Source: Lysobacter sp.
GTDB lineage: Bacteria; Pseudomonadota; Gammaproteobacteria; Xanthomonadales; Xanthomonadaceae
DNA length: 64,000 nt
Assembly: GCA_011526085.1 (NCBI GenBank)
Contig: WYBC01000016.1
Coordinates: 62,001 to 126,000 of the forward strand
Direction: 5' to 3'
Shown here: positions 1-64,000 of the stretch, piece after piece
Layout of the letters: each line of letters opens with the position of its first letter
How positions within the stretch are numbered: position 1 is the stretch's first letter
Made by a program: the position numbers and the translations under genes
Notes under the pieces: generated by a model
Told to the model about the DNA's origin: nothing
Databases searched by the model: none
The model's input: only the letters and a program-made list of their open reading frames with translations

Positions 1-229
1 GCGCACCACCATCGTGTATCTCAACGCGGTCGATGCCGGCGGCGCCACCGAATTCCCGGTGCCCGGCCTGCGCGTGGAACCGCTGCCGGGGCGCGCGGTG
101 GTGTTCGACAACCTGTTCGCCGACGGCCGTCCCGATCCGGATTCGCTGCACGCCGGCACGCCGGTGGAACGCGGCGAGAAATGGCTGGCGACGCTGTGGA
201 TCCGGCAGCGGCGATATCGTCACTGGTGA
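1..229 (+). CDS. 2OG-Fe(II) oxygenase, prolyl 4-hydroxylase-like (C-terminal part)
   Basis: Only the last 75 codons are present; the start lies left of the window and the reading frame begins at base 2. The residues match the end of the double-stranded beta-helix of bacterial prolyl 4-hydroxylase alpha-subunit-like enzymes: GGATEFP, then a GRAVVFDN strand, then SLHAG carrying the distal iron-binding His, and GEKW with the Lys that binds the 2-oxoglutarate carboxylate. The WIRQRRY tail is typical of this family. The enzyme would hydroxylate a peptidyl or free substrate using O2, Fe(II) and 2-oxoglutarate; the substrate is unknown. Confidence 0.85.
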   Translation, partial: RTTIVYLNAVDAGGATEFPVPGLRVEPLPGRAVVFDNLFADGRPDPDSLHAGTPVERGEKWLATLWIRQRRYRHW

Positions 230-279
230 GCGCGGACATGTGCGCTCGCACTTACCGAGCCGCATCGAATCCGCAAACA

Positions 280-360
280 CCCTGTAGGAGCGACGCAAGT
301 CGCGACCGTCTGCGGAAAGTGCATCAGCAACCCGTCGCGACTTGCGTGGCTCCTACAGGG
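280..360. repeat. Inverted-repeat element with GGAGCGACGCAAGTCGCGAC core
   Basis: An 81-bp imperfect palindrome. The left arm reads CCCTGTAGGAGCGACGCAAG and continues into TCGCGACC; the right arm is its near reverse complement ending in GGCTCCTACAGGG. The same core occurs at 55443-55517 and a divergent version at 41656-41738. It lies between convergent genes. Such dispersed palindromes are common in Xanthomonadaceae-like genomes; transcribed, it would fold into a long hairpin that could also protect or end transcripts. Confidence 0.8.
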
Positions 361-417
361 GCTTCGGCGAGAGATCGGGCCTCTCGCCGATGTCATCGGA
401 ACATTGCGGACAGACGC

Positions 418-936
418 TCAGCGATTGATCACTTCGCGATGCATCGGCGCCAGGATCGCGAGTAGACGGTTCTGCGCGCGGAACGGAATGCCGCGACGAT
501 CCATCGCGATCTGCAGGTCTTCGACCAGCGCGTTGAAATCGGCGCGGTCGATGGCGAAGCCCGCATGCGTCTCGCGCATGTCGCGCCCGCTGTAGGCGCA
601 GCCGCCGCCGAGGATCGCGCAGAACTGCTCGGCGAGCTGGCGCTTGACCCGGTCGTGATCGACTTTCTCGAAGAACGGACGCATGCGCGGGTCGTCGAGC
701 AGGATCGCCATGAATTCGTCCATCAGCGCGGCCATGCCGGGCGCGCCGCCGAACTGTTCGTAGACGCCGGTGAGTTCCGGATGAACCGGTGCGGGGTCGG
801 GTGCCGGGCTCGCGGCAGACTGCGCCGAGGCATCGAAGCAGATGCCGGCGATGAGCAGCGGCAGCGCGGCGAGAGACCGCGCGATCGAAGCGTGCGGGAT
901 CGAAGCGCGCGCGATCAAAAATGGTGTCGTGGACAT
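418..936 (-). CDS. Exported group 1 truncated haemoglobin
   Basis: A 172-residue protein. About 45 N-terminal residues form a signal-like segment (hydrophobic run near residues 21-33, likely cleavage after DASA). The rest is a group 1 truncated globin: YEQFGG start of helix A/B, PFFEKVD around residues 87-93 and the proximal haem His at about 124 in RETHAG. Such globins bind O2 or NO; periplasmic export of this class is less usual. The start has GGAG 7 nt upstream, and the gene begins 14 nt after the DUF3034 gene, so the two are probably cotranscribed. It is the last gene of the copper protein/sensor/DUF3034 group. Confidence 0.88.
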   Translation of the reverse strand: MSTTPFLIARASIPHASIARSLAALPLLIAGICFDASAQSAASPAPDPAPVHPELTGVYEQFGGAPGMAALMDEFMAILLDDPRMRPFFEKVDHDRVKRQLAEQFCAILGGGCAYSGRDMRETHAGFAIDRADFNALVEDLQIAMDRRGIPFRAQNRLLAILAPMHREVINR

Positions 937-950
937 GGGGTTCTCCGGGT

Positions 951-1895
951 TCAGAAGCCGACCTGCAGCGAGGCGTAGACGCCGCGCTGGCGATCGCGGA
1001 TGACGATGTTGCCGAGGTCGACATAGGCGACGGTCAGCGACACATGGCGGTTCGGGGTCCAGGCCGCGAACACGTCCCATGCATCGTCTTCGTCGGCGAT
1101 GTTGAGATTGTCGGGCTTGGTGCGGTATTCGGCGCCGATCGCGAAGCGGCGGTCGAGCAGATACGCCACCGAGCCCTCGAACTGCGCGGACCGGCCATCG
1201 TTGCGGTCGCCGCCGAAGCCGAGAATGCCGAACTGGTTGGCTTCGGTGAAACGCACGGTGGCGTTCAGCAACAGGCTCTTGTCGAGGTAGAGCTTGGTGG
1301 CGCTGAGATAGACATCGGTGCCGCTGTCGTCCTTCGCGCCGATCGCGCGCACCAGCGCACCGCGGTCGTTGCGCTTGCGCTGCACGCCGAGCGCGACCTG
1401 CGGCAGCCAGCGATCCTGTTCGAGGATGGCGTCGCCGAACAGCTTCACCTTCACGCCGAGTGTGTCCTGCGAAATCTCGAAACCCCGGCCGAGACCGAGG
1501 GCAGCGCCCACGTCCTGCGTGTCGAACACCTGGCGCGACACGCTCAGTTCGACGCGATCGTGGAAGCCGACCATCGCGCCGTAGCTTTCGAGGCCGTAGT
1601 CGTCGACATCGACCCGGGTGTAGAAGGCGTTGGCGCCGAACTGGCCGCGTTCGCCGTACCCGCCGATCGTGGCCCACGGCGTGAGCCCGCCGCCGGCCGC
1701 GCCCTCGACCTGGGTCACGCCCGCGGTGAGCAGCAGCTTGCCGCCGGTCTTCGGATTGTCGGGCTCGACGGTCGCGGGGTCTTCGCCCGGATCGAGGTCG
1801 GACAGCTCCTGCGCGAACGCGGGCGTCGCCAGCAGCGCGAGCGCGCAGGCGGCCACGCATGGGCGCAGGGGAAACGGGATCGAAAACAGCGGCAT
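951..1895 (-). CDS. DUF3034 family envelope protein
   Basis: A 314-residue protein with a clear signal peptide ending ATPAFA. The mature part is made of alternating polar/apolar strands and ends in Phe (LQVGF), as in outer-membrane beta-barrels. The TGGKLLLTAGVTQVEG opening and GGGLTPWATIGGYG segment are characteristic of DUF3034, a family of unknown function. I chose the internal ATG because an upstream in-frame ATG would precede the signal peptide with a charged, unlikely extension. It lies 96 nt after the sensor gene and 14 nt before the truncated haemoglobin, so a shared envelope role with the haem and copper proteins is plausible but inferred. Confidence 0.82.
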   Translation of the reverse strand: MPLFSIPFPLRPCVAACALALLATPAFAQELSDLDPGEDPATVEPDNPKTGGKLLLTAGVTQVEGAAGGGLTPWATIGGYGERGQFGANAFYTRVDVDDYGLESYGAMVGFHDRVELSVSRQVFDTQDVGAALGLGRGFEISQDTLGVKVKLFGDAILEQDRWLPQVALGVQRKRNDRGALVRAIGAKDDSGTDVYLSATKLYLDKSLLLNATVRFTEANQFGILGFGGDRNDGRSAQFEGSVAYLLDRRFAIGAEYRTKPDNLNIADEDDAWDVFAAWTPNRHVSLTVAYVDLGNIVIRDRQRGVYASLQVGF

Positions 1896-1991
1896 CGGTC
1901 GGTGTCCTTGGCTGGAATGCGGATGGAAAGCGGTCGAAGCGGATCGACGCCGGCGCATGCCGACGTCGTCGCGTGCGTCATGGTTTTGGGA

Positions 1992-3080
1992 TCACTGTTT
2001 CGGAATCGCCGCCGCGGCGCGCGCGCACAGGCGGTTGAACGCATCGGCCAGACGCGCGACCGGCGCGGCCCCGGCGACCGGCGCCTTCAGATGCAGATCG
2101 CCGCTGTCGGCGGCATAGATCACGAGGCGCGACAAGGCGTCGAACGGCGTCCACCAGCGGCGGCGGATCCACCACAGCGCGACGAGCAGCGCGAACAACA
2201 CGGCCGCGCCACCGACCAGCAGCGGCAGCCGCGCGGCCGCGCGCGTGGTCGCGCCGCTGTCGGGCGCCGAGATCAGCAGTACGCGGGCCCTGGCATCGCC
2301 GAACAGCGGAACCGCAACCGCCGCGCGAGGCACGCCGTCGATGTCGAGCGTGGCGGGTGCGGGCGCGTTGGCGGGCAGGTTCAACGGCAGGGCAGCGGCG
2401 GGTTTGGCGGCGAGCGTGGTCGCGGCGATCCGATCGCCCTGCGGCCCCTGCGCGACGACCGCGATGTCGACGCCCGGCTTGTCGGCACTCGGACCCGCAC
2501 CGATGCCGTCCGCGATCGACTGCACGAAACGCTGATCCACCGGCGACGCGACCAGCAGATAGATTTCGCTGAAACCGTATTCCGCGAGCGGCAGCACCAG
2601 CATGTCCATCAGGCGCTCGCCTTCCACCAGCAGCCCGCCGCGCGCGAGCTTGCGCTCGCGCACCTCGCGGAACAGCGGCGAATCGCCGAACGAGAGCGGG
2701 CCGGTGAGGCGGTCGGTGGACGCCAGCACCTGGCCGTCGGCGCCGAGGATGGCCACCATCGACAGACCCAACTGCGCGCGGCGTTCTTCGAGGAGATCCA
2801 CCACCGAGGTGTAATCGGGCTCGATGCCCGGCAGCGCGCCATCGAGCGCCTGCCCGATGTAACCGGTGACGGCCTGATTGCCGGCGATCATCTCGGCGCG
2901 CAGCGCGGTTTCGCGGGCGTGCTGTCGTTCGACCACGCGATGCATCGCGCGCAGGTCGCGCAGATCCCCGGCGGCGAGCGCGCGCGACAACCGCGCCTCG
3001 TGCCAGGCGCCGATGGCGAGAACCGCCGAAGCGGCGAGGACGATCAGCAGCGCTGAAACAACGGCGTAAGGCGAGCGCAT
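1992..3080 (-). CDS. Membrane sensor protein with Cache-like periplasmic domain, no output domain
   Basis: 362 residues: an N-terminal membrane helix (about 7-27), a long periplasmic region (about 30-270) with the VAILGADGQVLAST pattern seen in double-Cache/CHASE-type ligand domains, a second membrane helix (about 277-298) and a roughly 60-residue HAMP-like cytoplasmic tail ending IPKQ. No GGDEF, EAL, kinase or methyl-accepting domain follows; the protein stops where an output domain is normally attached. Its start is 2 nt after the stop of the plastocyanin-like gene. It may signal through a separate partner, or be the sensor half of a split cyclic-di-GMP protein. Confidence 0.7.
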   Translation of the reverse strand: MRSPYAVVSALLIVLAASAVLAIGAWHEARLSRALAAGDLRDLRAMHRVVERQHARETALRAEMIAGNQAVTGYIGQALDGALPGIEPDYTSVVDLLEERRAQLGLSMVAILGADGQVLASTDRLTGPLSFGDSPLFREVRERKLARGGLLVEGERLMDMLVLPLAEYGFSEIYLLVASPVDQRFVQSIADGIGAGPSADKPGVDIAVVAQGPQGDRIAATTLAAKPAAALPLNLPANAPAPATLDIDGVPRAAVAVPLFGDARARVLLISAPDSGATTRAAARLPLLVGGAAVLFALLVALWWIRRRWWTPFDALSRLVIYAADSGDLHLKAPVAGAAPVARLADAFNRLCARAAAAIPKQ

Positions 3081-3082
3081 GG

Positions 3083-3748
3083 TCAGTGCCCCTCGTGCTG
3101 GCCGGCGACCAGCGGCGGCTTGGTGGCGACGATGCGCTGCTTCGGCACCGGGCCGGGCGCGTCCAGCTGCACGCTGGCCGGTGCGCCGCGCGGATGCCAG
3201 AACACCAGCGTGCCCGGGCCCTGCGGCACGCCTTCGAGGCGGAAGCGGCCGTTGCGATCGGGCCGCGCGTAATGCGGCGTCGCGAGCACCAGGATGTTCG
3301 CGCGCATCGACTGATGCACGCTGCAGTTCACCAGCACCAGCCCGGCACGGCCGAAGGTGTGCTGCCGCACCTGTCCGGCGCCGTAGAAGCCGAGATCGAA
3401 ACCGTTGCTGCCGCTGCGCGAAAACACGTTGTGCAGGATCGTGTCGGAGTTCGGAAACGCGACCGTGCTGCCGACCGGCACCGCGAGCACCGCGGGCGAG
3501 AATCCCTTGCTGCGGGTGTCGACGCTGAAGCGTCCCGGCCGCGGCGGCGTGGCCCCGGCCTTCGGAAGGAAATACACCACGCCGTCGGCGACTTCGCCCG
3601 CCGCCACGGTCTGCCCGCCGCCTGCCGCCAGTTCGAGGTGGCCTTCGATGTTCGCGACCGGTTTCGCGCCGTCCGGCGCCGCATGGACCTGCGAAGCCAG
3701 CATGAACAACCCGCCCGCGACGCAGGCCAGTGCCCTGATCGATCTCAT
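3083..3748 (-). CDS. Exported plastocyanin-like blue-copper protein (methylamine-utilisation-like)
   Basis: A 221-residue exported protein with signal peptide ending QVHA. A cupredoxin fold is indicated by the type 1 copper ligand set His106 (ILHNVFS), Cys142, His145 and Met148 (NCSVHQSM). A C-terminal beta-rich segment (GRFRLEGVPQGPGTLVFWHP) resembles a carboxypeptidase-regulatory-like fold. Databases often label such proteins 'methylamine utilisation', but no mau genes are here. GGGAG lies before the ATG. It is the first gene of the minus-strand group leading to the sensor, DUF3034 and truncated globin. It is probably a periplasmic electron carrier or copper handler. Confidence 0.85.
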   Translation of the reverse strand: MRSIRALACVAGGLFMLASQVHAAPDGAKPVANIEGHLELAAGGGQTVAAGEVADGVVYFLPKAGATPPRPGRFSVDTRSKGFSPAVLAVPVGSTVAFPNSDTILHNVFSRSGSNGFDLGFYGAGQVRQHTFGRAGLVLVNCSVHQSMRANILVLATPHYARPDRNGRFRLEGVPQGPGTLVFWHPRGAPASVQLDAPGPVPKQRIVATKPPLVAGQHEGH

Positions 3749-4087
3749 TCCGTCTCTCTCCCCTGTTGCGGCGATCCGTGTCGATGGCCGGTATGAATGG
3801 TCCGTGTTGATGGTCTGTACCGATGGCGCACGACGCGCTTCATCGCGGCCCCGACAGGACATACGGGTGTGACGATGGTCCGGATGCAGGGTGATGCCGG
3901 ACGTGCTTCCGGAGCGCCTGCGACAGGGGGCCGCGGTCACGCGCCCGCTGTATTCGATTGCATTACACTTGCGCGCCTGCGGCCCGCGACGGCCACGCCA
4001 CCGAGTCGTCGAGACCTTTCGATTCAACGACTTGCAACATACCTCGGCGTATCGGAACCTTCCGACGCCCGCGCACTGGAGCTTCCG
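3749..4087. other. Divergent intergenic region
   Basis: Separates the minus-strand copper-protein operon from the plus-strand leucine dehydrogenase gene and must hold both promoters. I could not identify a convincing -35/-10 pair or operator; an AT-richer patch lies around 3950-3970 and 4030-4055. Confidence 0.5.
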
Positions 4088-5188
4088 ATGATCTTCGAAC
4101 ACATCGAAAACAACGGCCACGAACAGGTCGTGTTCTGTCACAACAAGGACGCGGGGCTGAAGGCCATCATCGCGATCCACAACACCGTGCTCGGCCCGGC
4201 CCTCGGCGGCCTGCGGATGTGGCCGTACAAGACAGAGCAGGACGCGCTGAACGACGTGCTCCGCCTCTCGCGCGGCATGACCTACAAGAACGCGGTCGCC
4301 GGCCTGAACATCGGCGGCGGCAAGGCGGTGATCATCGGCGATCCGTCGAAGGACAAGTCCGAAGCGCTGTTCCGCGCGTTCGGCAAGTTCGTCGATTCGC
4401 TGGGCGGCCGCTACATCACCGCCGAGGACGTCGGCATCGACGTCAACGACATGGAATACGTGTATCGCGAAACCGAATACGTCACCGGCGTGCACCAGGT
4501 GCACGGCGGCTCGGGCGATCCCTCGCCGTTCACCGCCTACGGCACGCTGCAGGGCCTGATGGCCACGCTCAACAAGAAGTACGGCGACGAGGAAGTCGGC
4601 CGCCACAGCTACGCGGTGCAGGGCCTGGGCCACGTCGGCATGGAGTTCGTGAAACTGCTGAAGGAACGCGGCGCGAAAATCTTCGTCACCGACATCAACC
4701 GGGAACTGGTCGAGCGCGCGGTGGATGACTACGGCGCCGAAGCGGTGGCCCCGGACGAGATCTACGACGTGCCCGCCGACGTGTACTCGCCGTGCGCGCT
4801 GGGCGGCACCGTCAACGAACAGACCCTGCCGCGCCTGAAGGCCAAGATCATCTGCGGCGCCGCCAACAACCAGTTGGCCAACAACGCGATCGGCGACGAA
4901 GTGATGAAGCGCGGCATCGTCTATGCGCCGGATTACGCTGTGAACGCGGGCGGCGTGATGAACGTGTCGCTGGAGATCGACGGCTACAACCGCGAGCGCG
5001 CGATGCGGATGATGCGCACGATCTACCACAACCTCGCGCGCATCTACGAAATTTCCGACCGCGACAACATTCCGACCTACCGCGCCGCCGATCGTCTGGC
5101 GGAAGAGCGCATTTCGGCGATCGGCAAGTTGAAGCTGCCGATGGGCCGCACCGCGCCGCGTTTCCTGGGGCGCATGCGCGGTCATTGA
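4088..5188 (+). CDS. Leucine dehydrogenase-like amino acid dehydrogenase (Glu/Leu/Phe/Val family)
   Basis: A 366-residue NAD-dependent enzyme predicted to deaminate branched-chain amino acids oxidatively to 2-oxo acids. The N-terminal domain holds the substrate-binding GGLRMWPY and catalytic pair Lys67 (GMTYKNA) and Lys79 (GGGKAVI), positions matching the known Bacillus leucine dehydrogenase lysines 68 and 80. The Rossmann domain has GLGHVG. The ATG at 4088 has GGAG 6 nt upstream and gives the family length; an upstream in-frame extension has no similarity. Next to isovaleryl-CoA dehydrogenase, it fits branched-chain amino acid catabolism. Confidence 0.92.
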   Translation: MIFEHIENNGHEQVVFCHNKDAGLKAIIAIHNTVLGPALGGLRMWPYKTEQDALNDVLRLSRGMTYKNAVAGLNIGGGKAVIIGDPSKDKSEALFRAFGKFVDSLGGRYITAEDVGIDVNDMEYVYRETEYVTGVHQVHGGSGDPSPFTAYGTLQGLMATLNKKYGDEEVGRHSYAVQGLGHVGMEFVKLLKERGAKIFVTDINRELVERAVDDYGAEAVAPDEIYDVPADVYSPCALGGTVNEQTLPRLKAKIICGAANNQLANNAIGDEVMKRGIVYAPDYAVNAGGVMNVSLEIDGYNRERAMRMMRTIYHNLARIYEISDRDNIPTYRAADRLAEERISAIGKLKLPMGRTAPRFLGRMRGH

Positions 5189-5200
5189 CATTCCAACGCG

Positions 5201-5264
5201 GTAGAGCGGCTTCAGCCCGCTGTGCATGGCTGCACCGGCAGCAGCGGGCTAAAGCCCGCTCTAC
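5201..5264. repeat. Inverted repeat GTAGAGCGGCTTCAGCCCGC type
   Basis: A palindrome in which GTAGAGCGGCTTCAGCCCGCT pairs imperfectly with AGCGGGCTAAAGCCCGCTCTAC. It sits between the amino acid dehydrogenase and the acyl-CoA dehydrogenase genes. Its arms resemble the GGGCGGGCTCAAGCCCGCC elements at 29005-29030 and 60512-60529. It may act as a transcript-end or processing hairpin. Confidence 0.75.
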
Positions 5265-5300
5265 CGGATCACTTCCCATCTTCAAGGATTTCCCACCGAC

Positions 5301-6458
5301 ATGCGTCCGTTTCCGCTGGGTGAAGACATCGATGCGCTGCGCGATGCGGTCCGCCGTTTCGCGGACGCGGAAATCGCGCCGCGTGCGGCCAGGATCGACG
5401 AAGAGAACGCGTTCCCGCAGGACCTGTGGCCCAAGCTCGGCGAGCTGGGCCTGCTGGGCATGACCGTGCCGGGGGAATACGGCGGCAGCGACATGGGCTA
5501 TCTCGCGCATCTGGTGGCGATGGAGGAAATCTCCCGCGCGTCCGGTTCGGTCGGCCTGAGTTACGGCGCGCATTCGAACCTGTGCGTGAGCAATCTCTAC
5601 GTCAACGCCAACGACGCGCAGCGCCGGAAGTATCTGCCGAAGCTGTGCAGCGGCGAGTGGAAGGGCGCGCTGGCGATGAGCGAGCCCGGCGCGGGTTCCG
5701 ACGTGGTCGGTTCGATGAGCTGCCGCGCCGAACTCAAGGGCGACGTGTGGATCGCCAACGGCAACAAGATGTGGATCACCAACGGCCCCGAGGCCGACGT
5801 GCTGGTGGTCTACATGCGCACCGCCAGCCGCGAGCTGGGCTCGAAGTGCATGACCGCCTTCATCGTCGAGCGCGGCATGCCCGGCTTCAGCACCGCGCAG
5901 AAGCTGGACAAGCTGGGCATGCGCGGCAGCAACACCTGCGAGCTGGTGTTCCGCAATTGCGAGATCCCCGCCGAAAACGTGCTGGGCGACGTGAACAACG
6001 GCGTCAAGGTGCTGATGAGCGGCCTGAACACCGAGCGCCTGGTGCTCAGCGGCGGCCCGATCGGCCTGATGCAGGCCGCGCTCGACATCGCCCTGCCCTA
6101 CGTGCGCGAACGCCGCCAGTTCGGCCAGGCGATCGGCACCTTCGGGATCATGCAGGCGAAGATCGCCGACATGTACACCGCGCTGCAGTCCAGCCGCGCC
6201 TTCGCCTACCAGATCGCACGCGACTACGACGCAGGCAGCAAGAGCCGCATCGACGCCGCCAGTTGCCTGCTGCACGCGTCGGAATCGGCGGTGCAGGTCG
6301 CGCTGGAAGCGATCCAGACCCTCGGCGGCAACGGCTACATCAACGAATACCCCGCCGGCCGCATCCTGCGCGACGCGAAGCTGTACGCCATCGGCGCCGG
6401 CACCAACGAAATCCGCCGGATGCTGATCGGCCGCGAGCTGTTCAACGGCAACAGCTGA
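5301..6458 (+). CDS. ivd: Isovaleryl-CoA dehydrogenase
   Basis: A 385-residue acyl-CoA dehydrogenase that oxidises isovaleryl-CoA to 3-methylcrotonyl-CoA in leucine breakdown, passing electrons to ETF. FAD-binding signatures are [13 protein letters not shown] (about 122-134) and WITNG; the C-terminal signature is [13 protein letters not shown]. The catalytic Glu245 lies in [11 protein letters not shown], the position used by isovaleryl-CoA dehydrogenase rather than the short-chain enzymes, which carry the base near the C terminus. Length is typical. The preceding gene supplies the transamination/deamination step; the liuB/D carboxylase genes are not in the window. Confidence 0.93.
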
Positions 6459-6579
6459 CGTCGCGCGCCGAAGTCGCGATCGCGTCGCCGGCCGGTATCG
6501 TCCGCCGCGACCGGTCGCGACGGCGGGCGCATTCCGGCGCGACACGCTACATTGCGCGCACTCCCCGACGCGCCCCGCC

Positions 6580-7587
6580 ATGTCATCGAATCGCCCCCGT
6601 CCGCTGCGCATCCTCGGTACCGGCCTGTCGACGCCGGCACAGTGGCTGCCGAGCACCGCGCTCGACGCGCGTCTCGGGCTCGCGCCCGGCACGGTGGAGG
6701 CGCGCACCGGCGTGGCGCGCCGCGGCATCGAGCCGGATCGCAACGCCGCCGACGTCGCCGCGGAGGCCGCGCGCGCGGCGCTGCAGGCCGCTGGCCTCGC
6801 ACGCGACGACATCGACGCGGTGGTCTGCGCCAACGCTAGCCTCGACCAGGCGATGCCCTGCAATGCCGCGCTGCTGCATCGCGCGCTGGGCCTGTCGCGC
6901 GTGCCCGCCTTCGACGTCAACGCCAGTTGCCTCGGCTTCCTGATGGGGCTGGATCTGGTCGCGTCGCTGCTCGCGGACGGCCGCTATCGCCGCGTCCTGC
7001 TGACCTCCTGCGATCTGGCTTCGCGCGCGCTCGATCCCAACGACATCGACAGCCTCGGCCTGTTCGGCGACGGCGCCGCCGCGGCGGTCCTCACCGCGGA
7101 CACATCGCAACAGCCTGCGCCGCCGGCCCTGCTCGCCGCGCGCTTCGAAACCTGGTCGGAAGCGGCGCATGCCTGCGAGATCCCCGGCGGCGGCTCGCGC
7201 CTGCCGCCGTCGCGCCACGACGGCGACTACGCCGAGGTCTGCACCTTCCGCATGGACGGCAAACGCCTGTACCGGGTCGCGGCGGAACAGTTCGACCGCT
7301 TCGTCGGCGCGCTGCTCGACGAAGCCGGCGTCGAACTCACCGCGATCGATCGGGTGGTGCCGCATCAGGCCTCGCTGCTCGGCATGCAGCACGTGTTCAA
7401 GCGCATCGGTGTCTCGCGGGATCGGGTGGAGGACATCTTCGCCGGCCACGGCAACCAGGTCTCGGCGTCGCTGCCGACGGCGCTGCATCACGCGCTGGCC
7501 TCCGGCCGCCTGCGCCCGGGCGACACCGCACTGCTGATCGGCACCGCCGCCGGCGTGACCCTCGGCGGCGCGGTGCTGCGGCTGTGA
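6580..7587 (+). CDS. Beta-ketoacyl-ACP synthase III family enzyme
   Basis: A 335-residue thiolase-fold enzyme with the intact Cys117 (NASCLGF), His262 (VPHQAS) and Asn292 (GHGNQVSAS) triad of FabH-type synthases. Such enzymes condense an acyl-CoA with malonyl-ACP, or transfer acyl groups. The sequence is diverged enough from housekeeping FabH to suggest a specialised substrate. It is first in a six-gene operon with GTGA/ATGA junctions that continues with a hydrolase, an epimerase and two glycosyltransferases, implying that it makes or starts the acyl part of a glycosylated product. Confidence 0.85.
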   Translation: MSSNRPRPLRILGTGLSTPAQWLPSTALDARLGLAPGTVEARTGVARRGIEPDRNAADVAAEAARAALQAAGLARDDIDAVVCANASLDQAMPCNAALLHRALGLSRVPAFDVNASCLGFLMGLDLVASLLADGRYRRVLLTSCDLASRALDPNDIDSLGLFGDGAAAAVLTADTSQQPAPPALLAARFETWSEAAHACEIPGGGSRLPPSRHDGDYAEVCTFRMDGKRLYRVAAEQFDRFVGALLDEAGVELTAIDRVVPHQASLLGMQHVFKRIGVSRDRVEDIFAGHGNQVSASLPTALHHALASGRLRPGDTALLIGTAAGVTLGGAVLRL

Positions 7588-8471
7588 GCGCGATGCGCGC
7601 GCAGACCTTCCCGCGCACGTCGCTGACGATGCTGCGCGTCGGCCATTGCGTGCATCCCGAATGCCTCGCCCTGCGCGGCGGCGCCTGGCGCAGCGGCACG
7701 TTTCCGGCGCTGGTCGGACTGATCCGCCATCCCGACGCCGGCGCGATCCTGTTCGACACCGGCTATTCGGAACACTTCGAACACGCCACCGCGCGTTTTC
7801 CGGAACGGCTGTATCGCTGGACGACACCGGTGACGCTGCCCGCGAACGAATGCCTGCAGCCGCAGCTGGCGCGTCATGGCATCGCCCTGCATGAAGTGCA
7901 CCATGTCTTCGCGTCTCATCTGCACGCCGACCACATCGCAGGCCTGCGCGATCTGCCCCGCGCGACGATCTGGCATGGCGCCTCCGCGCTGCGCGCCGCA
8001 CGCGCCGCAGGCCGCATCGCGCGGCTGCGCAAAGCGACGCTGCTCGACCTGTTGCCGGACGATTTCGATGCGCGCGGCAGCGCGATCGAGTCGCTGCCCG
8101 CATCGGCATTGCCGCATGCGTGGCGCGCGCTGGGCGACGGCTTCGATCTGCTCGGCGACGGCAGCCTGCGCGCGGTGCCGCTGCCGGGCCATGCCCGCGG
8201 GCATTTCGGCCTGCTCCTGCGCCACGAGGACGACCGCGAATATCTGCTCGCCGGCGATGCGACCTGGCGGATCGGGCATGCCGCATCGCGGACCGCGCGC
8301 GCGTCCGCGTGGCCCACGCGGCTGCTCGCCGACGACTGGGCCGCGCAGCGCGACACGCTGTCGAAACTGCAGCGCGTGCTCGACGCCACCGACGACAGCC
8401 GCTGCGTGCTGCCGTCGCACTGCGCCGACAGTTACGCGCGGCTGCCGGTCGCGATGCGGGGCACGCCGTGA
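7584..8471 (+). CDS. Metallo-beta-lactamase-fold hydrolase
   Basis: A 295-residue protein of the MBL superfamily, closest in layout to lactonase-like members. It carries the full metal-binding set: HLHADH at about 112-117, the third His in PLPGHARGHFG, the bridging Asp in LLAGDATW and the last His in LPSHCAD. I use the GTG that overlaps the previous stop (GTGA) because the next gene uses the same arrangement; an ATG nine bases downstream is an alternative. In this operon it could open a lactone, act as a thioesterase releasing the ketoacyl product, or hydrolyse a phospho-ester. Confidence 0.82.
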   Translation: MSAMRAQTFPRTSLTMLRVGHCVHPECLALRGGAWRSGTFPALVGLIRHPDAGAILFDTGYSEHFEHATARFPERLYRWTTPVTLPANECLQPQLARHGIALHEVHHVFASHLHADHIAGLRDLPRATIWHGASALRAARAAGRIARLRKATLLDLLPDDFDARGSAIESLPASALPHAWRALGDGFDLLGDGSLRAVPLPGHARGHFGLLLRHEDDREYLLAGDATWRIGHAASRTARASAWPTRLLADDWAAQRDTLSKLQRVLDATDDSRCVLPSHCADSYARLPVAMRGTP

Positions 8472-9421
8472 AGCTGCTGCTCACCGGCGCCTCGGGTTTC
8501 ATCGGCGGACGCTTCATGCAGCGCTTCCGCGGCACGCCCGGGTTGGACCTGCTGGGCGTCGGCCGTCGCGCCATGGCCGACGCCGACTATCGCGCGGTGG
8601 ATCTGTCGCGGCCGTTCGATCTCGACTTCGCGCCGGACGTGGTGATCCACGCCGCGGCGCTGTCGTCGCCGTTCGCGCCGCGCCGCGAATACCTGCGCCA
8701 CAACGTCGATGCGACCCGGCACGTGATCGACTGGTGCCGCGCGCACGGCCTGCCGAAACTGATCTACATCTCGTCGAGCTCGGTGCATTACCGGCCCCGC
8801 GATCAGCTCGGCATCCGCGAGGACGATCCGATCGGCCCGGTGTTCGCGAACACCTACGCCGAGACCAAGGCCGCGGGCGAAACCCTGGTGCGCGACTATC
8901 CCGGCGCCTGGACCATCCTGCGTCCGCGCGCGGTGTTCGGTCCCGGCGACACGGTGCTGTTCCCGCGCCTGCTGGCGGCGGCGGAACGCGGCCGGCTGCC
9001 ACGGATCGTGCGCGACGGGCCGCCGGCGGTCGGCGACCTCATCAGCGTCGACGCGCTGGCCGACTACATGCTGCGCGCGGCGCAGCGACCCGACGCGGTC
9101 GGCGCATTCAATCTCAGCCACGGCGAGCCGGTGGAGATGCAGGCGTTCATCGCCGACATCTTCCGCCGACTGGATCTGCCGCCGCCGACGCGCACGGTGT
9201 CGTATCGCGTCGCGCGCACCGCGGCGCATGCGGCCGAACTGGCCTGGACCCTGCTGCCGCTGCGCGGCGAACCGCCGGTGACGCGCTTCGGCATCGACGT
9301 ATTGAGCTTCAGCAAGACCTTCGACATCGCGAAGGCGCGCGCGGTGCTCGGCGCGCCGTCGCAGACGCTGGCCGAAGGCGTCGAGACCTTCGTCGCCTGG
9401 CAGAAGGCGCAGGCGCCATGA
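8468..9421 (+). CDS. NAD(P)-dependent epimerase/dehydratase (extended SDR)
   Basis: A 317-residue extended short-chain dehydrogenase starting at a GTG that overlaps the preceding stop. The dinucleotide-binding TGASGFIGG is at residues 6-14, SSSS in the active-site strand, and Tyr130/Lys134 form YAETK. Such proteins reduce ketones or epimerise nucleotide sugars; members related to 3-beta-hydroxysteroid dehydrogenases and OleD reduce beta-keto acyl products. Given the ketoacyl synthase at the head of the operon, reduction of its beta-keto product is attractive but unproven. The stop overlaps the next start (ATGA). Confidence 0.85.
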   Translation: MKLLLTGASGFIGGRFMQRFRGTPGLDLLGVGRRAMADADYRAVDLSRPFDLDFAPDVVIHAAALSSPFAPRREYLRHNVDATRHVIDWCRAHGLPKLIYISSSSVHYRPRDQLGIREDDPIGPVFANTYAETKAAGETLVRDYPGAWTILRPRAVFGPGDTVLFPRLLAAAERGRLPRIVRDGPPAVGDLISVDALADYMLRAAQRPDAVGAFNLSHGEPVEMQAFIADIFRRLDLPPPTRTVSYRVARTAAHAAELAWTLLPLRGEPPVTRFGIDVLSFSKTFDIAKARAVLGAPSQTLAEGVETFVAWQKAQAP

Positions 9422-10647
9422 GCGGCGACCTGGCGCTCATCGCCCTGGCCGCCTGCCTGCTCTGGCCGGTGCTGGAACTGTGGCGGCAACTGGCCGCCTG
9501 GCGCGCGCTGCGCGCGATGCCGCGTTCGACACCACCCGCACATGCGGACGACGCGCAGCGATTCGCGCACGTCGATGCGCTGCAGCCGATCCGCAGCGGC
9601 GATCCGTCGCTGTCGGAGGCGCTCGGCGCGAGCCTGCGCACGCTCGGCGGCCGCGGCGCACGCCTGCACTGGCTGATCGACGAGGACGACACCGCCGCGG
9701 CGAGCGCCGTGCGCGCCGCGCTGCGCATGCAGCCCGCACTGGCCGCACAGGTCGCGGTGAGCGTGCACCCGCCGTGCCCGCAGGGCGTCAATCCGAAGCT
9801 GTTCAAGCTCGATCGCGCGCTCGCGCAGTGCCGCGGCGATGTCGTGCTGGTGCTCGACGACGACGCGCGCCTGCCGGCGGCGACGCTGGAGGCGCTGACG
9901 ATGGCGCTCGGCGCTGAAGACGGCGACAACCGGGCGGTCATCGCCACCGCATTGCCGATCTATCTGCCCGCCCGCGGCGCAGGTGCGCGCCTGCTCGCCC
10001 GCTTCGTCAACGACAGCGCCGCCGTGACCTATCTGCCGCCGCGGCTCGGCGACAGAACGCCGACGATCAACGGCATGTGCTGGGCGATGCGTCGCGACGC
10101 GATGCACGCGATCGGCGGTTTCGCCCCGCGGCTGCGGCACCTCACCGACGATCTGGCGATGGCGCGCGCGGTGCTGGCCGCGGGCGGACGCATCGAACAG
10201 CGCAGCGAGCCGGTCTGGCTGCGCACCGACCTGCCGGATGTCGTCGCCTACGTGCGCCAGATGCATCGCTGGATGCTGTTCGCGCTGCTGCTGGTGCGCA
10301 GCGAACCGTGGCCGTCGCGGCTGCGGATCGCCTTCGGCCAGGGACTGCCGACCTGTGCGCCGTGGCTGTCGCTGCTGGCCTTCGCGCTGCTGCCGACATG
10401 GCCCGGCGCGGTCGCGCTGTCGGCGGGGCTGCTGCTGCACGTCGTCGGCCGACGCGCGCTGCAGCGGGCCTGCGTCGGAGCCGCCGCCGCGATGCAGCCG
10501 CTGACCTCGCTGCTGGTCGCGCTGCTGCTGCCGCTGCATCTCGCGCACGCGCTCGTCGACCGGCGCATCCGCTGGCGCGCGCATCGCTACCGGGTCCACG
10601 CGAACGACCGCTTCGAGGACATCGATCCGGGCGGGAAGCTCGGATGA
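9418..10647 (+). CDS. Ceramide-glucosyltransferase-like membrane glycosyltransferase (GT21-like)
   Basis: A 409-residue processive-type glycosyltransferase with an N-terminal membrane anchor and several C-terminal hydrophobic helices (about 310-385). The GT-A core shows VLVLDDDARL (Asp147-149), the catalytic LTDDLA (Asp244-245) and QMHRW (281-285), the (Q)xxRW signature. This motif order is that of ceramide glucosyltransferase and hopanoid HpnI-type enzymes, so the acceptor is probably a lipid at the inner face of the membrane. It is coupled by ATGA overlaps on both sides. Confidence 0.82.
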   Translation: MSGDLALIALAACLLWPVLELWRQLAAWRALRAMPRSTPPAHADDAQRFAHVDALQPIRSGDPSLSEALGASLRTLGGRGARLHWLIDEDDTAAASAVRAALRMQPALAAQVAVSVHPPCPQGVNPKLFKLDRALAQCRGDVVLVLDDDARLPAATLEALTMALGAEDGDNRAVIATALPIYLPARGAGARLLARFVNDSAAVTYLPPRLGDRTPTINGMCWAMRRDAMHAIGGFAPRLRHLTDDLAMARAVLAAGGRIEQRSEPVWLRTDLPDVVAYVRQMHRWMLFALLLVRSEPWPSRLRIAFGQGLPTCAPWLSLLAFALLPTWPGAVALSAGLLLHVVGRRALQRACVGAAAAMQPLTSLLVALLLPLHLAHALVDRRIRWRAHRYRVHANDRFEDIDPGGKLG

Positions 10648-11234
10648 AGCCGCGGATCGCCTTCCTCACCGGCCAGAGCGATCCCGGCCGCTGCGCGCTG
10701 TCGCCGGTGCAATGCGCGACGCTCGATGCGCTGGCGCCGCATGCCGGGGACGTCGATCTGCAACCGCACAATTTTCCGTGGACCGCCGACACCGCGCCGT
10801 GGCGCCCGGTGCGGCTGCTTCGCGCGAGCGTCGCCAACGGCCGGCAATATCTCGCGGCGCGTGGCGGCGACCTGCCCGGCCTGTCGGCATCCGAACGCGA
10901 TGCCGCGCGCGCGCATCTGCTGGCCGCACCGCGCACGCTGCTGCTGGTCGGCAGTTGCGGGCTGGTGGTGCTCGACGCGCTGATCGCACCGTTCGATGCC
11001 GCGCAGCGCGCGCGACTGCGGGCGGTGAGTTACGGCGGGGTCGCGCCGCGCTGGCCGGCCGGCATTCACGGCAGCCAGCTGCGCGGCAGTCGCGACCGCA
11101 TCGCCGCGTGGCTCGGTCCCGCCGACGGCCCGCGCCCCATCGCGGTCGATCACGGGCACATGGATTATCTCGGCGGCAACGCGGTCGTCGAAGCCGCGCG
11201 CGCGCATCTCGCGTGGCTGCGGGGCGCGGCATGA
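10644..11234 (+). CDS. Unrecognised protein of the KAS III/GT operon
   Basis: 196 residues with no family I can name. Features: a short Rossmann-like opening (MKPRIAFLTGQ), a central LLLVGSCGLVVLDAL that resembles an alpha/beta-hydrolase nucleophile elbow with Cys or Ser in the middle, and late conserved-looking VDHGHMDYLGG with a His that could complete a triad. There is no signal peptide or clear membrane helix. Its start overlaps the previous stop (ATGA), so it is translated with the pathway. A hydrolase or acyltransferase role is speculative. Confidence 0.7.
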   Translation: MKPRIAFLTGQSDPGRCALSPVQCATLDALAPHAGDVDLQPHNFPWTADTAPWRPVRLLRASVANGRQYLAARGGDLPGLSASERDAARAHLLAAPRTLLLVGSCGLVVLDALIAPFDAAQRARLRAVSYGGVAPRWPAGIHGSQLRGSRDRIAAWLGPADGPRPIAVDHGHMDYLGGNAVVEAARAHLAWLRGAA

Positions 11235-11244
11235 ACCGGCCGGC

Positions 11245-12483
11245 ATGAATCGTCCGAAAATCGATCTGCTGGCGCCGCCGTTCGCGGGACATCTGCATCC
11301 GATCCTCGCCATCGGCCGCGCGCTGCGCGACATCGCCGACATCACCGTGATCTCCACCGACGCCGCGCAGGCGCGGATCCGCGCCGCCGGTCTGGCCGGC
11401 GTCGCCGTGGTGCCCGGCGCCGACGCGGCGCTGCGCGCGATCACCGATCCGCCGTATCCGGTCGGCGCGCATCCGCTGCGTCTGCACGCACAGTTCCAGC
11501 GCAGCCTGGATCTGCTGGACGCCTTCGCCGCCGCGCTCGATGCGCGCTACGCCGAACGACGCCCGGATCTGCTCATCGCCGACTTCACGCTGCCGGTGGC
11601 CGGCGCCGTGGCGCGCAGGCGTGGCATTCCGTGGTGGACCTCGCATCCGTCGCCGTGCGTGATCGAAGCGCGCGGCGGCCCGCCGGCCTATCTGGGCGGC
11701 TGGATGCCGGGCATCGGGGCGTTCGGCCGCGCGCGCGATGCGGTCGCGGCGAGTGCGGTGCGCACGTTCAAGCGCGGCGTGCATCGCCTGCATCGGCAAC
11801 GGCTGCGCGCGCTCGGCTTTCCGTCGCTGTATCGCGACGACAGCAGCGAAGCGGCGTATTCGGACGAATGCATCCTGGGGCTTGGATTGCGCGCGCTCGA
11901 ATTCGAACGCGACTGGCCGCAGGCGCTGCGTTTCGTCGGCCCGATGCTGTGGAGCCCGCCCGGCATCGGCGCGCCGCCGCCGGACGACGATGCGCCGCGG
12001 GTGCTGGCGACGCTGGGCACGCATCTGGGCTTCGCCAAGGATCCGCTGGCAGCGACGCTGGACGGCATCGCGCGCACGATGCCGCAGGTGCGGCTGCATT
12101 TCAGCGATGGCCGCCTGCAGGCCGCCGCGGACACCGCCCACGCCGCGCTGCGGCGCCATGCGTGGATCGATTATCCGACGTGGATTCCGCGGATGCGCGC
12201 GGTGCTGCATCACGGCGGCGCCGGGGTGATGTGGGAATGTCTGCGCGCCGGTGTGCCGGCGCTGGTGTTGCCGAAGGATTACGACCAGTTCGATCACGCC
12301 GCGCGGCTGGACGCGGCCGGCGTGGCGCTGCGGCTGCGCGACGCCCGCGAGATCGCGCCTGCGCTGCGACGCGTGCTCGATGGCGACCACCGCCTGCGCC
12401 CCGATCGCTTCGTCGACGCGCTGCGCCCCGGCGAAGCCGAGGCGCAGGTGGTGTTGTTGGTGCGCGCGCGCTTCGGCGGTTGA
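11245..12483 (+). CDS. UGT/MGT-type glycosyltransferase (GT1-like)
   Basis: A 412-residue GT-B fold glycosyltransferase. The N-terminal acceptor domain begins PPFAGHLHP, with the conserved Gly-His of macrolide/UGT enzymes; the C-terminal donor domain carries HHGGAGVMWECLRAGVPALV (about 320-340), the UGT signature, followed by DQFDHAARL. It transfers a sugar from a nucleotide donor to a lipid or natural-product acceptor. An ATG overlapping the preceding stop opens only a five-codon frame (MNRPA), and the real start 14 nt on has nearly the same bases. It is the last gene of the operon. Confidence 0.87.
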   Translation: MNRPKIDLLAPPFAGHLHPILAIGRALRDIADITVISTDAAQARIRAAGLAGVAVVPGADAALRAITDPPYPVGAHPLRLHAQFQRSLDLLDAFAAALDARYAERRPDLLIADFTLPVAGAVARRRGIPWWTSHPSPCVIEARGGPPAYLGGWMPGIGAFGRARDAVAASAVRTFKRGVHRLHRQRLRALGFPSLYRDDSSEAAYSDECILGLGLRALEFERDWPQALRFVGPMLWSPPGIGAPPPDDDAPRVLATLGTHLGFAKDPLAATLDGIARTMPQVRLHFSDGRLQAAADTAHAALRRHAWIDYPTWIPRMRAVLHHGGAGVMWECLRAGVPALVLPKDYDQFDHAARLDAAGVALRLRDAREIAPALRRVLDGDHRLRPDRFVDALRPGEAEAQVVLLVRARFGG

Positions 12484-12555
12484 GCCTTCAGGCGCGAATC
12501 GTCACGCTGACGCGGCGCTGGCTTTTGGCACGTCTGCGGTCGAGCCGACGCAGGT

Positions 12556-12594
12556 GCTGCTTGCGGACCCATCGAATTCCTGTCCGCAAGCAGC
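12556..12594. terminator. Hairpin between convergent genes
   Basis: A perfect 13-bp stem, GCTGCTTGCGGAC paired with GTCCGCAAGCAGC, around a 13-nt loop. It lies between the end of the glycosyltransferase operon and the end of the protease gene, a natural place for transcripts of both strands to finish. There is no T-run, so it may be a stability or Rho-related hairpin rather than an intrinsic terminator. Confidence 0.5.
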
Positions 12595-12607
12595 GAGCCG
12601 GCGGCAA

Positions 12608-13744
12608 TCAGCAGCCGTAGAAGCTGCACAGCGGAACGAAGTTGGCCGAACTGAAGCGCGGTCCGACGAAGGTCGTGCCGAATCCACCGGGGTACGGGCC
12701 GCTGGTCACGCCGGTGACGATGTTCTGCGTATTCGAGTACGGGTGATAGCGCAGCAACCAGCCGCCACCGCTGCTGCCGTAGGTCATGTCGCAGCCCTTC
12801 GCCAGGACATCCAGCCCACCGTTGAAGCTTTCCGCCGTGCAGATGTGGGTGTACTGGGTGCTCAGGTTGCTGGCATAGCCGACCGAGTGCAGGTTCATGA
12901 TGTAGGGCTGATCCCATGTCCGGCCCAGCCAGCCGACATAGCTGGTGACCGGGATACCGGTGCTCAGGTTGTTGCTCAGCCGGATCATGCCGATGTCCCA
13001 GCGCCGCCCGCCGATCGTGATCCAGTTGGTCATGATGCCGGCCGACTGCCAGCCATAGACGCCGTACGGCGCGACGCCGAAGCGATCGGCAGGCACGAAA
13101 CGGAAATTGCGGTGCCAGCCCTGCCCACGGGTGTACAGGCAATGGGCCGCGGTGACGATGATGTTGCGTTGGCTGATCACATTGGCGGTGCAGTAGCTGC
13201 TGCCGCCGCCCGGCGTGGTGAAATAAAGCTTGCCGATCTTGTTCCAGGGCGAGAACTGCCACATCTGGGTGTTGATGTTGCCGGAATAGCGGGTGAATAC
13301 GCCTGCAGTCCCCAAAGGCGCGAACTGCCGGGTGTTGATCCGGGGATCGAGCTCGACCTCGCCGCTCTCGATCATCCGATCCATCTCCTCGAGCTCCGCC
13401 CAAGCGGCGGGAAACGCGGCTTTCGCACGCGCTTTGGCGTTCGCACCCGCTGCTCCGCCTGCGACGATGCCGGGCCGGGCCCGCCCGTCGGCGGCCTTGC
13501 CGCCGGGGCTCTTCACCGCGCCGCCGCCATCGTCCTCGACCCAAGGCATCGGCGACACCCGCTCGCGCTGCTCGGGCTTCTCGAATGGATCGGGGCCCTC
13601 GTCTGCGGGCACTTCAACGTATTTCACCTCTTCGCTCGGCTCCGTCTGTGCGAATGCGGTTGGTGCAGCGAGCAGGAATGCCAGGACCAGCGTACCCAGC
13701 CGATAGCGGCCATACAGCAGGTGCTGCAATCGAAACGTGTTCAT
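12608..13744 (-). CDS. Exported trypsin-like serine protease
   Basis: A 378-residue protein with a signal peptide ending PTAFA, a roughly 130-residue acidic/low-complexity propeptide-like region, and an S1-type catalytic domain: His in TAAHCLY, Asp in RRWDIGMIRL and Ser in GSSGGGWL. Additional cysteines near the C terminus (CSFYGC) suggest disulphides. AAGGAG lies 9 nt upstream of the ATG. It is probably secreted and self-processed, in line with the predatory or lytic lifestyle of related genera; the substrate is unknown. Confidence 0.9.
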   Translation of the reverse strand: MNTFRLQHLLYGRYRLGTLVLAFLLAAPTAFAQTEPSEEVKYVEVPADEGPDPFEKPEQRERVSPMPWVEDDGGGAVKSPGGKAADGRARPGIVAGGAAGANAKARAKAAFPAAWAELEEMDRMIESGEVELDPRINTRQFAPLGTAGVFTRYSGNINTQMWQFSPWNKIGKLYFTTPGGGSSYCTANVISQRNIIVTAAHCLYTRGQGWHRNFRFVPADRFGVAPYGVYGWQSAGIMTNWITIGGRRWDIGMIRLSNNLSTGIPVTSYVGWLGRTWDQPYIMNLHSVGYASNLSTQYTHICTAESFNGGLDVLAKGCDMTYGSSGGGWLLRYHPYSNTQNIVTGVTSGPYPGGFGTTFVGPRFSSANFVPLCSFYGC

Positions 13745-14342
13745 GATCTACGACTCCTTGTAGGTTGGTTCGGATTGATCGTCGCCGCACATGACGCAAG
13801 CGCGCGGCTTGGCGAAACCACTCTCACCCCGGGGCCGGACCGCTCTCATCCTTGATCCGCGTACTTGTCGCTCTCGTGTTTCGCATGAGCCGTCCCGATG
13901 ACCCCGATTCCTGCCCAAAGCGATGGCAGAATCATGCCCCCTCTTTTTCGACTTCCGCCTCGACCGTATCTGATCCGACAACATGCCGCCAACCTGTATG
14001 GGCTGACAGGCCTGGCGCAGGGTGAGAATGAACGCGGCGAAGTCCACTCCCGACGAAACCGCGATACACGTCCGACGGATCGAGCCTCCTGCGAACATCC
14101 GCCGAAGTCGGGATCACGAGGCGCGCTTCCAGCGGCCTCCCGGTGCCGCCGAGCCCGCCTGGATGATGCAGCGCAGCAGCTGATCAATCCTCAGTACCAG
14201 CGCGACGAAAATCATGTCCGTCGTGGCCCTGGCATGGCCACGGGCGTCGACGCGGCACACACCAGATTCACCTTTCAACCGGGCGATCACAAGAATCACC
14301 ACCCGGTCGATCACGCAGCGCGGCTCGATGCGTGACAGGCCA
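13745..14342. other. Long intergenic region, no supported gene
   Basis: About 600 bases between the protease gene and a membrane-protein gene. Short open frames exist on both strands but none has a ribosome-binding site plus recognisable sequence. It should hold the protease promoter at its left end; I do not see a clear one. Confidence 0.5.
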
Positions 14343-15050
14343 TCAGGCGCGACTCATCACCGCCGCGCCGCCGTCGGTCTTCGGCATGTACTTGCGCTTG
14401 AGCCACGCGGCGACCACGAACGACAGCGACAGCGGCAGGAACCACGCGATCAGGTGATACCACGACGGCGGATCGATGCCGACCGCGCGGATGATCCGGT
14501 CCAGGCCGATCGCCAGGAACGCGATGTGGGTGGCCACGCCGCAGCCGATCATCGCGCTGAAATGTTCCTGCAGCCACCAGCGCGGCGTCTCCATGGGCCG
14601 TGCGCGACGCATCAGCATCTGCACGCCGGTGATCGTGCCGACCGCGCTGAAGCCCATCAGCAGCGGCTGCGACATCCGCAGGCCGATCGCGAACACGATC
14701 GCCGAGGCCAGCAGGTTGAGCGCGGCGACGACGACGTAGGCGCGGTCGCGGAACGCCGGCTGATCGCGCTTGCGCTTCACCGCGCGCCAGCCCAGCCACA
14801 TCCCGCTCGCGGTGATGACCACCAGATAGACCAGGAACGTCGCGATGCCCGGCTTGCCCTTGCCGGCGATGATCGCGGCCATCGGCAGGGCGGTGAGAAC
14901 GATGCCGATCATCGACAGCAGGTAGACCCTGCCCACGCGCAGATGCAGCGGCGAGCCTTTTCTCGCGAACGCCGCGAACCAGAACGTGATCAGGGCGACG
15001 AGGCCGCAGAGGCCGTGAACGAGCAGCAAAGACTGATAGGCGGTTTCCAT
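14343..15050 (-). CDS. DUF2306-like integral membrane protein
   Basis: A 235-residue polytopic membrane protein with about seven hydrophobic helices. The order LLVHGLCGLVALITFW, PLHLRVGRVY and the later WWLQEHFSAMIGCGVATH resemble the DUF2306/YesY-like families of unknown function, with His residues in several helices. GGAG stands upstream of the ATG. It diverges from the adjacent two-component system and shares a 134-base intergenic region with it, so it is a plausible target of that regulator. Confidence 0.7.
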   Translation of the reverse strand: METAYQSLLLVHGLCGLVALITFWFAAFARKGSPLHLRVGRVYLLSMIGIVLTALPMAAIIAGKGKPGIATFLVYLVVITASGMWLGWRAVKRKRDQPAFRDRAYVVVAALNLLASAIVFAIGLRMSQPLLMGFSAVGTITGVQMLMRRARPMETPRWWLQEHFSAMIGCGVATHIAFLAIGLDRIIRAVGIDPPSWYHLIAWFLPLSLSFVVAAWLKRKYMPKTDGGAAVMSRA

Positions 15051-15196
15051 GGCGCGACTCCGGAAAGGATGGGCACAGTCTCCGGTTCGCCGGACCATGG
15101 GCGCAGATGCCCGAGGTCACCCGCGGGGGGTGAGAAAAGTCACCTTCCGCGCGGCGCACCTTCCACGCGCGCCGTGCCGCTGCCATGCTGGCGGCC

Positions 15197-16405
15197 ATGA
15201 ACGATCCCGCCACCGCGTCGGACACCACTGCCCTGGACGGCCACGTGCCGAGCCTGCTGCAGCCGCACCACGGCAGCTGCGCGCAACGCCTGTTCACGCC
15301 GCTGAACATCGCCGCCTACGTGACCTGGCTGGCGGTGTGCCTGGCGGTGATCGACTTCGCCGAACTGCGCGCGGGCGATCCGCGCGAATGGCTCGGTGTC
15401 ACCGCACTGCTCGCCTTCCTCGCGCTGTTCGTCGCCTGCGCCGCGCGCGCCGTGTCCGCCGGCATGCAGCGCGTGCCGTGGCTGGTCGCCGCCGAAGGGC
15501 TGCTGGTGCTGCTCGCGGAATGGTCGCTGCGCGGCGGGCAGACCGCGGTGCTGCTGATCATCGTCGCCGGCCAGATGGTGCTGCTGTGGCCGATGCGGGC
15601 CTTCGTCGCCTACATGCTCGCGCTCAACGTCGCGATCGGCGCGATGTGGTTCGAACGTGCGGGCTCGCTGCCGCCGGTGCTGCTGTCGCTGTTGCCGGTG
15701 CTCGGCTTCCAGGCCTTCGCCGCGCTGACCGGCCACTACGCCGGCAGCCGCGAACTGGCCCGCGAGCATCTGGCGCGGGTCAATGCCGAACTGCTGGCGA
15801 CGCGACGGCTGCTGGAAGAATCCGCGCGCTCAGGCGAACGCCTCAAACTCTCGCGCGAACTGCACGATGTCGCCGGGCATTCGCTGACCGCGCTGAAATT
15901 GAACCTCGCCCGGCTGGCGCGCGACCCGGCGCTCGCCGAACGCGAGGAGGTCCGCATGTCGGCGACGCTGGCGGACGAGCTGCTCGGCCAGATCCGCCAG
16001 GTGGTGTCGACGCTGCGCGCGCACGACGGGCTTGATCTGCGCGCGGCGCTGGAAGCGCTGGCGCATCCGGTGGCGGGCACGCGGATCGAGGTCGATGTCG
16101 AAGACGGCCTGCGCGTCGACGATCTCGATCAGGCCGAAGCGCTGCTGCGCTGCGCGCAGGAAGCGATCACCAATGCCCTGCGCCACGGCCGCGCGACCCG
16201 CATCGCCGTGCGCCTGCATCGCCGCGGCGGCGCGCTGGAACTCGCGGTGGCGAACGACGGCATCGCGCCGGCGAAGATCGACGCCGGCAACGGCCTCACC
16301 GGCATGCGCGAGCGCATCGCCGCGCTCGGCGGCACGCTCGATCTGGTGCCGACGCCACCGCGCGGCCTGCGCGTCCTCGCCCGCCTGCCGGAGCGCACGG
16401 CATGA
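15197..16405 (+). CDS. Sensor histidine kinase, DesK/NarX-type (HisKA_3)
   Basis: About 402 residues: several N-terminal membrane helices (roughly 35-175), a coiled linker, a HisKA_3 dimerisation domain with the phospho-acceptor His near residue 223 (SRELHDVAGHS) and an HATPase_c domain (QEAITNALRHG, NGLTGMRERI). No separate periplasmic domain is seen, so the membrane part may sense lipid or membrane state, as in DesK. An ATG 12 bases upstream is an alternative start; neither has a strong ribosome-binding site. The stop overlaps the response-regulator start (ATGA). Confidence 0.9.
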   Translation: MNDPATASDTTALDGHVPSLLQPHHGSCAQRLFTPLNIAAYVTWLAVCLAVIDFAELRAGDPREWLGVTALLAFLALFVACAARAVSAGMQRVPWLVAAEGLLVLLAEWSLRGGQTAVLLIIVAGQMVLLWPMRAFVAYMLALNVAIGAMWFERAGSLPPVLLSLLPVLGFQAFAALTGHYAGSRELAREHLARVNAELLATRRLLEESARSGERLKLSRELHDVAGHSLTALKLNLARLARDPALAEREEVRMSATLADELLGQIRQVVSTLRAHDGLDLRAALEALAHPVAGTRIEVDVEDGLRVDDLDQAEALLRCAQEAITNALRHGRATRIAVRLHRRGGALELAVANDGIAPAKIDAGNGLTGMRERIAALGGTLDLVPTPPRGLRVLARLPERTA

Positions 16406-17049
16406 GCGCGTCCGCCGCGCGCGCGGTGCGCATCGCGCTGTGCGACGACCAGGCGCTGGTGCTCCGCGGATTGTCGAGCCTGCTGGCCGATCTCGGTGTC
16501 GAGATCGCGCTGGAATGCAGCGACGCCGAGCGCCTGCTCGCGGCCCTGCCGCAGCGCCCGGTCGATCTGATCGTCAGCGACATCCGCATGCCCGGGCTCG
16601 GCGGCATCGGCCTGATCCGCACCCTGCGCGGACGCGGCGACGCCACGCCGGTGATCCTGCTCACCACCTTCGACGACCCCGGGCTGATGATGCAGGCGGT
16701 GGACGCCGGCGCGCAGGGCTTCCTGCTCAAGGACGCGTCGCCCGAGGATCTGAAGGCCGCGATCCAGCGCGTGGCCGCGGGCGAAACCCTGCTGCAGCCG
16801 GTGAGCCTGGGGCCGGTGCGCGCGGCGTGGACCGGCGATGCCGTCGCCGACAGCGCGGTGCGCCTGACCGAACGCGAGCGTTCGATCCTGCGCCTGGTGG
16901 CGGGCGGCTATTCGAACAAGGAGATCGGCCGCAGCCTGCATCTGTCCGAAGGCACGGTGAAGAACTACGTCTCCGAACTGCTGGTGAAACTGGACTGCCG
17001 CGACCGCACGCATGCGGTGCTGAAGGCGATCACGCAGCGGTTGTTGTGA
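16402..17049 (+). CDS. LuxR/NarL-family response regulator
   Basis: 215 residues: a receiver domain with acidic pair Asp15/Asp16, phospho-acceptor Asp60 (IVSDIRMPG), Thr in LLTTF and Lys in FLLKDAS, followed by a LuxR helix-turn-helix (LTERERSILRLVAGGYSNKEIG and GTVKNYVSELLVKL). It is coupled to the histidine kinase by an ATGA overlap, so they form one system. The divergent DUF2306-like gene is a candidate target. Confidence 0.93.
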   Translation: MSASAARAVRIALCDDQALVLRGLSSLLADLGVEIALECSDAERLLAALPQRPVDLIVSDIRMPGLGGIGLIRTLRGRGDATPVILLTTFDDPGLMMQAVDAGAQGFLLKDASPEDLKAAIQRVAAGETLLQPVSLGPVRAAWTGDAVADSAVRLTERERSILRLVAGGYSNKEIGRSLHLSEGTVKNYVSELLVKLDCRDRTHAVLKAITQRLL

Positions 17050-17061
17050 GCGGCATGCCGC

Positions 17062-17511
17062 CTATTCCCGCTGCTGCATGCAGGCCATGAAGCGGCCGTC
17101 CGTGCCCGCATCCATGTGCCGGATGTAGACACCGAGCACCATGCCCTGGAAGAACGGCGACTGGATCTGTTCCTCCGTGCGCTTCGCGGCGAGCGCCTCG
17201 ACTTCGGCGTTGGCCTTGTCCACGGCGACCGCGGTGACCGCCTCGCATCCGGCGACGTCCAACGCCAGACAACCGCGATACTCGGGACGCGCGCATTGCG
17301 CGAGGGCCGCGGCCCTGTCGATGCCTTCCCGCTTTTCGCCGGGCGCGGGAGCATCCGGCTCAGGCTCGCTCCCGACCTCGCTCGCGGGCTCAGTTCCGGC
17401 TGTCGCGGCGACCGGCGGCGTGGCCACGGACGGTGCCGTCGGCCCCTGCGCCCGGACCGCAACGGTCCACAGCACGAAGAACATCAACCACAGGCGCCTG
17501 CGTACGTTCAC
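17062..17511 (-). CDS. Exported hypothetical protein
   Basis: About 149 residues starting at a GTG with GGAG five bases upstream; an upstream ATG would give 167 residues. It has an N-terminal signal (LWLMFFVLWTVAVRAQ), a Pro/Ala/Glu-rich linker and a C-terminal part with four Cys (CARPEYRGC, AGCEAV, ACMQQ). I do not recognise a family. Convergent with the response regulator, leaving 12 bases between them. Confidence 0.65.
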   Translation of the reverse strand: MNVRRRLWLMFFVLWTVAVRAQGPTAPSVATPPVAATAGTEPASEVGSEPEPDAPAPGEKREGIDRAAALAQCARPEYRGCLALDVAGCEAVTAVAVDKANAEVEALAAKRTEEQIQSPFFQGMVLGVYIRHMDAGTDGRFMACMQQRE

Positions 17512-17635
17512 GACCGCTCCAACGTCGTCATCGGAAGAGCGCGCATGGTAACCCGCCCATCGCACTCGCCCATCAGCATCGTCATTCCGCTACGCTGGTG
17601 CGGCCGGCTGCCGGCGCACGCAAAGGACCTGCGAC

Positions 17636-18220
17636 ATGACCCGTCTGCTTTCCCGTTCCCTGCTGATCTGCGCGCTGCTGCTGTCCAACGCCGCGCAGGC
17701 CGCCGATGCGCCGACGGCCGCATCGTCCACCGCCTCGCGCTGGGCCTGGGTCGGCGCGGAGGGCGGCACCTACTGGTACGTCCCGACCGCCTATCTGCCG
17801 GCCTATCGATGGAACACCGACGACCCGGCCGCCGCCACCCAGGTGAGCGACCAGACGGTCTGGCACATCGAACGTTTCGAGAACGGCTATTTCTTCGGCC
17901 CGGCCGTGGCCCAGCTCGATGGCGGATCGGCGATGTGCCAGTACATGATCGGTTCGATCACGCCGGCCGGCCGCGTGTACATCGCCTTCAATTCGCAGCC
18001 CGCGCGAGGCCAGCCCGCCATCACCGGCGGTACCGGCGAGATGAGCGAAACGCCCGACGGCTGGGCGTTCGTGATGCAGATGGCGACCGGCAGCGACAGC
18101 CGGCAGGTCGCGCACTGGGCCTACATGACGCAATGCCGCGAAGGCCAGGCCTGCTGGAACGCGCTGCCCGGCACCGGCACGTCGGTCGAAGCCATGCTGG
18201 CGCAGTGCGACGACGATTGA
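17636..18220 (+). CDS. Exported hypothetical protein
   Basis: 194 residues with a signal peptide ending AAQA. The mature part is beta-rich with GGTYWYVPTAYLPAY and four Cys in the second half, which fits a disulphide-stabilised periplasmic or extracellular domain. No family recognised. AAAGGAC lies eight bases before the ATG. Similar calcium- or ligand-binding-like small exported proteins are common in this clade, but function is not inferable. Confidence 0.75.
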   Translation: MTRLLSRSLLICALLLSNAAQAADAPTAASSTASRWAWVGAEGGTYWYVPTAYLPAYRWNTDDPAAATQVSDQTVWHIERFENGYFFGPAVAQLDGGSAMCQYMIGSITPAGRVYIAFNSQPARGQPAITGGTGEMSETPDGWAFVMQMATGSDSRQVAHWAYMTQCREGQACWNALPGTGTSVEAMLAQCDDD

Positions 18221-18239
18221 AGGCCGCGCATCGTCGCGA

Positions 18240-18764
18240 TCAGTCGCGCTCGCCGGCATCGGCGAGCGAGGCCAGCACCGACTGGATGAAGGGCGCCTTC
18301 GCCGCGGTGTAGGCTGACTTGTCGTCGGCATGCGCTGCAGCGAGCTGGAGCTTCAGCTGCTGATAGCGCACGCGCAGCCCGGCATCCGCGCGCAGCGCAT
18401 CGCGGAACGCGAGGTGCTCGCGCCACAGCCGTGAACCCCGCTCGACCGCATGCACGTGGATGCGCAGCGACGACACCGACGGCTTCACGAAATACCGCCG
18501 CATCGGCAACTCGCGCTCGTACTTGTGGATGTAGTCGTAACCGCAGGCACCGAGCGCGGCGATCCTCGACTCGACGTCGGCGAGCGCGCGCACGCCCACC
18601 AGCACATCGATCACGGGCTTCGCCGCGAGGCCGGGCACCGAGGTGCTGCCGATGTGCTCGATCGCCGCCTCGACCGGGACGAACGCGGACGACAGTTCGC
18701 CGCGAACGGCGTCGAACGCGACGGGCCATCGGGTGGAATACGGATCGACGACGACGTGCGACAT
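18240..18764 (-). CDS. GrpB/UPF0157 family nucleotidyltransferase-like protein
   Basis: 174 residues, close to the usual family length. The start VVVDPYSTRW, the IEHIGSTSVPGLAAKPVIDVLVGV core and the later HVHAVERGS match GrpB/UPF0157 proteins, which have a nucleotidyltransferase-like fold (GS and D-x-L motifs). The biochemical role is not established in general. Convergent with the exported protein upstream. Confidence 0.88.
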   Translation of the reverse strand: MSHVVVDPYSTRWPVAFDAVRGELSSAFVPVEAAIEHIGSTSVPGLAAKPVIDVLVGVRALADVESRIAALGACGYDYIHKYERELPMRRYFVKPSVSSLRIHVHAVERGSRLWREHLAFRDALRADAGLRVRYQQLKLQLAAAHADDKSAYTAAKAPFIQSVLASLADAGERD

Positions 18765-18840
18765 GCGGACACACCTGCGGCGGGCAGAAAATCGGCGGAA
18801 GAAGCATGACCGCGTCGACGGATCGCAGTCCAGCGGTCGA

Positions 18841-19077
18841 TCAGCCGCCTACGGCTCCGAACGCGCGCGCCCGGCGCTCCGCCTGCCGCATCATCGCCAG
18901 CAGCGGCCACTGCACCAGGATCGACAGGCTCCAATGCCGGATCCATTCCCATCGCTGTTCGGACGTACCGAAGTCCAGCGCGAACGCCAACGCGAACACG
19001 ACCAGCGCGAACGCGTTCATGCCGACCAGAAACCCGCACAGGGCTTTCAGGAAGACGGTCGAGGGGCTGGATGCCAT
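18841..19077 (-). CDS. Small membrane protein
   Basis: 78 residues with two predicted membrane helices (about 8-30 and 45-62) and a basic tail. The ATG at 19077 has GGGAG a few bases upstream and begins right before the first hydrophobic run. Resembles small two-helix proteins annotated only as hypothetical. It lies 76 nt upstream of the GrpB-like gene, same strand. Confidence 0.6.
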   Translation of the reverse strand: MASSPSTVFLKALCGFLVGMNAFALVVFALAFALDFGTSEQRWEWIRHWSLSILVQWPLLAMMRQAERRARAFGAVGG

Positions 19078-19443
19078 GTCACCACTCCCGGTTGGCTGCG
19101 GACACGAAGATCGCAGCCTGCCTTCATCGACGCATGTGCCGTCAGGCATCGTCACATTCCGGCACCACGCGCGTCGGCCACGCGCCGGCCATGCATCGTC
19201 TGCGATCGCGACGGCCCGCAGGCGGATGGCGGCATACGCTTCGATACGCGCAGTCTCAATCCGCGATACATCGTCGGGCGATCATGGCGGTCGGCGATTC
19301 GACGGCTCAAGAATGGGCCGCACGCGATCCGATCGGCCACATCCCGAATCGCCGCATGCCACGCGACGACGTCGCAGCCGCCTCCGGGCGGTCCATGCGC
19401 CGCGCGCGGTGCGCTCCTCCACTTCAGAACGCAAAGGACGACC
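19078..19443. other. Intergenic region upstream of the kelch gene
   Basis: About 366 bases. It presumably carries divergent promoters for the small membrane protein and the kelch protein. I see no supported gene or clear promoter. Confidence 0.4.
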
Positions 19444-20589
19444 ATGACAACGACGTACCCTGTCCGCCACACCGCTTCGCGTCGCACCGCGCCTCATCGC
19501 ACGGTTTCCCGGCGATTGCTCGCCACCGCCACCCTCACCGCCTGCTTCGCCGCCTCGGGCCTCGCCAGCGCCGCGGGCTGGACCGCGGGTCCCGCCATGA
19601 CCAATGCCCGCGGCGGCGCCGGCTCGGTGTCGCTGGCCGACGGCCGGGTCATGCTGGTGGGCGGCAGCGATGCGAAGCGCTCGGCCTTCGCCTTCTACAC
19701 CGCCGATCTCTACAACCCCGCCACCAACACCTGGACCCAGAGCAGCTACAGCATCGCCCCGCATTATCTGCCCGGTGTCGCGCTGCTGCAGAACGGCAAG
19801 GTGCTGATCGCGGGCGGTCTGGGCAATGCCGGCATCCAGAGCACCGCCGAAATCTACAACCCCGCCACCAACGCGTGGACGATCGCCTCTCCGCTGAACC
19901 AGAACCGCTACGCGCACACGCTCGTCGCCCTGCAGAACGGCGACGTGCTGGCGATCGGCGGCGCGGTGACCAGCGGCACGCCGCAGACGACGGTCGAGCG
20001 TTACAACCCGACGACCAACACCTGGACCCTGGTCGCGCCGATGGCGACGCCGCGCCGCGATCACTCGGCGACGCTGCTGAGCAACGGCAAGGTGCTGGTC
20101 GCCGGCGGCGAAGGTCTCAACTGGATCAAGCTCTCCAGCGCCGAACTCTACGATCCGGCCACCAACACCTGGAGCCCCGCCGGCAACCTCGCCTCCGTCC
20201 GCACCTGGCATACCGCGACCGCGCTGGCCAACGGCGATCTCCTGGTGGTCGGCGGTGCCGGCAACAACGGCGCGATCACCGGCACGGAACGCTACAGCGC
20301 CGCGACCAACACCTGGAGCAGCGCCGGCGCGCTGTCGGCGGCGCGGCAACAGCATGTCGCCATCACCATGCCCAGCGGCAAAGTGCTGATCGCCGGCGGT
20401 TGGCCCGCCACCACCACCGCGGCCCAGCTCTACGATCCGGCGACCAACACCTGGTCCAGCGCAGGCAATCTGACCCAGGGTCGCTACCTGCTCGGCGCCG
20501 GTCTCGCCGGCAACGGCAAGGCCGTGCTCGCCGGCGGCAGCACCTCGACCAACGTCAAGCTGTCCAGCAGCGAGCTTTACACCGAGTAA
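19444..20589 (+). CDS. Exported kelch-repeat protein
   Basis: 381 residues. A long, arginine-rich signal peptide ends at GLASAA. The rest is about six to seven kelch repeats of the form (N/D)GKVLxxGG followed by xxYxPxTNTWxxxxx, with the PATNTW hallmark recurring six or more times. This predicts a six- or seven-bladed beta-propeller outside the cytoplasm, usually a protein or carbohydrate interaction module or galactose-oxidase-like fold; no copper-site residues are evident. AAAGGAC precedes the ATG. Confidence 0.9.
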   Translation: MTTTYPVRHTASRRTAPHRTVSRRLLATATLTACFAASGLASAAGWTAGPAMTNARGGAGSVSLADGRVMLVGGSDAKRSAFAFYTADLYNPATNTWTQSSYSIAPHYLPGVALLQNGKVLIAGGLGNAGIQSTAEIYNPATNAWTIASPLNQNRYAHTLVALQNGDVLAIGGAVTSGTPQTTVERYNPTTNTWTLVAPMATPRRDHSATLLSNGKVLVAGGEGLNWIKLSSAELYDPATNTWSPAGNLASVRTWHTATALANGDLLVVGGAGNNGAITGTERYSAATNTWSSAGALSAARQQHVAITMPSGKVLIAGGWPATTTAAQLYDPATNTWSSAGNLTQGRYLLGAGLAGNGKAVLAGGSTSTNVKLSSSELYTE

Positions 20590-20613
20590 GCCGCGACGCG
20601 GCGCATGCGACGC

Positions 20614-20640
20614 GACGTGCAGGACATCGTCCTGCACGTC
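20614..20640 (+). terminator. Hairpin after the kelch gene
   Basis: A perfect 12-bp stem, GACGTGCAGGAC with GTCCTGCACGTC, around a 3-nt ATC loop, starting 24 bases after the stop codon. There is no T-run, so this is a probable transcript-end hairpin rather than a classical intrinsic terminator. Confidence 0.5.
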
Positions 20641-20810
20641 GTCGTGTCCGGCGTCCGGGATTCGGCACTTCGCGTCGGAACATCACATCGACGCGCGCAC
20701 GCTGAAGACGCCACGGGATCGCGCCTCGCGATGGCGGGCCGGCAGATCGATCGTGCGGGCGATCGCGAGAGGCACCTGTCGAACGATCCGCCGCGAACAT
20801 CAATTTTCGA

Positions 20811-20847
20811 TCCGCAAACGAAAACGGGCACCGCAAGCGGTGCCCGT
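20811..20847 (-). terminator. Intrinsic terminator for the exported protein at 20874-21347
   Basis: On the minus strand an 11-bp GC-rich stem (ACGGGCACCGC/GCGGTGCCCGT) with a tight TT-centred loop is followed by TTTTCGTTT. It lies 26 bases after the gene's stop codon. Confidence 0.8.
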
Positions 20848-20873
20848 GGCCCATGGGAAGGCCGGAGAACGAC

Positions 20874-21347
20874 TTACTGCGGGCAGTACTGCTGCACTTC
20901 GTAGTACTGCAGCTCGGAGGCCACCACGCTCCAGCCGAGGCCCTGCACCAGGCCGTTGGCGTCGACGTAGGAGGTGTTGATGCCCACGCCCGGATACTGG
21001 CCGACGGACACCGTGCCGTAGAGGCTCTTGGCGCCGGCCTGCGCGTTGTACGCGTTCACGGCGGTCGGGAAGCGCGAGTTGGACGGCGAGTTGCTGACGA
21101 GGTTGCTGAGCGAGCGCACGTCGAGATCGAACACGAACTGGATGTTGTTGGCCCAGTAGACGTTGACCGCGTTCGGGTAGAACGTCGGCTTGGAACTCCA
21201 GTAGTGATTGATCACGCGCTGCTTGCACAGCACGGCGTCGGGCGTGGCGGTCAGGGCGTTGAGACGCCCGAGCGACTGCCAGCCGGCGGCGGAAGCGGAA
21301 CCGGAAAACAGCAACGCCGCGAGCGCGGCGAGGCACATGCGCTTCAT
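20874..21347 (-). CDS. Exported hypothetical protein
   Basis: 157 residues with a signal peptide ending GSASA. The mature domain is Asn/Tyr/Val-rich (NAVNVYWANN, SVGQYPGVGINTSYVD) with two Cys, probably a small secreted beta-domain. No family recognised. AAAAGGACC stands five bases before the ATG and a strong terminator follows, so it is a separate transcription unit. Confidence 0.75.
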   Translation of the reverse strand: MKRMCLAALAALLFSGSASAAGWQSLGRLNALTATPDAVLCKQRVINHYWSSKPTFYPNAVNVYWANNIQFVFDLDVRSLSNLVSNSPSNSRFPTAVNAYNAQAGAKSLYGTVSVGQYPGVGINTSYVDANGLVQGLGWSVVASELQYYEVQQYCPQ

Positions 21348-21520
21348 GAAAGGTCCTTTTCTGATGAGGGATCATCGCAGCGGCGACGGCGTCGCCGTGC
21401 GAAGCACAGTGTAGTGACCGGGCGTCTCAGCGATGGAGACGCGCGCGGCACCCGGCATCGCGCCTGCATGCCGGATGGCGGGCCCGGAGGCGCGGAGGCC
21501 CTGGGCCGCACTGCCGGATT

Positions 21521-22969
21521 TCAGGGCGTCGTCAATTGCTTCAGGCGATAGAGCACCGTGCGCAGTTCCTGCAGGACCGCCTGCTGCCGCGCGATCTCCC
21601 GATCGTGGTGCGCCTGCGCCGCGGCGATGTCGGCGCTGCAATGCGGGCACGTCCGCTCGTGCGGCCAGACGTACTGCGAGCAGTTGCGGCACAGATTCAT
21701 CTGCGGCAACGGTTCGCCTGCATTGCGCAGCGGCCGGAACGGCTCCGGCCTGGGCGTGGCGGGCACGACTTCGCGACCGGGGATGGCCTCTTCGATCAAC
21801 TCGAAAAGGCCGGTGGCGAAGGGCTTGTTCGGCGCCGGCGCGACCTTGCGTATGGTTTCGCGGACGCCGCGCTTTTCCAGTTCCAGCGCGCGGTAGTGAC
21901 AGTACGGATTGTTGCCGGGTTTCCCGAACAGGGAGTCGGAGGTCCAGGTGCACCCGCCGCGGCAGACATCGGCGTAATAACACGTGCGGCAGAAGCCCCA
22001 CAGCGAATCGATGTCGCGCAATCGGCCGAAGTGCAGTTCGGGCGAATGATTCCAGAGATCGGCCACGCTCTCCAGGCGCACGTTGCCGCCGCCATAGGTT
22101 TCGGTGGCGAGCGACGGACAGCCCTTGATGGTGCCGTCGGCTTCCAGTCCGATCACGTTCTGGCCCGCGGCGCAGCCGGTCCAGTGCAGTCGTTCGTCGC
22201 CGAATCCGCGCCACTGGTGCTCATAGGGCCCGAAATAGCCGAGATTGTTGCCGAACGTCAGCAGGAATTCGCGGGCGAGCCCTTCGCTGTACAGGCGCGC
22301 CAGCAGCGGCATCAGCTCCAGGATGCGATGCGGCTGCAGCAGCAGATGATCGTTCTCGACGGCATTGCCCATCGCCACCGTGATCTGCAGTTGCCAATGA
22401 CTGGCGCCGGCCTGGATCAAGCGGTTGAACAGGGGTTCGAGATGATCGATCGTCTCGGCGCCGATCTGCGTATTGCAGCTCGCGCCGAGGCCGATCTCCT
22501 TCGCGGTCTCGATCGCGAGGAGACCTTCGCGCCACGATCCCTTCACGCCGCGCAGGCGATCGTGCAGGTCTTCCATGCCGTCGAGCGACACGCCGATGCC
22601 GAACAGCCCGGCCTGTTTGCCGTCTTCCAGCCGCTTGCGGGTCAGTGCGCGGGCGCCGGTCTGCATCCCGCAGCGGATGCCATGGCCGGCGATGCGCTCG
22701 ACGAGTTGCAGCCAATCCCTGCGCAGATACGCTTCGCCGCCGATCAGGGTGATTTCGCGGGTGCCGAGCGCCGCCAGCTGATCGATCACCGAAAACGCTT
22801 CCTCGGTGCTCAATTCGTTGCTGCGTCGCTTGCCGGCGCGGGACCCGCAGTGCTGGCATTTCAGATTGCAGGACAGCGTGATTTCCCAGACGACATGCAC
22901 CGGCACATGCCGGTTCACGTCGTTCAGGCTGCGCGCGCGCACCGGTTGCGGTGCAGCATGCTGCTCCAT
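21521..22969 (-). CDS. Radical SAM/SPASM peptide maturase with C-terminal zinc-ribbon-like segment
   Basis: 482 residues. The radical SAM cluster is Cys34, Cys38, Cys41 (SCNLKCQHC), with LIGGEAYLRRD as the following SAM-binding strand. The C-terminal SPASM part has Cys in TGCAAG, KGCPS, GFCRTCYYADVCRGGC and NPYCHY for auxiliary iron-sulphur clusters. After it comes an extra CRNC...CPHC segment resembling a zinc ribbon and a coiled C-terminal helix. GAGGAG is upstream of the ATG. The DUF1843-like gene 136 nt upstream on the same strand is the likely substrate. I recall a database family of SPASM maturases paired with 'GDL motif' peptides, which fits, but this was not searched. Confidence 0.88.
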   Translation of the reverse strand: MEQHAAPQPVRARSLNDVNRHVPVHVVWEITLSCNLKCQHCGSRAGKRRSNELSTEEAFSVIDQLAALGTREITLIGGEAYLRRDWLQLVERIAGHGIRCGMQTGARALTRKRLEDGKQAGLFGIGVSLDGMEDLHDRLRGVKGSWREGLLAIETAKEIGLGASCNTQIGAETIDHLEPLFNRLIQAGASHWQLQITVAMGNAVENDHLLLQPHRILELMPLLARLYSEGLAREFLLTFGNNLGYFGPYEHQWRGFGDERLHWTGCAAGQNVIGLEADGTIKGCPSLATETYGGGNVRLESVADLWNHSPELHFGRLRDIDSLWGFCRTCYYADVCRGGCTWTSDSLFGKPGNNPYCHYRALELEKRGVRETIRKVAPAPNKPFATGLFELIEEAIPGREVVPATPRPEPFRPLRNAGEPLPQMNLCRNCSQYVWPHERTCPHCSADIAAAQAHHDREIARQQAVLQELRTVLYRLKQLTTP

Positions 22970-23105
22970 CTCGACTCCTCCCTTTCGACTGCTGCGCATT
23001 CCCGTGCACGAAGGCGCGACGGGCCGCGAACGGCCGGTCGCTCCGGAGATCATGACGTGCCGATGATGACGTCCCGACCGGAGCTCGCCGATCGGGACGC
23101 CGCTG

Positions 23106-23531
23106 TCAGGACTTGCCGGCGTTCAACTGGGCGAGCAGACCTTCCGCGACCCGGGTCAGCCGCTCCACTTCGGCCTGATCGCCGCGATCCTTCGCCTGCT
23201 GGATGGCGAGCCCGTACGGCGTCACCGACACCGCGCCGCTTTCCGGGTTGGAGATCATCTGCGAATAAGCGGCGATTTCGCTCTTGATGCGCGCGATTTC
23301 CGTCTGGTCCCCGCGCGCCAGCGCATCCTGGATCGTCACCGCATACAGGGGCCGGGGGACGGCGCCCTGGGCCGCCAGCGCTTTCTCCACTTCCGGCAAC
23401 AGGCGCGCGATCTCCGCCGCATCGGCGAGGTGCTGGACCGCGGCGTCACGGGCGTTCTGCAGGTCGGCGAGCAGGCCGCTCTTCAGCGCTTGCTGCATCG
23501 CGACCCCATACAACACATGCGAGCTAGACAT
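23106..23531 (-). CDS. DUF1843-like triple-repeat protein, candidate substrate of the radical SAM maturase
   Basis: 141 residues made of three copies of a DUF1843-like unit: VLYGVAMQQAL (6-16), PLYAVTIQDAL (61-71) and TPYGLAIQQAK (104-114), each followed by a G-D/L turn (SGLLADL, RGDQTEI, RGDQAEV) and an amphipathic helix. There are no Cys and no signal peptide. The ATG has GGAG seven bases upstream; the frame stays open upstream, but that extension is compositionally unlike the protein and begins above the predicted promoter. Located directly upstream of the maturase, it is the obvious peptide substrate; the modified residues are unknown. Confidence 0.8.
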   Translation of the reverse strand: MSSSHVLYGVAMQQALKSGLLADLQNARDAAVQHLADAAEIARLLPEVEKALAAQGAVPRPLYAVTIQDALARGDQTEIARIKSEIAAYSQMISNPESGAVSVTPYGLAIQQAKDRGDQAEVERLTRVAEGLLAQLNAGKS

Positions 23532-23670
23532 TGGCAATCTCCGTAGTTGATGAACAAAAACGAATTGACCAGTTCCTTGTCTGGATACGGATTTCCGCAA
23601 TCCGACCGGAGGCAGCGAACGCCGGACCATGTCGGAAAGGGGAACTGCATCGGCATGCGGGACGGCAGCG

Positions 23671-23698
23671 TCCCTCGCATCGGAAAACCTGCGAGGGA
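23671..23698 (-). other. Hairpin in the leader of the DUF1843-like gene
   Basis: A 9-bp stem (TCCCTCGCA/TGCGAGGGA) with a 10-nt loop lies inside the predicted 5' leader, about 140 bases before the start codon. It may be a stability or regulatory structure. Confidence 0.45.
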
Positions 23699-23785
23699 TC
23701 GACGACAGACCCGGAAGAAACCTGCGCCAGATCCTTGGGCTGGAGACGGATGTGGGGGCGATTCGGTTCAAGCTTCCCCGCACGC

Positions 23786-23815
23786 AATCTAGAGCGCGTC
23801 GTTCATGTTTGTCAA
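23786..23815 (-). promoter_or_regulatory. Sigma-70-type promoter for the DUF1843/radical SAM unit
   Basis: On the minus strand TTGACA is followed by an 18-bp spacer and TAGATT. The -35 box is perfect and the -10 matches four of six. Transcription would begin near 23779 and give a leader of about 250 bases before the ATG at 23531. Confidence 0.7.
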
Positions 23816-24101
23816 TGCGACGCACGACCGCGGTCGATGCCGTCGTCACGCGCGGAAATGCATGAATTCAAGGGGATTTCCGCACCTGCCCGCGATCATG
23901 ATCGACTCGATCAATCGAGTCCCGCATCTCGATCACAACGATTGGCGCAATGATCGGAGCGAGCGCATGCGGCATCCGCAACCCGGGCGCATGCTGCACC
24001 CGCGAACCGCCCTCTTCGCGACGACACGACGCCCTCGAACGCTCGCCTCGATCATTCGTCGACAGAAGCCCCGGGGCAGGCCGGAACCTGCCCCGCGTCC
24101 G
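23816..24101. other. Intergenic region, no supported gene
   Basis: Together with the leader upstream of 23531 this forms about 570 bases without a supported protein gene. Apart from the promoter and hairpin listed separately, I see short palindromes around GATCATGATCGACTCGATC near 23895 but no feature I can name. Confidence 0.4.
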
Positions 24102-24539
24102 CTATTTCTTGAAGCGGCAGGCCTGATTGTCCGCACGCAGCGTCGGTTCGAACGCGAGACCGATGCGGGTGTCGTCCGGCGCCTTTCGATACACGATCGA
24201 GGAGCAATAACGGCCCTCGATCTCGAAGTCCTGCTGGTATTGATGGTCGACGCTGGGCACGAGGCTGGCGCTGGCGGAGCAGTAGTAGTTCATGTAGCCG
24301 TCGCTGCTGGCGAAGTTCGCGCCGACGACGATGCGTTCGCCGGTCGGAATCATCACCTTGCCCTCGGGATTGCGCGTGAGCAGCTGCGGCTCGGTGTTCG
24401 CGCAGATCCAGGGCGTGACGCCCTTCGGCACTTCGATCACCGTGGCCGGCGCGCCCGCAGGCAGCTTGTAGACGCTCATGCAGCCCGCGGTCGACAGCGC
24501 GACGAGGCCGAGCGCGAACAGGGAAAGCGGACGTCGCAT
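24102..24539 (-). CDS. Lipoprotein, function unknown
   Basis: 145 residues with a lipoprotein signal (LVALSTAGC, modified Cys20). The mature domain has Cys46, Cys87, Cys112 and Cys141 and a beta-rich pattern (VTPWICANTE, MIPTGERIVVGANF). No family recognised. Its ATG overlaps the stop of the CC0125/CC1285-like lipoprotein gene, so the two are coupled and probably act together in the envelope. Confidence 0.75.
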   Translation of the reverse strand: MRRPLSLFALGLVALSTAGCMSVYKLPAGAPATVIEVPKGVTPWICANTEPQLLTRNPEGKVMIPTGERIVVGANFASSDGYMNYYCSASASLVPSVDHQYQQDFEIEGRYCSSIVYRKAPDDTRIGLAFEPTLRADNQACRFKK

Positions 24540-24985
24540 CACTTGTTCTCCTTGCCGTCGTTGCCGGGTTTGACCTCGGCGGCGTAGCGTTCGAGGATCT
24601 CGGCCGCGGACAGCGCATCGCGCTCGCCGGCGGGCACGATCCAGATGTAGGCATGCGTGGTCGGCTTGCCCCAGACGCTGTTCACCTTGCGCTCGCTGCT
24701 GCGCACGTCGCCGACGGCGTCGTACAGCGATTTGTACAACACGAAGTGCGTGCCGCCTTCGCGCTGGGTGACCTCCGCGCTGCGGTACATCAGGTAGACG
24801 CCGACCTTTTCCGGCTTGATGTAGCCGTTGCCGGAAAAGCCGACCTTGATCGTGCTGCCGGGCCCCTTTTCGTCCCAGTAGCCGCCGGTCCAGCCGAGAA
24901 GAGGATTGGTGGCGCTGTGATATCCGGTCGCGCAGCCGGACAGCGACACGGCCAGCAGCGCGGCCGCGAGCATTCGCGATGTCAT
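24539..24985 (-). CDS. CC0125/CC1285-family-like lipoprotein
   Basis: 148 residues with lipobox LSGC (Cys18). The mature opening, GYHSATNPLLGWTGGYWDEK, and the following KVGFSGNGYI and YLMYRSAEVTQREGGTHF are the pattern of the CC0125/CC1285 lipoprotein family, of unknown function. A purine-rich GGGGGAAAT precedes the ATG. It is translated just before, and overlapping, a second lipoprotein. Confidence 0.78.
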   Translation of the reverse strand: MTSRMLAAALLAVSLSGCATGYHSATNPLLGWTGGYWDEKGPGSTIKVGFSGNGYIKPEKVGVYLMYRSAEVTQREGGTHFVLYKSLYDAVGDVRSSERKVNSVWGKPTTHAYIWIVPAGERDALSAAEILERYAAEVKPGNDGKENK

Positions 24986-25267
24986 CTTCGATTTCCCCCT
25001 GGACGCTTCGACCCGCGGCGATCCGGCACGCGCGATCGGAACCTGATTCATGCACACCGCGATCCCGCGGGCGGGGCGATTATTGCCAACGACGCCATCG
25101 CGGGCAAGTGACCGGACGTCGAACGGCCCCGCCCTGCCCGCTGGCCTCCCTCCTGTGGAAACGGCGTGTCTACAGAGGCATCGCATCCGGAACGACACGC
25201 GGGACCGCCGCGCGTCGCGCCGCGCCTCATGGATGCCACCTCTCGAACGCACAGGAAGAACGACGAC

Positions 25268-26359
25268 ATGCCGAAGGATCGCGACCCGACACGCCCCATT
25301 CCGCGCAACGCGCGCCCGACGAAGTCTTCGCGGATCGGTGCGCGAACGGCCGTCAAGCGACCGGTGGCGGATCAGACCCCGGACCTGGATCGGGACGCAT
25401 CGCTGCGGGAGCGGATCGGAACCTCGCATCCTGCGCTGGACGAGCCTTCGCTCGAAGGTCGCGGGCGTGCGCAGGGAGAAGAATGGCTGGGCGAAGCCGG
25501 ACGCGGCGACGAAACGCGCGAACGCATCGAGCAGGGGCTCGGCGAGATCGGCCGAGAGCGACAGGATGGCGGCATCGGAATCGGTTTCAGCACGACATTC
25601 GGCGGCGGCAAGGGCGGCAAACAGAGCTTCGGCGTGATCGGCGACCCCGGCGGCGGCCTCGGCCTGGGCGGAGTGGGCATCGGTGCCGTCCACGACGAGA
25701 AAGGCTATTCGTTCGGGCTGGGAACGGGGAAAGTCGGTGGGCCGATCAAGGTCACGACGCCGGAGGACATCACCCGCGGTTCGGGCAGCTCGACATCCGG
25801 GAGCTCGACATCCGGCGGCTCGCAGTCCGGCGGAACGCCTGCGGGTTCGACGCCCGCACCGCCGCGGTCGAACGAGAACCCGCCCTCCGACGACCACAAA
25901 CAACAGGACGACGACCGGGCGAAGCAGGACGGATCGAACGACAGCGACGAATCGACCGACACCAACACGTCGAAAGGCGACTATCCCGAGCCCACGGGCG
26001 ATCCGGCGGTGATTCCGCCGCCGGAAGGGCATACCGACAACGGCGCGTACCACGATGGCGCCGACGGCACGCCATCCGGCAGTCTCGAACGCAAGGAATG
26101 GTTGAACCCGCAGGGCGCCGCGCCGGTCGGCGCCAGACCGCGCATCAATCGCAGGAAGCCCGTGCTCGGACCGATTCGCGTGGGACCGAGCGATGGAGAT
26201 GGGCGCGGCACCGGCGATGTCGTGATCGGCACGGGCAACGACCGGCCCGACGTGCCGGTCATCGGCGGAGACGGCGCCGGCTTCAAGCCGACACCCTGCC
26301 CGGAAGATCTTCTGCTGAAACGCAACCGACGACTGCTCAAGCGCGACCAGCCCGCCTGA
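25268..26359 (+). CDS. Gly/Ser/Asp-rich disordered protein
   Basis: 363 residues, mostly predicted disordered. A charged N-terminal third leads into a Gly-rich segment (about 100-170) with FGGGKGG and GGGLGLGGVGIG patterns, a short Ser/Thr tandem repeat (SSTSGSSTSGG), a long acidic stretch and a basic C-terminal tail with one Cys (TPCPEDLLLKR). No signal peptide. AGGAAG stands before the chosen ATG. No family recognised. Confidence 0.65.
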   Translation: MPKDRDPTRPIPRNARPTKSSRIGARTAVKRPVADQTPDLDRDASLRERIGTSHPALDEPSLEGRGRAQGEEWLGEAGRGDETRERIEQGLGEIGRERQDGGIGIGFSTTFGGGKGGKQSFGVIGDPGGGLGLGGVGIGAVHDEKGYSFGLGTGKVGGPIKVTTPEDITRGSGSSTSGSSTSGGSQSGGTPAGSTPAPPRSNENPPSDDHKQQDDDRAKQDGSNDSDESTDTNTSKGDYPEPTGDPAVIPPPEGHTDNGAYHDGADGTPSGSLERKEWLNPQGAAPVGARPRINRRKPVLGPIRVGPSDGDGRGTGDVVIGTGNDRPDVPVIGGDGAGFKPTPCPEDLLLKRNRRLLKRDQPA

Positions 26360-26370
26360 TGGGTTTCGCG

Positions 26371-26397
26371 GGGCGGGTCCGCGCTGCGAACCCGCCC
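26371..26397. terminator. Hairpin between convergent genes
   Basis: GGGCGGGT and ACCCGCCC pair around an 11-nt loop between two convergent genes. No T-run, so function as a terminator is tentative. Confidence 0.4.
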
Positions 26398-26446
26398 TGC
26401 GCGTCGCGGAAGTGGCGTTGCCCGCTTATCCCGGGAGGCGCAGGGC

Positions 26447-27325
26447 TCAGGGACCGAACTTCACGTCCGACGCCGGCACGACCAGCACGCCGATGAACCC
26501 CATGCCCTGGGCAAGATACTTGCCGGGCGCGAGCGCGCGCACGATCACGCGCTCCTCGGTGCGGAGCACATGCTCGTACTTCACCATCCCGGCGAAACGC
26601 GGCGACAGCGCTTCGATCTTCGCGTGCTGTTTCGAGAACCCGATGAGCTGGCCGGCGATGTCGGCCGTCATCGCATCGAGCGCGTTCGCGTAGGCGCTCT
26701 GCAGGCCCCATTCGAGATTGCGCAGCGGGTCGCCGGAGAGCCCCTGCGTCGCGTCGGCGAGCGGCACGCGTCCCTGCATCAGCGCGCTGTAGCGGCCGCG
26801 CCATTCGCCGATCGACACGTCGACGATCGCCCAGAAGATCAGACGCTCGTTGGCGTCGCGGGTGACGAACAGACTGGGCGTCAGTTCGGCTTCGACCGTG
26901 GCGCCTGCGACCGCGGGTCGCGCCGCCAGCGCGCGCCCCAGCAGATCGTCCGGCGTGAACGGAAACTTGCCGCGCAGCGCCGCCGACTCGCGCTCGTTGG
27001 CGTTCTGGATCGCCTTCGCGTTCGCGGCCGCGCCCAGCGGACCGAGCAGCAGGCCGGTCGCCAGACCGCCGCCGCCGAAATCCTGGCGGTAGCTGATGCG
27101 ACGCGCATCGTCCAGATAGAGCGTGTTGGTGGCGACGAGCAGACCGCGCTTCGGCTTCGCATCCGCCGGGACCGCATCCGCCGGTACCGGCGCCGCCACC
27201 TTGAACGTCAGCCCTTCGGCGATCGCCGGCGTCGGCGGCATCGCATAGTCCAGCTTGCGGGCGACGGCGTGTCCCGTCGCGAAGTTCGCCGCCAGCAGGA
27301 CAAGCAGACAGAGGGTATTGCGCAT
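26447..27325 (-). CDS. Exported hypothetical protein
   Basis: 292 residues with a signal peptide (CLLVLLAANFATGHAVA). The mature protein has a short GGGGLATGLLLGPLGAAANA segment that could be a glycine-zipper-like membrane-active stretch, then an alpha/beta domain. No family recognised. Located divergently from the next small exported protein, with 312 bases between. Confidence 0.7.
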   Translation of the reverse strand: MRNTLCLLVLLAANFATGHAVARKLDYAMPPTPAIAEGLTFKVAAPVPADAVPADAKPKRGLLVATNTLYLDDARRISYRQDFGGGGLATGLLLGPLGAAANAKAIQNANERESAALRGKFPFTPDDLLGRALAARPAVAGATVEAELTPSLFVTRDANERLIFWAIVDVSIGEWRGRYSALMQGRVPLADATQGLSGDPLRNLEWGLQSAYANALDAMTADIAGQLIGFSKQHAKIEALSPRFAGMVKYEHVLRTEERVIVRALAPGKYLAQGMGFIGVLVVPASDVKFGP

Positions 27326-27637
27326 GGTCCGATCCCGTGAATTCGAATGCCGCGGATTTTCGCATATCGGGAGATCGCGTCGGTTGGCGGTCCGCCACAC
27401 CGCAACGGACTTTCGCGGGGCGGATTCATGCCCGCCTCGCGAGCTCAAAAATTGAACCTGGCCCCGTGATTCGCCGATTCTTCTTCGGGTGGCATGCGAT
27501 TGACAGTGCCACAGCCCAGGCGCATCGTTGAACCGGTGCTGATGATGGCCGCAACGGCAGGACATGCGGATCGAGTCGACCGAGGTGCGCCGGACCGCAC
27601 CAATCACCAGTCAACACGCACGAGAAAGGACACTCTC
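27326..27637. other. Divergent intergenic region
   Basis: 312 bases between two outward-reading genes; it should contain both promoters. A TTGACA occurs near 27500 but no matching -10 box is evident. Confidence 0.4.
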
Positions 27638-28024
27638 ATGAAGTCGAAGACGCTTATCAAGGCAGGAGTCACAACATTCGGATTGCTGATGTTGGGCGTG
27701 GCGTTCGCCGCGACCTATTCCGGGAACAGCTACATCAGGACCGATGGCACGATGATCACGGGCTACGGTTATACCAGCAACACCGTGTTGTCGACCTGGA
27801 TCAGCACGCAATGCAATCTCATCGTTCCCGGCTGGGGCAGCGCCGCAACCGGCGGGTATTATTCGGCGACGAACACACGAGGGCCCGTCTGGGGCTATGC
27901 CGAAACGGCGCAGCTCTACCACCGCGGAGAGCGGATGTACGCGACCTGCACGCACCGCCTCACGGTGAACAACGTCCTGCAGCCGGTCTGGACGTCAAAG
28001 TCGGCCACGATCACGATCCCGTGA
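27638..28024 (+). CDS. Small exported protein
   Basis: 128 residues with signal peptide ending GVAFAA. The mature part is Tyr/Gly/Thr-rich (GYGYTSNTVLSTWISTQC) with two Cys, suggesting a compact secreted beta-domain. No family recognised. GAAAGGAC precedes the ATG. Confidence 0.72.
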   Translation: MKSKTLIKAGVTTFGLLMLGVAFAATYSGNSYIRTDGTMITGYGYTSNTVLSTWISTQCNLIVPGWGSAATGGYYSATNTRGPVWGYAETAQLYHRGERMYATCTHRLTVNNVLQPVWTSKSATITIP

Positions 28025-28034
28025 TTCGTCCCGT

Positions 28035-28061
28035 CGGGCCCGCACCTCGGGAGCGGGCCCG
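28035..28061 (+). terminator. Possible terminator after the small exported protein
   Basis: A 9-bp GC stem (CGGGCCCGC/GCGGGCCCG) starts 10 bases after the stop codon, followed by GCTTCACTT, only weakly T-rich. Confidence 0.45.
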
Positions 28062-28156
28062 GCTTCACTTCGATGCACGTCCGCACGGGACTGCGTCGGC
28101 ACCGCGGGGCGCATGAGCCGAAGGTGTCATACGTTCAGGCGTGTTCAACAGAATAT

Positions 28157-28714
28157 CTACTCTGCCCCCTGTTTTTCCCCGGGCATAAATTGATGAATCG
28201 CCCCTTCCAGCTTCGACGGAGACTCGGCCGAGATCGCCCATGGCGCATCCAGTCGCTCGGGCGGATCCGCCGCTTCGATCACGATCTTCATGATCTCGCA
28301 GCACGCGCCGTCTTCGGTCAACCCCGCATGCAACTTCTGCGAATCCTCCAAGGAAACCATCTTCGGCAGATCAGCGGGGAGCGATGCGAGGCGGGACTTG
28401 ATCTCGCCAACATCCCATCCGAATGCGCCACGCAAACGTTTCATCACCTTCACTGGCTCGGGGCCCAGCCCGCCCAGACAAAGGAAAAACTCGTGGCGGC
28501 CATGATTGATCGGCCCCAGAGGCTCGAATGAAGATCTTGCGTTCAAACGACCGCACAATGCGCAGCGGAGAAACGGCAACGTTCTGCAGGGCCGGATGGA
28601 ATCCCCATCGCTCCAGGCGAGCCTCAGGCAGGGCATCGAGGAGGCGATGACGGAATCCCGATTGAGACCCCCGCATTCCGGGCAGCGCAGGATGATGTCA
28701 ACAACAGAGGTCAT
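28157..28714 (-). CDS. Zinc-ribbon protein with ribosomal L7/L12 C-terminal-like domain
   Basis: 185 residues. The N terminus has two CxxC knuckles, Cys11/Cys14 (CPECGG) and Cys51/Cys54 (CALCGR), that can form a zinc ribbon. Residues about 78-145 follow the L7/L12 C-terminal domain pattern: LGPEPVKVMKRLRGAFGWDVGEIK, then the SLEDSQKLHAGLTEDGACCEI helix-strand, as in VIKVIRxxTGLGLKEAK...AExxKxxLExAGAxVEI. I read it as a stand-alone regulator or binding protein, not a ribosomal subunit. GGAG lies upstream of the ATG. Confidence 0.6.
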   Translation of the reverse strand: MTSVVDIILRCPECGGLNRDSVIASSMPCLRLAWSDGDSIRPCRTLPFLRCALCGRLNARSSFEPLGPINHGRHEFFLCLGGLGPEPVKVMKRLRGAFGWDVGEIKSRLASLPADLPKMVSLEDSQKLHAGLTEDGACCEIMKIVIEAADPPERLDAPWAISAESPSKLEGAIHQFMPGEKQGAE

Positions 28715-28755
28715 ATCGGTACTCCGGCACACACCACGAACAGCTCCGTAGTTTC

Positions 28756-28867
28756 GTAGGGTGGGGTGAGCGCAGCGATGCCCACCATCCCGACGCATCA
28801 GACCCCGAGAACATCAAGCGACACCGGCGCTTCATGGGTGGGCATCGCTGCGCTCACCCCACCCTAC
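28756..28867. repeat. Long inverted repeat (GTAGGGTGGGGTGAGCGCAG type)
   Basis: A 31-base arm beginning GTAGGGTGGGGTGAGCGCAG pairs perfectly with its reverse complement ending CTGCGCTCACCCCACCCTAC, around about 50 bases. Same element class as intergenic 'GTAGGGTGGG' repeats in many proteobacteria. Confidence 0.85.
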
Positions 28868-28959
28868 AAGTCCACCTTACGCGCTATTTTTCCCCGCTAT
28901 TGGGTCAGCTTGTCGCCTTTGATTTCGGCACGCCTGCCGTGTTGTCCGCCTCGGCATCG

Positions 28960-29176
28960 GCGGGCCCAGGGCCCGCCCTACGAAAAGCATTTTCTTGCCC
29001 GGCTGTAGGGCGGGCTCAAGCCCGCCTTACGAGTTATTAGCGCGCGCGTACCTTTGCCGTAGAACCGCAGGACGCATAAGCCGAAGGCTTCATGCGCCAT
29101 GACACAGAAGAGTTGCGGCGATCCGAAAGAAGGCGCGTAACGCTTCGATTATGCGCTCTACAACAGCGTATGCGCC
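28960..29176. repeat. Cluster of short palindromes beside the AT-rich gene
   Basis: Three element types in 217 bases: GGCGGGCCCAGGGCCCGCC (28960-28979), GTAGGGCGGGCTCAAGCCCGC to 29030, and GCATAAGCCGAAGGCTTCATGCGC (29074-29097) followed by the GGCGCGTAACGCTTCGATTATGCGC palindrome (29132-29157). A decayed copy of the third, GCATGAGCCGAAGGTGTCAT, lies at 28111-28130 across the neighbouring gene. The cluster marks the border of an AT-richer gene. Confidence 0.7.
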
Positions 29177-29205
29177 TTAGGGCGTTATCACCTAGCCCTC
29201 ATTCT

Positions 29206-30312
29206 TTAAGCCTCCGAGGGAAATAACTGGCCATCAATTTGATTCAGGAACTCCCCCCTTTTGATAAGAAGATTGATGCACTTGGCAACCTGGCCGGGCG
29301 AGACTCCAATCTTTTCAGCAACTTCCTTGTGCGCGCCAGTTGGCCAAGGTTGCGACGGCATTAACGACTTTACTTGCGCGAGAAGCTCTTCATCAAATTC
29401 AACAACAATCCCAAGATCACTCGGCAAGTCAGGGAGAGCGCCCGACTCCTTCATTTCCTGCCAGGTAGATTCAATGTATTTCTTCCACTCCTCCCCATCC
29501 CATTGCTGCATTGCCCGGAATTGCTCTTGGCTAAGCTGAACTCTAAGAATCCTTGACCAAGCATCGCTGGTACCACCCAAGCCTTGGAAGTAAGGAAAAA
29601 GTTCTTTTCTAAAAACCCTCCCAACGATCACTTTTTTAATCGTCAAAACTCGCTCTTTGAATTGCCTATTCAGCTTATGTGACGCCGAAGACGCAATTGC
29701 ACTGCGCAAATCACGCACCTCCTGCGCTAATGCACGAAGCAGGGAATCTTCGCCCAGCGACTCTGAAGCAGCCGCAATAGTTGCAATTCTTCCAACGGCC
29801 TCCATAGGTCGATAGTAACGCCCCTGTTGAGCCGCATTAATAAATGCCACAAGCCGCTTCCGATTCACATCAAGATCAACCAGATCTCGCTCCTCCATGA
29901 TAATTCGCTGGTTACTGACATCAAAAGGCAGTCGCTGCCCCTTCCAAGCCATCATCACTAACGGCAGCCCCAAAGCATGCCGAATTCCCAGCTCGTACAT
30001 GACATTTGGATTCGGCTCATCCTCAGGATCAACACCCGCAAGATCAACAACCACCATAGGATCAAGGGCCAAGTGGGCTCGAATCTCATCATTGATCGCA
30101 CCCGGCTGCTCCTCTGCAGCAGCCAGTTTGGGCTCATATCCCGCCTCGATAATCGCGGGTTTAATTACTACCTCATACCAGCCCTTAAACCACTTTTGTT
30201 CGGACGAGTCTCGCCCAAATGGCATCACCACAAAGCAGTGCCTTTCATGACCTGTAGCAGGCACAGTCACTGCCGGCGAAGAATCCTCATGAGAATTTTC
30301 CGCGCCCATCAT
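29206..30312 (-). CDS. TIR/deoxyribosyltransferase-like effector with winged-helix tail, probable acquired gene
   Basis: About 368 residues. The N terminus (HCFVVMPFGRD, IIEAGYEPKLA, VVVDLAGVDPEDEPNPNVMYELGIRHALGLPLVMM, LPFDVSNQRII) is the Rossmann-like pattern of nucleoside-2-deoxyribosyltransferase/TIR-related NAD(P)-processing or nucleotide-sensing proteins often met in antiphage systems. The middle is helical. The end (HKEVAEKIGVSPGQVAKCINLLIKRGEF) is a winged helix. GC content is visibly lower than all neighbours. A GGAG-rich site lies just before the ATG pair at 30309-30312; a GTG at 30330 is the alternative. Defence function is inference. Confidence 0.7.
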   Translation of the reverse strand: MMGAENSHEDSSPAVTVPATGHERHCFVVMPFGRDSSEQKWFKGWYEVVIKPAIIEAGYEPKLAAAEEQPGAINDEIRAHLALDPMVVVDLAGVDPEDEPNPNVMYELGIRHALGLPLVMMAWKGQRLPFDVSNQRIIMEERDLVDLDVNRKRLVAFINAAQQGRYYRPMEAVGRIATIAAASESLGEDSLLRALAQEVRDLRSAIASSASHKLNRQFKERVLTIKKVIVGRVFRKELFPYFQGLGGTSDAWSRILRVQLSQEQFRAMQQWDGEEWKKYIESTWQEMKESGALPDLPSDLGIVVEFDEELLAQVKSLMPSQPWPTGAHKEVAEKIGVSPGQVAKCINLLIKRGEFLNQIDGQLFPSEA

Positions 30313-30533
30313 CCCTCTCCTTTTTGCCACAAGAATTCAAGACAAAGTCCATGAGCCTTCTAATCCTAATAGCTCATAAGCAGGGTCAATGACGCAGCCT
30401 ACATTCGCCCCATCCAACACCTTTACCCGCGCAAGCGAAGAACACCTGGGATATCGCGAGATGCATATTCCACTTCGTTCCGGCTGTGCACTCAGCGCTC
30501 AGCCGGGCTACAAAATTTCGGACAAAGCGGCAA

Positions 30534-31931
30534 TCAATGCCCCCCATCCAACGCCTTCAACTCGCTCACAAGCTGATTCGCCATCTCCGCCCCATCGCCG
30601 TACAACATCCGCGTGTTGTCCGCGTAGAACAGCGCATTCTCGATGCCGGCGAACCCGGTGCCCTTGCCGCGCTTGATGACGATGGTGTTCTTCGAATTGA
30701 CCACGTCCAGGATCGGCATGCCGTAGATCGGTGAGTTGGGGTCGGTCTTGGCGACGGGGTTGACCACGTCGTTCGCGCCGATCACCAGCGAGACGTCGGT
30801 GTTCGCGAATTCGGGGTTGATGTCGTCCATGTCCACGATCAGGTCGTAGGGCACGCCGGCTTCGGCGAGCAGCACGTTCATGTGGCCGGGCATGCGGCCT
30901 GCGACCGGATGGATCGCGAACTTCACCTTCACGCCGCGTTCGATCAGGCGCTGGCTGAGTTCCCAGATCTTGTGCTGCGCCTGGGCGACCGCGAGGCCGT
31001 AGCCCGGCACGATCACCACGCGTTCGGCGAAGGCCATCATCGCGGCCACGTCGCTGGCGTCGATGGGTTTCTGGCTGCCTTCGATGGCCGCCGCTTCACC
31101 TGTCGCCCCGAAGTTGGAGAACAGCACCGAGTTGATCGAGCGGTTCATCGCCTTGGCCATGAGCTTGGTCAGCAGCATGCCCGCGGCGCCGACCATCATG
31201 CCGGCGATGATCAGGGCCTCGTTGCCCAGCACGTAGCCTTCGAACGCGACCGCGAGGCCGGTGAAGGCGTTGTAGAGCGAGATCACCACCGGCATGTCGG
31301 CGCCGCCGATGGGCAGGGTCATCAGCACGCCCAGCGCCAGCGCGGCGACGAAGAACGCGATGATGTACGGCACCTGCAGGGTGGTGAGGGCGAGCACGCC
31401 CAGCACGACCGCGGCGATGGCGACCAGGGCGTTGAAGATCTGCTGGCCCGGGAAGGTGTAGCGCTTGTCCATGCGGCCGTCGAGCTTGGCCCAGGCGATG
31501 ACGGAGCCGGTGAGCGAGACCGCGCCGATCAGCGCGCCGACCACCGCAAGACCGAGGGTCACCATGTTCGGCGCCTTGCCTTCGGCCGAGAAGCGCAGCA
31601 GTTCCACCGCGCCGATGGCCGCGGCCGAGCCGCCGCCCATGCCGTTGAACAGGGCGACCATCTGCGGCATGTCGGTGATGGCGACCTTCTTGCCCCAGAC
31701 CCAGTTGACGACGAGGCCCAGCGCGATGGCCAGGGCGATGAGCGGGATGTTGTGCAGGCCGGGGAGGAAGAAGGTGGCGGCGGTGGCCAGCACCATGCCT
31801 ACGCCGGCCCACTGGATGCCGCTGCGCGCGGTCTTCGGCGAGGCCATGCGCTGCAGGCCGAGCAGGAACAGGGTGGCGGCGACGAAATAGCTGATCTTGA
31901 CCAGCAGCGACAGCAGTTCGGGCGTGCTCAT
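30534..31931 (-). CDS. pntB: NAD(P) transhydrogenase subunit beta
   Basis: 465 residues. The N-terminal two thirds are the membrane proton channel (about nine helices) and the C-terminal part is the NADP(H)-binding domain III: VIVPGYGLAVAQAQHK, GRMPGHMNVLLAEAGVPYD, ANDVVNP and IVIKRG-KGTGFAGI, matching PntB. The complex couples hydride transfer from NADH to NADP+ to proton entry. It overlaps the upstream subunit by ATGA. No terminator was evident downstream. Confidence 0.97.
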   Translation of the reverse strand: MSTPELLSLLVKISYFVAATLFLLGLQRMASPKTARSGIQWAGVGMVLATAATFFLPGLHNIPLIALAIALGLVVNWVWGKKVAITDMPQMVALFNGMGGGSAAAIGAVELLRFSAEGKAPNMVTLGLAVVGALIGAVSLTGSVIAWAKLDGRMDKRYTFPGQQIFNALVAIAAVVLGVLALTTLQVPYIIAFFVAALALGVLMTLPIGGADMPVVISLYNAFTGLAVAFEGYVLGNEALIIAGMMVGAAGMLLTKLMAKAMNRSINSVLFSNFGATGEAAAIEGSQKPIDASDVAAMMAFAERVVIVPGYGLAVAQAQHKIWELSQRLIERGVKVKFAIHPVAGRMPGHMNVLLAEAGVPYDLIVDMDDINPEFANTDVSLVIGANDVVNPVAKTDPNSPIYGMPILDVVNSKNTIVIKRGKGTGFAGIENALFYADNTRMLYGDGAEMANQLVSELKALDGGH

Positions 31932-32233
31932 GCCTTGTCTCCCTTGCCGTCGGGCTTCTTCGAGGACTTGAACATGTCGAGCATGCGTTCGGTGACGACA
32001 TAGCCGCCGGCCGCGTTGCCGGCGCCGAGCAGGACGGCGACGAAGCCCACCGCCTTCTCCAGCGTGGTGTCGGCGTGGCCGAGCACGACCATGGCGCCGA
32101 TCAGCACGATGCCATGGATGAAGTTGCTGCCCGACATCAGCGGGGTGTGCAGGATCACCGGCACGCGCGAAATGATCACATGGCCGGCGATGGCCGCCAG
32201 CATGAAGATGTACAGCGCCACAAAACCATCCAC
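31928..32233 (-). CDS. pntAB: NAD(P) transhydrogenase subunit alpha, membrane part
   Basis: 101 residues starting at a GTG (VDGFVALYIFMLAAIAGHV), the separate membrane portion of a three-gene transhydrogenase: three helices with PVILHTPLMSGSNFIHG. It overlaps pntB. Its usual upstream partner, the NAD-binding alpha part (pntAA), is absent: the region upstream holds unrelated plus-strand genes. Confidence 0.9.
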   Translation of the reverse strand: MDGFVALYIFMLAAIAGHVIISRVPVILHTPLMSGSNFIHGIVLIGAMVVLGHADTTLEKAVGFVAVLLGAGNAAGGYVVTERMLDMFKSSKKPDGKGDKA

Positions 32234-32377
32234 GTTCGTCGTCCTGTTCGGGGGTCTGCCCGCATCATAACCGGCTGATGAATACGGCGGGTGGCTGTCA
32301 ACCGCCGCGCCACGGGGGCGTTTCCTGTCCCGCCGGCCGGCATGCGAACCCCGCCTCCCATCCCCGAAGGACAGCCC

Positions 32378-32710
32378 ATGAAATCCCTCATCGCCTCCTG
32401 CCTCCTCCTGGCCTCGCTGGCCGCCGGCACCGCCCTGGCCGCCGACCGCGGCGACCGCGTCGAACGCCGCTTCGATCGTCAGGGCGACCAGATCGACCGC
32501 CGCCTCGACCGCCGGGGCGACCGCATCGACGAGCGCCTGGACCACCGCGCCGAGATCGCCGAGAACCGCAGCCATGAGCGCCGCGCGACCTACTTCGACG
32601 ACCGCGGCGACCGCATCGAGAACCGTCTCGACCGCAAGGGCGACCATGCCGACAACCGTCTGGATCGCCGCGGCGAGCGCTTCGACCGCCGCTGGGACCG
32701 CCGTCATTGA
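32378..32710 (+). CDS. Exported Arg/Asp-rich repeat protein
   Basis: 110 residues with signal peptide ending GTALAA. The mature part consists of about nine tandem 7- to 8-residue units of the type (R/D)-x-x-(D/E)-R-R-G-D, for example DRRGDRIDERLDHR and DRRGERFDRRWD. Highly charged, with strong alternating basic and acidic residues, it probably forms a helical or extended coiled surface. AAGGAC precedes the ATG. Confidence 0.75.
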   Translation: MKSLIASCLLLASLAAGTALAADRGDRVERRFDRQGDQIDRRLDRRGDRIDERLDHRAEIAENRSHERRATYFDDRGDRIENRLDRKGDHADNRLDRRGERFDRRWDRRH

Positions 32711-32734
32711 GCCTGCGGACGGATCGATGCCCCC

Positions 32735-33367
32735 ATGGCGGACGGCAGCGCCCACGATGAGCGTTCCCCCTCTATGCTTTCCCGCGTGAGCCCGGATTCC
32801 GGACAACGCGTTCCCTCGGCCGTCTCCACCCCGGTGGCGGCCGAGGGCCTTTCTTTCGATGCCTTCCTCGAAGGCATCGCGACGCGTGCGTTCCGCTTCG
32901 CCGAACTGGGGCTGCGCCATCGCGAAGACGCGCTGGACGCGGTGCAGGACGCGATGATCAGGATGATGGGCTATCGCGAACGCCCCGCCGCGGAATGGAC
33001 GCCGCTGTTCTGGAGCATCCTGCGCAGCCGGATCGTGGACATGCAGCGGCGCGGCCTGTTCCGGATGCGCTGGCTGGTGCCGGCGCGGAGCGGACGCGAC
33101 GACGACGGGATCGACTGGGCCGACCAGGCCGCGGACACCGGCCCCGACCCGTCGGGCGCCCACGATCACCGCGAGGCGTACGACACCCTGGCCTCGGCCC
33201 TGCGCGCGCTGCCCGCGCGCCAGCGCGAGGCCTTCACCCTGCGGGTGCTGGAGGACTGCGATGTCGCCACCACCGCCCGCATCATGGGCTGCAGCGAAGG
33301 GTCGGTGAAAACCCACCTCTCCCGCGCCCGCGAGTCTTTGCAGAAGCAGTTGGAGGATTTCCGATGA
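32735..33367 (+). CDS. ECF-like RNA polymerase sigma factor
   Basis: 210 residues, sigma-70 region 2 (DALDAVQDAMIRMMGY, TPLFWSILRSRIVDMQRR) and region 4 (LPARQREAFTLRVLEDCDVATTARIMGCSEGSVKTHLSRARESL). It would direct RNA polymerase to stress promoters. The start is uncertain: an internal ATG at 32774 is also possible. It overlaps the next gene by ATGA, the usual sigma/anti-sigma arrangement. Confidence 0.9.
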   Translation: MADGSAHDERSPSMLSRVSPDSGQRVPSAVSTPVAAEGLSFDAFLEGIATRAFRFAELGLRHREDALDAVQDAMIRMMGYRERPAAEWTPLFWSILRSRIVDMQRRGLFRMRWLVPARSGRDDDGIDWADQAADTGPDPSGAHDHREAYDTLASALRALPARQREAFTLRVLEDCDVATTARIMGCSEGSVKTHLSRARESLQKQLEDFR

Positions 33368-33930
33368 CCTCGGACCACTCGCCCCATTCCCACGACCGCG
33401 ATCCGGCCCTGCCGTTCGAGGACGCCGCGCGCCGCGCGCATCGGGCCTCGCTCGATCGCCTGTCGCCGCGGGTCCGCGCGCAGTTGGCGCAGCGTCGTCG
33501 CGCCGCGCTGGCCGGGCCGCGCGATACCGGCATCAAGGCCTGGCCGATGCTGGCGCTGGGCAGCACCGCCGCGCTGGCGCTGGCCGTGGGCCTGTTCGCG
33601 CTGCGCGGTGCGGACGATGCCGCCACCGTGGCGCCGCCGGCGGTGGCGGTCGAACCCGACACCGCGCCGGCCGCGCTGCCGCAGGTCGCGCCAGAACAGG
33701 TGCCCGGGCAGGTGCCCGCGCAGACACCCGCCGTCGCGACGAACGACGGCCCCGCGACGGCGGCCGCGGACGCGCGCGTCGAGGTCGGCGCCCTGCCCGA
33801 CGATTTGCTCGCGGCGGAGTTCGCGGCCGGCGACCAGGCCGTGGGCCTCGATTCGCTCGAAGAAAATCCCGATTTCTACCTGTGGCTGGCCGCGAACGAA
33901 GGCCAGGCCGATGTCACGGAGGCGCTATGA
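33364..33930 (+). CDS. Single-span membrane protein, probable anti-sigma factor
   Basis: 188 residues: a short N-terminal cytoplasmic part (about 1-57), one membrane helix (about 58-80, LALGSTAALALAVGLFAL) and a Pro/Ala-rich periplasmic linker with an acidic end. No HxxxCxxC zinc anti-sigma motif. Its position directly overlapping the sigma gene and its topology make a regulator of the sigma factor likely. The stop overlaps the next gene. Confidence 0.75.
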   Translation: MTSDHSPHSHDRDPALPFEDAARRAHRASLDRLSPRVRAQLAQRRRAALAGPRDTGIKAWPMLALGSTAALALAVGLFALRGADDAATVAPPAVAVEPDTAPAALPQVAPEQVPGQVPAQTPAVATNDGPATAAADARVEVGALPDDLLAAEFAAGDQAVGLDSLEENPDFYLWLAANEGQADVTEAL

Positions 33931-34484
33931 GCCGCTCGTATCTGCCGCGCTTGCTGCTGTGCGCGGCGCTCGCCTGCAGCGGCATCGCCGCTGCGCAGAA
34001 CCGTCCGCCTCCGCCGCCTGCCGGCGCGCCCGCACGCAGCGCGACCGCGCTGCCGGAGTGGGACAAGCTCACGCCGGCGCAGCGCGAGGCGGTGATCGCG
34101 GTGGTCCGCGAACGCTGGAACAGCAAGCCGGGCGAACGCGAGCGGATGCTGCAGCACGCCCAGCGCTGGCGGCAGATGACGCCCGAGCAGCGGCGCGACG
34201 CGCAGCACGGCCAGCGCCGCTGGGAACAGATGTCGCCGGAAGAACGCAAGCGCGCGCGTGCGGCCTACGAACAGAGCCGCGGGCAGACGAAGGAACAGCG
34301 CGCGACCCTGCGCGGGCAGCTGAAGGCGATGCCGCCGGAACAGCGCGGCCCGCTGCGCGAGCACCTGCGGACGATGACGCCGGAACAGCGCGATGCGATG
34401 CATCGGCAATGGAACGCGATGACGCCCGAACAGCGCCGCGAATGGCTGCGCACGCATCGTCGGCGGAATGGGACAACGCCGTGA
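33927..34484 (+). CDS. Exported DUF3106-like protein
   Basis: 185 residues with a signal peptide (LLLCAALACSGIAAA). The mature part repeats (M/L)(T/S)PEQRxx(L/M)xxxxxRWxxM units, such as LTPAQREAVIAVV and MTPEQRRDAQHGQRRW, the DUF3106 pattern; the repeats resemble the heavy-metal-sensing CpxP/RcnB-type helical motif. Possibly a periplasmic stress protein under the sigma factor's control. Overlaps both neighbours. Confidence 0.82.
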   Translation: MSRSYLPRLLLCAALACSGIAAAQNRPPPPPAGAPARSATALPEWDKLTPAQREAVIAVVRERWNSKPGERERMLQHAQRWRQMTPEQRRDAQHGQRRWEQMSPEERKRARAAYEQSRGQTKEQRATLRGQLKAMPPEQRGPLREHLRTMTPEQRDAMHRQWNAMTPEQRREWLRTHRRRNGTTP

Positions 34485-35359
34485 ACGCGCTCGGCCGCAA
34501 ACATCCGTGGCCGTCGTTCGCGTTCATGCTGGTGCTGGCCACCGGCGCGCTGCTGCGCGATCCGGCGCCGGTCGCAGCACAGACGACCGATGCCGCCGCG
34601 ATGCGCGACATCGCGTACGGCCCGCATCCGCGACAGCGGTTCGATGTCTATCTGCCGGCCCGGCCGCAGGGCGCGCCGACGATCCTCTACGTGCACGGCG
34701 GCGGCTGGCAGCGCGGCGACAAGGCGATGCGCGGCTTGATCGAAGCGAAGCAGCGGCGCTGGACCGCGGCCGGCGCGATCGTGATTTCGACGAATTACCG
34801 GCTCATGCCCGATGCCGATCCGGTGGAACAGGCACGCGACGTGGCGCGGGCCGTCGCCAGGGCACAGGCCGTCGTCGCGGGCCTCGGCGGCGATCCGGAC
34901 GGTTTCGTGCTGATGGGACATTCCGCCGGCGGGCATCTGGTGGCGCTGCTCGCGGCGTCGCCGGCGATGGCACGCGAATTCGACATGAAACCCTGGCGCG
35001 CGAGCGTGCTGTTGGACGCGGGTGCGATCGACGTGGTGTCGCGGCTCGACGGCGGCGCGCCGGCGTTGCTCGAGAGCGCCTTCGGCGACGATCCGGCGTT
35101 CTGGCGCGCGGCCTCGCCGCTGCATCAGCTGCAGGCGAAGACCGCGCCGATCCTGGCGGTCTGCGCCAGCCTTCGGCGCGATTCCTGCGACGACAACCGC
35201 GGCTTCGTCGACAAGGCCAGTGGCCTCGGCGGTCGCGCCGAACTGCTGCCCAAGCCGCTGTCGCACATGGAGATCAACCGCGACCTCGGCGAGGACAACG
35301 CCTACACCCGCGAAGTCGAAGCCTTCCTGCGCAGCGTGGGCGTGCCGCTGCGGCATTGA
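34481..35359 (+). CDS. Exported alpha/beta-hydrolase (BD-FAE/HSL-type esterase)
   Basis: 292 residues from a GTG overlapping the previous stop. A signal-like segment (FMLVLATGALL) precedes a complete serine hydrolase: oxyanion HGGGW, nucleophile Ser148 in GHSAGG, Asp in the SFGDDPAFW region and catalytic His in LSHMEIN. Short-chain ester or feruloyl/acetyl-xylan-type hydrolysis is possible. Last gene of the sigma operon. Confidence 0.82.
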   Translation: MNALGRKHPWPSFAFMLVLATGALLRDPAPVAAQTTDAAAMRDIAYGPHPRQRFDVYLPARPQGAPTILYVHGGGWQRGDKAMRGLIEAKQRRWTAAGAIVISTNYRLMPDADPVEQARDVARAVARAQAVVAGLGGDPDGFVLMGHSAGGHLVALLAASPAMAREFDMKPWRASVLLDAGAIDVVSRLDGGAPALLESAFGDDPAFWRAASPLHQLQAKTAPILAVCASLRRDSCDDNRGFVDKASGLGGRAELLPKPLSHMEINRDLGEDNAYTREVEAFLRSVGVPLRH

Positions 35360-35366
35360 ACGCGGG

Positions 35367-35894
35367 TCAGCGACAGGGTGCGCCTTCCATCGTCAGCACC
35401 GCGGCGTATTGCGCCAGCGGTGCGATCCTGCCGGCCTCGGCCTGGCGTTTCGCGTCTTCGAGATAGATCCGCGGCCGGCCCTGGGCATCGGCCGGCGGCG
35501 GCACGTTGTTCGCGGGTTTGCGCCAGACGTGGATCACCGCCTGTCGCGCGGGGCAGTCGGCGCTCGGAATGCGGATGAGATCGTTGAGGATCCAGCCGGT
35601 GGCGGCGGAAGGCTGCGCCTGGGCCGGATCGACCAGACGCGCCCGCGCCTGGCAGCGCTTCGAGGTGCGCGCGGCGCCGAAACGATAGGGTCGCGCCGGA
35701 TCGGCGACGAAACCGCCCTGCAGATAGGCGCAGGTCTCGGGAATGATGCGGATGGTGTGAACGCTGCCGGTGGTCTGCGGCGGGAACGGCGCGCGCCGGA
35801 TTTCCGGGGTCTGCGCCCTGGCCGGCGCCGGCGGCAGAACCAGCGCCAGCACTAAAGCGAACGCGGTCGCATGGCGGGACGGAGCGAACGACAT
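35367..35894 (-). CDS. Exported hypothetical protein
   Basis: 175 residues, signal peptide ending APARAQ. The mature domain has Cys in ETCAYLQGG, KRCQAR, SADCPARQ and GAPC; the pattern suggests two disulphides in a small periplasmic domain. No family recognised. AGGAC lies six bases before the ATG. Convergent with the esterase gene. Confidence 0.75.
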   Translation of the reverse strand: MSFAPSRHATAFALVLALVLPPAPARAQTPEIRRAPFPPQTTGSVHTIRIIPETCAYLQGGFVADPARPYRFGAARTSKRCQARARLVDPAQAQPSAATGWILNDLIRIPSADCPARQAVIHVWRKPANNVPPPADAQGRPRIYLEDAKRQAEAGRIAPLAQYAAVLTMEGAPCR

Positions 35895-36178
35895 GTCGAT
35901 GTCCTGCGGGTTGCGGGACCCGGACACTGCCCGAATGCGGGTGAACTTGGGCTGGATCAAATTTTCCGGGCGCGAATCCGTGCATGCTGCAACGCACCAT
36001 CCGTCGCGGACATCCATTCGCATCCGTATCCGCATGCATGCCGGTTCCAACCCGGGCGGCCGCTATGCCATAGTCGGGCGGTTGTCCGTGGCCATGGATG
36101 CATCGGCGCGGCATCGTTCCGGTCGCGGATCACGATCCGCGCCTGTTGTCACAACTTCAAGACTCTGGGGAGGGTTTC

Positions 36179-38701
<2,523 letters not shown>

Positions 38702-38724
38702 GCGGGACCCACGGCGCGTCACCC

Positions 38725-38752
38725 CGAACGGCGGCCTCCGGGCCGCCGTTCG
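38725..38752 (+). terminator. Hairpin after hppA
   Basis: A perfect 12-bp stem, CGAACGGCGGCC/GGCCGCCGTTCG, with a TCCG tetraloop, 24 bases after the stop. No T-run. Confidence 0.55.
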
Positions 38753-38902
38753 CGCGTCTGCCGCCGGCACTTCGGCCCGGGCATCGCCCCTCAGATCGCC
38801 CCGGCCATCGACCTACTCCGGCGCGGATCGCCGCCGCGGATGCTGCGACGCAGCAGGCGGCGGCGTAGAATGCGCGCCTCCCCGCATCGTATGGAACCCG
38901 CC

Positions 38903-39457
38903 ATGGGCCTGGACCTCGTCCCCACCGGCAAGAATCCGCCGGAAGAAATCAACGTCATCATCGAAATCCCGAAGGACGCGGAGCCGGTCAAGTACGAAGT
39001 GGACAAGGCCACCGGCGCGATCTTCGTCGACCGCATCCTGTCCACGCCCATGCGTTACCCCTGCAACTACGGCTATGTCCCGCACACGCTCTGTGGCGAC
39101 GGCGACCCGGCCGACGTGCTGGTGATCCTGCCGCTGCCGCTGGTGCCGGGCTCGGTGATCCGCGTGCGCCCGGTCGGCGTGCTGCGCATGAAGGACGAAG
39201 CCGGCAGCGACGAGAAACTGCTGGCGGTGCCGGTGGACAAGGTGTTCTCCGGTTACAGCCACATCGCCGACATCGGCCAGGTCAGCCCGCACTGGCTGGA
39301 GCGCATCGGCCACTTCTTCGAGCACTACAAGGATCTGGAGAAGGGCAAGTGGGTGAAGCTCGACGGCTGGGGCGACGCCGACGAAGCCAAGCGCATCATC
39401 CTGGAGTCGATCGAGCGCTACAACGAGACTCCGGAAGGCGAGAAGCCGAAGTTCTGA
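38903..39457 (+). CDS. ppa: Inorganic pyrophosphatase, soluble family I
   Basis: 184 residues with family I signatures: KYEVDKATG, the RYPCNYGYVPHT segment and DGDPADVLV with active-site aspartates. It hydrolyses PPi in the cytoplasm. The ATG gives the usual MGLDLVPTGK opening; an ATG four codons upstream is also in frame. The neighbouring membrane pyrophosphatase gives two competing fates for PPi, either energy capture or simple removal. Confidence 0.97.
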   Translation: MGLDLVPTGKNPPEEINVIIEIPKDAEPVKYEVDKATGAIFVDRILSTPMRYPCNYGYVPHTLCGDGDPADVLVILPLPLVPGSVIRVRPVGVLRMKDEAGSDEKLLAVPVDKVFSGYSHIADIGQVSPHWLERIGHFFEHYKDLEKGKWVKLDGWGDADEAKRIILESIERYNETPEGEKPKF

Positions 39458-39485
39458 GTCCGCAGCGACCCGCATGCTTCCACCG

Positions 39486-39514
39486 AAAAGCCCGCGCCCG
39501 CGCGGGCTTTTCCG
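39486..39514 (+). terminator. Intrinsic terminator after ppa
   Basis: AAAAGCCCGCG pairs with CGCGGGCTTTT around a 4-nt loop, ending in TTTTCC, about 30 bases after the stop codon. Confidence 0.85.
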
Positions 39515-39606
39515 TTGCGGACCGCGCGGGGCCGCCCGCGGCTTGACAGACCCCGTGCGCTCCGCGGATACAGAAGGCCGAGCCCCCCGCCCCCGCCGGA
39601 GAACCG

Positions 39607-40476
39607 ATGTTCCGTCTCGAAGAATTCCAGACCGCCGCCGAACTGGAGGCCATGGAGGCCACGATCCGCCGCGCCTGCGACGCCGCCGTGCGCGATCCGT
39701 TCGCGCAGTTCCTGTTCATCGACCGCTACACCCGCTGGAACGGGTATGCCGGCGCGCTGGTCGCGAAGCTTTCCGGCAACCTCGGCGAATCGCAGGACCT
39801 GTTCCTCGATCCCAACGAACCCGATCGCGCGCAGGCCGTGCGCGGCATGGATGTCGCCGGGCACGTGCTGGACGCCACCGTCGACGAACACCTCGACAAG
39901 GGCCATCGCGTCCCGCATCGCACCCTCGCCCAGGCCATGCGCAAGGCCGCGGCCGATTACGCCGGGCTGACGTTGTCGGAACGCAATGCGCGCTCCGAAC
40001 CACCGGCCTGGCTGCGCGACGTGGTCGCGCGCACCTTCACCTGCTACGGCAGCGTCGCGCACGACGCCGAGGCCCTGATCCGCTCGATCGGCACGCATAT
40101 CGCTTCGGAGTCGATGGCCGACCGCGAGTACGCGATCATCGACCGCGTGTTCCGCGCCGAACGCCACGAGGAAGGCTTCTACCAGTACCTGCGCGAACGC
40201 GACTACCGCGTCGAGCTCGGCGGCAAACTGGTGCATGCGTATGCATGGATCACGATCCACGCCACCTTCGAATCGCAGGGCGTCGAGGCCGAACACCTCG
40301 CCGAAGCGATGAAGGCGCTGGAACTCGCGGCGCGCTATCGCCCGGAACCGCGCGAACGCATCCTCGAACTCGCCCGCGAGGGCTACCGCAGCTTCGCCGA
40401 CCTGCAGCGCGATTTCTTCGTCAATGCGGCGCTGGAATGCGACGCGGCCGCGGACGGGAGACAGCGGGCGGCGTGA
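39607..40476 (+). CDS. Conserved hypothetical, mainly helical protein
   Basis: 289 residues, no signal peptide or membrane helix, mostly amphipathic helices. Several Glu/His pairs in helices (DEHLDKGH, RAERHEEGFY, SQGVEAEHLAE) would allow a metal site, but I cannot name a family. CCGGAG precedes the ATG. Convergent with the asparaginyl-hydroxylase-like gene. Confidence 0.72.
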   Translation: MFRLEEFQTAAELEAMEATIRRACDAAVRDPFAQFLFIDRYTRWNGYAGALVAKLSGNLGESQDLFLDPNEPDRAQAVRGMDVAGHVLDATVDEHLDKGHRVPHRTLAQAMRKAAADYAGLTLSERNARSEPPAWLRDVVARTFTCYGSVAHDAEALIRSIGTHIASESMADREYAIIDRVFRAERHEEGFYQYLRERDYRVELGGKLVHAYAWITIHATFESQGVEAEHLAEAMKALELAARYRPEPRERILELAREGYRSFADLQRDFFVNAALECDAAADGRQRAA

Positions 40477-40507
40477 GTCTCGCGACGCCCGATCACGCGC
40501 CGCACGA

Positions 40508-41482
40508 TCAGGCGTACTCGCCCGCCGGTTTCGCCGCCGCGCGGGCGTCGGCGGAGGCCACCGCGGTGCGCGCCAGCATCACCGTCATCACCTGCAGCCA
40601 GGGCATCTCGTTGCGCAGCATCACGCCCTGCGCGAGCGGGCGCACGCCCAGCGCATAGGCATCGAGCGCGGCGCGGAAGCTGGCGCGGCCTTCGGCGGCG
40701 TCGCCGTACTGCGCCCACAGGCCCTTCCACTGCCGCATCAGCCGCGCGGTGTGCTGCTGCAACTGCGGCAGTTGCGGATGCGGCAGGCATTCGCCGAGCA
40801 GGAACGACAGGTGCTGGCCGAGTTCCCACGGGCTCATCACCGTCGGCAGGTTCACCGCTTCGCAGGCGAAATCGGCCGGCGCCGCGGGATCGGGCACCAC
40901 GCGTCGCGGCTGCCAGCCGGGGATGTCGGCATCGTGCGGGCGGCCGTGGCCGACCAGATCCCAGAACGCGCCGCCACCGACGGTGTCGCAGACCAGATGG
41001 ATGCGCGACTGCACGGCGTCGTTGAGCACGCGATGCTGGCGCCAGGTATCGAAGATCCAGCATTCGCCGGCGGCCATGTGGATGGTGTGGCCGTCGCATT
41101 CGAACGCGACCGTCGGCTGGGTCACCAGCGGCACGTGCACGCGCACGCGTTCAACCCAGTAATAGCCCTGATCGGCGTGGCGCGCGACTTCGGCCTGCCC
41201 GGCCAGACGCATCAGCCGGGTGCGGCCGATGGTGGCGCCGAAGCTGGCGATCGTCTGCTTCAGATACGGGCAGCGCTGCAGGTGCGGCGTCGGACGCATG
41301 CGTCCGGCGAAGGCTTCGTTGTCCGGGTCGCCGTCCACCGCCAGCAGCGGCAGCATCGAATTGCCGGCGAAACCCTGCGGATGCGGTTTCCACACCGATT
41401 CGCCCAACGCCTCGATTTCCTGCGCGAGCACGGCCGCGTCGAACAGCAGCGGCAACTGGATGAAAGGTACCTGGAGTTTCAA
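40508..41482 (-). CDS. Aspartyl/asparaginyl beta-hydroxylase-like 2OG oxygenase
   Basis: 324 residues starting at a TTG, since no ATG or GTG lies upstream in frame and the first Met would remove the beginning of the domain. The iron ligands are His102-x-Asp104 (RHADQG) and His150 (RQHRVLN), with Arg160 for 2-oxoglutarate (QSRIH). Such enzymes hydroxylate protein side chains or small molecules. The C-terminal third is a helical region of unknown role. Confidence 0.83.
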   Translation of the reverse strand: MKLQVPFIQLPLLFDAAVLAQEIEALGESVWKPHPQGFAGNSMLPLLAVDGDPDNEAFAGRMRPTPHLQRCPYLKQTIASFGATIGRTRLMRLAGQAEVARHADQGYYWVERVRVHVPLVTQPTVAFECDGHTIHMAAGECWIFDTWRQHRVLNDAVQSRIHLVCDTVGGGAFWDLVGHGRPHDADIPGWQPRRVVPDPAAPADFACEAVNLPTVMSPWELGQHLSFLLGECLPHPQLPQLQQHTARLMRQWKGLWAQYGDAAEGRASFRAALDAYALGVRPLAQGVMLRNEMPWLQVMTVMLARTAVASADARAAAKPAGEYA

Positions 41483-41655
41483 GGCCGCGGCCCCGGATTG
41501 CTGGCGATGGCGGGCATTTTAGGCCGATTCCGCGCGCCTGCCGCTTGCGCCCGATCAAACCCGGGCCGGCGGCCCGACGGGACGCCCGGACACGGCACGG
41601 CCCCGGGGAGACCGGGGCCATACCGCCCATGGAGCGGTCCGATCGATGATCGAAG

Positions 41656-41738
41656 CCCCTGTGGGAACGATGGAAGTCGCGACGGATTGCAGAGATTCCT
41701 TCCGCAGCCTGTCGCGACTTCCGTCGCTCCCACAGGGG
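41656..41738. repeat. Inverted repeat CCCCTGTGGGAACGATGGAA type
   Basis: Arms CCCCTGTGGGA...GGAAGTCGCGAC and GTCGCGACTTCC...TCCCACAGGGG pair across an 83-bp element, a divergent member of the dispersed family at 280-360 and 55443-55517. It lies between the TonB receptor and the oxygenase gene. Confidence 0.8.
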
Positions 41739-41749
41739 GATCCCTGATT

Positions 41750-41781
41750 CGATGCAGGCGGACTGTCGTCCGCCTGCATCG
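41750..41781 (-). terminator. Hairpin after the TonB receptor gene
   Basis: A perfect 14-bp stem, CGATGCAGGCGGAC/GTCCGCCTGCATCG, with a 4-nt loop lies 38 bases after the receptor stop codon on its 3' side. No T-run. Confidence 0.6.
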
Positions 41782-41819
41782 ACAAGAGAGACCCCTCGCC
41801 GAGATCCCGAACCCGGCGC

Positions 41820-44800
41820 TCAGAACTTCTGGTTGTACTGCAGATAGAAGAATCCACCGCCCGGCAGGTCGTAGGCGCCGTCGAACGAATGCGCGAACGA
41901 ATTGCGGGTGATCGGCGGTTCCTTGCCGAACAGATTGCGCGCGCCGACGCTGATCTTGCCGTTCCACGGCGTTTTCCAGCCGACCTGCACGTCGTGATAG
42001 AACCGCGCGCCGATGCGGTTCTCGAAGCGCAGCGGGTTGCCGTTCGCGTCGAGCACATCGTTGTCGCACAGTTCGGTGGGGGTGATGCCGTACTCGAAGT
42101 AGTTCGGGCCGAACGGGCAGCCCTCGTCCATCGCCGAGTAGTAGCGCACCGCCCAGGTCGCGTCCCAGTCGCCCTTGCGCCACGAGGTGGTGAGGTTCGA
42201 ACGCAGGCGCCAGGCCGGCGCGCCGTTGTACTGGCCGACCACGCCGAACAGGGTGTTGTCGGTCGAGTAGGTGTTGTCCCACTGGAACGAGAACTTGCCC
42301 CATGCGGTCTCCGGCATGGCATAGGTGACCTGGAAGTCGTAGCCCTCGACTTCGCCCTGCGCCAGATTGAACTGGCTCTGGCGCACGTCGATGATGTTGC
42401 CGACGTTGTCGCGGGTGACGAACGAGCAGAATAGCGCGCGCTGGGCCGGGTCCGGCGCGGCGCCGACGCTGCCCGGCGCGCCGTAGCAGGCGGTGAGGAT
42501 GGCCTGGGTGCCGCGGAAGGTGATCACGTCCTCGAGCGTGATGTTGTACCAGTCGAGCGTGAAGTTCAGGCCCGGCGCCCAACTCGGGCTGTAGACCACG
42601 CCGAAACTCTTCGTCTCGCCGAATTCCGGCTGCAGGTCCGGGTTGCCGCCCTGCAGCGAACGGATCTGCCCGTTGGGCTGGGCCACGCCGGCGCCGGGCA
42701 CGCCGTCAGCGGCGCAGCGCGCGGCATCGGTGGTGGCGAGGGCGATGTTCGCGGTGTTGCAGGGATCGATCGCGGCCGGGAAGCTTTCGGCGCCGCCGAG
42801 ATACAGGTCGAGCACGTCGGGCGCGCGGAAGGATTCGGAGAAGGTGCCGCGGAACATCAGGTCGTCCATCACCTGCCACTTGATGCCGATCTTCTTCGAG
42901 GTGTCGCCGCCGATGTCGGGGTTGACCGAGGTGCCGCCGAAGAAACCGCTGGAGTCGTAGTCCGACTTGCGCGCAGCGAGGTTCACTTCCAGCAGCTTGG
43001 CGAACGGCAGGTCGGCCAGCAGCGGAATGTTCAGTTCGGCGTAGATCTCGTCGACGTTGACCTTGCCGTTGGTCGGCTCGGTGAAGTTGGACGAGGAACC
43101 GCCGCCGGCCACCAGCGCATCGGGCTGGTTGTTGAAGGCGGTGCGACGATGTTCGAGACCGACCGCGAAGCCCAGCGGACCGGCCGGCAGGTCGACGATC
43201 GAGCCCGACAGGTTGGCGAAGTAGTCCTTCGTCGTCATCTGCTGCAGCGCGTTCTGCGTGTAGCTGATGTAGTCGACCATCGCCTCGTATTCTTCGCGCG
43301 TGATCACGCCCGCGCCGAGGCCGAGATCGGGACCGCCGAAGACGTTGAACGGCACGCAGCCGGCGATCACCGCACCGGCGCCGTCGAGGCATTCCAGCGC
43401 GCCGGTGACCGGGTTGCGGCGGGAGTCGCCGACCGCGCGGCGCAGGTTGAACAGGTTGATGAAATTCTCGCCGCGCTGGGCGATGCGCGAATCCAGGTAG
43501 GAATAGCCGACATCCCAGTACAGATCGCGACCGGCCAGATCGAACGCGCCGTCGAACGACAGCGTCACCGCGAGGTTGTCGTTGTCGAAATAGGGTTTGC
43601 GCGGGCCGACCGCGAGCGCGCGGAAATTGGCCTGGCGCAGATCCTGCCCGAACGGGTTGAAGACGTTGCCGGCGGTCGGCGCGAACGCCCACTGCGGGCC
43701 GGCGAGACCGCGCACGTCCATGGTCAGCGGCACTTCGGCCAGCTGCTGGTCCGAACTGCGCTGCACGTAGGTCGCCATCGCGTTGAAGTTGATGCTGTCG
43801 GTCAGGCGCAGGCTGGCTTGGCCGTAGACGTTGAAGCGTTCGATCGGCTGCAGCAGATAGTTCACCGGCGCGAAGTTGTAGCGGTCGGAACTGCCGGAGC
43901 CGTCGACGGTGTAGTTGATGAAGGCGCGGAAATCGGTGGCCTGGCGGCCGTCTTCGCCCGGCGTGAGCGTGTACGGGCCGCCGGCGACCGGCGTGCAGGT
44001 CTGGAAACCGGACGCGGTGGGCGTGAGCGCGCCGGCGCAGCGGGTGAAATTGCCGCGCAGGCTGGTGCCCGAACCGAACAGGCCGCCCGAGGCCAGATCG
44101 CCGCCGCCGAACACCGGCACCGACGAGATCTCGCGATCGCCGGCATACACCGGCTCCTGGTCCTGGTAGGCGATGCTGAACACCGCGTTCCAGCGATCGC
44201 TGCCCGCGCCGACCGTGAAATCGTAGGACTGCTGGAAGCCGTCGCCCTTGCTGTAGCCGCCGAGATAGACGTTGGCTTCGGCGCCTTCGAAATTCTTGCG
44301 GGTGATGACGTTGATCACGCCGGCGATGGCGTCGGAACCGTAGATCGCCGAAGCGCCGTCCTTCAGCACTTCGATGCGTTCGACCACCGAGATCGGGATG
44401 GAGTTGAGATCGACCACCGCGGCGTTGGTGATGCCGGCGGTGATCCAGCGGTGACCGTTGACCAGGATCAGCGTGCGGTTGGCGCCGAGGCCGCGCAGCG
44501 AGATGTTCTGGGTGCCGTCGCTGCCGTTGGTGCCGGTGGTGACGTTGCGCAGCGCGCCGCCGTCGCTGGCTGCGATGTTGAACAGGATGTCGCCGACCGA
44601 GGTCAGGCCGGTGGCCTCGATCGCGGCGCGATCGATGGTCAGCACCGGGGAGGTGCTTTCCACTTCGGCGGCGCGCGGGATGCGCGAACCGGTGACGACG
44701 ACGGTGTCGAGTTCGTCCTGCGTTTCGGCGTCCTGGGCCTGCACGGCGGCAGGCATGAGCGCGCCCGAAGCGAGCGCGGCCGCGATGGCGAACGGCAGCG

Positions 44801-44837
44801 CGGCCGGCGCGATGGCGTGCGGATGGGATGGGGTCAT
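41820..44837 (-). CDS. TonB-dependent outer-membrane receptor
   Basis: 1005 residues. A signal peptide (AAALASGALMPAAVQAQ) precedes the TonB box-like LDTVVVTGSRI, the plug (ISLRGLGANRTLILVNGHRW, IERIEVLKDGASAIYGSDAIAGVINVI) and the beta-barrel ending with the terminal aromatic QYNQKF. The sequence belongs to the large receptor group abundant in Xanthomonadaceae, many of which take up plant or glycan products. GGAG precedes the ATG at 44837; an ATG four codons upstream has none. The AraC-type gene upstream is a candidate regulator. Confidence 0.95.
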   Translation of the reverse strand: MTPSHPHAIAPAALPFAIAAALASGALMPAAVQAQDAETQDELDTVVVTGSRIPRAAEVESTSPVLTIDRAAIEATGLTSVGDILFNIAASDGGALRNVTTGTNGSDGTQNISLRGLGANRTLILVNGHRWITAGITNAAVVDLNSIPISVVERIEVLKDGASAIYGSDAIAGVINVITRKNFEGAEANVYLGGYSKGDGFQQSYDFTVGAGSDRWNAVFSIAYQDQEPVYAGDREISSVPVFGGGDLASGGLFGSGTSLRGNFTRCAGALTPTASGFQTCTPVAGGPYTLTPGEDGRQATDFRAFINYTVDGSGSSDRYNFAPVNYLLQPIERFNVYGQASLRLTDSINFNAMATYVQRSSDQQLAEVPLTMDVRGLAGPQWAFAPTAGNVFNPFGQDLRQANFRALAVGPRKPYFDNDNLAVTLSFDGAFDLAGRDLYWDVGYSYLDSRIAQRGENFINLFNLRRAVGDSRRNPVTGALECLDGAGAVIAGCVPFNVFGGPDLGLGAGVITREEYEAMVDYISYTQNALQQMTTKDYFANLSGSIVDLPAGPLGFAVGLEHRRTAFNNQPDALVAGGGSSSNFTEPTNGKVNVDEIYAELNIPLLADLPFAKLLEVNLAARKSDYDSSGFFGGTSVNPDIGGDTSKKIGIKWQVMDDLMFRGTFSESFRAPDVLDLYLGGAESFPAAIDPCNTANIALATTDAARCAADGVPGAGVAQPNGQIRSLQGGNPDLQPEFGETKSFGVVYSPSWAPGLNFTLDWYNITLEDVITFRGTQAILTACYGAPGSVGAAPDPAQRALFCSFVTRDNVGNIIDVRQSQFNLAQGEVEGYDFQVTYAMPETAWGKFSFQWDNTYSTDNTLFGVVGQYNGAPAWRLRSNLTTSWRKGDWDATWAVRYYSAMDEGCPFGPNYFEYGITPTELCDNDVLDANGNPLRFENRIGARFYHDVQVGWKTPWNGKISVGARNLFGKEPPITRNSFAHSFDGAYDLPGGGFFYLQYNQKF

Positions 44838-44962
44838 CGTCGTCTCCATGAGAAGTGGGCATGCGAAGTGGGGCATGAATGTGCGAATGCGTTCGAAGCA
44901 GGCGCGCAGCGGTGCGCGGACGCATCGCCGCGCGGCATTGCGCGGCATGCGTTAGCGCGGCG

Positions 44963-45934
44963 TTAAAGCTCGGACCACATTACGTTTCGCGTCGATGCGC
45001 CGCTTTGCGCGGCGGGTTTCGTGCCTGTGCCGACCTTGGCATCACGCCGCGACGCTTCGCGCCAGGCGGTGGCGGTGGTGCGATAGCGTGTGCGGAACGC
45101 GCGCGCGAAGCTGCAGCTGTTGTCGAAACCGCAGCACGCGCCGATCTCGCTGATCGCATAGTCGGTGGCGGCGAGCAGTTCGCAGGCGTGCTCCAGACGC
45201 AGGCGCACCGACGCGGCCTGCGGACTCTCGTCGTAGATCTCGTGGAAGGTCTTCGACAGATACCAGCTCGAGAAACTGGTCAGCTCGGCCAGTTCGCCGA
45301 GGCGCACCACGCGGTCGCGATGCCCGTCCAGGAACAACCGCGCGCGCTGCAGGCGTCCGAACACCTGGCGCTTGCGCCGCACCGAGCGCCCCGGGCAACG
45401 CGAGATGCCGCGATCCAGATCGCGCTGCAGCGCGCACAGGTGCAGCAGCATCGCGCCGAGCGCGCGCGCGGCCGCATCCTGGCCGCCCGGCCGGCCGGCG
45501 CCGGCATCGCGGCCGTTGCGCCACAGGCGGATGGCGATGCGCAGATCGCGGCGACTCATGCCGCCGCGCCCCGGCAACAGGTCGGCGCGCCGGGCGCCGC
45601 CGGGATCGGCCGGCAACAGCAGGCCGAGGGTCGCGCCATGCCGTCCGGCCACCAGCTCCGGGGCCGAATCGCGATCCAGCGCCAGCCACTCCCCGGGGTT
45701 GAGGACGAAACTGCCTTCCCGCGCCTGCACCCGGGTGCGTCCGCGCAGTTGGAACCAGACCGAGAAACCGCCCGCGCCGCGGACGCTGCCCATGCGGGCG
45801 ACCGCGAGCCAGCGGGCGGCGCTCGGCTGGGGGCCGTGTTCGAGATCCACCGAGCCGCCCCGATCCGCCAGCGCGTGATGGCGGACCATGGACAGGGGAA
45901 TGCGAGGGGTCGCTGCCGTGTGTTCGAGTTGCAT
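44963..45934 (-). CDS. AraC-family transcription regulator
   Basis: 323 residues: an N-terminal sensory part of unrecognised ligand and a C-terminal AraC double helix-turn-helix (GELAELTSFSSWYLSKTFHEIYDESP, LAATDYAISEIGACCGFDNSCSFARAFRTRY). The N-terminal cupin-like region may bind a small molecule. It reads toward the TonB receptor gene 125 bases away, consistent with control of receptor expression. Confidence 0.88.
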   Translation of the reverse strand: MQLEHTAATPRIPLSMVRHHALADRGGSVDLEHGPQPSAARWLAVARMGSVRGAGGFSVWFQLRGRTRVQAREGSFVLNPGEWLALDRDSAPELVAGRHGATLGLLLPADPGGARRADLLPGRGGMSRRDLRIAIRLWRNGRDAGAGRPGGQDAAARALGAMLLHLCALQRDLDRGISRCPGRSVRRKRQVFGRLQRARLFLDGHRDRVVRLGELAELTSFSSWYLSKTFHEIYDESPQAASVRLRLEHACELLAATDYAISEIGACCGFDNSCSFARAFRTRYRTTATAWREASRRDAKVGTGTKPAAQSGASTRNVMWSEL

Positions 45935-46060
45935 GTCTGCGCTCCGTGCCGAGTGTGGTCTCCGGTGTGACCGGATCGCGGCGGAGCGGCAGGAAATTCC
46001 GTGGAGATTTCGCCTAAATCAACGCGAATCCGTTCCGAAATCGTTCCGAAACCATGCGAA

Positions 46061-48337
46061 TCAACGGCTTGCGACAGGGCGGACGGTCGACGCCGGACCA
46101 CCGCCGACGTTCGGGATCGGCGCGACGCCGATGTCGGTCTGCATGTCCTGGATCACCGACACGTAGACCGCGCCTTCGGTGGCGGCGTAGGTCACGCCTT
46201 CGAGCCACCATCCCTCGCTGCCGAGGCAGCGGCCGCTCCGGCGCGCGTCCGCATCCGCGGCATCGACGGCGACCCGTCGCCAGTACAGGGCGCAGCCGCG
46301 CGCATCCATCACCCGCACGCCGTCCGAGGTGCTCACCAGCATGCGGTTGCGGCGCTGGTTGATCACCCGGTCGACGGCGCGGACATGGCCCAGGTCGAGA
46401 TCGGCGCTGAAGAGTTCCGGCGTGGACGTACTGGCCAGCACGATGCGGTTGTGGCGCGGGTCGGCCACCGCCACCGCCATGTCGGCCACCTGCGCGAGCG
46501 CGCGCCATGGGCGCGCGCTGCGGTCGTAGAGCGTGACCCCGAGCCGGCCGCCGCCGCGGTCGGCCACCACCAGCAGGCGGTTCGGGTCGGGATGGTAGGC
46601 GACGTGCACGGGATCGCGGTCGGGCACCGCCAGCCGGGTCATGCGACCGCGTGCGGGCTCGATCTCGTAAACGCCCGCGGTACCGCCCGGCGCGCGGCCG
46701 ATGGCGAGCGCGCGCTGCGACTCCGGATGCCACATCACCGGATGTCGCGGCATCGGGATGAAGCCCGCGAACGAACGCAGGGTGTCCGGCCGGGTCGCGT
46801 CCTGCCACCACAGGCGCATGTCGCCGGTGCGGTCGGACACGAACAGCACCTGGCGGCCATCCGGCGCGACCGAGGGCAGGATGTTGGAACCGGTACTCTC
46901 GAACACGATCTCCGATTTGCCCAGCGCCGCTTCGCCATCGTCGATCGCGAGCCGGCGGGCGATCGAACGCATGTTCTCGACCTCGAACGCGACCGTGCCG
47001 TCGCCGGCGGAGACCGACGGGAACATGAAGCTGCTTTCGCCGCCCGGGTGGTCGACGATGTTGCCGCTGTCCAGATCCAGCGTCGACAGCACCACCTTGC
47101 CGTCGCGGTAGCGCGTGAACAGCAGGCCGCGGCTGTCCGGCGTCCACGCCAGACCATAGATGTTGGTACGCAGATCGGTCAGCCGCTGCGGCGTGCCGCC
47201 GCCGACCGGGATCCGCCACAGGTCGGCCAGCGAGACGTTGCGCTGGAACGCGATCCAGCGCCCGTCCGGCGACACCACCGGCGACAGGTCTTCGTCCGCG
47301 GGCGAGCGGGTGTAGGGAATCCGTTCCCAGCGGCCGATGTCGAGCGCCATCCGGTACAGGGCCTTCTCGGCGCCGGTCGTGCTCGCGTATCCGGTGCGGC
47401 GCGCACCGACCAGCGCCCGGCCGTCGGGATACCACGCCAGCGGGTGCGACTCGCCTTCGATGCAGTCGCCGATCTCGCGCGCGCTGCCGCCGGCGGCGGG
47501 AATCACCATCACCTGGCAACGGTCGGGACCGCTGCGCACGAACGCGATCTCGCGACCGTCGGGCGACCACGCCGGCATCAGGTCGTACTGTCCGGGCACC
47601 GCCTCGGTCAGCGCGCGCGGCGGCGTGGCGGTGGAGGTCTGCAGCATCAGGGTCGCGCTGGCGCCGCGGTCCGCGCTGCGGGTGTAGACCACCAGGGCGC
47701 CGTCGGGCGAGAGGCTGGGCCGTTCCTCGGCGGCAGGCATCGAGGCGATCCGCTGGAATTCGAGGCGCTGGGCGGTGACCGGCGCGCCCGCCGACGTCGC
47801 GAGGCCTGCGGTTCCGGCCTTCGGGCGCAGTTCGAGCAGATGACCGGCGACGAACAGGCTCAGCGCCACACCGGCAGCGGCGGACGCCGGCACGACCCAG
47901 CGCCTGCGCGCGCGCGGCGCGGACGGCACCGGCGTCGCGGCGGCCGCCGGCATGTCCACGGGCGGCGCGTCCGGCGCCACCAGCCATTCGATCGGCGCGA
48001 TCAACCGGTAGCCCTGTTTCGCCAGCGTCTCGATGTAACGCGGGCGCTCGCGTTCGTCGCCCAGCGCCTTGCGCAGTTGCGTGATCGCCTGGGTGATCAC
48101 GTCGTCGGTCGGCAACGTGTCCGGCCACACCCATTCCAGCAGCGCCTCGCGACTCACCAGCCGGCCCGCATGCGCCACCAGCACCAGCAGCACGCCGAGC
48201 GACTTCAGCGTCACCCGCACCGGCTCGCCGCCGTCCAGCGGCGCGATCTCGCGCAGCGGAATGTCGACGACGCGGTCGCCGATCCGCAGACGATCGGAGG
48301 GGCGCGGCTCAAGCAGGTTGGCGTGGGATTTCAGCAT
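46061..48337 (-). CDS. CadC-like winged-helix protein with membrane helix and beta-propeller sensor
   Basis: 758 residues: an OmpR/CadC-type winged helix (about 10-115: PVRVTLKSLGVLLVLVAHAGRLVSREALLEWVWPD), one membrane helix (about 163-185) and a periplasmic TolB/WD40-like propeller made of repeated LSPDG, WSPDGREIAF, VSPDGRWIAF units. Such proteins sense periplasmic signals and bind DNA directly from the membrane. The propeller repeats are numerous; the target genes may include the receptor downstream. Confidence 0.85.
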   Translation of the reverse strand: MLKSHANLLEPRPSDRLRIGDRVVDIPLREIAPLDGGEPVRVTLKSLGVLLVLVAHAGRLVSREALLEWVWPDTLPTDDVITQAITQLRKALGDERERPRYIETLAKQGYRLIAPIEWLVAPDAPPVDMPAAAATPVPSAPRARRRWVVPASAAAGVALSLFVAGHLLELRPKAGTAGLATSAGAPVTAQRLEFQRIASMPAAEERPSLSPDGALVVYTRSADRGASATLMLQTSTATPPRALTEAVPGQYDLMPAWSPDGREIAFVRSGPDRCQVMVIPAAGGSAREIGDCIEGESHPLAWYPDGRALVGARRTGYASTTGAEKALYRMALDIGRWERIPYTRSPADEDLSPVVSPDGRWIAFQRNVSLADLWRIPVGGGTPQRLTDLRTNIYGLAWTPDSRGLLFTRYRDGKVVLSTLDLDSGNIVDHPGGESSFMFPSVSAGDGTVAFEVENMRSIARRLAIDDGEAALGKSEIVFESTGSNILPSVAPDGRQVLFVSDRTGDMRLWWQDATRPDTLRSFAGFIPMPRHPVMWHPESQRALAIGRAPGGTAGVYEIEPARGRMTRLAVPDRDPVHVAYHPDPNRLLVVADRGGGRLGVTLYDRSARPWRALAQVADMAVAVADPRHNRIVLASTSTPELFSADLDLGHVRAVDRVINQRRNRMLVSTSDGVRVMDARGCALYWRRVAVDAADADARRSGRCLGSEGWWLEGVTYAATEGAVYVSVIQDMQTDIGVAPIPNVGGGPASTVRPVASR

Positions 48338-48497
48338 CGGCAAAGCCCGGAGTGGGACGCATGCGCGCCGGTCGTGGCGAAAGGCCGTCGCAGCAGACTG
48401 CACCCAACCCGCCATTCGACACAGTGCCGCAGGTCACTGGATGACGGGTCAAGGAAGGACATCCAGGCCGCCAAACTCGGCACAGCGCCCGCGCGCC

Positions 48498-49160
48498 TCA
48501 GTTCGCGCGCGTGCGGCCGAGCATGCCCGCGAGCCGCGACACGATCAGCGCCATGTACATCACGCCGTTCCACTGTTCGACGATGACCAGGGTGCGCGCA
48601 TGCGGCGACAACGGAATGATGTCGCTCAGGCCGGTGGCCGAGAAGTTGGTCGCGCTGAGGAACAGCAGTTCCACCCAGTCCAGCGGACGGACCTTGCCGC
48701 CCGGCGCCAGGAACGCATCGGGCTGCCACTGCTGGCAAAGCATGAACAGCCAGGCGTAGGCCTCGGCGAACAGCATGAAGGTCGCACCGGCCGCCCACAG
48801 TTCGTCGCGGGTCGCGCGCTCGTCGCTCATCATGTACGAGATCAGCGACACCGCGGCGTAGAAATAGGCGGCGGCGTAACCGGCGGCCCCCAACGCACCG
48901 AGCGCGACGCTGCCGGTGACGTTGTGGGCGATCCACGCGCCGACGCCGATCGCCGCCAGCACGCCCGCGATCCAACCCGGTCGCGGCGAACGGTGCACCA
49001 TCCACACCGCGGCCGACAGCACGCCGACGCTGATCGCGGTCGACACGATCTGGCCCGCGCGGCTGTCGCCGACGAAGGGATACAGCAGCAGCGCGAGCAG
49101 TTGCACCCACAGCAGCGTCCGCGAGGGATTCCGCATCCACCGCCGCATCGTCATGTTCAT
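48498..49160 (-). CDS. Ion-channel-like membrane protein with unusual selectivity filter
   Basis: 220 residues, about five hydrophobic helices. The end has a two-helix pore arrangement (FMLFAEAYAWLFML, pore loop, VMYMALIVSRL) like Ion_trans_2 channels, including the E...G motif (IVEQWNG). The filter reads SATGLSD (residues about 174-180) where potassium channels have TVGYGD, so selectivity may differ or the protein may not conduct K+. Its start overlaps the stop of the beta-lactamase-fold hydrolase gene (ATGA). Confidence 0.72.
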   Translation of the reverse strand: MNMTMRRWMRNPSRTLLWVQLLALLLYPFVGDSRAGQIVSTAISVGVLSAAVWMVHRSPRPGWIAGVLAAIGVGAWIAHNVTGSVALGALGAAGYAAAYFYAAVSLISYMMSDERATRDELWAAGATFMLFAEAYAWLFMLCQQWQPDAFLAPGGKVRPLDWVELLFLSATNFSATGLSDIIPLSPHARTLVIVEQWNGVMYMALIVSRLAGMLGRTRAN

Positions 49161-50365
49161 CCGCGCGCGCCTCCCGCACTGCGATGGCGCTCGACATCGA
49201 GCACCGCACGCCCCAATGCTGCCATGAATGGCAGGCCGATGCCGTCGTATTCGTAACGGTCGTCGTTGTAGATGCCGTCGGCGTTGACCCGGATGCTGGC
49301 GGCCAGCAGGCATTCCGCGCCCGATGCGCGATCGACCACGCAGGCGACTTCGCTGAGCGACCCGTAGGCCATGCCGCTCTTGCCGAACACGGTCACGTCG
49401 TCGGGATAGCGCGCACGGCCATCTCCGACGAAGAACCAGCGCGCATAGCCGTCCGGATGATCGGTCTCGGGATAGACCGGATCGACGCTGTCGCGCGGAC
49501 GCAGGCTCAAGGCGCGCAGCAGCCGCGCGCGCAGCGGATCGTCGATGCGCCAGCGCTGCGACGCCGGCACCGAGTCCGGGCGCAGGAAGGCCTGCAGCAT
49601 GCGCAGCGCGTCGGCCAGCGGCAGGAAATTCGCATGCGAGAAATCGTGCGGCCCGGGGGTGATGCTCCCGTCGTCGTTGCGCCAGCCTTCGCCCAGCAAC
49701 GCCGCACCGAACGGAAACCTTCGCGCGATGGCGACGGCGGGCGGAAAACTCCGCAGCAGATCGCCGCGCGAAGACAGCAACTGGCCGCCGCCGCTGCGGC
49801 GGTTCGCGTCGATGTCGGAGGATCCCAGTCGCGCGATCAGGCGCACGTGCGGATAGCCAAGCTCGGCCAGGCGCCGGTGCGCCGCGTCGACGCCGAGCAG
49901 TTCGTACCAGCGGTTGAACGGCATGTTCCCGCTGACCGCGAAGGTGCGGGCCAACCCGCGGGCGAACGATTCGTCGAGCGGCTCGTTGCCCCATTCGCCG
50001 CTGATCGGCGCCGCATGCAGGCGCAGCACGCTGTCGGCATCGCCGCCCGCGGCCTGCACCGCTTCGGCCATCAGCAACGCCATCGGCAACTTGGCCACGC
50101 TGGCCGCGGGAAACCAGCGTCGCGGGGTCATGCCCCAGTCGTGCGTGGACCAGCGCCGCGCGCCATCGGCATCGCGCACGCCGCGAAGCCAGCGCACCTG
50201 CACTGCATGGACGGGATCGCGCGCGACCGCGGCCAGTGCCGGCGGCATCCGCGCGAAGACCTCGGACCAGATCGCCTCGACCGGCGCGCCCGCAGGCGCC
50301 GAGCGTGCGCTCATGGCCCCGCCCAGGCTCAACGCACCGAGAGCCAGGAATTCGCGTCGATGCAT
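49157..50365 (-). CDS. Tat-exported serine hydrolase, class A beta-lactamase-related
   Basis: 402 residues. Signal starts with the twin-Arg motif HRREFLALG. The hydrolase has the Ser89-x-x-Lys92 motif (SVAK), a SGN motif ([11 protein letters not shown]) for the second element and KSG (FGKSGMAYG) as the third, giving a complete penicillin-binding-type active site. It is more likely a peptidoglycan or beta-lactam-related hydrolase than a housekeeping PBP. GAGG precedes the ATG. It is cotranslated with the channel-like gene. Confidence 0.85.
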
Positions 50366-50670
50366 GCAATGGGCCTCGTCGTGGGATGGCGGTGGCGACA
50401 TCCGCCGCGTCGGGATTCGCGTCGGGATTCGCGCCGCGATCTGCGGCGAACGATGCTGCATCGCAATAAACGGCGTGCGGAAGGCACGGCATGAATACGT
50501 ATGCAACACGGCGTTCCGGGCCGCGGCGCCCACTCTCCCGGTGAATACGATTGTAGCGGGGTCGCCCCGGCGGCATGCGGCTCCTAAGCTTCGTGGGTTT
50601 ATGAGACGGGGTCGCTCGCGACCGCCGTGCCCCGGGCCCGTGCAGGTCCACTGCGGAGAGCGATACCTAC
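50366..50670. other. Divergent intergenic region
   Basis: 305 bases separating the serine hydrolase gene and glgP. A 12-bp direct repeat, GCGTCGGGATTC twice at 50407-50430, is visible. Promoters for both genes must be here but are not clear. Confidence 0.45.
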
Positions 50671-53211
50671 ATGCATCAGATCGATTCCAGCGCGACGCGC
50701 GACGACACCGGGACGCCGACGACGGCACCTGCCGCGAAGGATCTCCTGCCGGCGTTCCGCGCCGCGCTGGCGACCGCCCGCGGCGAGGCCGGGACCGGGA
50801 CCGGGACCGGGACCGGGGCCGATGCGGTGCCGGCCGCGCGCGCCGCGCTGCGCGCCGCCGCCGACACCTGCCGCGATGCGCTGGCCGCACGCTGGGCCGC
50901 GACCCAGGCCGAAGACGCGCGTCGCGACCCGTCGCAACGCCGCGTGCATTACCTGTCGATGGAATTCCTGATGGGCCGCGCCCTGCGCAACGCGCTGGCG
51001 GCGCTGAAACTGGAGCCGGAGCTGCAGCGCGAACTGGCCGCGCGCGGACTGTCGCTGGCCGATGTGCTCGAAGCCGAACCCGACGCCGCGCTCGGCAACG
51101 GCGGCCTCGGCCGGCTCGCCGCCTGCTTCCTCGATTCGTTCGCCGAAACCGGGCTGGCGTCGTTCGGCTACGGCCTGCGCTACCGCTACGGCATGTTCGC
51201 GCAGGCGACCCAGGACGGCCGCCAGATCGAGCGCCCCGACGACTGGCTGCGCCACGGCGCGCTCTGGGACATCGAACGCCCCGACGTCGAATACGTCGTC
51301 GGCTTCGGCGGCAGCGTCGGCTCCGACGGCATCGGCGGCCGCCGCTGGCAGCCGGCCGAACGCGTGATCGCGCGCGCCTTCGATTTCGTGGTGCCCGCGC
51401 ATCACGGCCAGCGCGTGTCCACATTGCGCCAATGGCAGGCCAGCGCCGAGGAACCGATCGACTTCGCGGCGTTCTGCCGCGGCGACCATGCCGGCGCCCC
51501 GCGCCATCAGGTCGCCGCCGATGCGTTGAACTGGGTGCTCTACCCCGACGACAGCACCGATGCCGGCCGCGAACTGCGCCTGAAACAGGAAGCGCTTCTG
51601 GTCAGCGCCTCGCTGCAGGATCTCATCGCCCGCCATCTCGGCGAAGGCCGCGCGCTGGAACAACTGGGCCACGGCAACGCCATCCATCTCAACGATACCC
51701 ACCCCGCGCTGGCGCCGGCCGAACTGATGCGCCTGCTGGTGGACGAACACAATCTCGCCTGGGACGACGCCTGGGCGATCACCCGCCGCGCGGTGTCGTA
51801 CACCAACCACACGCTGATGCCCGAAGCGCTGGAAACCTGGCCGCTGCGGATGTTCGAAGCGCTGCTGCCGCGCCATCTCGAAATCATCTATCGCCTCAAC
51901 CACGACTTCCTCAACGGCGTCCGCCAGCGTCATCCCGGCGCGGAAGCGCTGGTGCGCAGCGTTTCGCTGATCGACGAAACCCAGGGCCGCCGGGTGAAGA
52001 TGGCCGCGCTGGCGGTGCTGGCCTCGCACCGCGTCAACGGCGTCGCCAAGCTGCATTCGGACCTGATGGTCGACACCATCTTCGCCGACTTCGCGAAGCT
52101 CTTTCCCGAGCGCTTCATCAACGTCACCAACGGCGTCACGCCGCGGCGCTGGCTGCAGCAGGCCAACCCCGGCCTGTCGGCGCTGCTCGACGACACCATC
52201 GGCAGCGGCTGGCGCCGCGACCTCGGCGGGCTCGACGCGCTGCGCGCGCGCGCGGACGACGTCGCGCTCGGCACGCGCCTGGCCGCGGTCAAGCGCACGA
52301 ACAAGCTGCGGCTCACCGCGCTGATCCGCGACGAACTCGGCATCGAGGTCGACCCGGATTCGCTGTTCGACGTGCAGATCAAGCGCATCCACGAATACAA
52401 GCGGCAACTGCTGAATCTGCTGCATGTGGTCGCGCGCTACCAGGCGATGCTGGCGCAGCCCGACGGCCCCGACGGTCGCGGCTGGGTGCCGCGCACCGTG
52501 ATCCTCGCCGGCAAGGCCGCCTCGGCGTACCACACCGCCAAGCAGATCATCCGCCTCGCCCACGACATCGGCCGTACCGTCAACAGCGACCCGCGGCTCG
52601 GCGGCAAGCTGAAGGTGGTGTTCCTGCCGAACTACGGCGTGAGCCTCGCCGAAACCATCATTCCCGCCGCCGATCTCTCCGAACAGATCTCCACCGCCGG
52701 CACCGAGGCCTCGGGCACCGGCAACATGAAGTTCGCGATGAACGGCGCGCTGACCATCGGCACCTGGGACGGCGCCAACATCGAAATGGCGCAGGCCATG
52801 GGCGAAGAGAACATGTTCGTTTTCGGCCTGCGCACCGACGACATCGCGAAACTGCGCGCGGTCGGCTACGACCCGCGCTGGATCGCCGGCCAGAACGCAG
52901 CCCTGCGCAACGTGCTCGACGCCATCGGCAACGGCGGCTTCAGCCCGGGCGAACCGAAGCGCTACCGCGCGCTGGTCGACGGCCTGCTCGGCGCCGATCC
53001 CTATCTGCTGCTCGCGGACTTCGCCGACTACATCGCCACCCAGGCGCGCGTCGACGCGCTGTATCGCGACCCCGCCGCATGGAACGCCCGCGCGCTGCGC
53101 AACATCGCCGGCATGGGCTTCTTCTCCACCGATCGCACCGTGCGCGAATACGCCGACAAGGTCTGGTCCGGCCACGCACTGGCACCGGAACCCGGACGGA
53201 TGTCGGGCTGA
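50671..53211 (+). CDS. glgP: Glycogen/starch phosphorylase
   Basis: 846 residues, the usual bacterial phosphorylase length, releasing glucose-1-phosphate from alpha-1,4-glucans. Conserved parts: [48 protein letters not shown] and the PLP-binding [10 protein letters not shown] with its Lys. Near the N terminus (about 40-50) a GTGTGTGTG stretch is coded by four tandem GGGACC hexamers at 50791-50814. First gene of the glycogen cluster. Confidence 0.97.
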
Positions 53212-53213
53212 GC

Positions 53214-55406
53214 ATGCTCGCACAGGGGGACATCGCGGCACTGCTGGACGCGCGGCACGCCGACCCGTTCGCGGTGCTGGGGTTGCACGCCGATGCCGAC
53301 GGCAAGCTGTGGCTGCGCGCGCTGTTGCCCGGCGCGGAATCGGTGGAAGTGCTGGATGCCGCCAACGGCCGCGCGCTGACCGACCTGCTGCACCATCGCG
53401 ACGGTTTCTTCGAGGCGCGCGTGCCGCTGCGGCGCAAGCGCTTCGACTACCGGCTGCGCGTGCGCTGGCAGAGCGGCGAAACCGGCACCTATTGCGACGC
53501 CTACGCCTTCGGCCCGCAGCTCGACGAAGACCAGCTCGCGGATTTCCGCGACGGCCGCGAACTGCGGCCGCATACCTTCCTCGGCGCGCATCCCTGCACC
53601 ATCGCCGGCATCGACGGCGTGCGCTTCGCGGTGTGGGCGCCGAACGCGCGCCGCGTCAGCGTCGTCGGCGATTTCAACGGCTGGGACGGCCGCCGCCACC
53701 CGATGCGCCTGCGCCACACCGCCGGCGTGTGGGAAATCTTCGTGCCGCATGTCGTCCCCGGCGATCTCTACAAGTTCGAACTGCTCGCGGGCGACGGCAC
53801 CCTGCTGCCGGCCAAGGCCGATCCGTTCGCGCGCGCCTCGGAACTGCGTCCGGGCACCGCCAGCCGGGTCGCCGCGTCGATGCCGCCGCGCATGCTGCCG
53901 CCGGAACGCGCCGCCGCCAACGACCGCCACGCGCCGGTCAGCATCTACGAAGTGCATCCGGGTTCGTGGCGGCGCGATGCGCACAACGGCTTTCTCGACT
54001 GGGATGCGCTCGCCGCGCAGTTGCCGGCCTATGCCGCCGACCTCGGCTTCACCCACATCGAACTGCTGCCGGTGTCCGAGCATCCGTTCGACGGCTCCTG
54101 GGGCTACCAGACCCTGGGGATGTTCGCGCCGACCGCGCGCTTCGGCACGCCCGAAGGGTTCGCGCGCTTCGTCGACGCCTGCCACGCGCGCGGGCTCGGC
54201 GTGCTGATCGACTGGGTGCCGGCGCATTTCCCGAAGGACGCGCACGGCCTCGCGCGCTTCGACGGCACCGCGCTGTTCGAATACGCCGACCCGAAGGAAG
54301 GCGAACACCGCGACTGGGGCACGCTGATCTACAACTTCGGCCGCACCGAAGTGCGCGCCTTCCTCGCCGGCAGCGCGCTGCACTGGCTGGAGCAGTACGG
54401 CATCGACGGCCTGCGCGTGGACGCGGTGGCGTCGATGCTGTATCGCGACTACTCCCGCAACGAAGGCGAGTGGATCCCGAACGCGTTCGGCGGCCGCGAG
54501 AACCTCGAAGCGATCTCGCTGCTGCAGACGATCAACGCGCGCATCGGCGGCGACATGCCCGGCGCGATCACGCTCGCCGAAGAGTCCACCAGTTTTCCCG
54601 GCGTGTCCGCGCCCACGCACGTCGGCGGCCTCGGCTTCCACTACAAATGGAACATGGGCTGGATGAACGACACGCTGCGCTACGTGCACGAAGATCCCGT
54701 GCATCGGCGCTGGCATCACGACCTGATGACCTTCGGCCTGGTCTACGCCTTCAGCGAGAACTTCGTGCTGCCGCTGTCGCACGACGAAGTGGTGCACGGC
54801 AAGGGCTCGCTGCTGGACAAGATGCCCGGCGACGACTGGCAGCGCTTCGCCAACCTGCGCGCCTATCTCGGCTTCATGTGGGGCCATCCGGGCAAGAAAC
54901 TGCTGTTCATGGGCCAGGAATTCGCGCAGCCTTACGAATGGCGCCACGACGAAGCGCTGCCCTGGCATCTGCTCGAAGACGGGCACCCCGATCACAGCCG
55001 CCACGCCGGCATGCGCGATCTCGTCCGCGATCTCAATCGCGTCTATCGCGAGACCCCGGCGCTGCATCGGCTCGACTGCGTCGCCGCCGGCTTCGCATGG
55101 CTGGTCGGCGACGACCGCGACCAGTCGGTGTTCGCGTGGATCCGCCGCGACGGCGACGGCGGCAGCGCGCTGGTGATCTGCAATTTCACGCCGGTGCCGC
55201 GACAGGGCTATCGCCTGGGCGTGCCCGACGACGGCGCCGCCGCGTGGCGCGAAGCCCTCAACACCGACTCGCGCCACTACGGCGGCAGCGACCTCGGCAA
55301 CTGCGCCCAGGCGCTGTACGTCGAACCGGTGCCGGCCGGCGGCCACGCGCGTTCGCTCGCGCTCACCCTGCCGCCGCTGTCGACGCTGGTCCTGGTGCCG
55401 GCATGA
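53214..55406 (+). CDS. glgB: 1,4-alpha-glucan branching enzyme
   Basis: 730 residues, standard size. N-terminal CBM48 ([24 protein letters not shown]) leads into the GH13 barrel: nucleophile Asp in [11 protein letters not shown], acid/base Glu in [12 protein letters not shown] and the [12 protein letters not shown] site, ending in a beta-sandwich. The ATG is 2 bases after the glgP stop. It forms alpha-1,6 branches and works with glgP/glgX. Confidence 0.97.
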
Positions 55407-55442
55407 TCGATTGCCTCCTCGCTCGCGGATCAACGCCCTTCG

Positions 55443-55517
55443 CAGGAGCGACGCAAGTCGCGACTGGGCGGCCGAGTTCGTCGGATTGCAGGCAGGTCGC
55501 GACTCGCGTCGCTCCTA
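55443..55517. repeat. Inverted-repeat element with GGAGCGACGCAAGTCGCGAC core
   Basis: Third member of the dispersed palindrome family: a core arm identical in its 20-base GGAGCGACGCAAGTCGCGAC to the copy at 280-360, paired with GTCGCGACTCGCGTCGCTCC. It lies between glgB and glgX, inside the cluster. Confidence 0.85.
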
Positions 55518-55538
55518 TGAAAAACGCTACCTCGCATC

Positions 55539-57676
<2,138 letters not shown>

Positions 57677-57680
<4 letters not shown>

Positions 57681-59197
57681 TCGATCTCGAACAACGTGCG
57701 GCCGGCGTGCTGTTGCACGTGACGTCGTTGCCCGGCCCGCACGGCATCGGCGATTTCGGACCCGACGCCTATCGCTTCGTCGATTGGCTGCAGTCCGCCG
57801 GCCAGCGCATCTGGCAGTGGCTGCCGACCAATCCCATCGGTCCCGGCAATTCGCCGTACCAGAGCGTGTCCGCGTTCGCCGGCAGCCCGCTGATGGTCGC
57901 GCTGGAACCGCTGATCGGCGCCGGCTGGCTGCCCGCGCCGACCCTGCCCGACGGCGGCTTCGCACCGCATCAGGTCGACTTCGGCAAGGTCATCGGCTGG
58001 CGCCAGGCGCAGTTGCGCGCCGCGCATGCCGGCTTCATCGCGAAGGGCACCAAGACCGAACACGCCGCGTTCGCGCAGTGGTGCGAGGCGCAGGCCGACT
58101 GGCTCGACGACTACACCCTGTTCATGGCCCTGGAAACCGCGCACGACGGCCAGCCCTGGTGGCAGTGGCCGGCGCCGCTGTGCGCGCGTGACAAGGCCGC
58201 ACTCGACACCGCGCGGAAACAGCACGCCGCCGAGATCGGTTTCTGGGCCTTCGTGCAGTGGTGTTTCGACACCCAGGCGCACGCGCTGAAGACCTACGCC
58301 AACGCGCGCGGCATCGCGATCATGGGCGACCTGCCGATCTTCATCGCGCACCACAGCGCCGACTGCTGGTCGCGTCCCGATCTGTATCTGCTCGACGCCG
58401 CGCACCAGCCCACCTCGGTCGCCGGCTGCCCGCCGGACGCGATGGCGCCCACCGGCCAGCGCTGGGGCAACCCGCTGTATCGCTGGGACCGGATGGCGAA
58501 GGAGGATTTCGCGTGGTGGACCGCACGCTTGCGCCGCGCGCTGGACCAGGCCGACGTGTTCCGCATCGACCACTTCCGCGGTTTCGCGGGCTATTACGAG
58601 ATTCCCGCCACCTGTCCCACCGCCGAGGAAGGCGAGTGGCGCCCGGGCCCGGGCAAGGCGCTGTTCGACGCGATCGAACGCGTGCTCGGTCCCTTGCCCA
58701 TCGTCGCCGAAGACCTCGGCCTGATCACGCCCGACGTGGTCGAACTGCGCGACGGCTGCGGCTTCCCCGGCATGAAGATCCTGCAGTTCGGCTTCGGCAC
58801 CGACGCCACCGACGATTTCCTGCCGCACAACTGGGGCCGCCCCTTCGTCGCCTACACCGGCACCCACGACAACCACACCGTCCGCGGCTGGTGGCAGAGC
58901 GCACCCGCGCGCGAACGCGCCTACGCCGGCAGCTATCTCCCCGCCAGCGACGGCGATGTGCACTGGGCGATGATCCGCGCCTGCTGCAACTCGGTCGCCA
59001 ACCTCGCCGTCTGCCAGTTGCAGGACGTCCTCGGCCTCGGCGTCGAGCACCGCATGAACACCCCCGGCACCGTCGGCGACCACAACTGGACCTGGCGTTT
59101 CACCTGGGACATGGTCGACGGCGAAGCCACCCGCGTCCTCGCCCTCATCACCGCCGCCAGCGGCCGTACGCAATTCGAACTCGCCCGACTTCCATAG
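57677..59197 (+). CDS. malQ: 4-alpha-glucanotransferase
   Basis: 506 residues, GH77. Signatures GVLLHVTSLPGPHGIGDFG, LPTNPIGPGNSPYQS, FRIDHFRGF (nucleophile Asp) and IVAEDLGLITPDV (acid/base Glu), and the YTGTHDNHTVRGW site. It moves maltooligosaccharide segments, completing conversion of short glucans to phosphorylase substrates. Confidence 0.96.
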
Positions 59198-59299
59198 GGT
59201 GCGCCCCGGCGCACCGGCCTTCGACCGGGGAAACCCGCTGCAGGTTGGAAATTCAGGCAGAGGATCATCTCTTCCCCTGCATCTGCGTGGATCAGGCAC

Positions 59300-59586
59300 A
59301 TGGCCGAACGCTTCGTCATTGAAGACCAGCAACATGCCGAGCAAATCGGGGAATTCCCTTCGCTGCGGGAAGCATGGAATACGCTTCAGCGTCTGTCGAC
59401 GATCCCCTGGGATGCGCTGCCGCAGGTGCACCTTGCCGGGACTGGCGCACCTGCGGCCGGGACTACGAGATCCTCGAATACGACACCGACGCGACGCCGT
59501 GGGTGCTGATGAAGCGCCATGCCGGCCTGAAAGTCAGCGCGGCCGGGATTGCGTGGGGACCGGATGCGCCATGTCCTGAAACCTGA
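59300..59586 (+). pseudogene. Small conserved gene split by a one-base frameshift
   Basis: The first part, MAERFVIEDQQHAEQIGEF and on to LSTIPWDAL, and the second part in the next frame, CRDWRTCGRDYEILEYDTD and on to GLKVSAAGIAWGPDA, together read as one short protein of the kind I remember from relatives, with the shift around 59420-59435. A single-base deletion would explain it. No slippery heptamer is evident, so a pseudogene or a sequencing error is more likely than programmed frameshifting. Confidence 0.65.
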
Positions 59587-59635
59587 AAGCGGAATTGCGA
59601 TACCGTATCCCCTCACCCCTTCTGAACGCTTCCCC

Positions 59636-59881
59636 ATGGCCCTCTGGATCGCCCTCAGCGTCGTCTTCGTCGGCCTCTTCGTGGTGTACGCCGCATCGCG
59701 CGCCTCCGGGTCGAACCGGCGATCGGAGAGCAGCGACACCACCTACACCGGCAGCGACAGCGCGTCGTGGAGCGACCGCAACGACGATTGCGACAACAAC
59801 GACAGCGGCGGTTCCGACAACTGCGACGCGGGCGGTGACAGCGGGGGTGGCGGCGACGGCGGCGGTGGCGGCGGGGACTGA
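59636..59881 (+). CDS. Small membrane protein with Asp/Gly-rich tail
   Basis: 81 residues: an N-terminal membrane helix (MALWIALSVVFVGLFVVYA) and a polar tail rich in Ser, Asp and Gly ending GGGGDGGGGGGD. Similar single-helix, Gly-rich proteins are annotated only as hypothetical. Ribosome-binding site is poor, so the start is tentative. It lies 19 bases before the next gene. Confidence 0.5.
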   Translation: MALWIALSVVFVGLFVVYAASRASGSNRRSESSDTTYTGSDSASWSDRNDDCDNNDSGGSDNCDAGGDSGGGGDGGGGGGD

Positions 59882-59900
59882 GTTCCGGCAGCATCGCCGC

Positions 59901-60401
59901 ATGCATCACGCCGACCACTATCGGGCCATCGTCGATTTCATCGCCGGCATCGGCCTGGACATCGCCGAAGAGACGTTGCCCGCGGACACCTTCCTGCCCG
60001 GCGTCGCGCTGCGCGACGGCGGGCTGCGGGTCGATCCGGACGCGCTGGTCTGGCCCGGCGATCTGTTGCACGAGGCGGGTCATCTTGCGGTGCTGCCCGC
60101 GGCGATGCGGGGCATGGCGAACGACGATCTGGCCGTCGAATTCGGCGTCGACCATGCGGGCGAACTCGAAGCGATGGCCTGGGCCTGGGCGGCGGTGGTC
60201 GAGCTCGGGCTGCCGCCGGACGTGCTGATCCACGAGGGCGGCTACAACGGCAAATCGCGCGACCTGCTGCAGATGTACACCTTCGGCGTGTATCCCGGGC
60301 TGCAGGGCCTGTGCGCCACCGGCATGACCGCCGCGCCCGGCTTCGCGCCGGAGCCGCTGCCGGTGCGTTATCCGCGGATGCTGCGCTGGCTGCGGGCGTG
60401 A
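59901..60401 (+). CDS. HExxH-containing hypothetical protein
   Basis: 166 residues, no signal peptide. LLHEAGHLAV carries the zinc-metallopeptidase motif His57-Glu-x-x-His61. A further acidic region, DHAGELEAMAWAW, could hold a third ligand. Likely a small metal-dependent hydrolase of unknown substrate. Confidence 0.72.
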   Translation: MHHADHYRAIVDFIAGIGLDIAEETLPADTFLPGVALRDGGLRVDPDALVWPGDLLHEAGHLAVLPAAMRGMANDDLAVEFGVDHAGELEAMAWAWAAVVELGLPPDVLIHEGGYNGKSRDLLQMYTFGVYPGLQGLCATGMTAAPGFAPEPLPVRYPRMLRWLRA

Positions 60402-60463
60402 CCGCAAGATCGCAGGCCGGGCTCTCGCCCGCCGCCGCGTTGTCGCCGAACCTGCCGCATTCC

Positions 60464-60482
60464 GATTAAAACCATTTTAATC
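60464..60482. repeat. AT-rich perfect palindrome
   Basis: GATTAAAA-CCA-TTTTAATC, an 8-bp perfect inverted repeat in otherwise very GC-rich DNA, between convergent genes. It could be a protein-binding site or a decayed terminator. Confidence 0.5.
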
Positions 60483-60503
60483 GTTGCGAAGCGGATTCAA
60501 ACA

Positions 60504-60530
60504 TCACAAACGGCGGGCTTGAGCCCGCCC
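60504..60530 (-). terminator. Repeat-derived terminator after the acyl-CoA synthetase
   Basis: On the minus strand GGCGGGC-TCAA-GCCCGCC is followed by GTTTGTG, right at the end of the ligase gene. The stem belongs to the GGGCGGGCTCAAGCCCGCC repeat class seen at 29005-29030. Confidence 0.55.
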
Positions 60531-62047
60531 TACGGCTTCGATGCGAAACGCGTCGCGAAGCGCTCGCGCAGCAGATTCTTCTGCACCTTGCCCATCGTGT
60601 TGCGGGGCAGTTCGGGCAGGATGTCCAGCGCCTTCGGCTGTTTGTAGCGCGCGAGTTGCTCGCGCAGGACGGCGTCGATCGCGGCGGGGTCCAGTGTCGC
60701 GCCGGGCTGCGGCACCAGCACCGCCATCACCGCTTCGCCGAAATCCGGATGCGGGACGCCGATCACCGCGGATTCGAGCACGCCGGGCTGTTCGTCGAGC
60801 AGCAGTTCGACTTCCTTCGGATAGACATTGAAGCCGCCGGTGATGATCAGGTCCTTCTGGCGGCCGACGAGGGTGAGATAACCGTCGTCTGCGAGCACGC
60901 CGAGGTCGCCGGTGATGAAGAAACCGTCGTCGCGGAATTCGTCGCGGGTCTTCTCCGGCAGGTTCCAGTAGCCCTTGAACACGTTGGGGCCGCGCACCTC
61001 GACCATGCCGGTCTCGCCCGCCGCCAGCGGCGTGCCGGTCTCGGGGTCGACCACGCGCACATCGACGCCCGGCAGCGCGCGCCCGACGGTGCCGGCGCGA
61101 CGATCGCCGTCGTACGGGTTCGAGGTGTTCATGTTGGTTTCGGTCATGCCGTAGCGTTCGAGGATGCGATGGCCGGTGCGCGCCTCGAACCCGACATGGG
61201 TTTCCGCCAGCAGCGGCGCGGAGCCGGACACGAACAACCGCATCCCCGCGACCAGATCGCGATCGAAGCGCGCGTCGTCGAGCAGGCGCGTGTAGAACGT
61301 CGGCACGCCCATCAGCACCGTCGCTTTCGGCAGCAGGCGCAGGATCGCGTCGAGATCGAAGCCCGGCAGGAAGCGCATCGTCGCGCCGGCGATGAGCGAG
61401 ACATTGCTGGCGACGAACAGGCCGTGGGTGTGGAAGATCGGCAGCGCGTGCAGCAGCACGTCTTCCGCGTCGAAGCGCCATTCGCGCGCGAGCGTTTCCG
61501 CGTTCGACAGCAGATTGCCATGGCTGAGCATCGCGCCCTTCGAGCGCCCGGTGGTGCCGGAGGTGTACAGCAGCGCGGCGAGATCGTCGTCGCCGCGCGG
61601 CTCGACCGCGAGCGAATCGTCCTGCGCATCGCAGAGGTCGCGGAAGTTGCCGCGGCCGGCGGCGTCGAGGGTCATGATCGCGGCGCCGTGCCTGGCCGCG
61701 ATCGGCGCCAGCGCATCGGCCCTGCCCGGATCGGCCAGCAGCAGTCGCGGCGTCGCATCGCCGACGAAGTAATCGACTTCGGCCGGCGTGTATGCGGTGT
61801 TGAGCGGCAGGAACACCGCGCCGATCGCGACCGCCGCACCGTAGAGCGCCAGCGCTTCCGGCGTCTTCGCCACCTGCACCGCGATGCGGTCGCCGGCGAC
61901 GACGCCCTGCGCACGCAGGGCGTTGGCGGTGCGATGGACCATGGCGAGGAATGCCGCGCCGCCGATCGCGCTGTCGTCGGCGAGGATCAGGCAGTGCGGT
62001 CGCGCGGCGAGCGGTGCGAACAGGCGGTCGTAGAGAGGATTGGCCAC
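60530..62047 (-). CDS. matB: Malonyl-CoA synthetase-like acyl-CoA ligase
   Basis: 505 residues from a GTG. AMP-binding motif LLYTSGTTGRSKG, the ERYGMTETNMNTSNPYDGDRR signature that resembles MatB malonyl-CoA synthetases, ITGGFNVYPKEVE and the C-terminal catalytic Lys in NTMGKVQKNLL. It would convert malonate, ATP and CoA to malonyl-CoA; substrate could be another short dicarboxylate. AGGA lies 9 bases upstream of the GTG. Confidence 0.85.
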   Translation of the reverse strand: MANPLYDRLFAPLAARPHCLILADDSAIGGAAFLAMVHRTANALRAQGVVAGDRIAVQVAKTPEALALYGAAVAIGAVFLPLNTAYTPAEVDYFVGDATPRLLLADPGRADALAPIAARHGAAIMTLDAAGRGNFRDLCDAQDDSLAVEPRGDDDLAALLYTSGTTGRSKGAMLSHGNLLSNAETLAREWRFDAEDVLLHALPIFHTHGLFVASNVSLIAGATMRFLPGFDLDAILRLLPKATVLMGVPTFYTRLLDDARFDRDLVAGMRLFVSGSAPLLAETHVGFEARTGHRILERYGMTETNMNTSNPYDGDRRAGTVGRALPGVDVRVVDPETGTPLAAGETGMVEVRGPNVFKGYWNLPEKTRDEFRDDGFFITGDLGVLADDGYLTLVGRQKDLIITGGFNVYPKEVELLLDEQPGVLESAVIGVPHPDFGEAVMAVLVPQPGATLDPAAIDAVLREQLARYKQPKALDILPELPRNTMGKVQKNLLRERFATRFASKP

Positions 62048-62353
62048 GGAAACATCCTGTTGCAGCGGGAAGAAGGCGTTGCAGCGAGCCCGACATGCTA
62101 ATCCGTCGCAGGGCATCGTGCGCGTGCCCGAGGCCGCAACTGCGACCATGGTCGACGATGCGCCGGACTGCGCTTGAAAAAGCAAGGCACTGCTGATAAC
62201 CATATCGCCAGCGAGCGGCGTCCAGGTGCATAAGCGCCGGGGACGTCGACAGGAGGCTCGCGCAGGTGCCCGGCATCGGAATACCGGGGATGGAAGGGAA
62301 TCCGGTGGCCCACGGCCGCCGACAGTACGGCATTGCCTGTCGTCAGGGGTGGC
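62048..62353. other. Divergent intergenic region
   Basis: 306 bases between the ligase and the haem-reductase fusion gene; no gene seen. Holds both promoters, not resolved. Confidence 0.45.
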
Positions 62354-63937
62354 ATGGACGCGATACCGGTTCGCGAGAATCAGGACCAGAACGATCTGGT
62401 CTGTCATTGCGCGGGCGTCGGCCGCGCACGCATCAAGGCCGCCATCGCCACCGCGCCGGCCTCCACGCTCGAATCCCTCGGCAGCCAGCTCGGCTGCGGC
62501 GTGCACTGCGGCTGCTGCCGGCCGCTGGTGCAGGAACTGCTGGGCGAATCGCCCTGGTACGAAGTCGCGAACGCCACCCGCACCACGCTCACCGACGGGC
62601 GCTTCCCGCAGCGCAGCATCGTGCAGCTGGACCTGCAGCTGGTGGGCTTTCCGCCCTATCCGCAGGCGAAGCCGGCGCAGCACGTGGTGCTGCAGGCGTG
62701 GATCGACGACGCCTGGGTCACGCGCACGTACACGGTGGTGAAGCAGTCCGAGGACGGCAACACGGTCAGCATCGCCATGCGTCGCCTGCCCTACGGCGAA
62801 CTGACGACGCGCCTGCTCGATGCCGACGAAACCATCTTCGCGGCGATCCCGATGCGCATCGCGATCCCGACCGGCGAGGCCGATCCCGGCGACGGCCGGC
62901 CGGTGGTGTGCTTCGCGGCCGGCGTCGGCGTGACGCTCGCGCTGTCGCTGCTCAACGGACGCCAGCCGGGGCAGATGCTGCACGTGGACTACAGCGCGTC
63001 GAACCGCGGCGACATGGTCTACGCCGACCGCATCGAAGCGTCGGCAGCGAGCAGTCGCGAGGTGAGCTGCTGCCTGCGCACCGACGACGTCGACGGCCAT
63101 ATCGACGCCAAGGACATCCTGCAGACGGTGCAGGAGTTCCCCGGCGCGCGTTTCTACGTCTGCGGCCCGCAGGGCTACACCGGCAACGTGGTCGACGGCC
63201 TGCGCGAGGCCGGCGTGCCCGATGCCGACGTGCGGGTGGAAGCGTTCTTCCTGAAATCGCATGCGAAACCGCGGCGCAGCGTGCGCCGGCTCGCGTATGC
63301 CGCCGGCCTGGCGGCGGCTTTCCTGCCGCTGCTGCTGCTGGCGCCGGCGCTGGCGAAGTTCGTCCCGAATGCGGCGCACAATCCGGGCCACGAAGACCTG
63401 GCCTGCGCCGATTGCCATCGCGAAGCCCCGGGCACGATGCGGCAGCAGTTGCAGGCCAAGGCGAAACATCTGCTGGGACTGCGCGGTGATACCGATTTCG
63501 GCATGCGCGCGGTCGGCAACCCGACCTGCATCGGCTGCCACGACAACCCCGACGACCGCCATCCCGCGCATCGTTTCCTGGAGCCGCGATTCGAGGCGGC
63601 ACGACGCAGGCTCGCGCCCGAACAGTGCGTGAGCTGCCATCGCGAACACACCGGCAGCCGCGTGAGCCAGACCGACAGCGGATTCTGCGCGGCCTGCCAC
63701 AGCGACACGAAGGTGAAGGACGACCCCACGACGCCGACCCACGCCGTGCTCTTCAGCGAAGAACGCTGGGATACCTGCCTGACCTGCCACGACTTCCACG
63801 GCAACCACGGCCACGACGCGCCCGACGACCTCGACGACGCGCTGGCGCCGGGCGTCGTCGCCGCCTATCTCAAGAACGCCGATTCGCCCTACGGCGAGAC
63901 CGTCGTGAAAGCCAAGCCGCCGGAGCCCACGCAATGA
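62354..63937 (+). CDS. Fusion protein: BFD-type [2Fe-2S] domain, FAD/NAD reductase, membrane helix, five-haem cytochrome c
   Basis: 527 residues. Residues 14-60 form a bacterioferritin-associated-ferredoxin-like cluster site: Cys17, Cys19, Cys52 and Cys55. Residues 85-300 are a ferredoxin-reductase-like module with flavin motif RTYTV (124-128), GVGVT (190-194) and the CGP pyridine-nucleotide motif (270-272). A basic patch (KPRRSVRR) and one hydrophobic helix (about 314-336) follow. After it come five CxxCH haem sites: Cys351-His355, Cys392-His396, Cys425-His429, Cys445-His449 and Cys475-His479. Positive-inside rule puts reductase in the cytoplasm and haems in the periplasm. It overlaps the next gene by ATGA. 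Confidence 0.9.
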   Translation: MDAIPVRENQDQNDLVCHCAGVGRARIKAAIATAPASTLESLGSQLGCGVHCGCCRPLVQELLGESPWYEVANATRTTLTDGRFPQRSIVQLDLQLVGFPPYPQAKPAQHVVLQAWIDDAWVTRTYTVVKQSEDGNTVSIAMRRLPYGELTTRLLDADETIFAAIPMRIAIPTGEADPGDGRPVVCFAAGVGVTLALSLLNGRQPGQMLHVDYSASNRGDMVYADRIEASAASSREVSCCLRTDDVDGHIDAKDILQTVQEFPGARFYVCGPQGYTGNVVDGLREAGVPDADVRVEAFFLKSHAKPRRSVRRLAYAAGLAAAFLPLLLLAPALAKFVPNAAHNPGHEDLACADCHREAPGTMRQQLQAKAKHLLGLRGDTDFGMRAVGNPTCIGCHDNPDDRHPAHRFLEPRFEAARRRLAPEQCVSCHREHTGSRVSQTDSGFCAACHSDTKVKDDPTTPTHAVLFSEERWDTCLTCHDFHGNHGHDAPDDLDDALAPGVVAAYLKNADSPYGETVVKAKPPEPTQ

Positions 63938-64000
63938 CGCTGCCGAAGATTCCCCGTTCCGTCCTCGCCCTCGCCGCACTGGCCGTGGCCGGCATCTATT
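63934..64000 (+). CDS. Exported protein, N-terminal fragment
   Basis: 22 codons are present before the window ends: MTLPKIPRSVLALAALAVAG, a signal or anchor segment. It starts by an ATGA overlap with the haem-reductase fusion gene, so it is likely a partner, for example a periplasmic electron carrier, but nothing more can be said. Confidence 0.6.
   Translation, partial: MTLPKIPRSVLALAALAVAGIY

Follow-up and report, generated by a model that had tools for sequence, protein, structure and literature searches.

How could electrons from cytoplasmic NAD(P)H reach haems on the far side of the inner membrane, and is one polypeptide enough to carry them there? The question is raised by a gene (gene 1) near the end of a 64,000-nucleotide stretch of Lysobacter sp. 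DNA (the window; G000:C9:62001-126000), which combines an iron-sulphur domain, a flavoreductase, a membrane helix and five haem c sites. The original prediction was that its single chain conducts electrons across the membrane without quinones. Reading was extended past the window end and across other genomes (G numbers) and loci (L numbers), and a different arrangement is now favoured: with a probability of about two in three, gene 1 encodes the cytoplasmic loading arm of an inner-membrane complex made by three genes, and also the haem receiver on its periplasmic side.

Architecture of the fusion protein

Gene 1 lies on the forward strand at 62354..63937 (stop included; 527 amino acids). Its frame is uninterrupted from an ATG at 62354 to a TGA at 63935-63937, and Pfam, NCBIfam and comparison with relatives identify the product as a fusion of BFD, FNR, helix and five-haem parts. 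This order in a single frame had been predicted, with a BFD-type Cys set, FNR-like flavin and nucleotide motifs, one hydrophobic segment behind a basic patch and five CxxCH motifs, and each of these modules was found. The feature had also been drawn through to 64000; gene 1 itself stands, and that end does not, as the last 67 bases are the start of gene 2. Upstream of the operon is a conserved promoter-like block, CTTGAAAA then TAA(C/G)CAT (62173..62205, forward strand), whose columns are invariant in all eight aligned upstream regions, the window included, except for the single C/G column. The CTTGAAAA ... CCAT block might be read as a heat-shock promoter, but its spacing seems too long for that consensus.

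The N-terminal BFD-like [2Fe-2S] domain (residues 15-64; 62396..62545, forward strand) matches Pfam Fer2_BFD PF04324 (37.5 bits, cut-off 26), and its cluster cysteines, C17-x-C19 and C52-x2-C55, agree with membership of the BFD family. It is followed by an FNR-like flavin and nucleotide reductase part at about residues 70-300, with approximate borders (62561..63253, forward strand), which is recognized by an Hmp-like match, motifs, the structure model and a sub-threshold FAD_binding_6 match. The resemblance to flavohaemoprotein Hmp (NCBIfam, E 9.4e-12, residues 103-298) comes with a score far under the model cut-off (44.5 versus 432 bits). In Pfam, FAD_binding_6 is just under its cut-off for the window protein (20.2 versus 21.1 bits) and NAD_binding_1 is not reported; both are above cut-off in relatives L070, L043 and L149. 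The motifs R124-T-Y-T, G190-V-G-V-T and C270-G-P are present, with Leu after GVGVT in the window protein and Pro in L094. In the structure model this part has alpha/beta secondary structure and mostly good local pLDDT; the mean pLDDT of the whole fusion protein is 74, with a poorly modelled haem part and no haems in the model.

Haem domains of the c7/c3 type begin at about residue 346 (Pfam). The five sites, all on the forward strand, are CADCH at residue 351 (63404..63418), CIGCH at 392 (63527..63541), CVSCH at 425 (63626..63640), CAACH at 445 (63686..63700) and CLTCH at 475 (63776..63790), the last being followed by H482 and H485 in DFHGNH. All five CxxCH motifs and six further His are invariant in the alignment of five-haem relatives (48/48), and of 20000 shuffled versions of the gene 1 protein, 5 contained two or more CxxCH motifs. 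Cytochrome_C7 (31.1 bits, cut-off 24.8) and Cytochrom_c3_2 (30.7 bits, cut-off 25) are both above their Pfam cut-offs, as are Paired_CXXCH_1 and Cytochrom_CIII, which places the window protein among multihaem c-type families; NapC/NirT PF03264 falls short for the same protein (12.3 versus 24.1 bits). The sites would be loaded with haem c, presumably with bis-His ligation. When the five-haem profile was compared with solved structures, octahaem nitrite reductase came out best at E 0.0012, followed by NrfA at E 0.0034; these weak matches keep a reading of NrfA-like catalysis alive. That reading is disfavoured by the facts that all five sites are CxxCH, that six extra His are invariant and that no haem is obviously open. 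The same type of search gave no clear match to ActA of alternative complex III, with 6btm chain A at only E 0.67. In another part of the window's genome, at a contig start (G000:C28:45-782), eleven CxxCH codon patterns with fairly regular spacing suggest a repetitive multihaem protein.

A fusion of this kind is open to the objection that separate genes have been joined by an assembly or frame artefact. The first half of the objection holds, as many relatives encode the modules separately (a separate reductase in 24/80 loci). The second half does not, because the reductase-haem join recurs in all 11 genus genomes examined, with relatives 63-80% identical to the window protein; an artefact thus has a negligible probability. 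Eight of the ten other genus genomes have a full-length relative (query 1 to 525-527), among them G003, a single-contig assembly. The relative in G006 spans 79-525, so that a BFD part is not seen; in L040 a contig end cuts this stretch. The one in G009 spans 9-517 at 63% identity with one TAA inside. No full-length match was found in the 48 genomes compared outside the genus, and every complete BFD-type fusion among the genomes and loci examined comes from the window's genus or from a Lysobacteraceae/Lysobacterales record. The fusion is genuine and separate reductase genes exist, so it is seen as part of a wider system.

Membrane topology and partner genes

The model and hydropathy agree on a single membrane helix at residues 308-333 (63275..63352, forward strand) with basic residues at 307-312 (RRSVRR from 307). 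Hydropathy places the main membrane-type segment at about 312-338, together with a marginal second segment at 182-202 that lies within the FNR nucleotide-binding core. Mean K+R in 48 relatives is 3.96 before the helix versus 1.02 after it, a charge pattern that supports the predicted location of the two halves on opposite sides of the membrane, with the reductase in the cytoplasm and the haems outside. The predicted passage of electrons through the chain itself fares worse. The helix is haemless and is therefore not expected to conduct across the membrane; with one helix and no cofactor in gene 1, gene 3 is the likelier carrier.

At the end of the helix, residues 332-334 (63347..63355, forward strand) form an A-x-A that, in comparison with relatives, is a signal-peptidase-like site. 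Its conservation suggests that the chain may be cut behind the helix to give two proteins from a single translation, which would undo the single-chain idea in vivo. The fusion could then be an expression device only, with cleavage leaving a membrane-tethered flavoreductase and a free soluble periplasmic five-haem carrier. We regard this as possible and somewhat doubtful: A-x-A stands right behind a short hydrophobic stretch in 10/10 BFD-type fusions versus 2/73 other five-haem relatives, as such a device would have it, but it is missing from all 14 Bacteroidota fusions and from all 24 proteins with a separate reductase, so release is not family-wide, and a cleaved five-haem form might still operate beside the His-helix protein of gene 3.

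Gene 2 starts with an ATG at 63934 that overlaps the stop of gene 1 (ATGA), and it occupies 63934..64000 of the window and continues to about 64857 (L001:7935-8858, forward strand; 307 amino acids). The next coupled gene had been predicted to encode an exported protein, and translational coupling and an N-terminal hydrophobic stretch agree with that. One CxxCH and a PF11845 match (30.1 bits, cut-off 24.1) identify the product as a monohaem protein of the Tll0287-like (sCache_heme) family. The CxxCH columns are kept in 41/41 relatives, and the alignment of these relatives has no conserved Cys beyond the two of the motif. According to the accessible text of a 2026 preprint (PMC12889525), the Tll0287-type haem domain of a signalling protein binds NO and a stand-alone form seems redox-active; only a general redox role is assigned there to stand-alone sCache_heme proteins.

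Reading the operon beyond 64000, as had been proposed, yielded the continuation of gene 2 and, wholly beyond the window, gene 3 (L001:8855-9385, about 64854-65384 in window numbering, forward strand; 176 amino acids), whose GTG start codon overlaps the stop of gene 2. Gene 3 has no Pfam or NCBIfam match at E 0.01, and a match to its family was found in the window's genome, G000. Its family (alignment A1; L001:8855-9385) is a candidate for a new family entry. Four His in two H-x13-H pairs are invariant in 51/51 relatives, and both pairs are also kept in 12/12 fused forms. In L037 numbering the pairs are H86/H100 in helix 77-101 and H145/H159 in helix 136-166; the copy in the window operon has H94/H108 and H153/H167. 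A model of the last 168 residues of the L037 relative has five long helices at a mean pLDDT of 92.7. Loops 2 and 4 are basic (mean K+R of 2.94 and 1.69, versus 0.80 and 0.20 for loops 1 and 3), which puts the N-terminus inside and the C-terminus outside; in each pair this orientation brings the first His close to the inner face and its partner close to the outer one. Judged from the His spacing, gene 3 is probably a transmembrane wire that would hold two haems b, one at each membrane face.

Gene 3 was also considered as a homologue of ferric reductases or of cytochromes b561, and neither reading was adopted, as sequence and fold searches gave no or weak support. The family has no match among solved structures at E 5 by sequence or at E 0.001 in a Foldseek fold search with the L037-relative model. 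Ferric_reduct PF01794 has no Pfam match to gene 3 and an hhalign probability of 0.06-0.32%; b561-type PF01292 likewise has no Pfam match and a weak hhalign probability of 11-20%, with 0.3-0.4% for the reversed control.

The conserved trio and its proposed wiring

Gene neighbourhoods were surveyed in 80 loci, which are the best 80 of 229 candidates picked by peptide patterns of the gene 1 protein, so the counts are not population frequencies; ORFs in this survey run from stop to stop and some lengths are inflated. On the same strand, a monohaem gene is found near the five-haem gene in 79/80 loci and a His-helix gene 3, free or fused, in 76/80. Three of the four loci without gene 3 hit a contig edge within 143-533 bases, and the fourth, L055, has 3834 bases left. 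Reductases were surveyed as FNR- and BFD-FNR-types within 9 kb, some loci being short. They are fused to the five-haem part in 23 loci (9 BFD-type and 14 ferredoxin-type), separate in 24 and fused to gene 3 in three, and L149 also has a reductase and His-helix fusion. The 14 ferredoxin-type fusions belong to Bacteroidota and carry a C-terminal plant-type ferredoxin motif, Pfam-tested in two of them. No reductase of the types surveyed lies within 9 kb in the remaining 30/80 loci, some of them short, and NAD(P)H therefore cannot be assumed everywhere.

The trio occurs in eight named phyla, as judged from organism names and the tree: Pseudomonadota, Bacteroidota, Gemmatimonadota, Planctomycetota, Chloroflexota, Myxococcota, Campylobacterota and Methylomirabilota. 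It is rare in the window's class, where 5/369 genomes have a full-strength five-haem match (E below 1e-82) and 26/369 have matches at E 1e-10. Both partners are present in 14 of the 15 genomes with a strong five-haem match; the miss is G009, and in G243 the partners are on two contigs. The other 36 genomes have no partner match of comparable strength. Weak His-helix matches were found in five of these 36, one at 3.8e-4 and four at E 1e-9 to 3e-11; each of those four genomes also has a weak five-haem match. Weaker Tll0287-type matches occur in nine of the 36. In two methanotrophs, a protein with formyltransferase and enoyl-CoA hydratase parts, which we take to be HypX/HoxX-like, is encoded upstream of the trio (L054:4931-6979 and L087:5023-6834; Pfam-tested in L054).

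The five-haem tree has 84 rows and a midpoint root for drawing only. BFD-type fusions form one group (100/99), and a branch at 99/89 has them on one side together with L064, L094 and L104. The BFD-type reductase is joined to gene 3 in L064, where it is split over two frames, and in L094, where the BFD part is just under its Pfam cut-off (24.7 versus 26); no reductase was seen in L104. The ferredoxin-type fusions of Bacteroidota are placed elsewhere on the tree. Fusion of the reductase to one partner or the other, depending on lineage, argues that both partners share one electron path.

A sister system with ten haem sites has a comparable composition. Weaker five-haem matches occur in 21 genomes, of which 10 were inspected; an ORF with ten CxxCH motifs is seen in eight of these, the other two being L153 and L155. 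The sister loci, L142-L148 and L152, come from other Gammaproteobacteria (representative coordinates L142:6818-10795, L144:7925-12060, L146:6981-11007 and L148:6981-11083). Each set comprises a decahaem protein, a shorter Tll0287-like protein and a fusion in which FAD/NAD and BFD parts are joined to four-His helices. Both H-x13-H pairs are kept in 8/8 sister fusions, and the FAD/NAD and BFD parts are Pfam-confirmed in both that were tested, L142 and L146. The L142 unit is NirB-like (NCBIfam TIGR02374, E 2.4e-118, under the whole-model cut-off). A globin-like gene lies nearby in most sister loci, Pfam-confirmed in L144 only; the neighbours tested include ANTAR-domain regulators in L146 and L148, an NrtA-like protein in L146 and NapA in L148, and other neighbour names rest on reading N-termini.

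We propose a wiring for the trio that we consider likely. NAD(P)H, as the donor, would reduce the flavin of the gene 1 FNR part, and the BFD [2Fe-2S] cluster would hand single electrons to the b-type haem pair of gene 3. Within gene 3, electrons would move outward from the inner-face His pair to the outer-face His pair, and from these haems b to the five periplasmic haems c of gene 1. The monohaem sCache protein of gene 2 would receive them last and is the probable exit or working site. The gene 1 helix would not itself conduct and would tether both ends of the protein to the haem-b protein, so that the three products assemble into one complex. Given this wiring, a bypass of quinones is plausible. 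Flow could instead be reversed or start from quinol, with the His-helix protein acting as a quinol-type cytochrome b that feeds the five haems and with the reductase as a regulatory part or side entry. The 30 loci in which no reductase was found within 9 kb and the weak b561-type similarity, which exceeds that of the reversed control, are in line with a quinol source; but reductases are fused to either partner in separate lineages, and in the decahaem relatives the four-His helices are joined directly to a NirB-type FAD/NAD and BFD unit. We consider reversal or a quinol source unlikely.

Possible acceptors and comparison with known systems

The role of the trio is most likely to feed cytoplasmic reducing power into a periplasmic reductive or detoxification step. 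In Bacteroidota, representatives of neighbour clusters match NarK, a nitrate-ABC permease and NasA (under cut-offs) and CobA (above its cut-off). A globin is found in 25/80 loci, and a NOR-type gene adjoins L051. Together with the NO-binding Tll0287-type domain, the weak nitrite-reductase matches of the five-haem profile and the neighbours of the decahaem system, these genes make an N-oxide, nitric oxide or another, the acceptor that we favour, with low confidence. Nitrate assimilation is the leading context for lineages other than the window's genus. As a universal role it was rejected: none of the 8 genomes of the window's genus has a PF00042 globin (truncated globins lay outside the search), and 5/8 give a strong molybdopterin match over the full length (E below 1e-69) where G000 gives no such match, so the nitrate link is lineage-bound.

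The acceptor could also be a mineral or a metal (Fe, Cu), either in the periplasm or outside the cell, as in extracellular electron transfer. The multihaem domains are weakly similar to the MtrC and DmsE families, and 20/81 loci contain an ORF family whose representative resembles Alginate_exp, an outer-membrane barrel type, at 23.3 bits against a cut-off of 25.2, which leaves room for electron export further outward. Set against this, nitrogen genes predominate among the neighbours in Bacteroidota and around the decahaem relatives, and no outer-membrane cytochrome partner was noticed, without a dedicated search; we consider metal reduction quite improbable.

Taken more broadly, the trio may represent a new class of quinone-independent NAD(P)H-to-periplasm exporters in at least eight phyla, with a fixed trio, interchangeable flavoreductases, a decahaem sister that uses a NirB half, and NO or N-oxide reduction or disposal in nitrate assimilators. 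This is a tentative proposal, to which we give somewhat less than even odds. If the wiring is true, bacteria of many phyla can push NAD(P)H electrons into periplasmic haems and bypass the quinone pool. Small and modular, the system can be tested in named isolates, for example of Maribacter, Zobellia and Flammeovirga. It contains a membrane family for which the search gave no Pfam or NCBIfam model, and one of the partners belongs to the recently defined haem-Cache family. The original prediction gave no named system with this module order, and none of the family models searched or papers found names the trio or the fusion; a search of full-text literature, with thin coverage of subscription journals, found no description of either.

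Known systems resemble the trio in their parts. NrfB-like, NapC/NirT, MtrC and DmsE cytochromes, as well as NrfA and octahaem nitrite reductase, likewise have multiple CxxCH motifs and give weak profile matches; all Pfam and NCBIfam matches of gene 1 to the NrfB-like, NapC/NirT, MtrC and DmsE models are under curated cut-offs. Gene 1 differs from NrfA, octahaem nitrite reductase and other multihaem cytochromes in having no CxxCK and in its N-terminal flavoreductase fusion. Electron export by multihaem and monohaem proteins has been proposed for a porin-cytochrome cluster of the methanotroph Methylobacter (PMC13322032), which in the accessible text is of the decahaem MtrA type with a porin, and no five-haem or flavoreductase part is named there. 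Gene 2 has PF11845 in common with Tll0287/sCache_heme proteins; the P. putida protein has Cys/His ligation (PMC12889525), whereas the gene 2 family has no such conserved Cys.

The N-terminal half of NirB (FAD/NAD and BFD) places BFD beside an NAD(P)H flavoprotein, as gene 1 does, and the decahaem relative L142 uses a NirB unit; gene 1 differs from NirB in its FNR-type flavin domain and in having no sirohaem half. Outward electron transfer from a flavin by way of two haems b is a known principle; what appears to be new is how the parts are combined, the membrane family itself and the exchange of reductases. NOX, ferric reductases and MsrPQ move electrons outward from NAD(P)H through flavin and two stacked bis-His haems b, and their His pairs are about 13-14 residues apart in helices 3 and 5. 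By analogy with these enzymes, and homology aside, gene 3 may work in the same manner: the arrangement of its His pairs resembles theirs, but profile comparison gave no sequence link to Ferric_reduct, and the trio differs in that a [2Fe-2S] cluster is interposed and electrons would finish in c-type haems.
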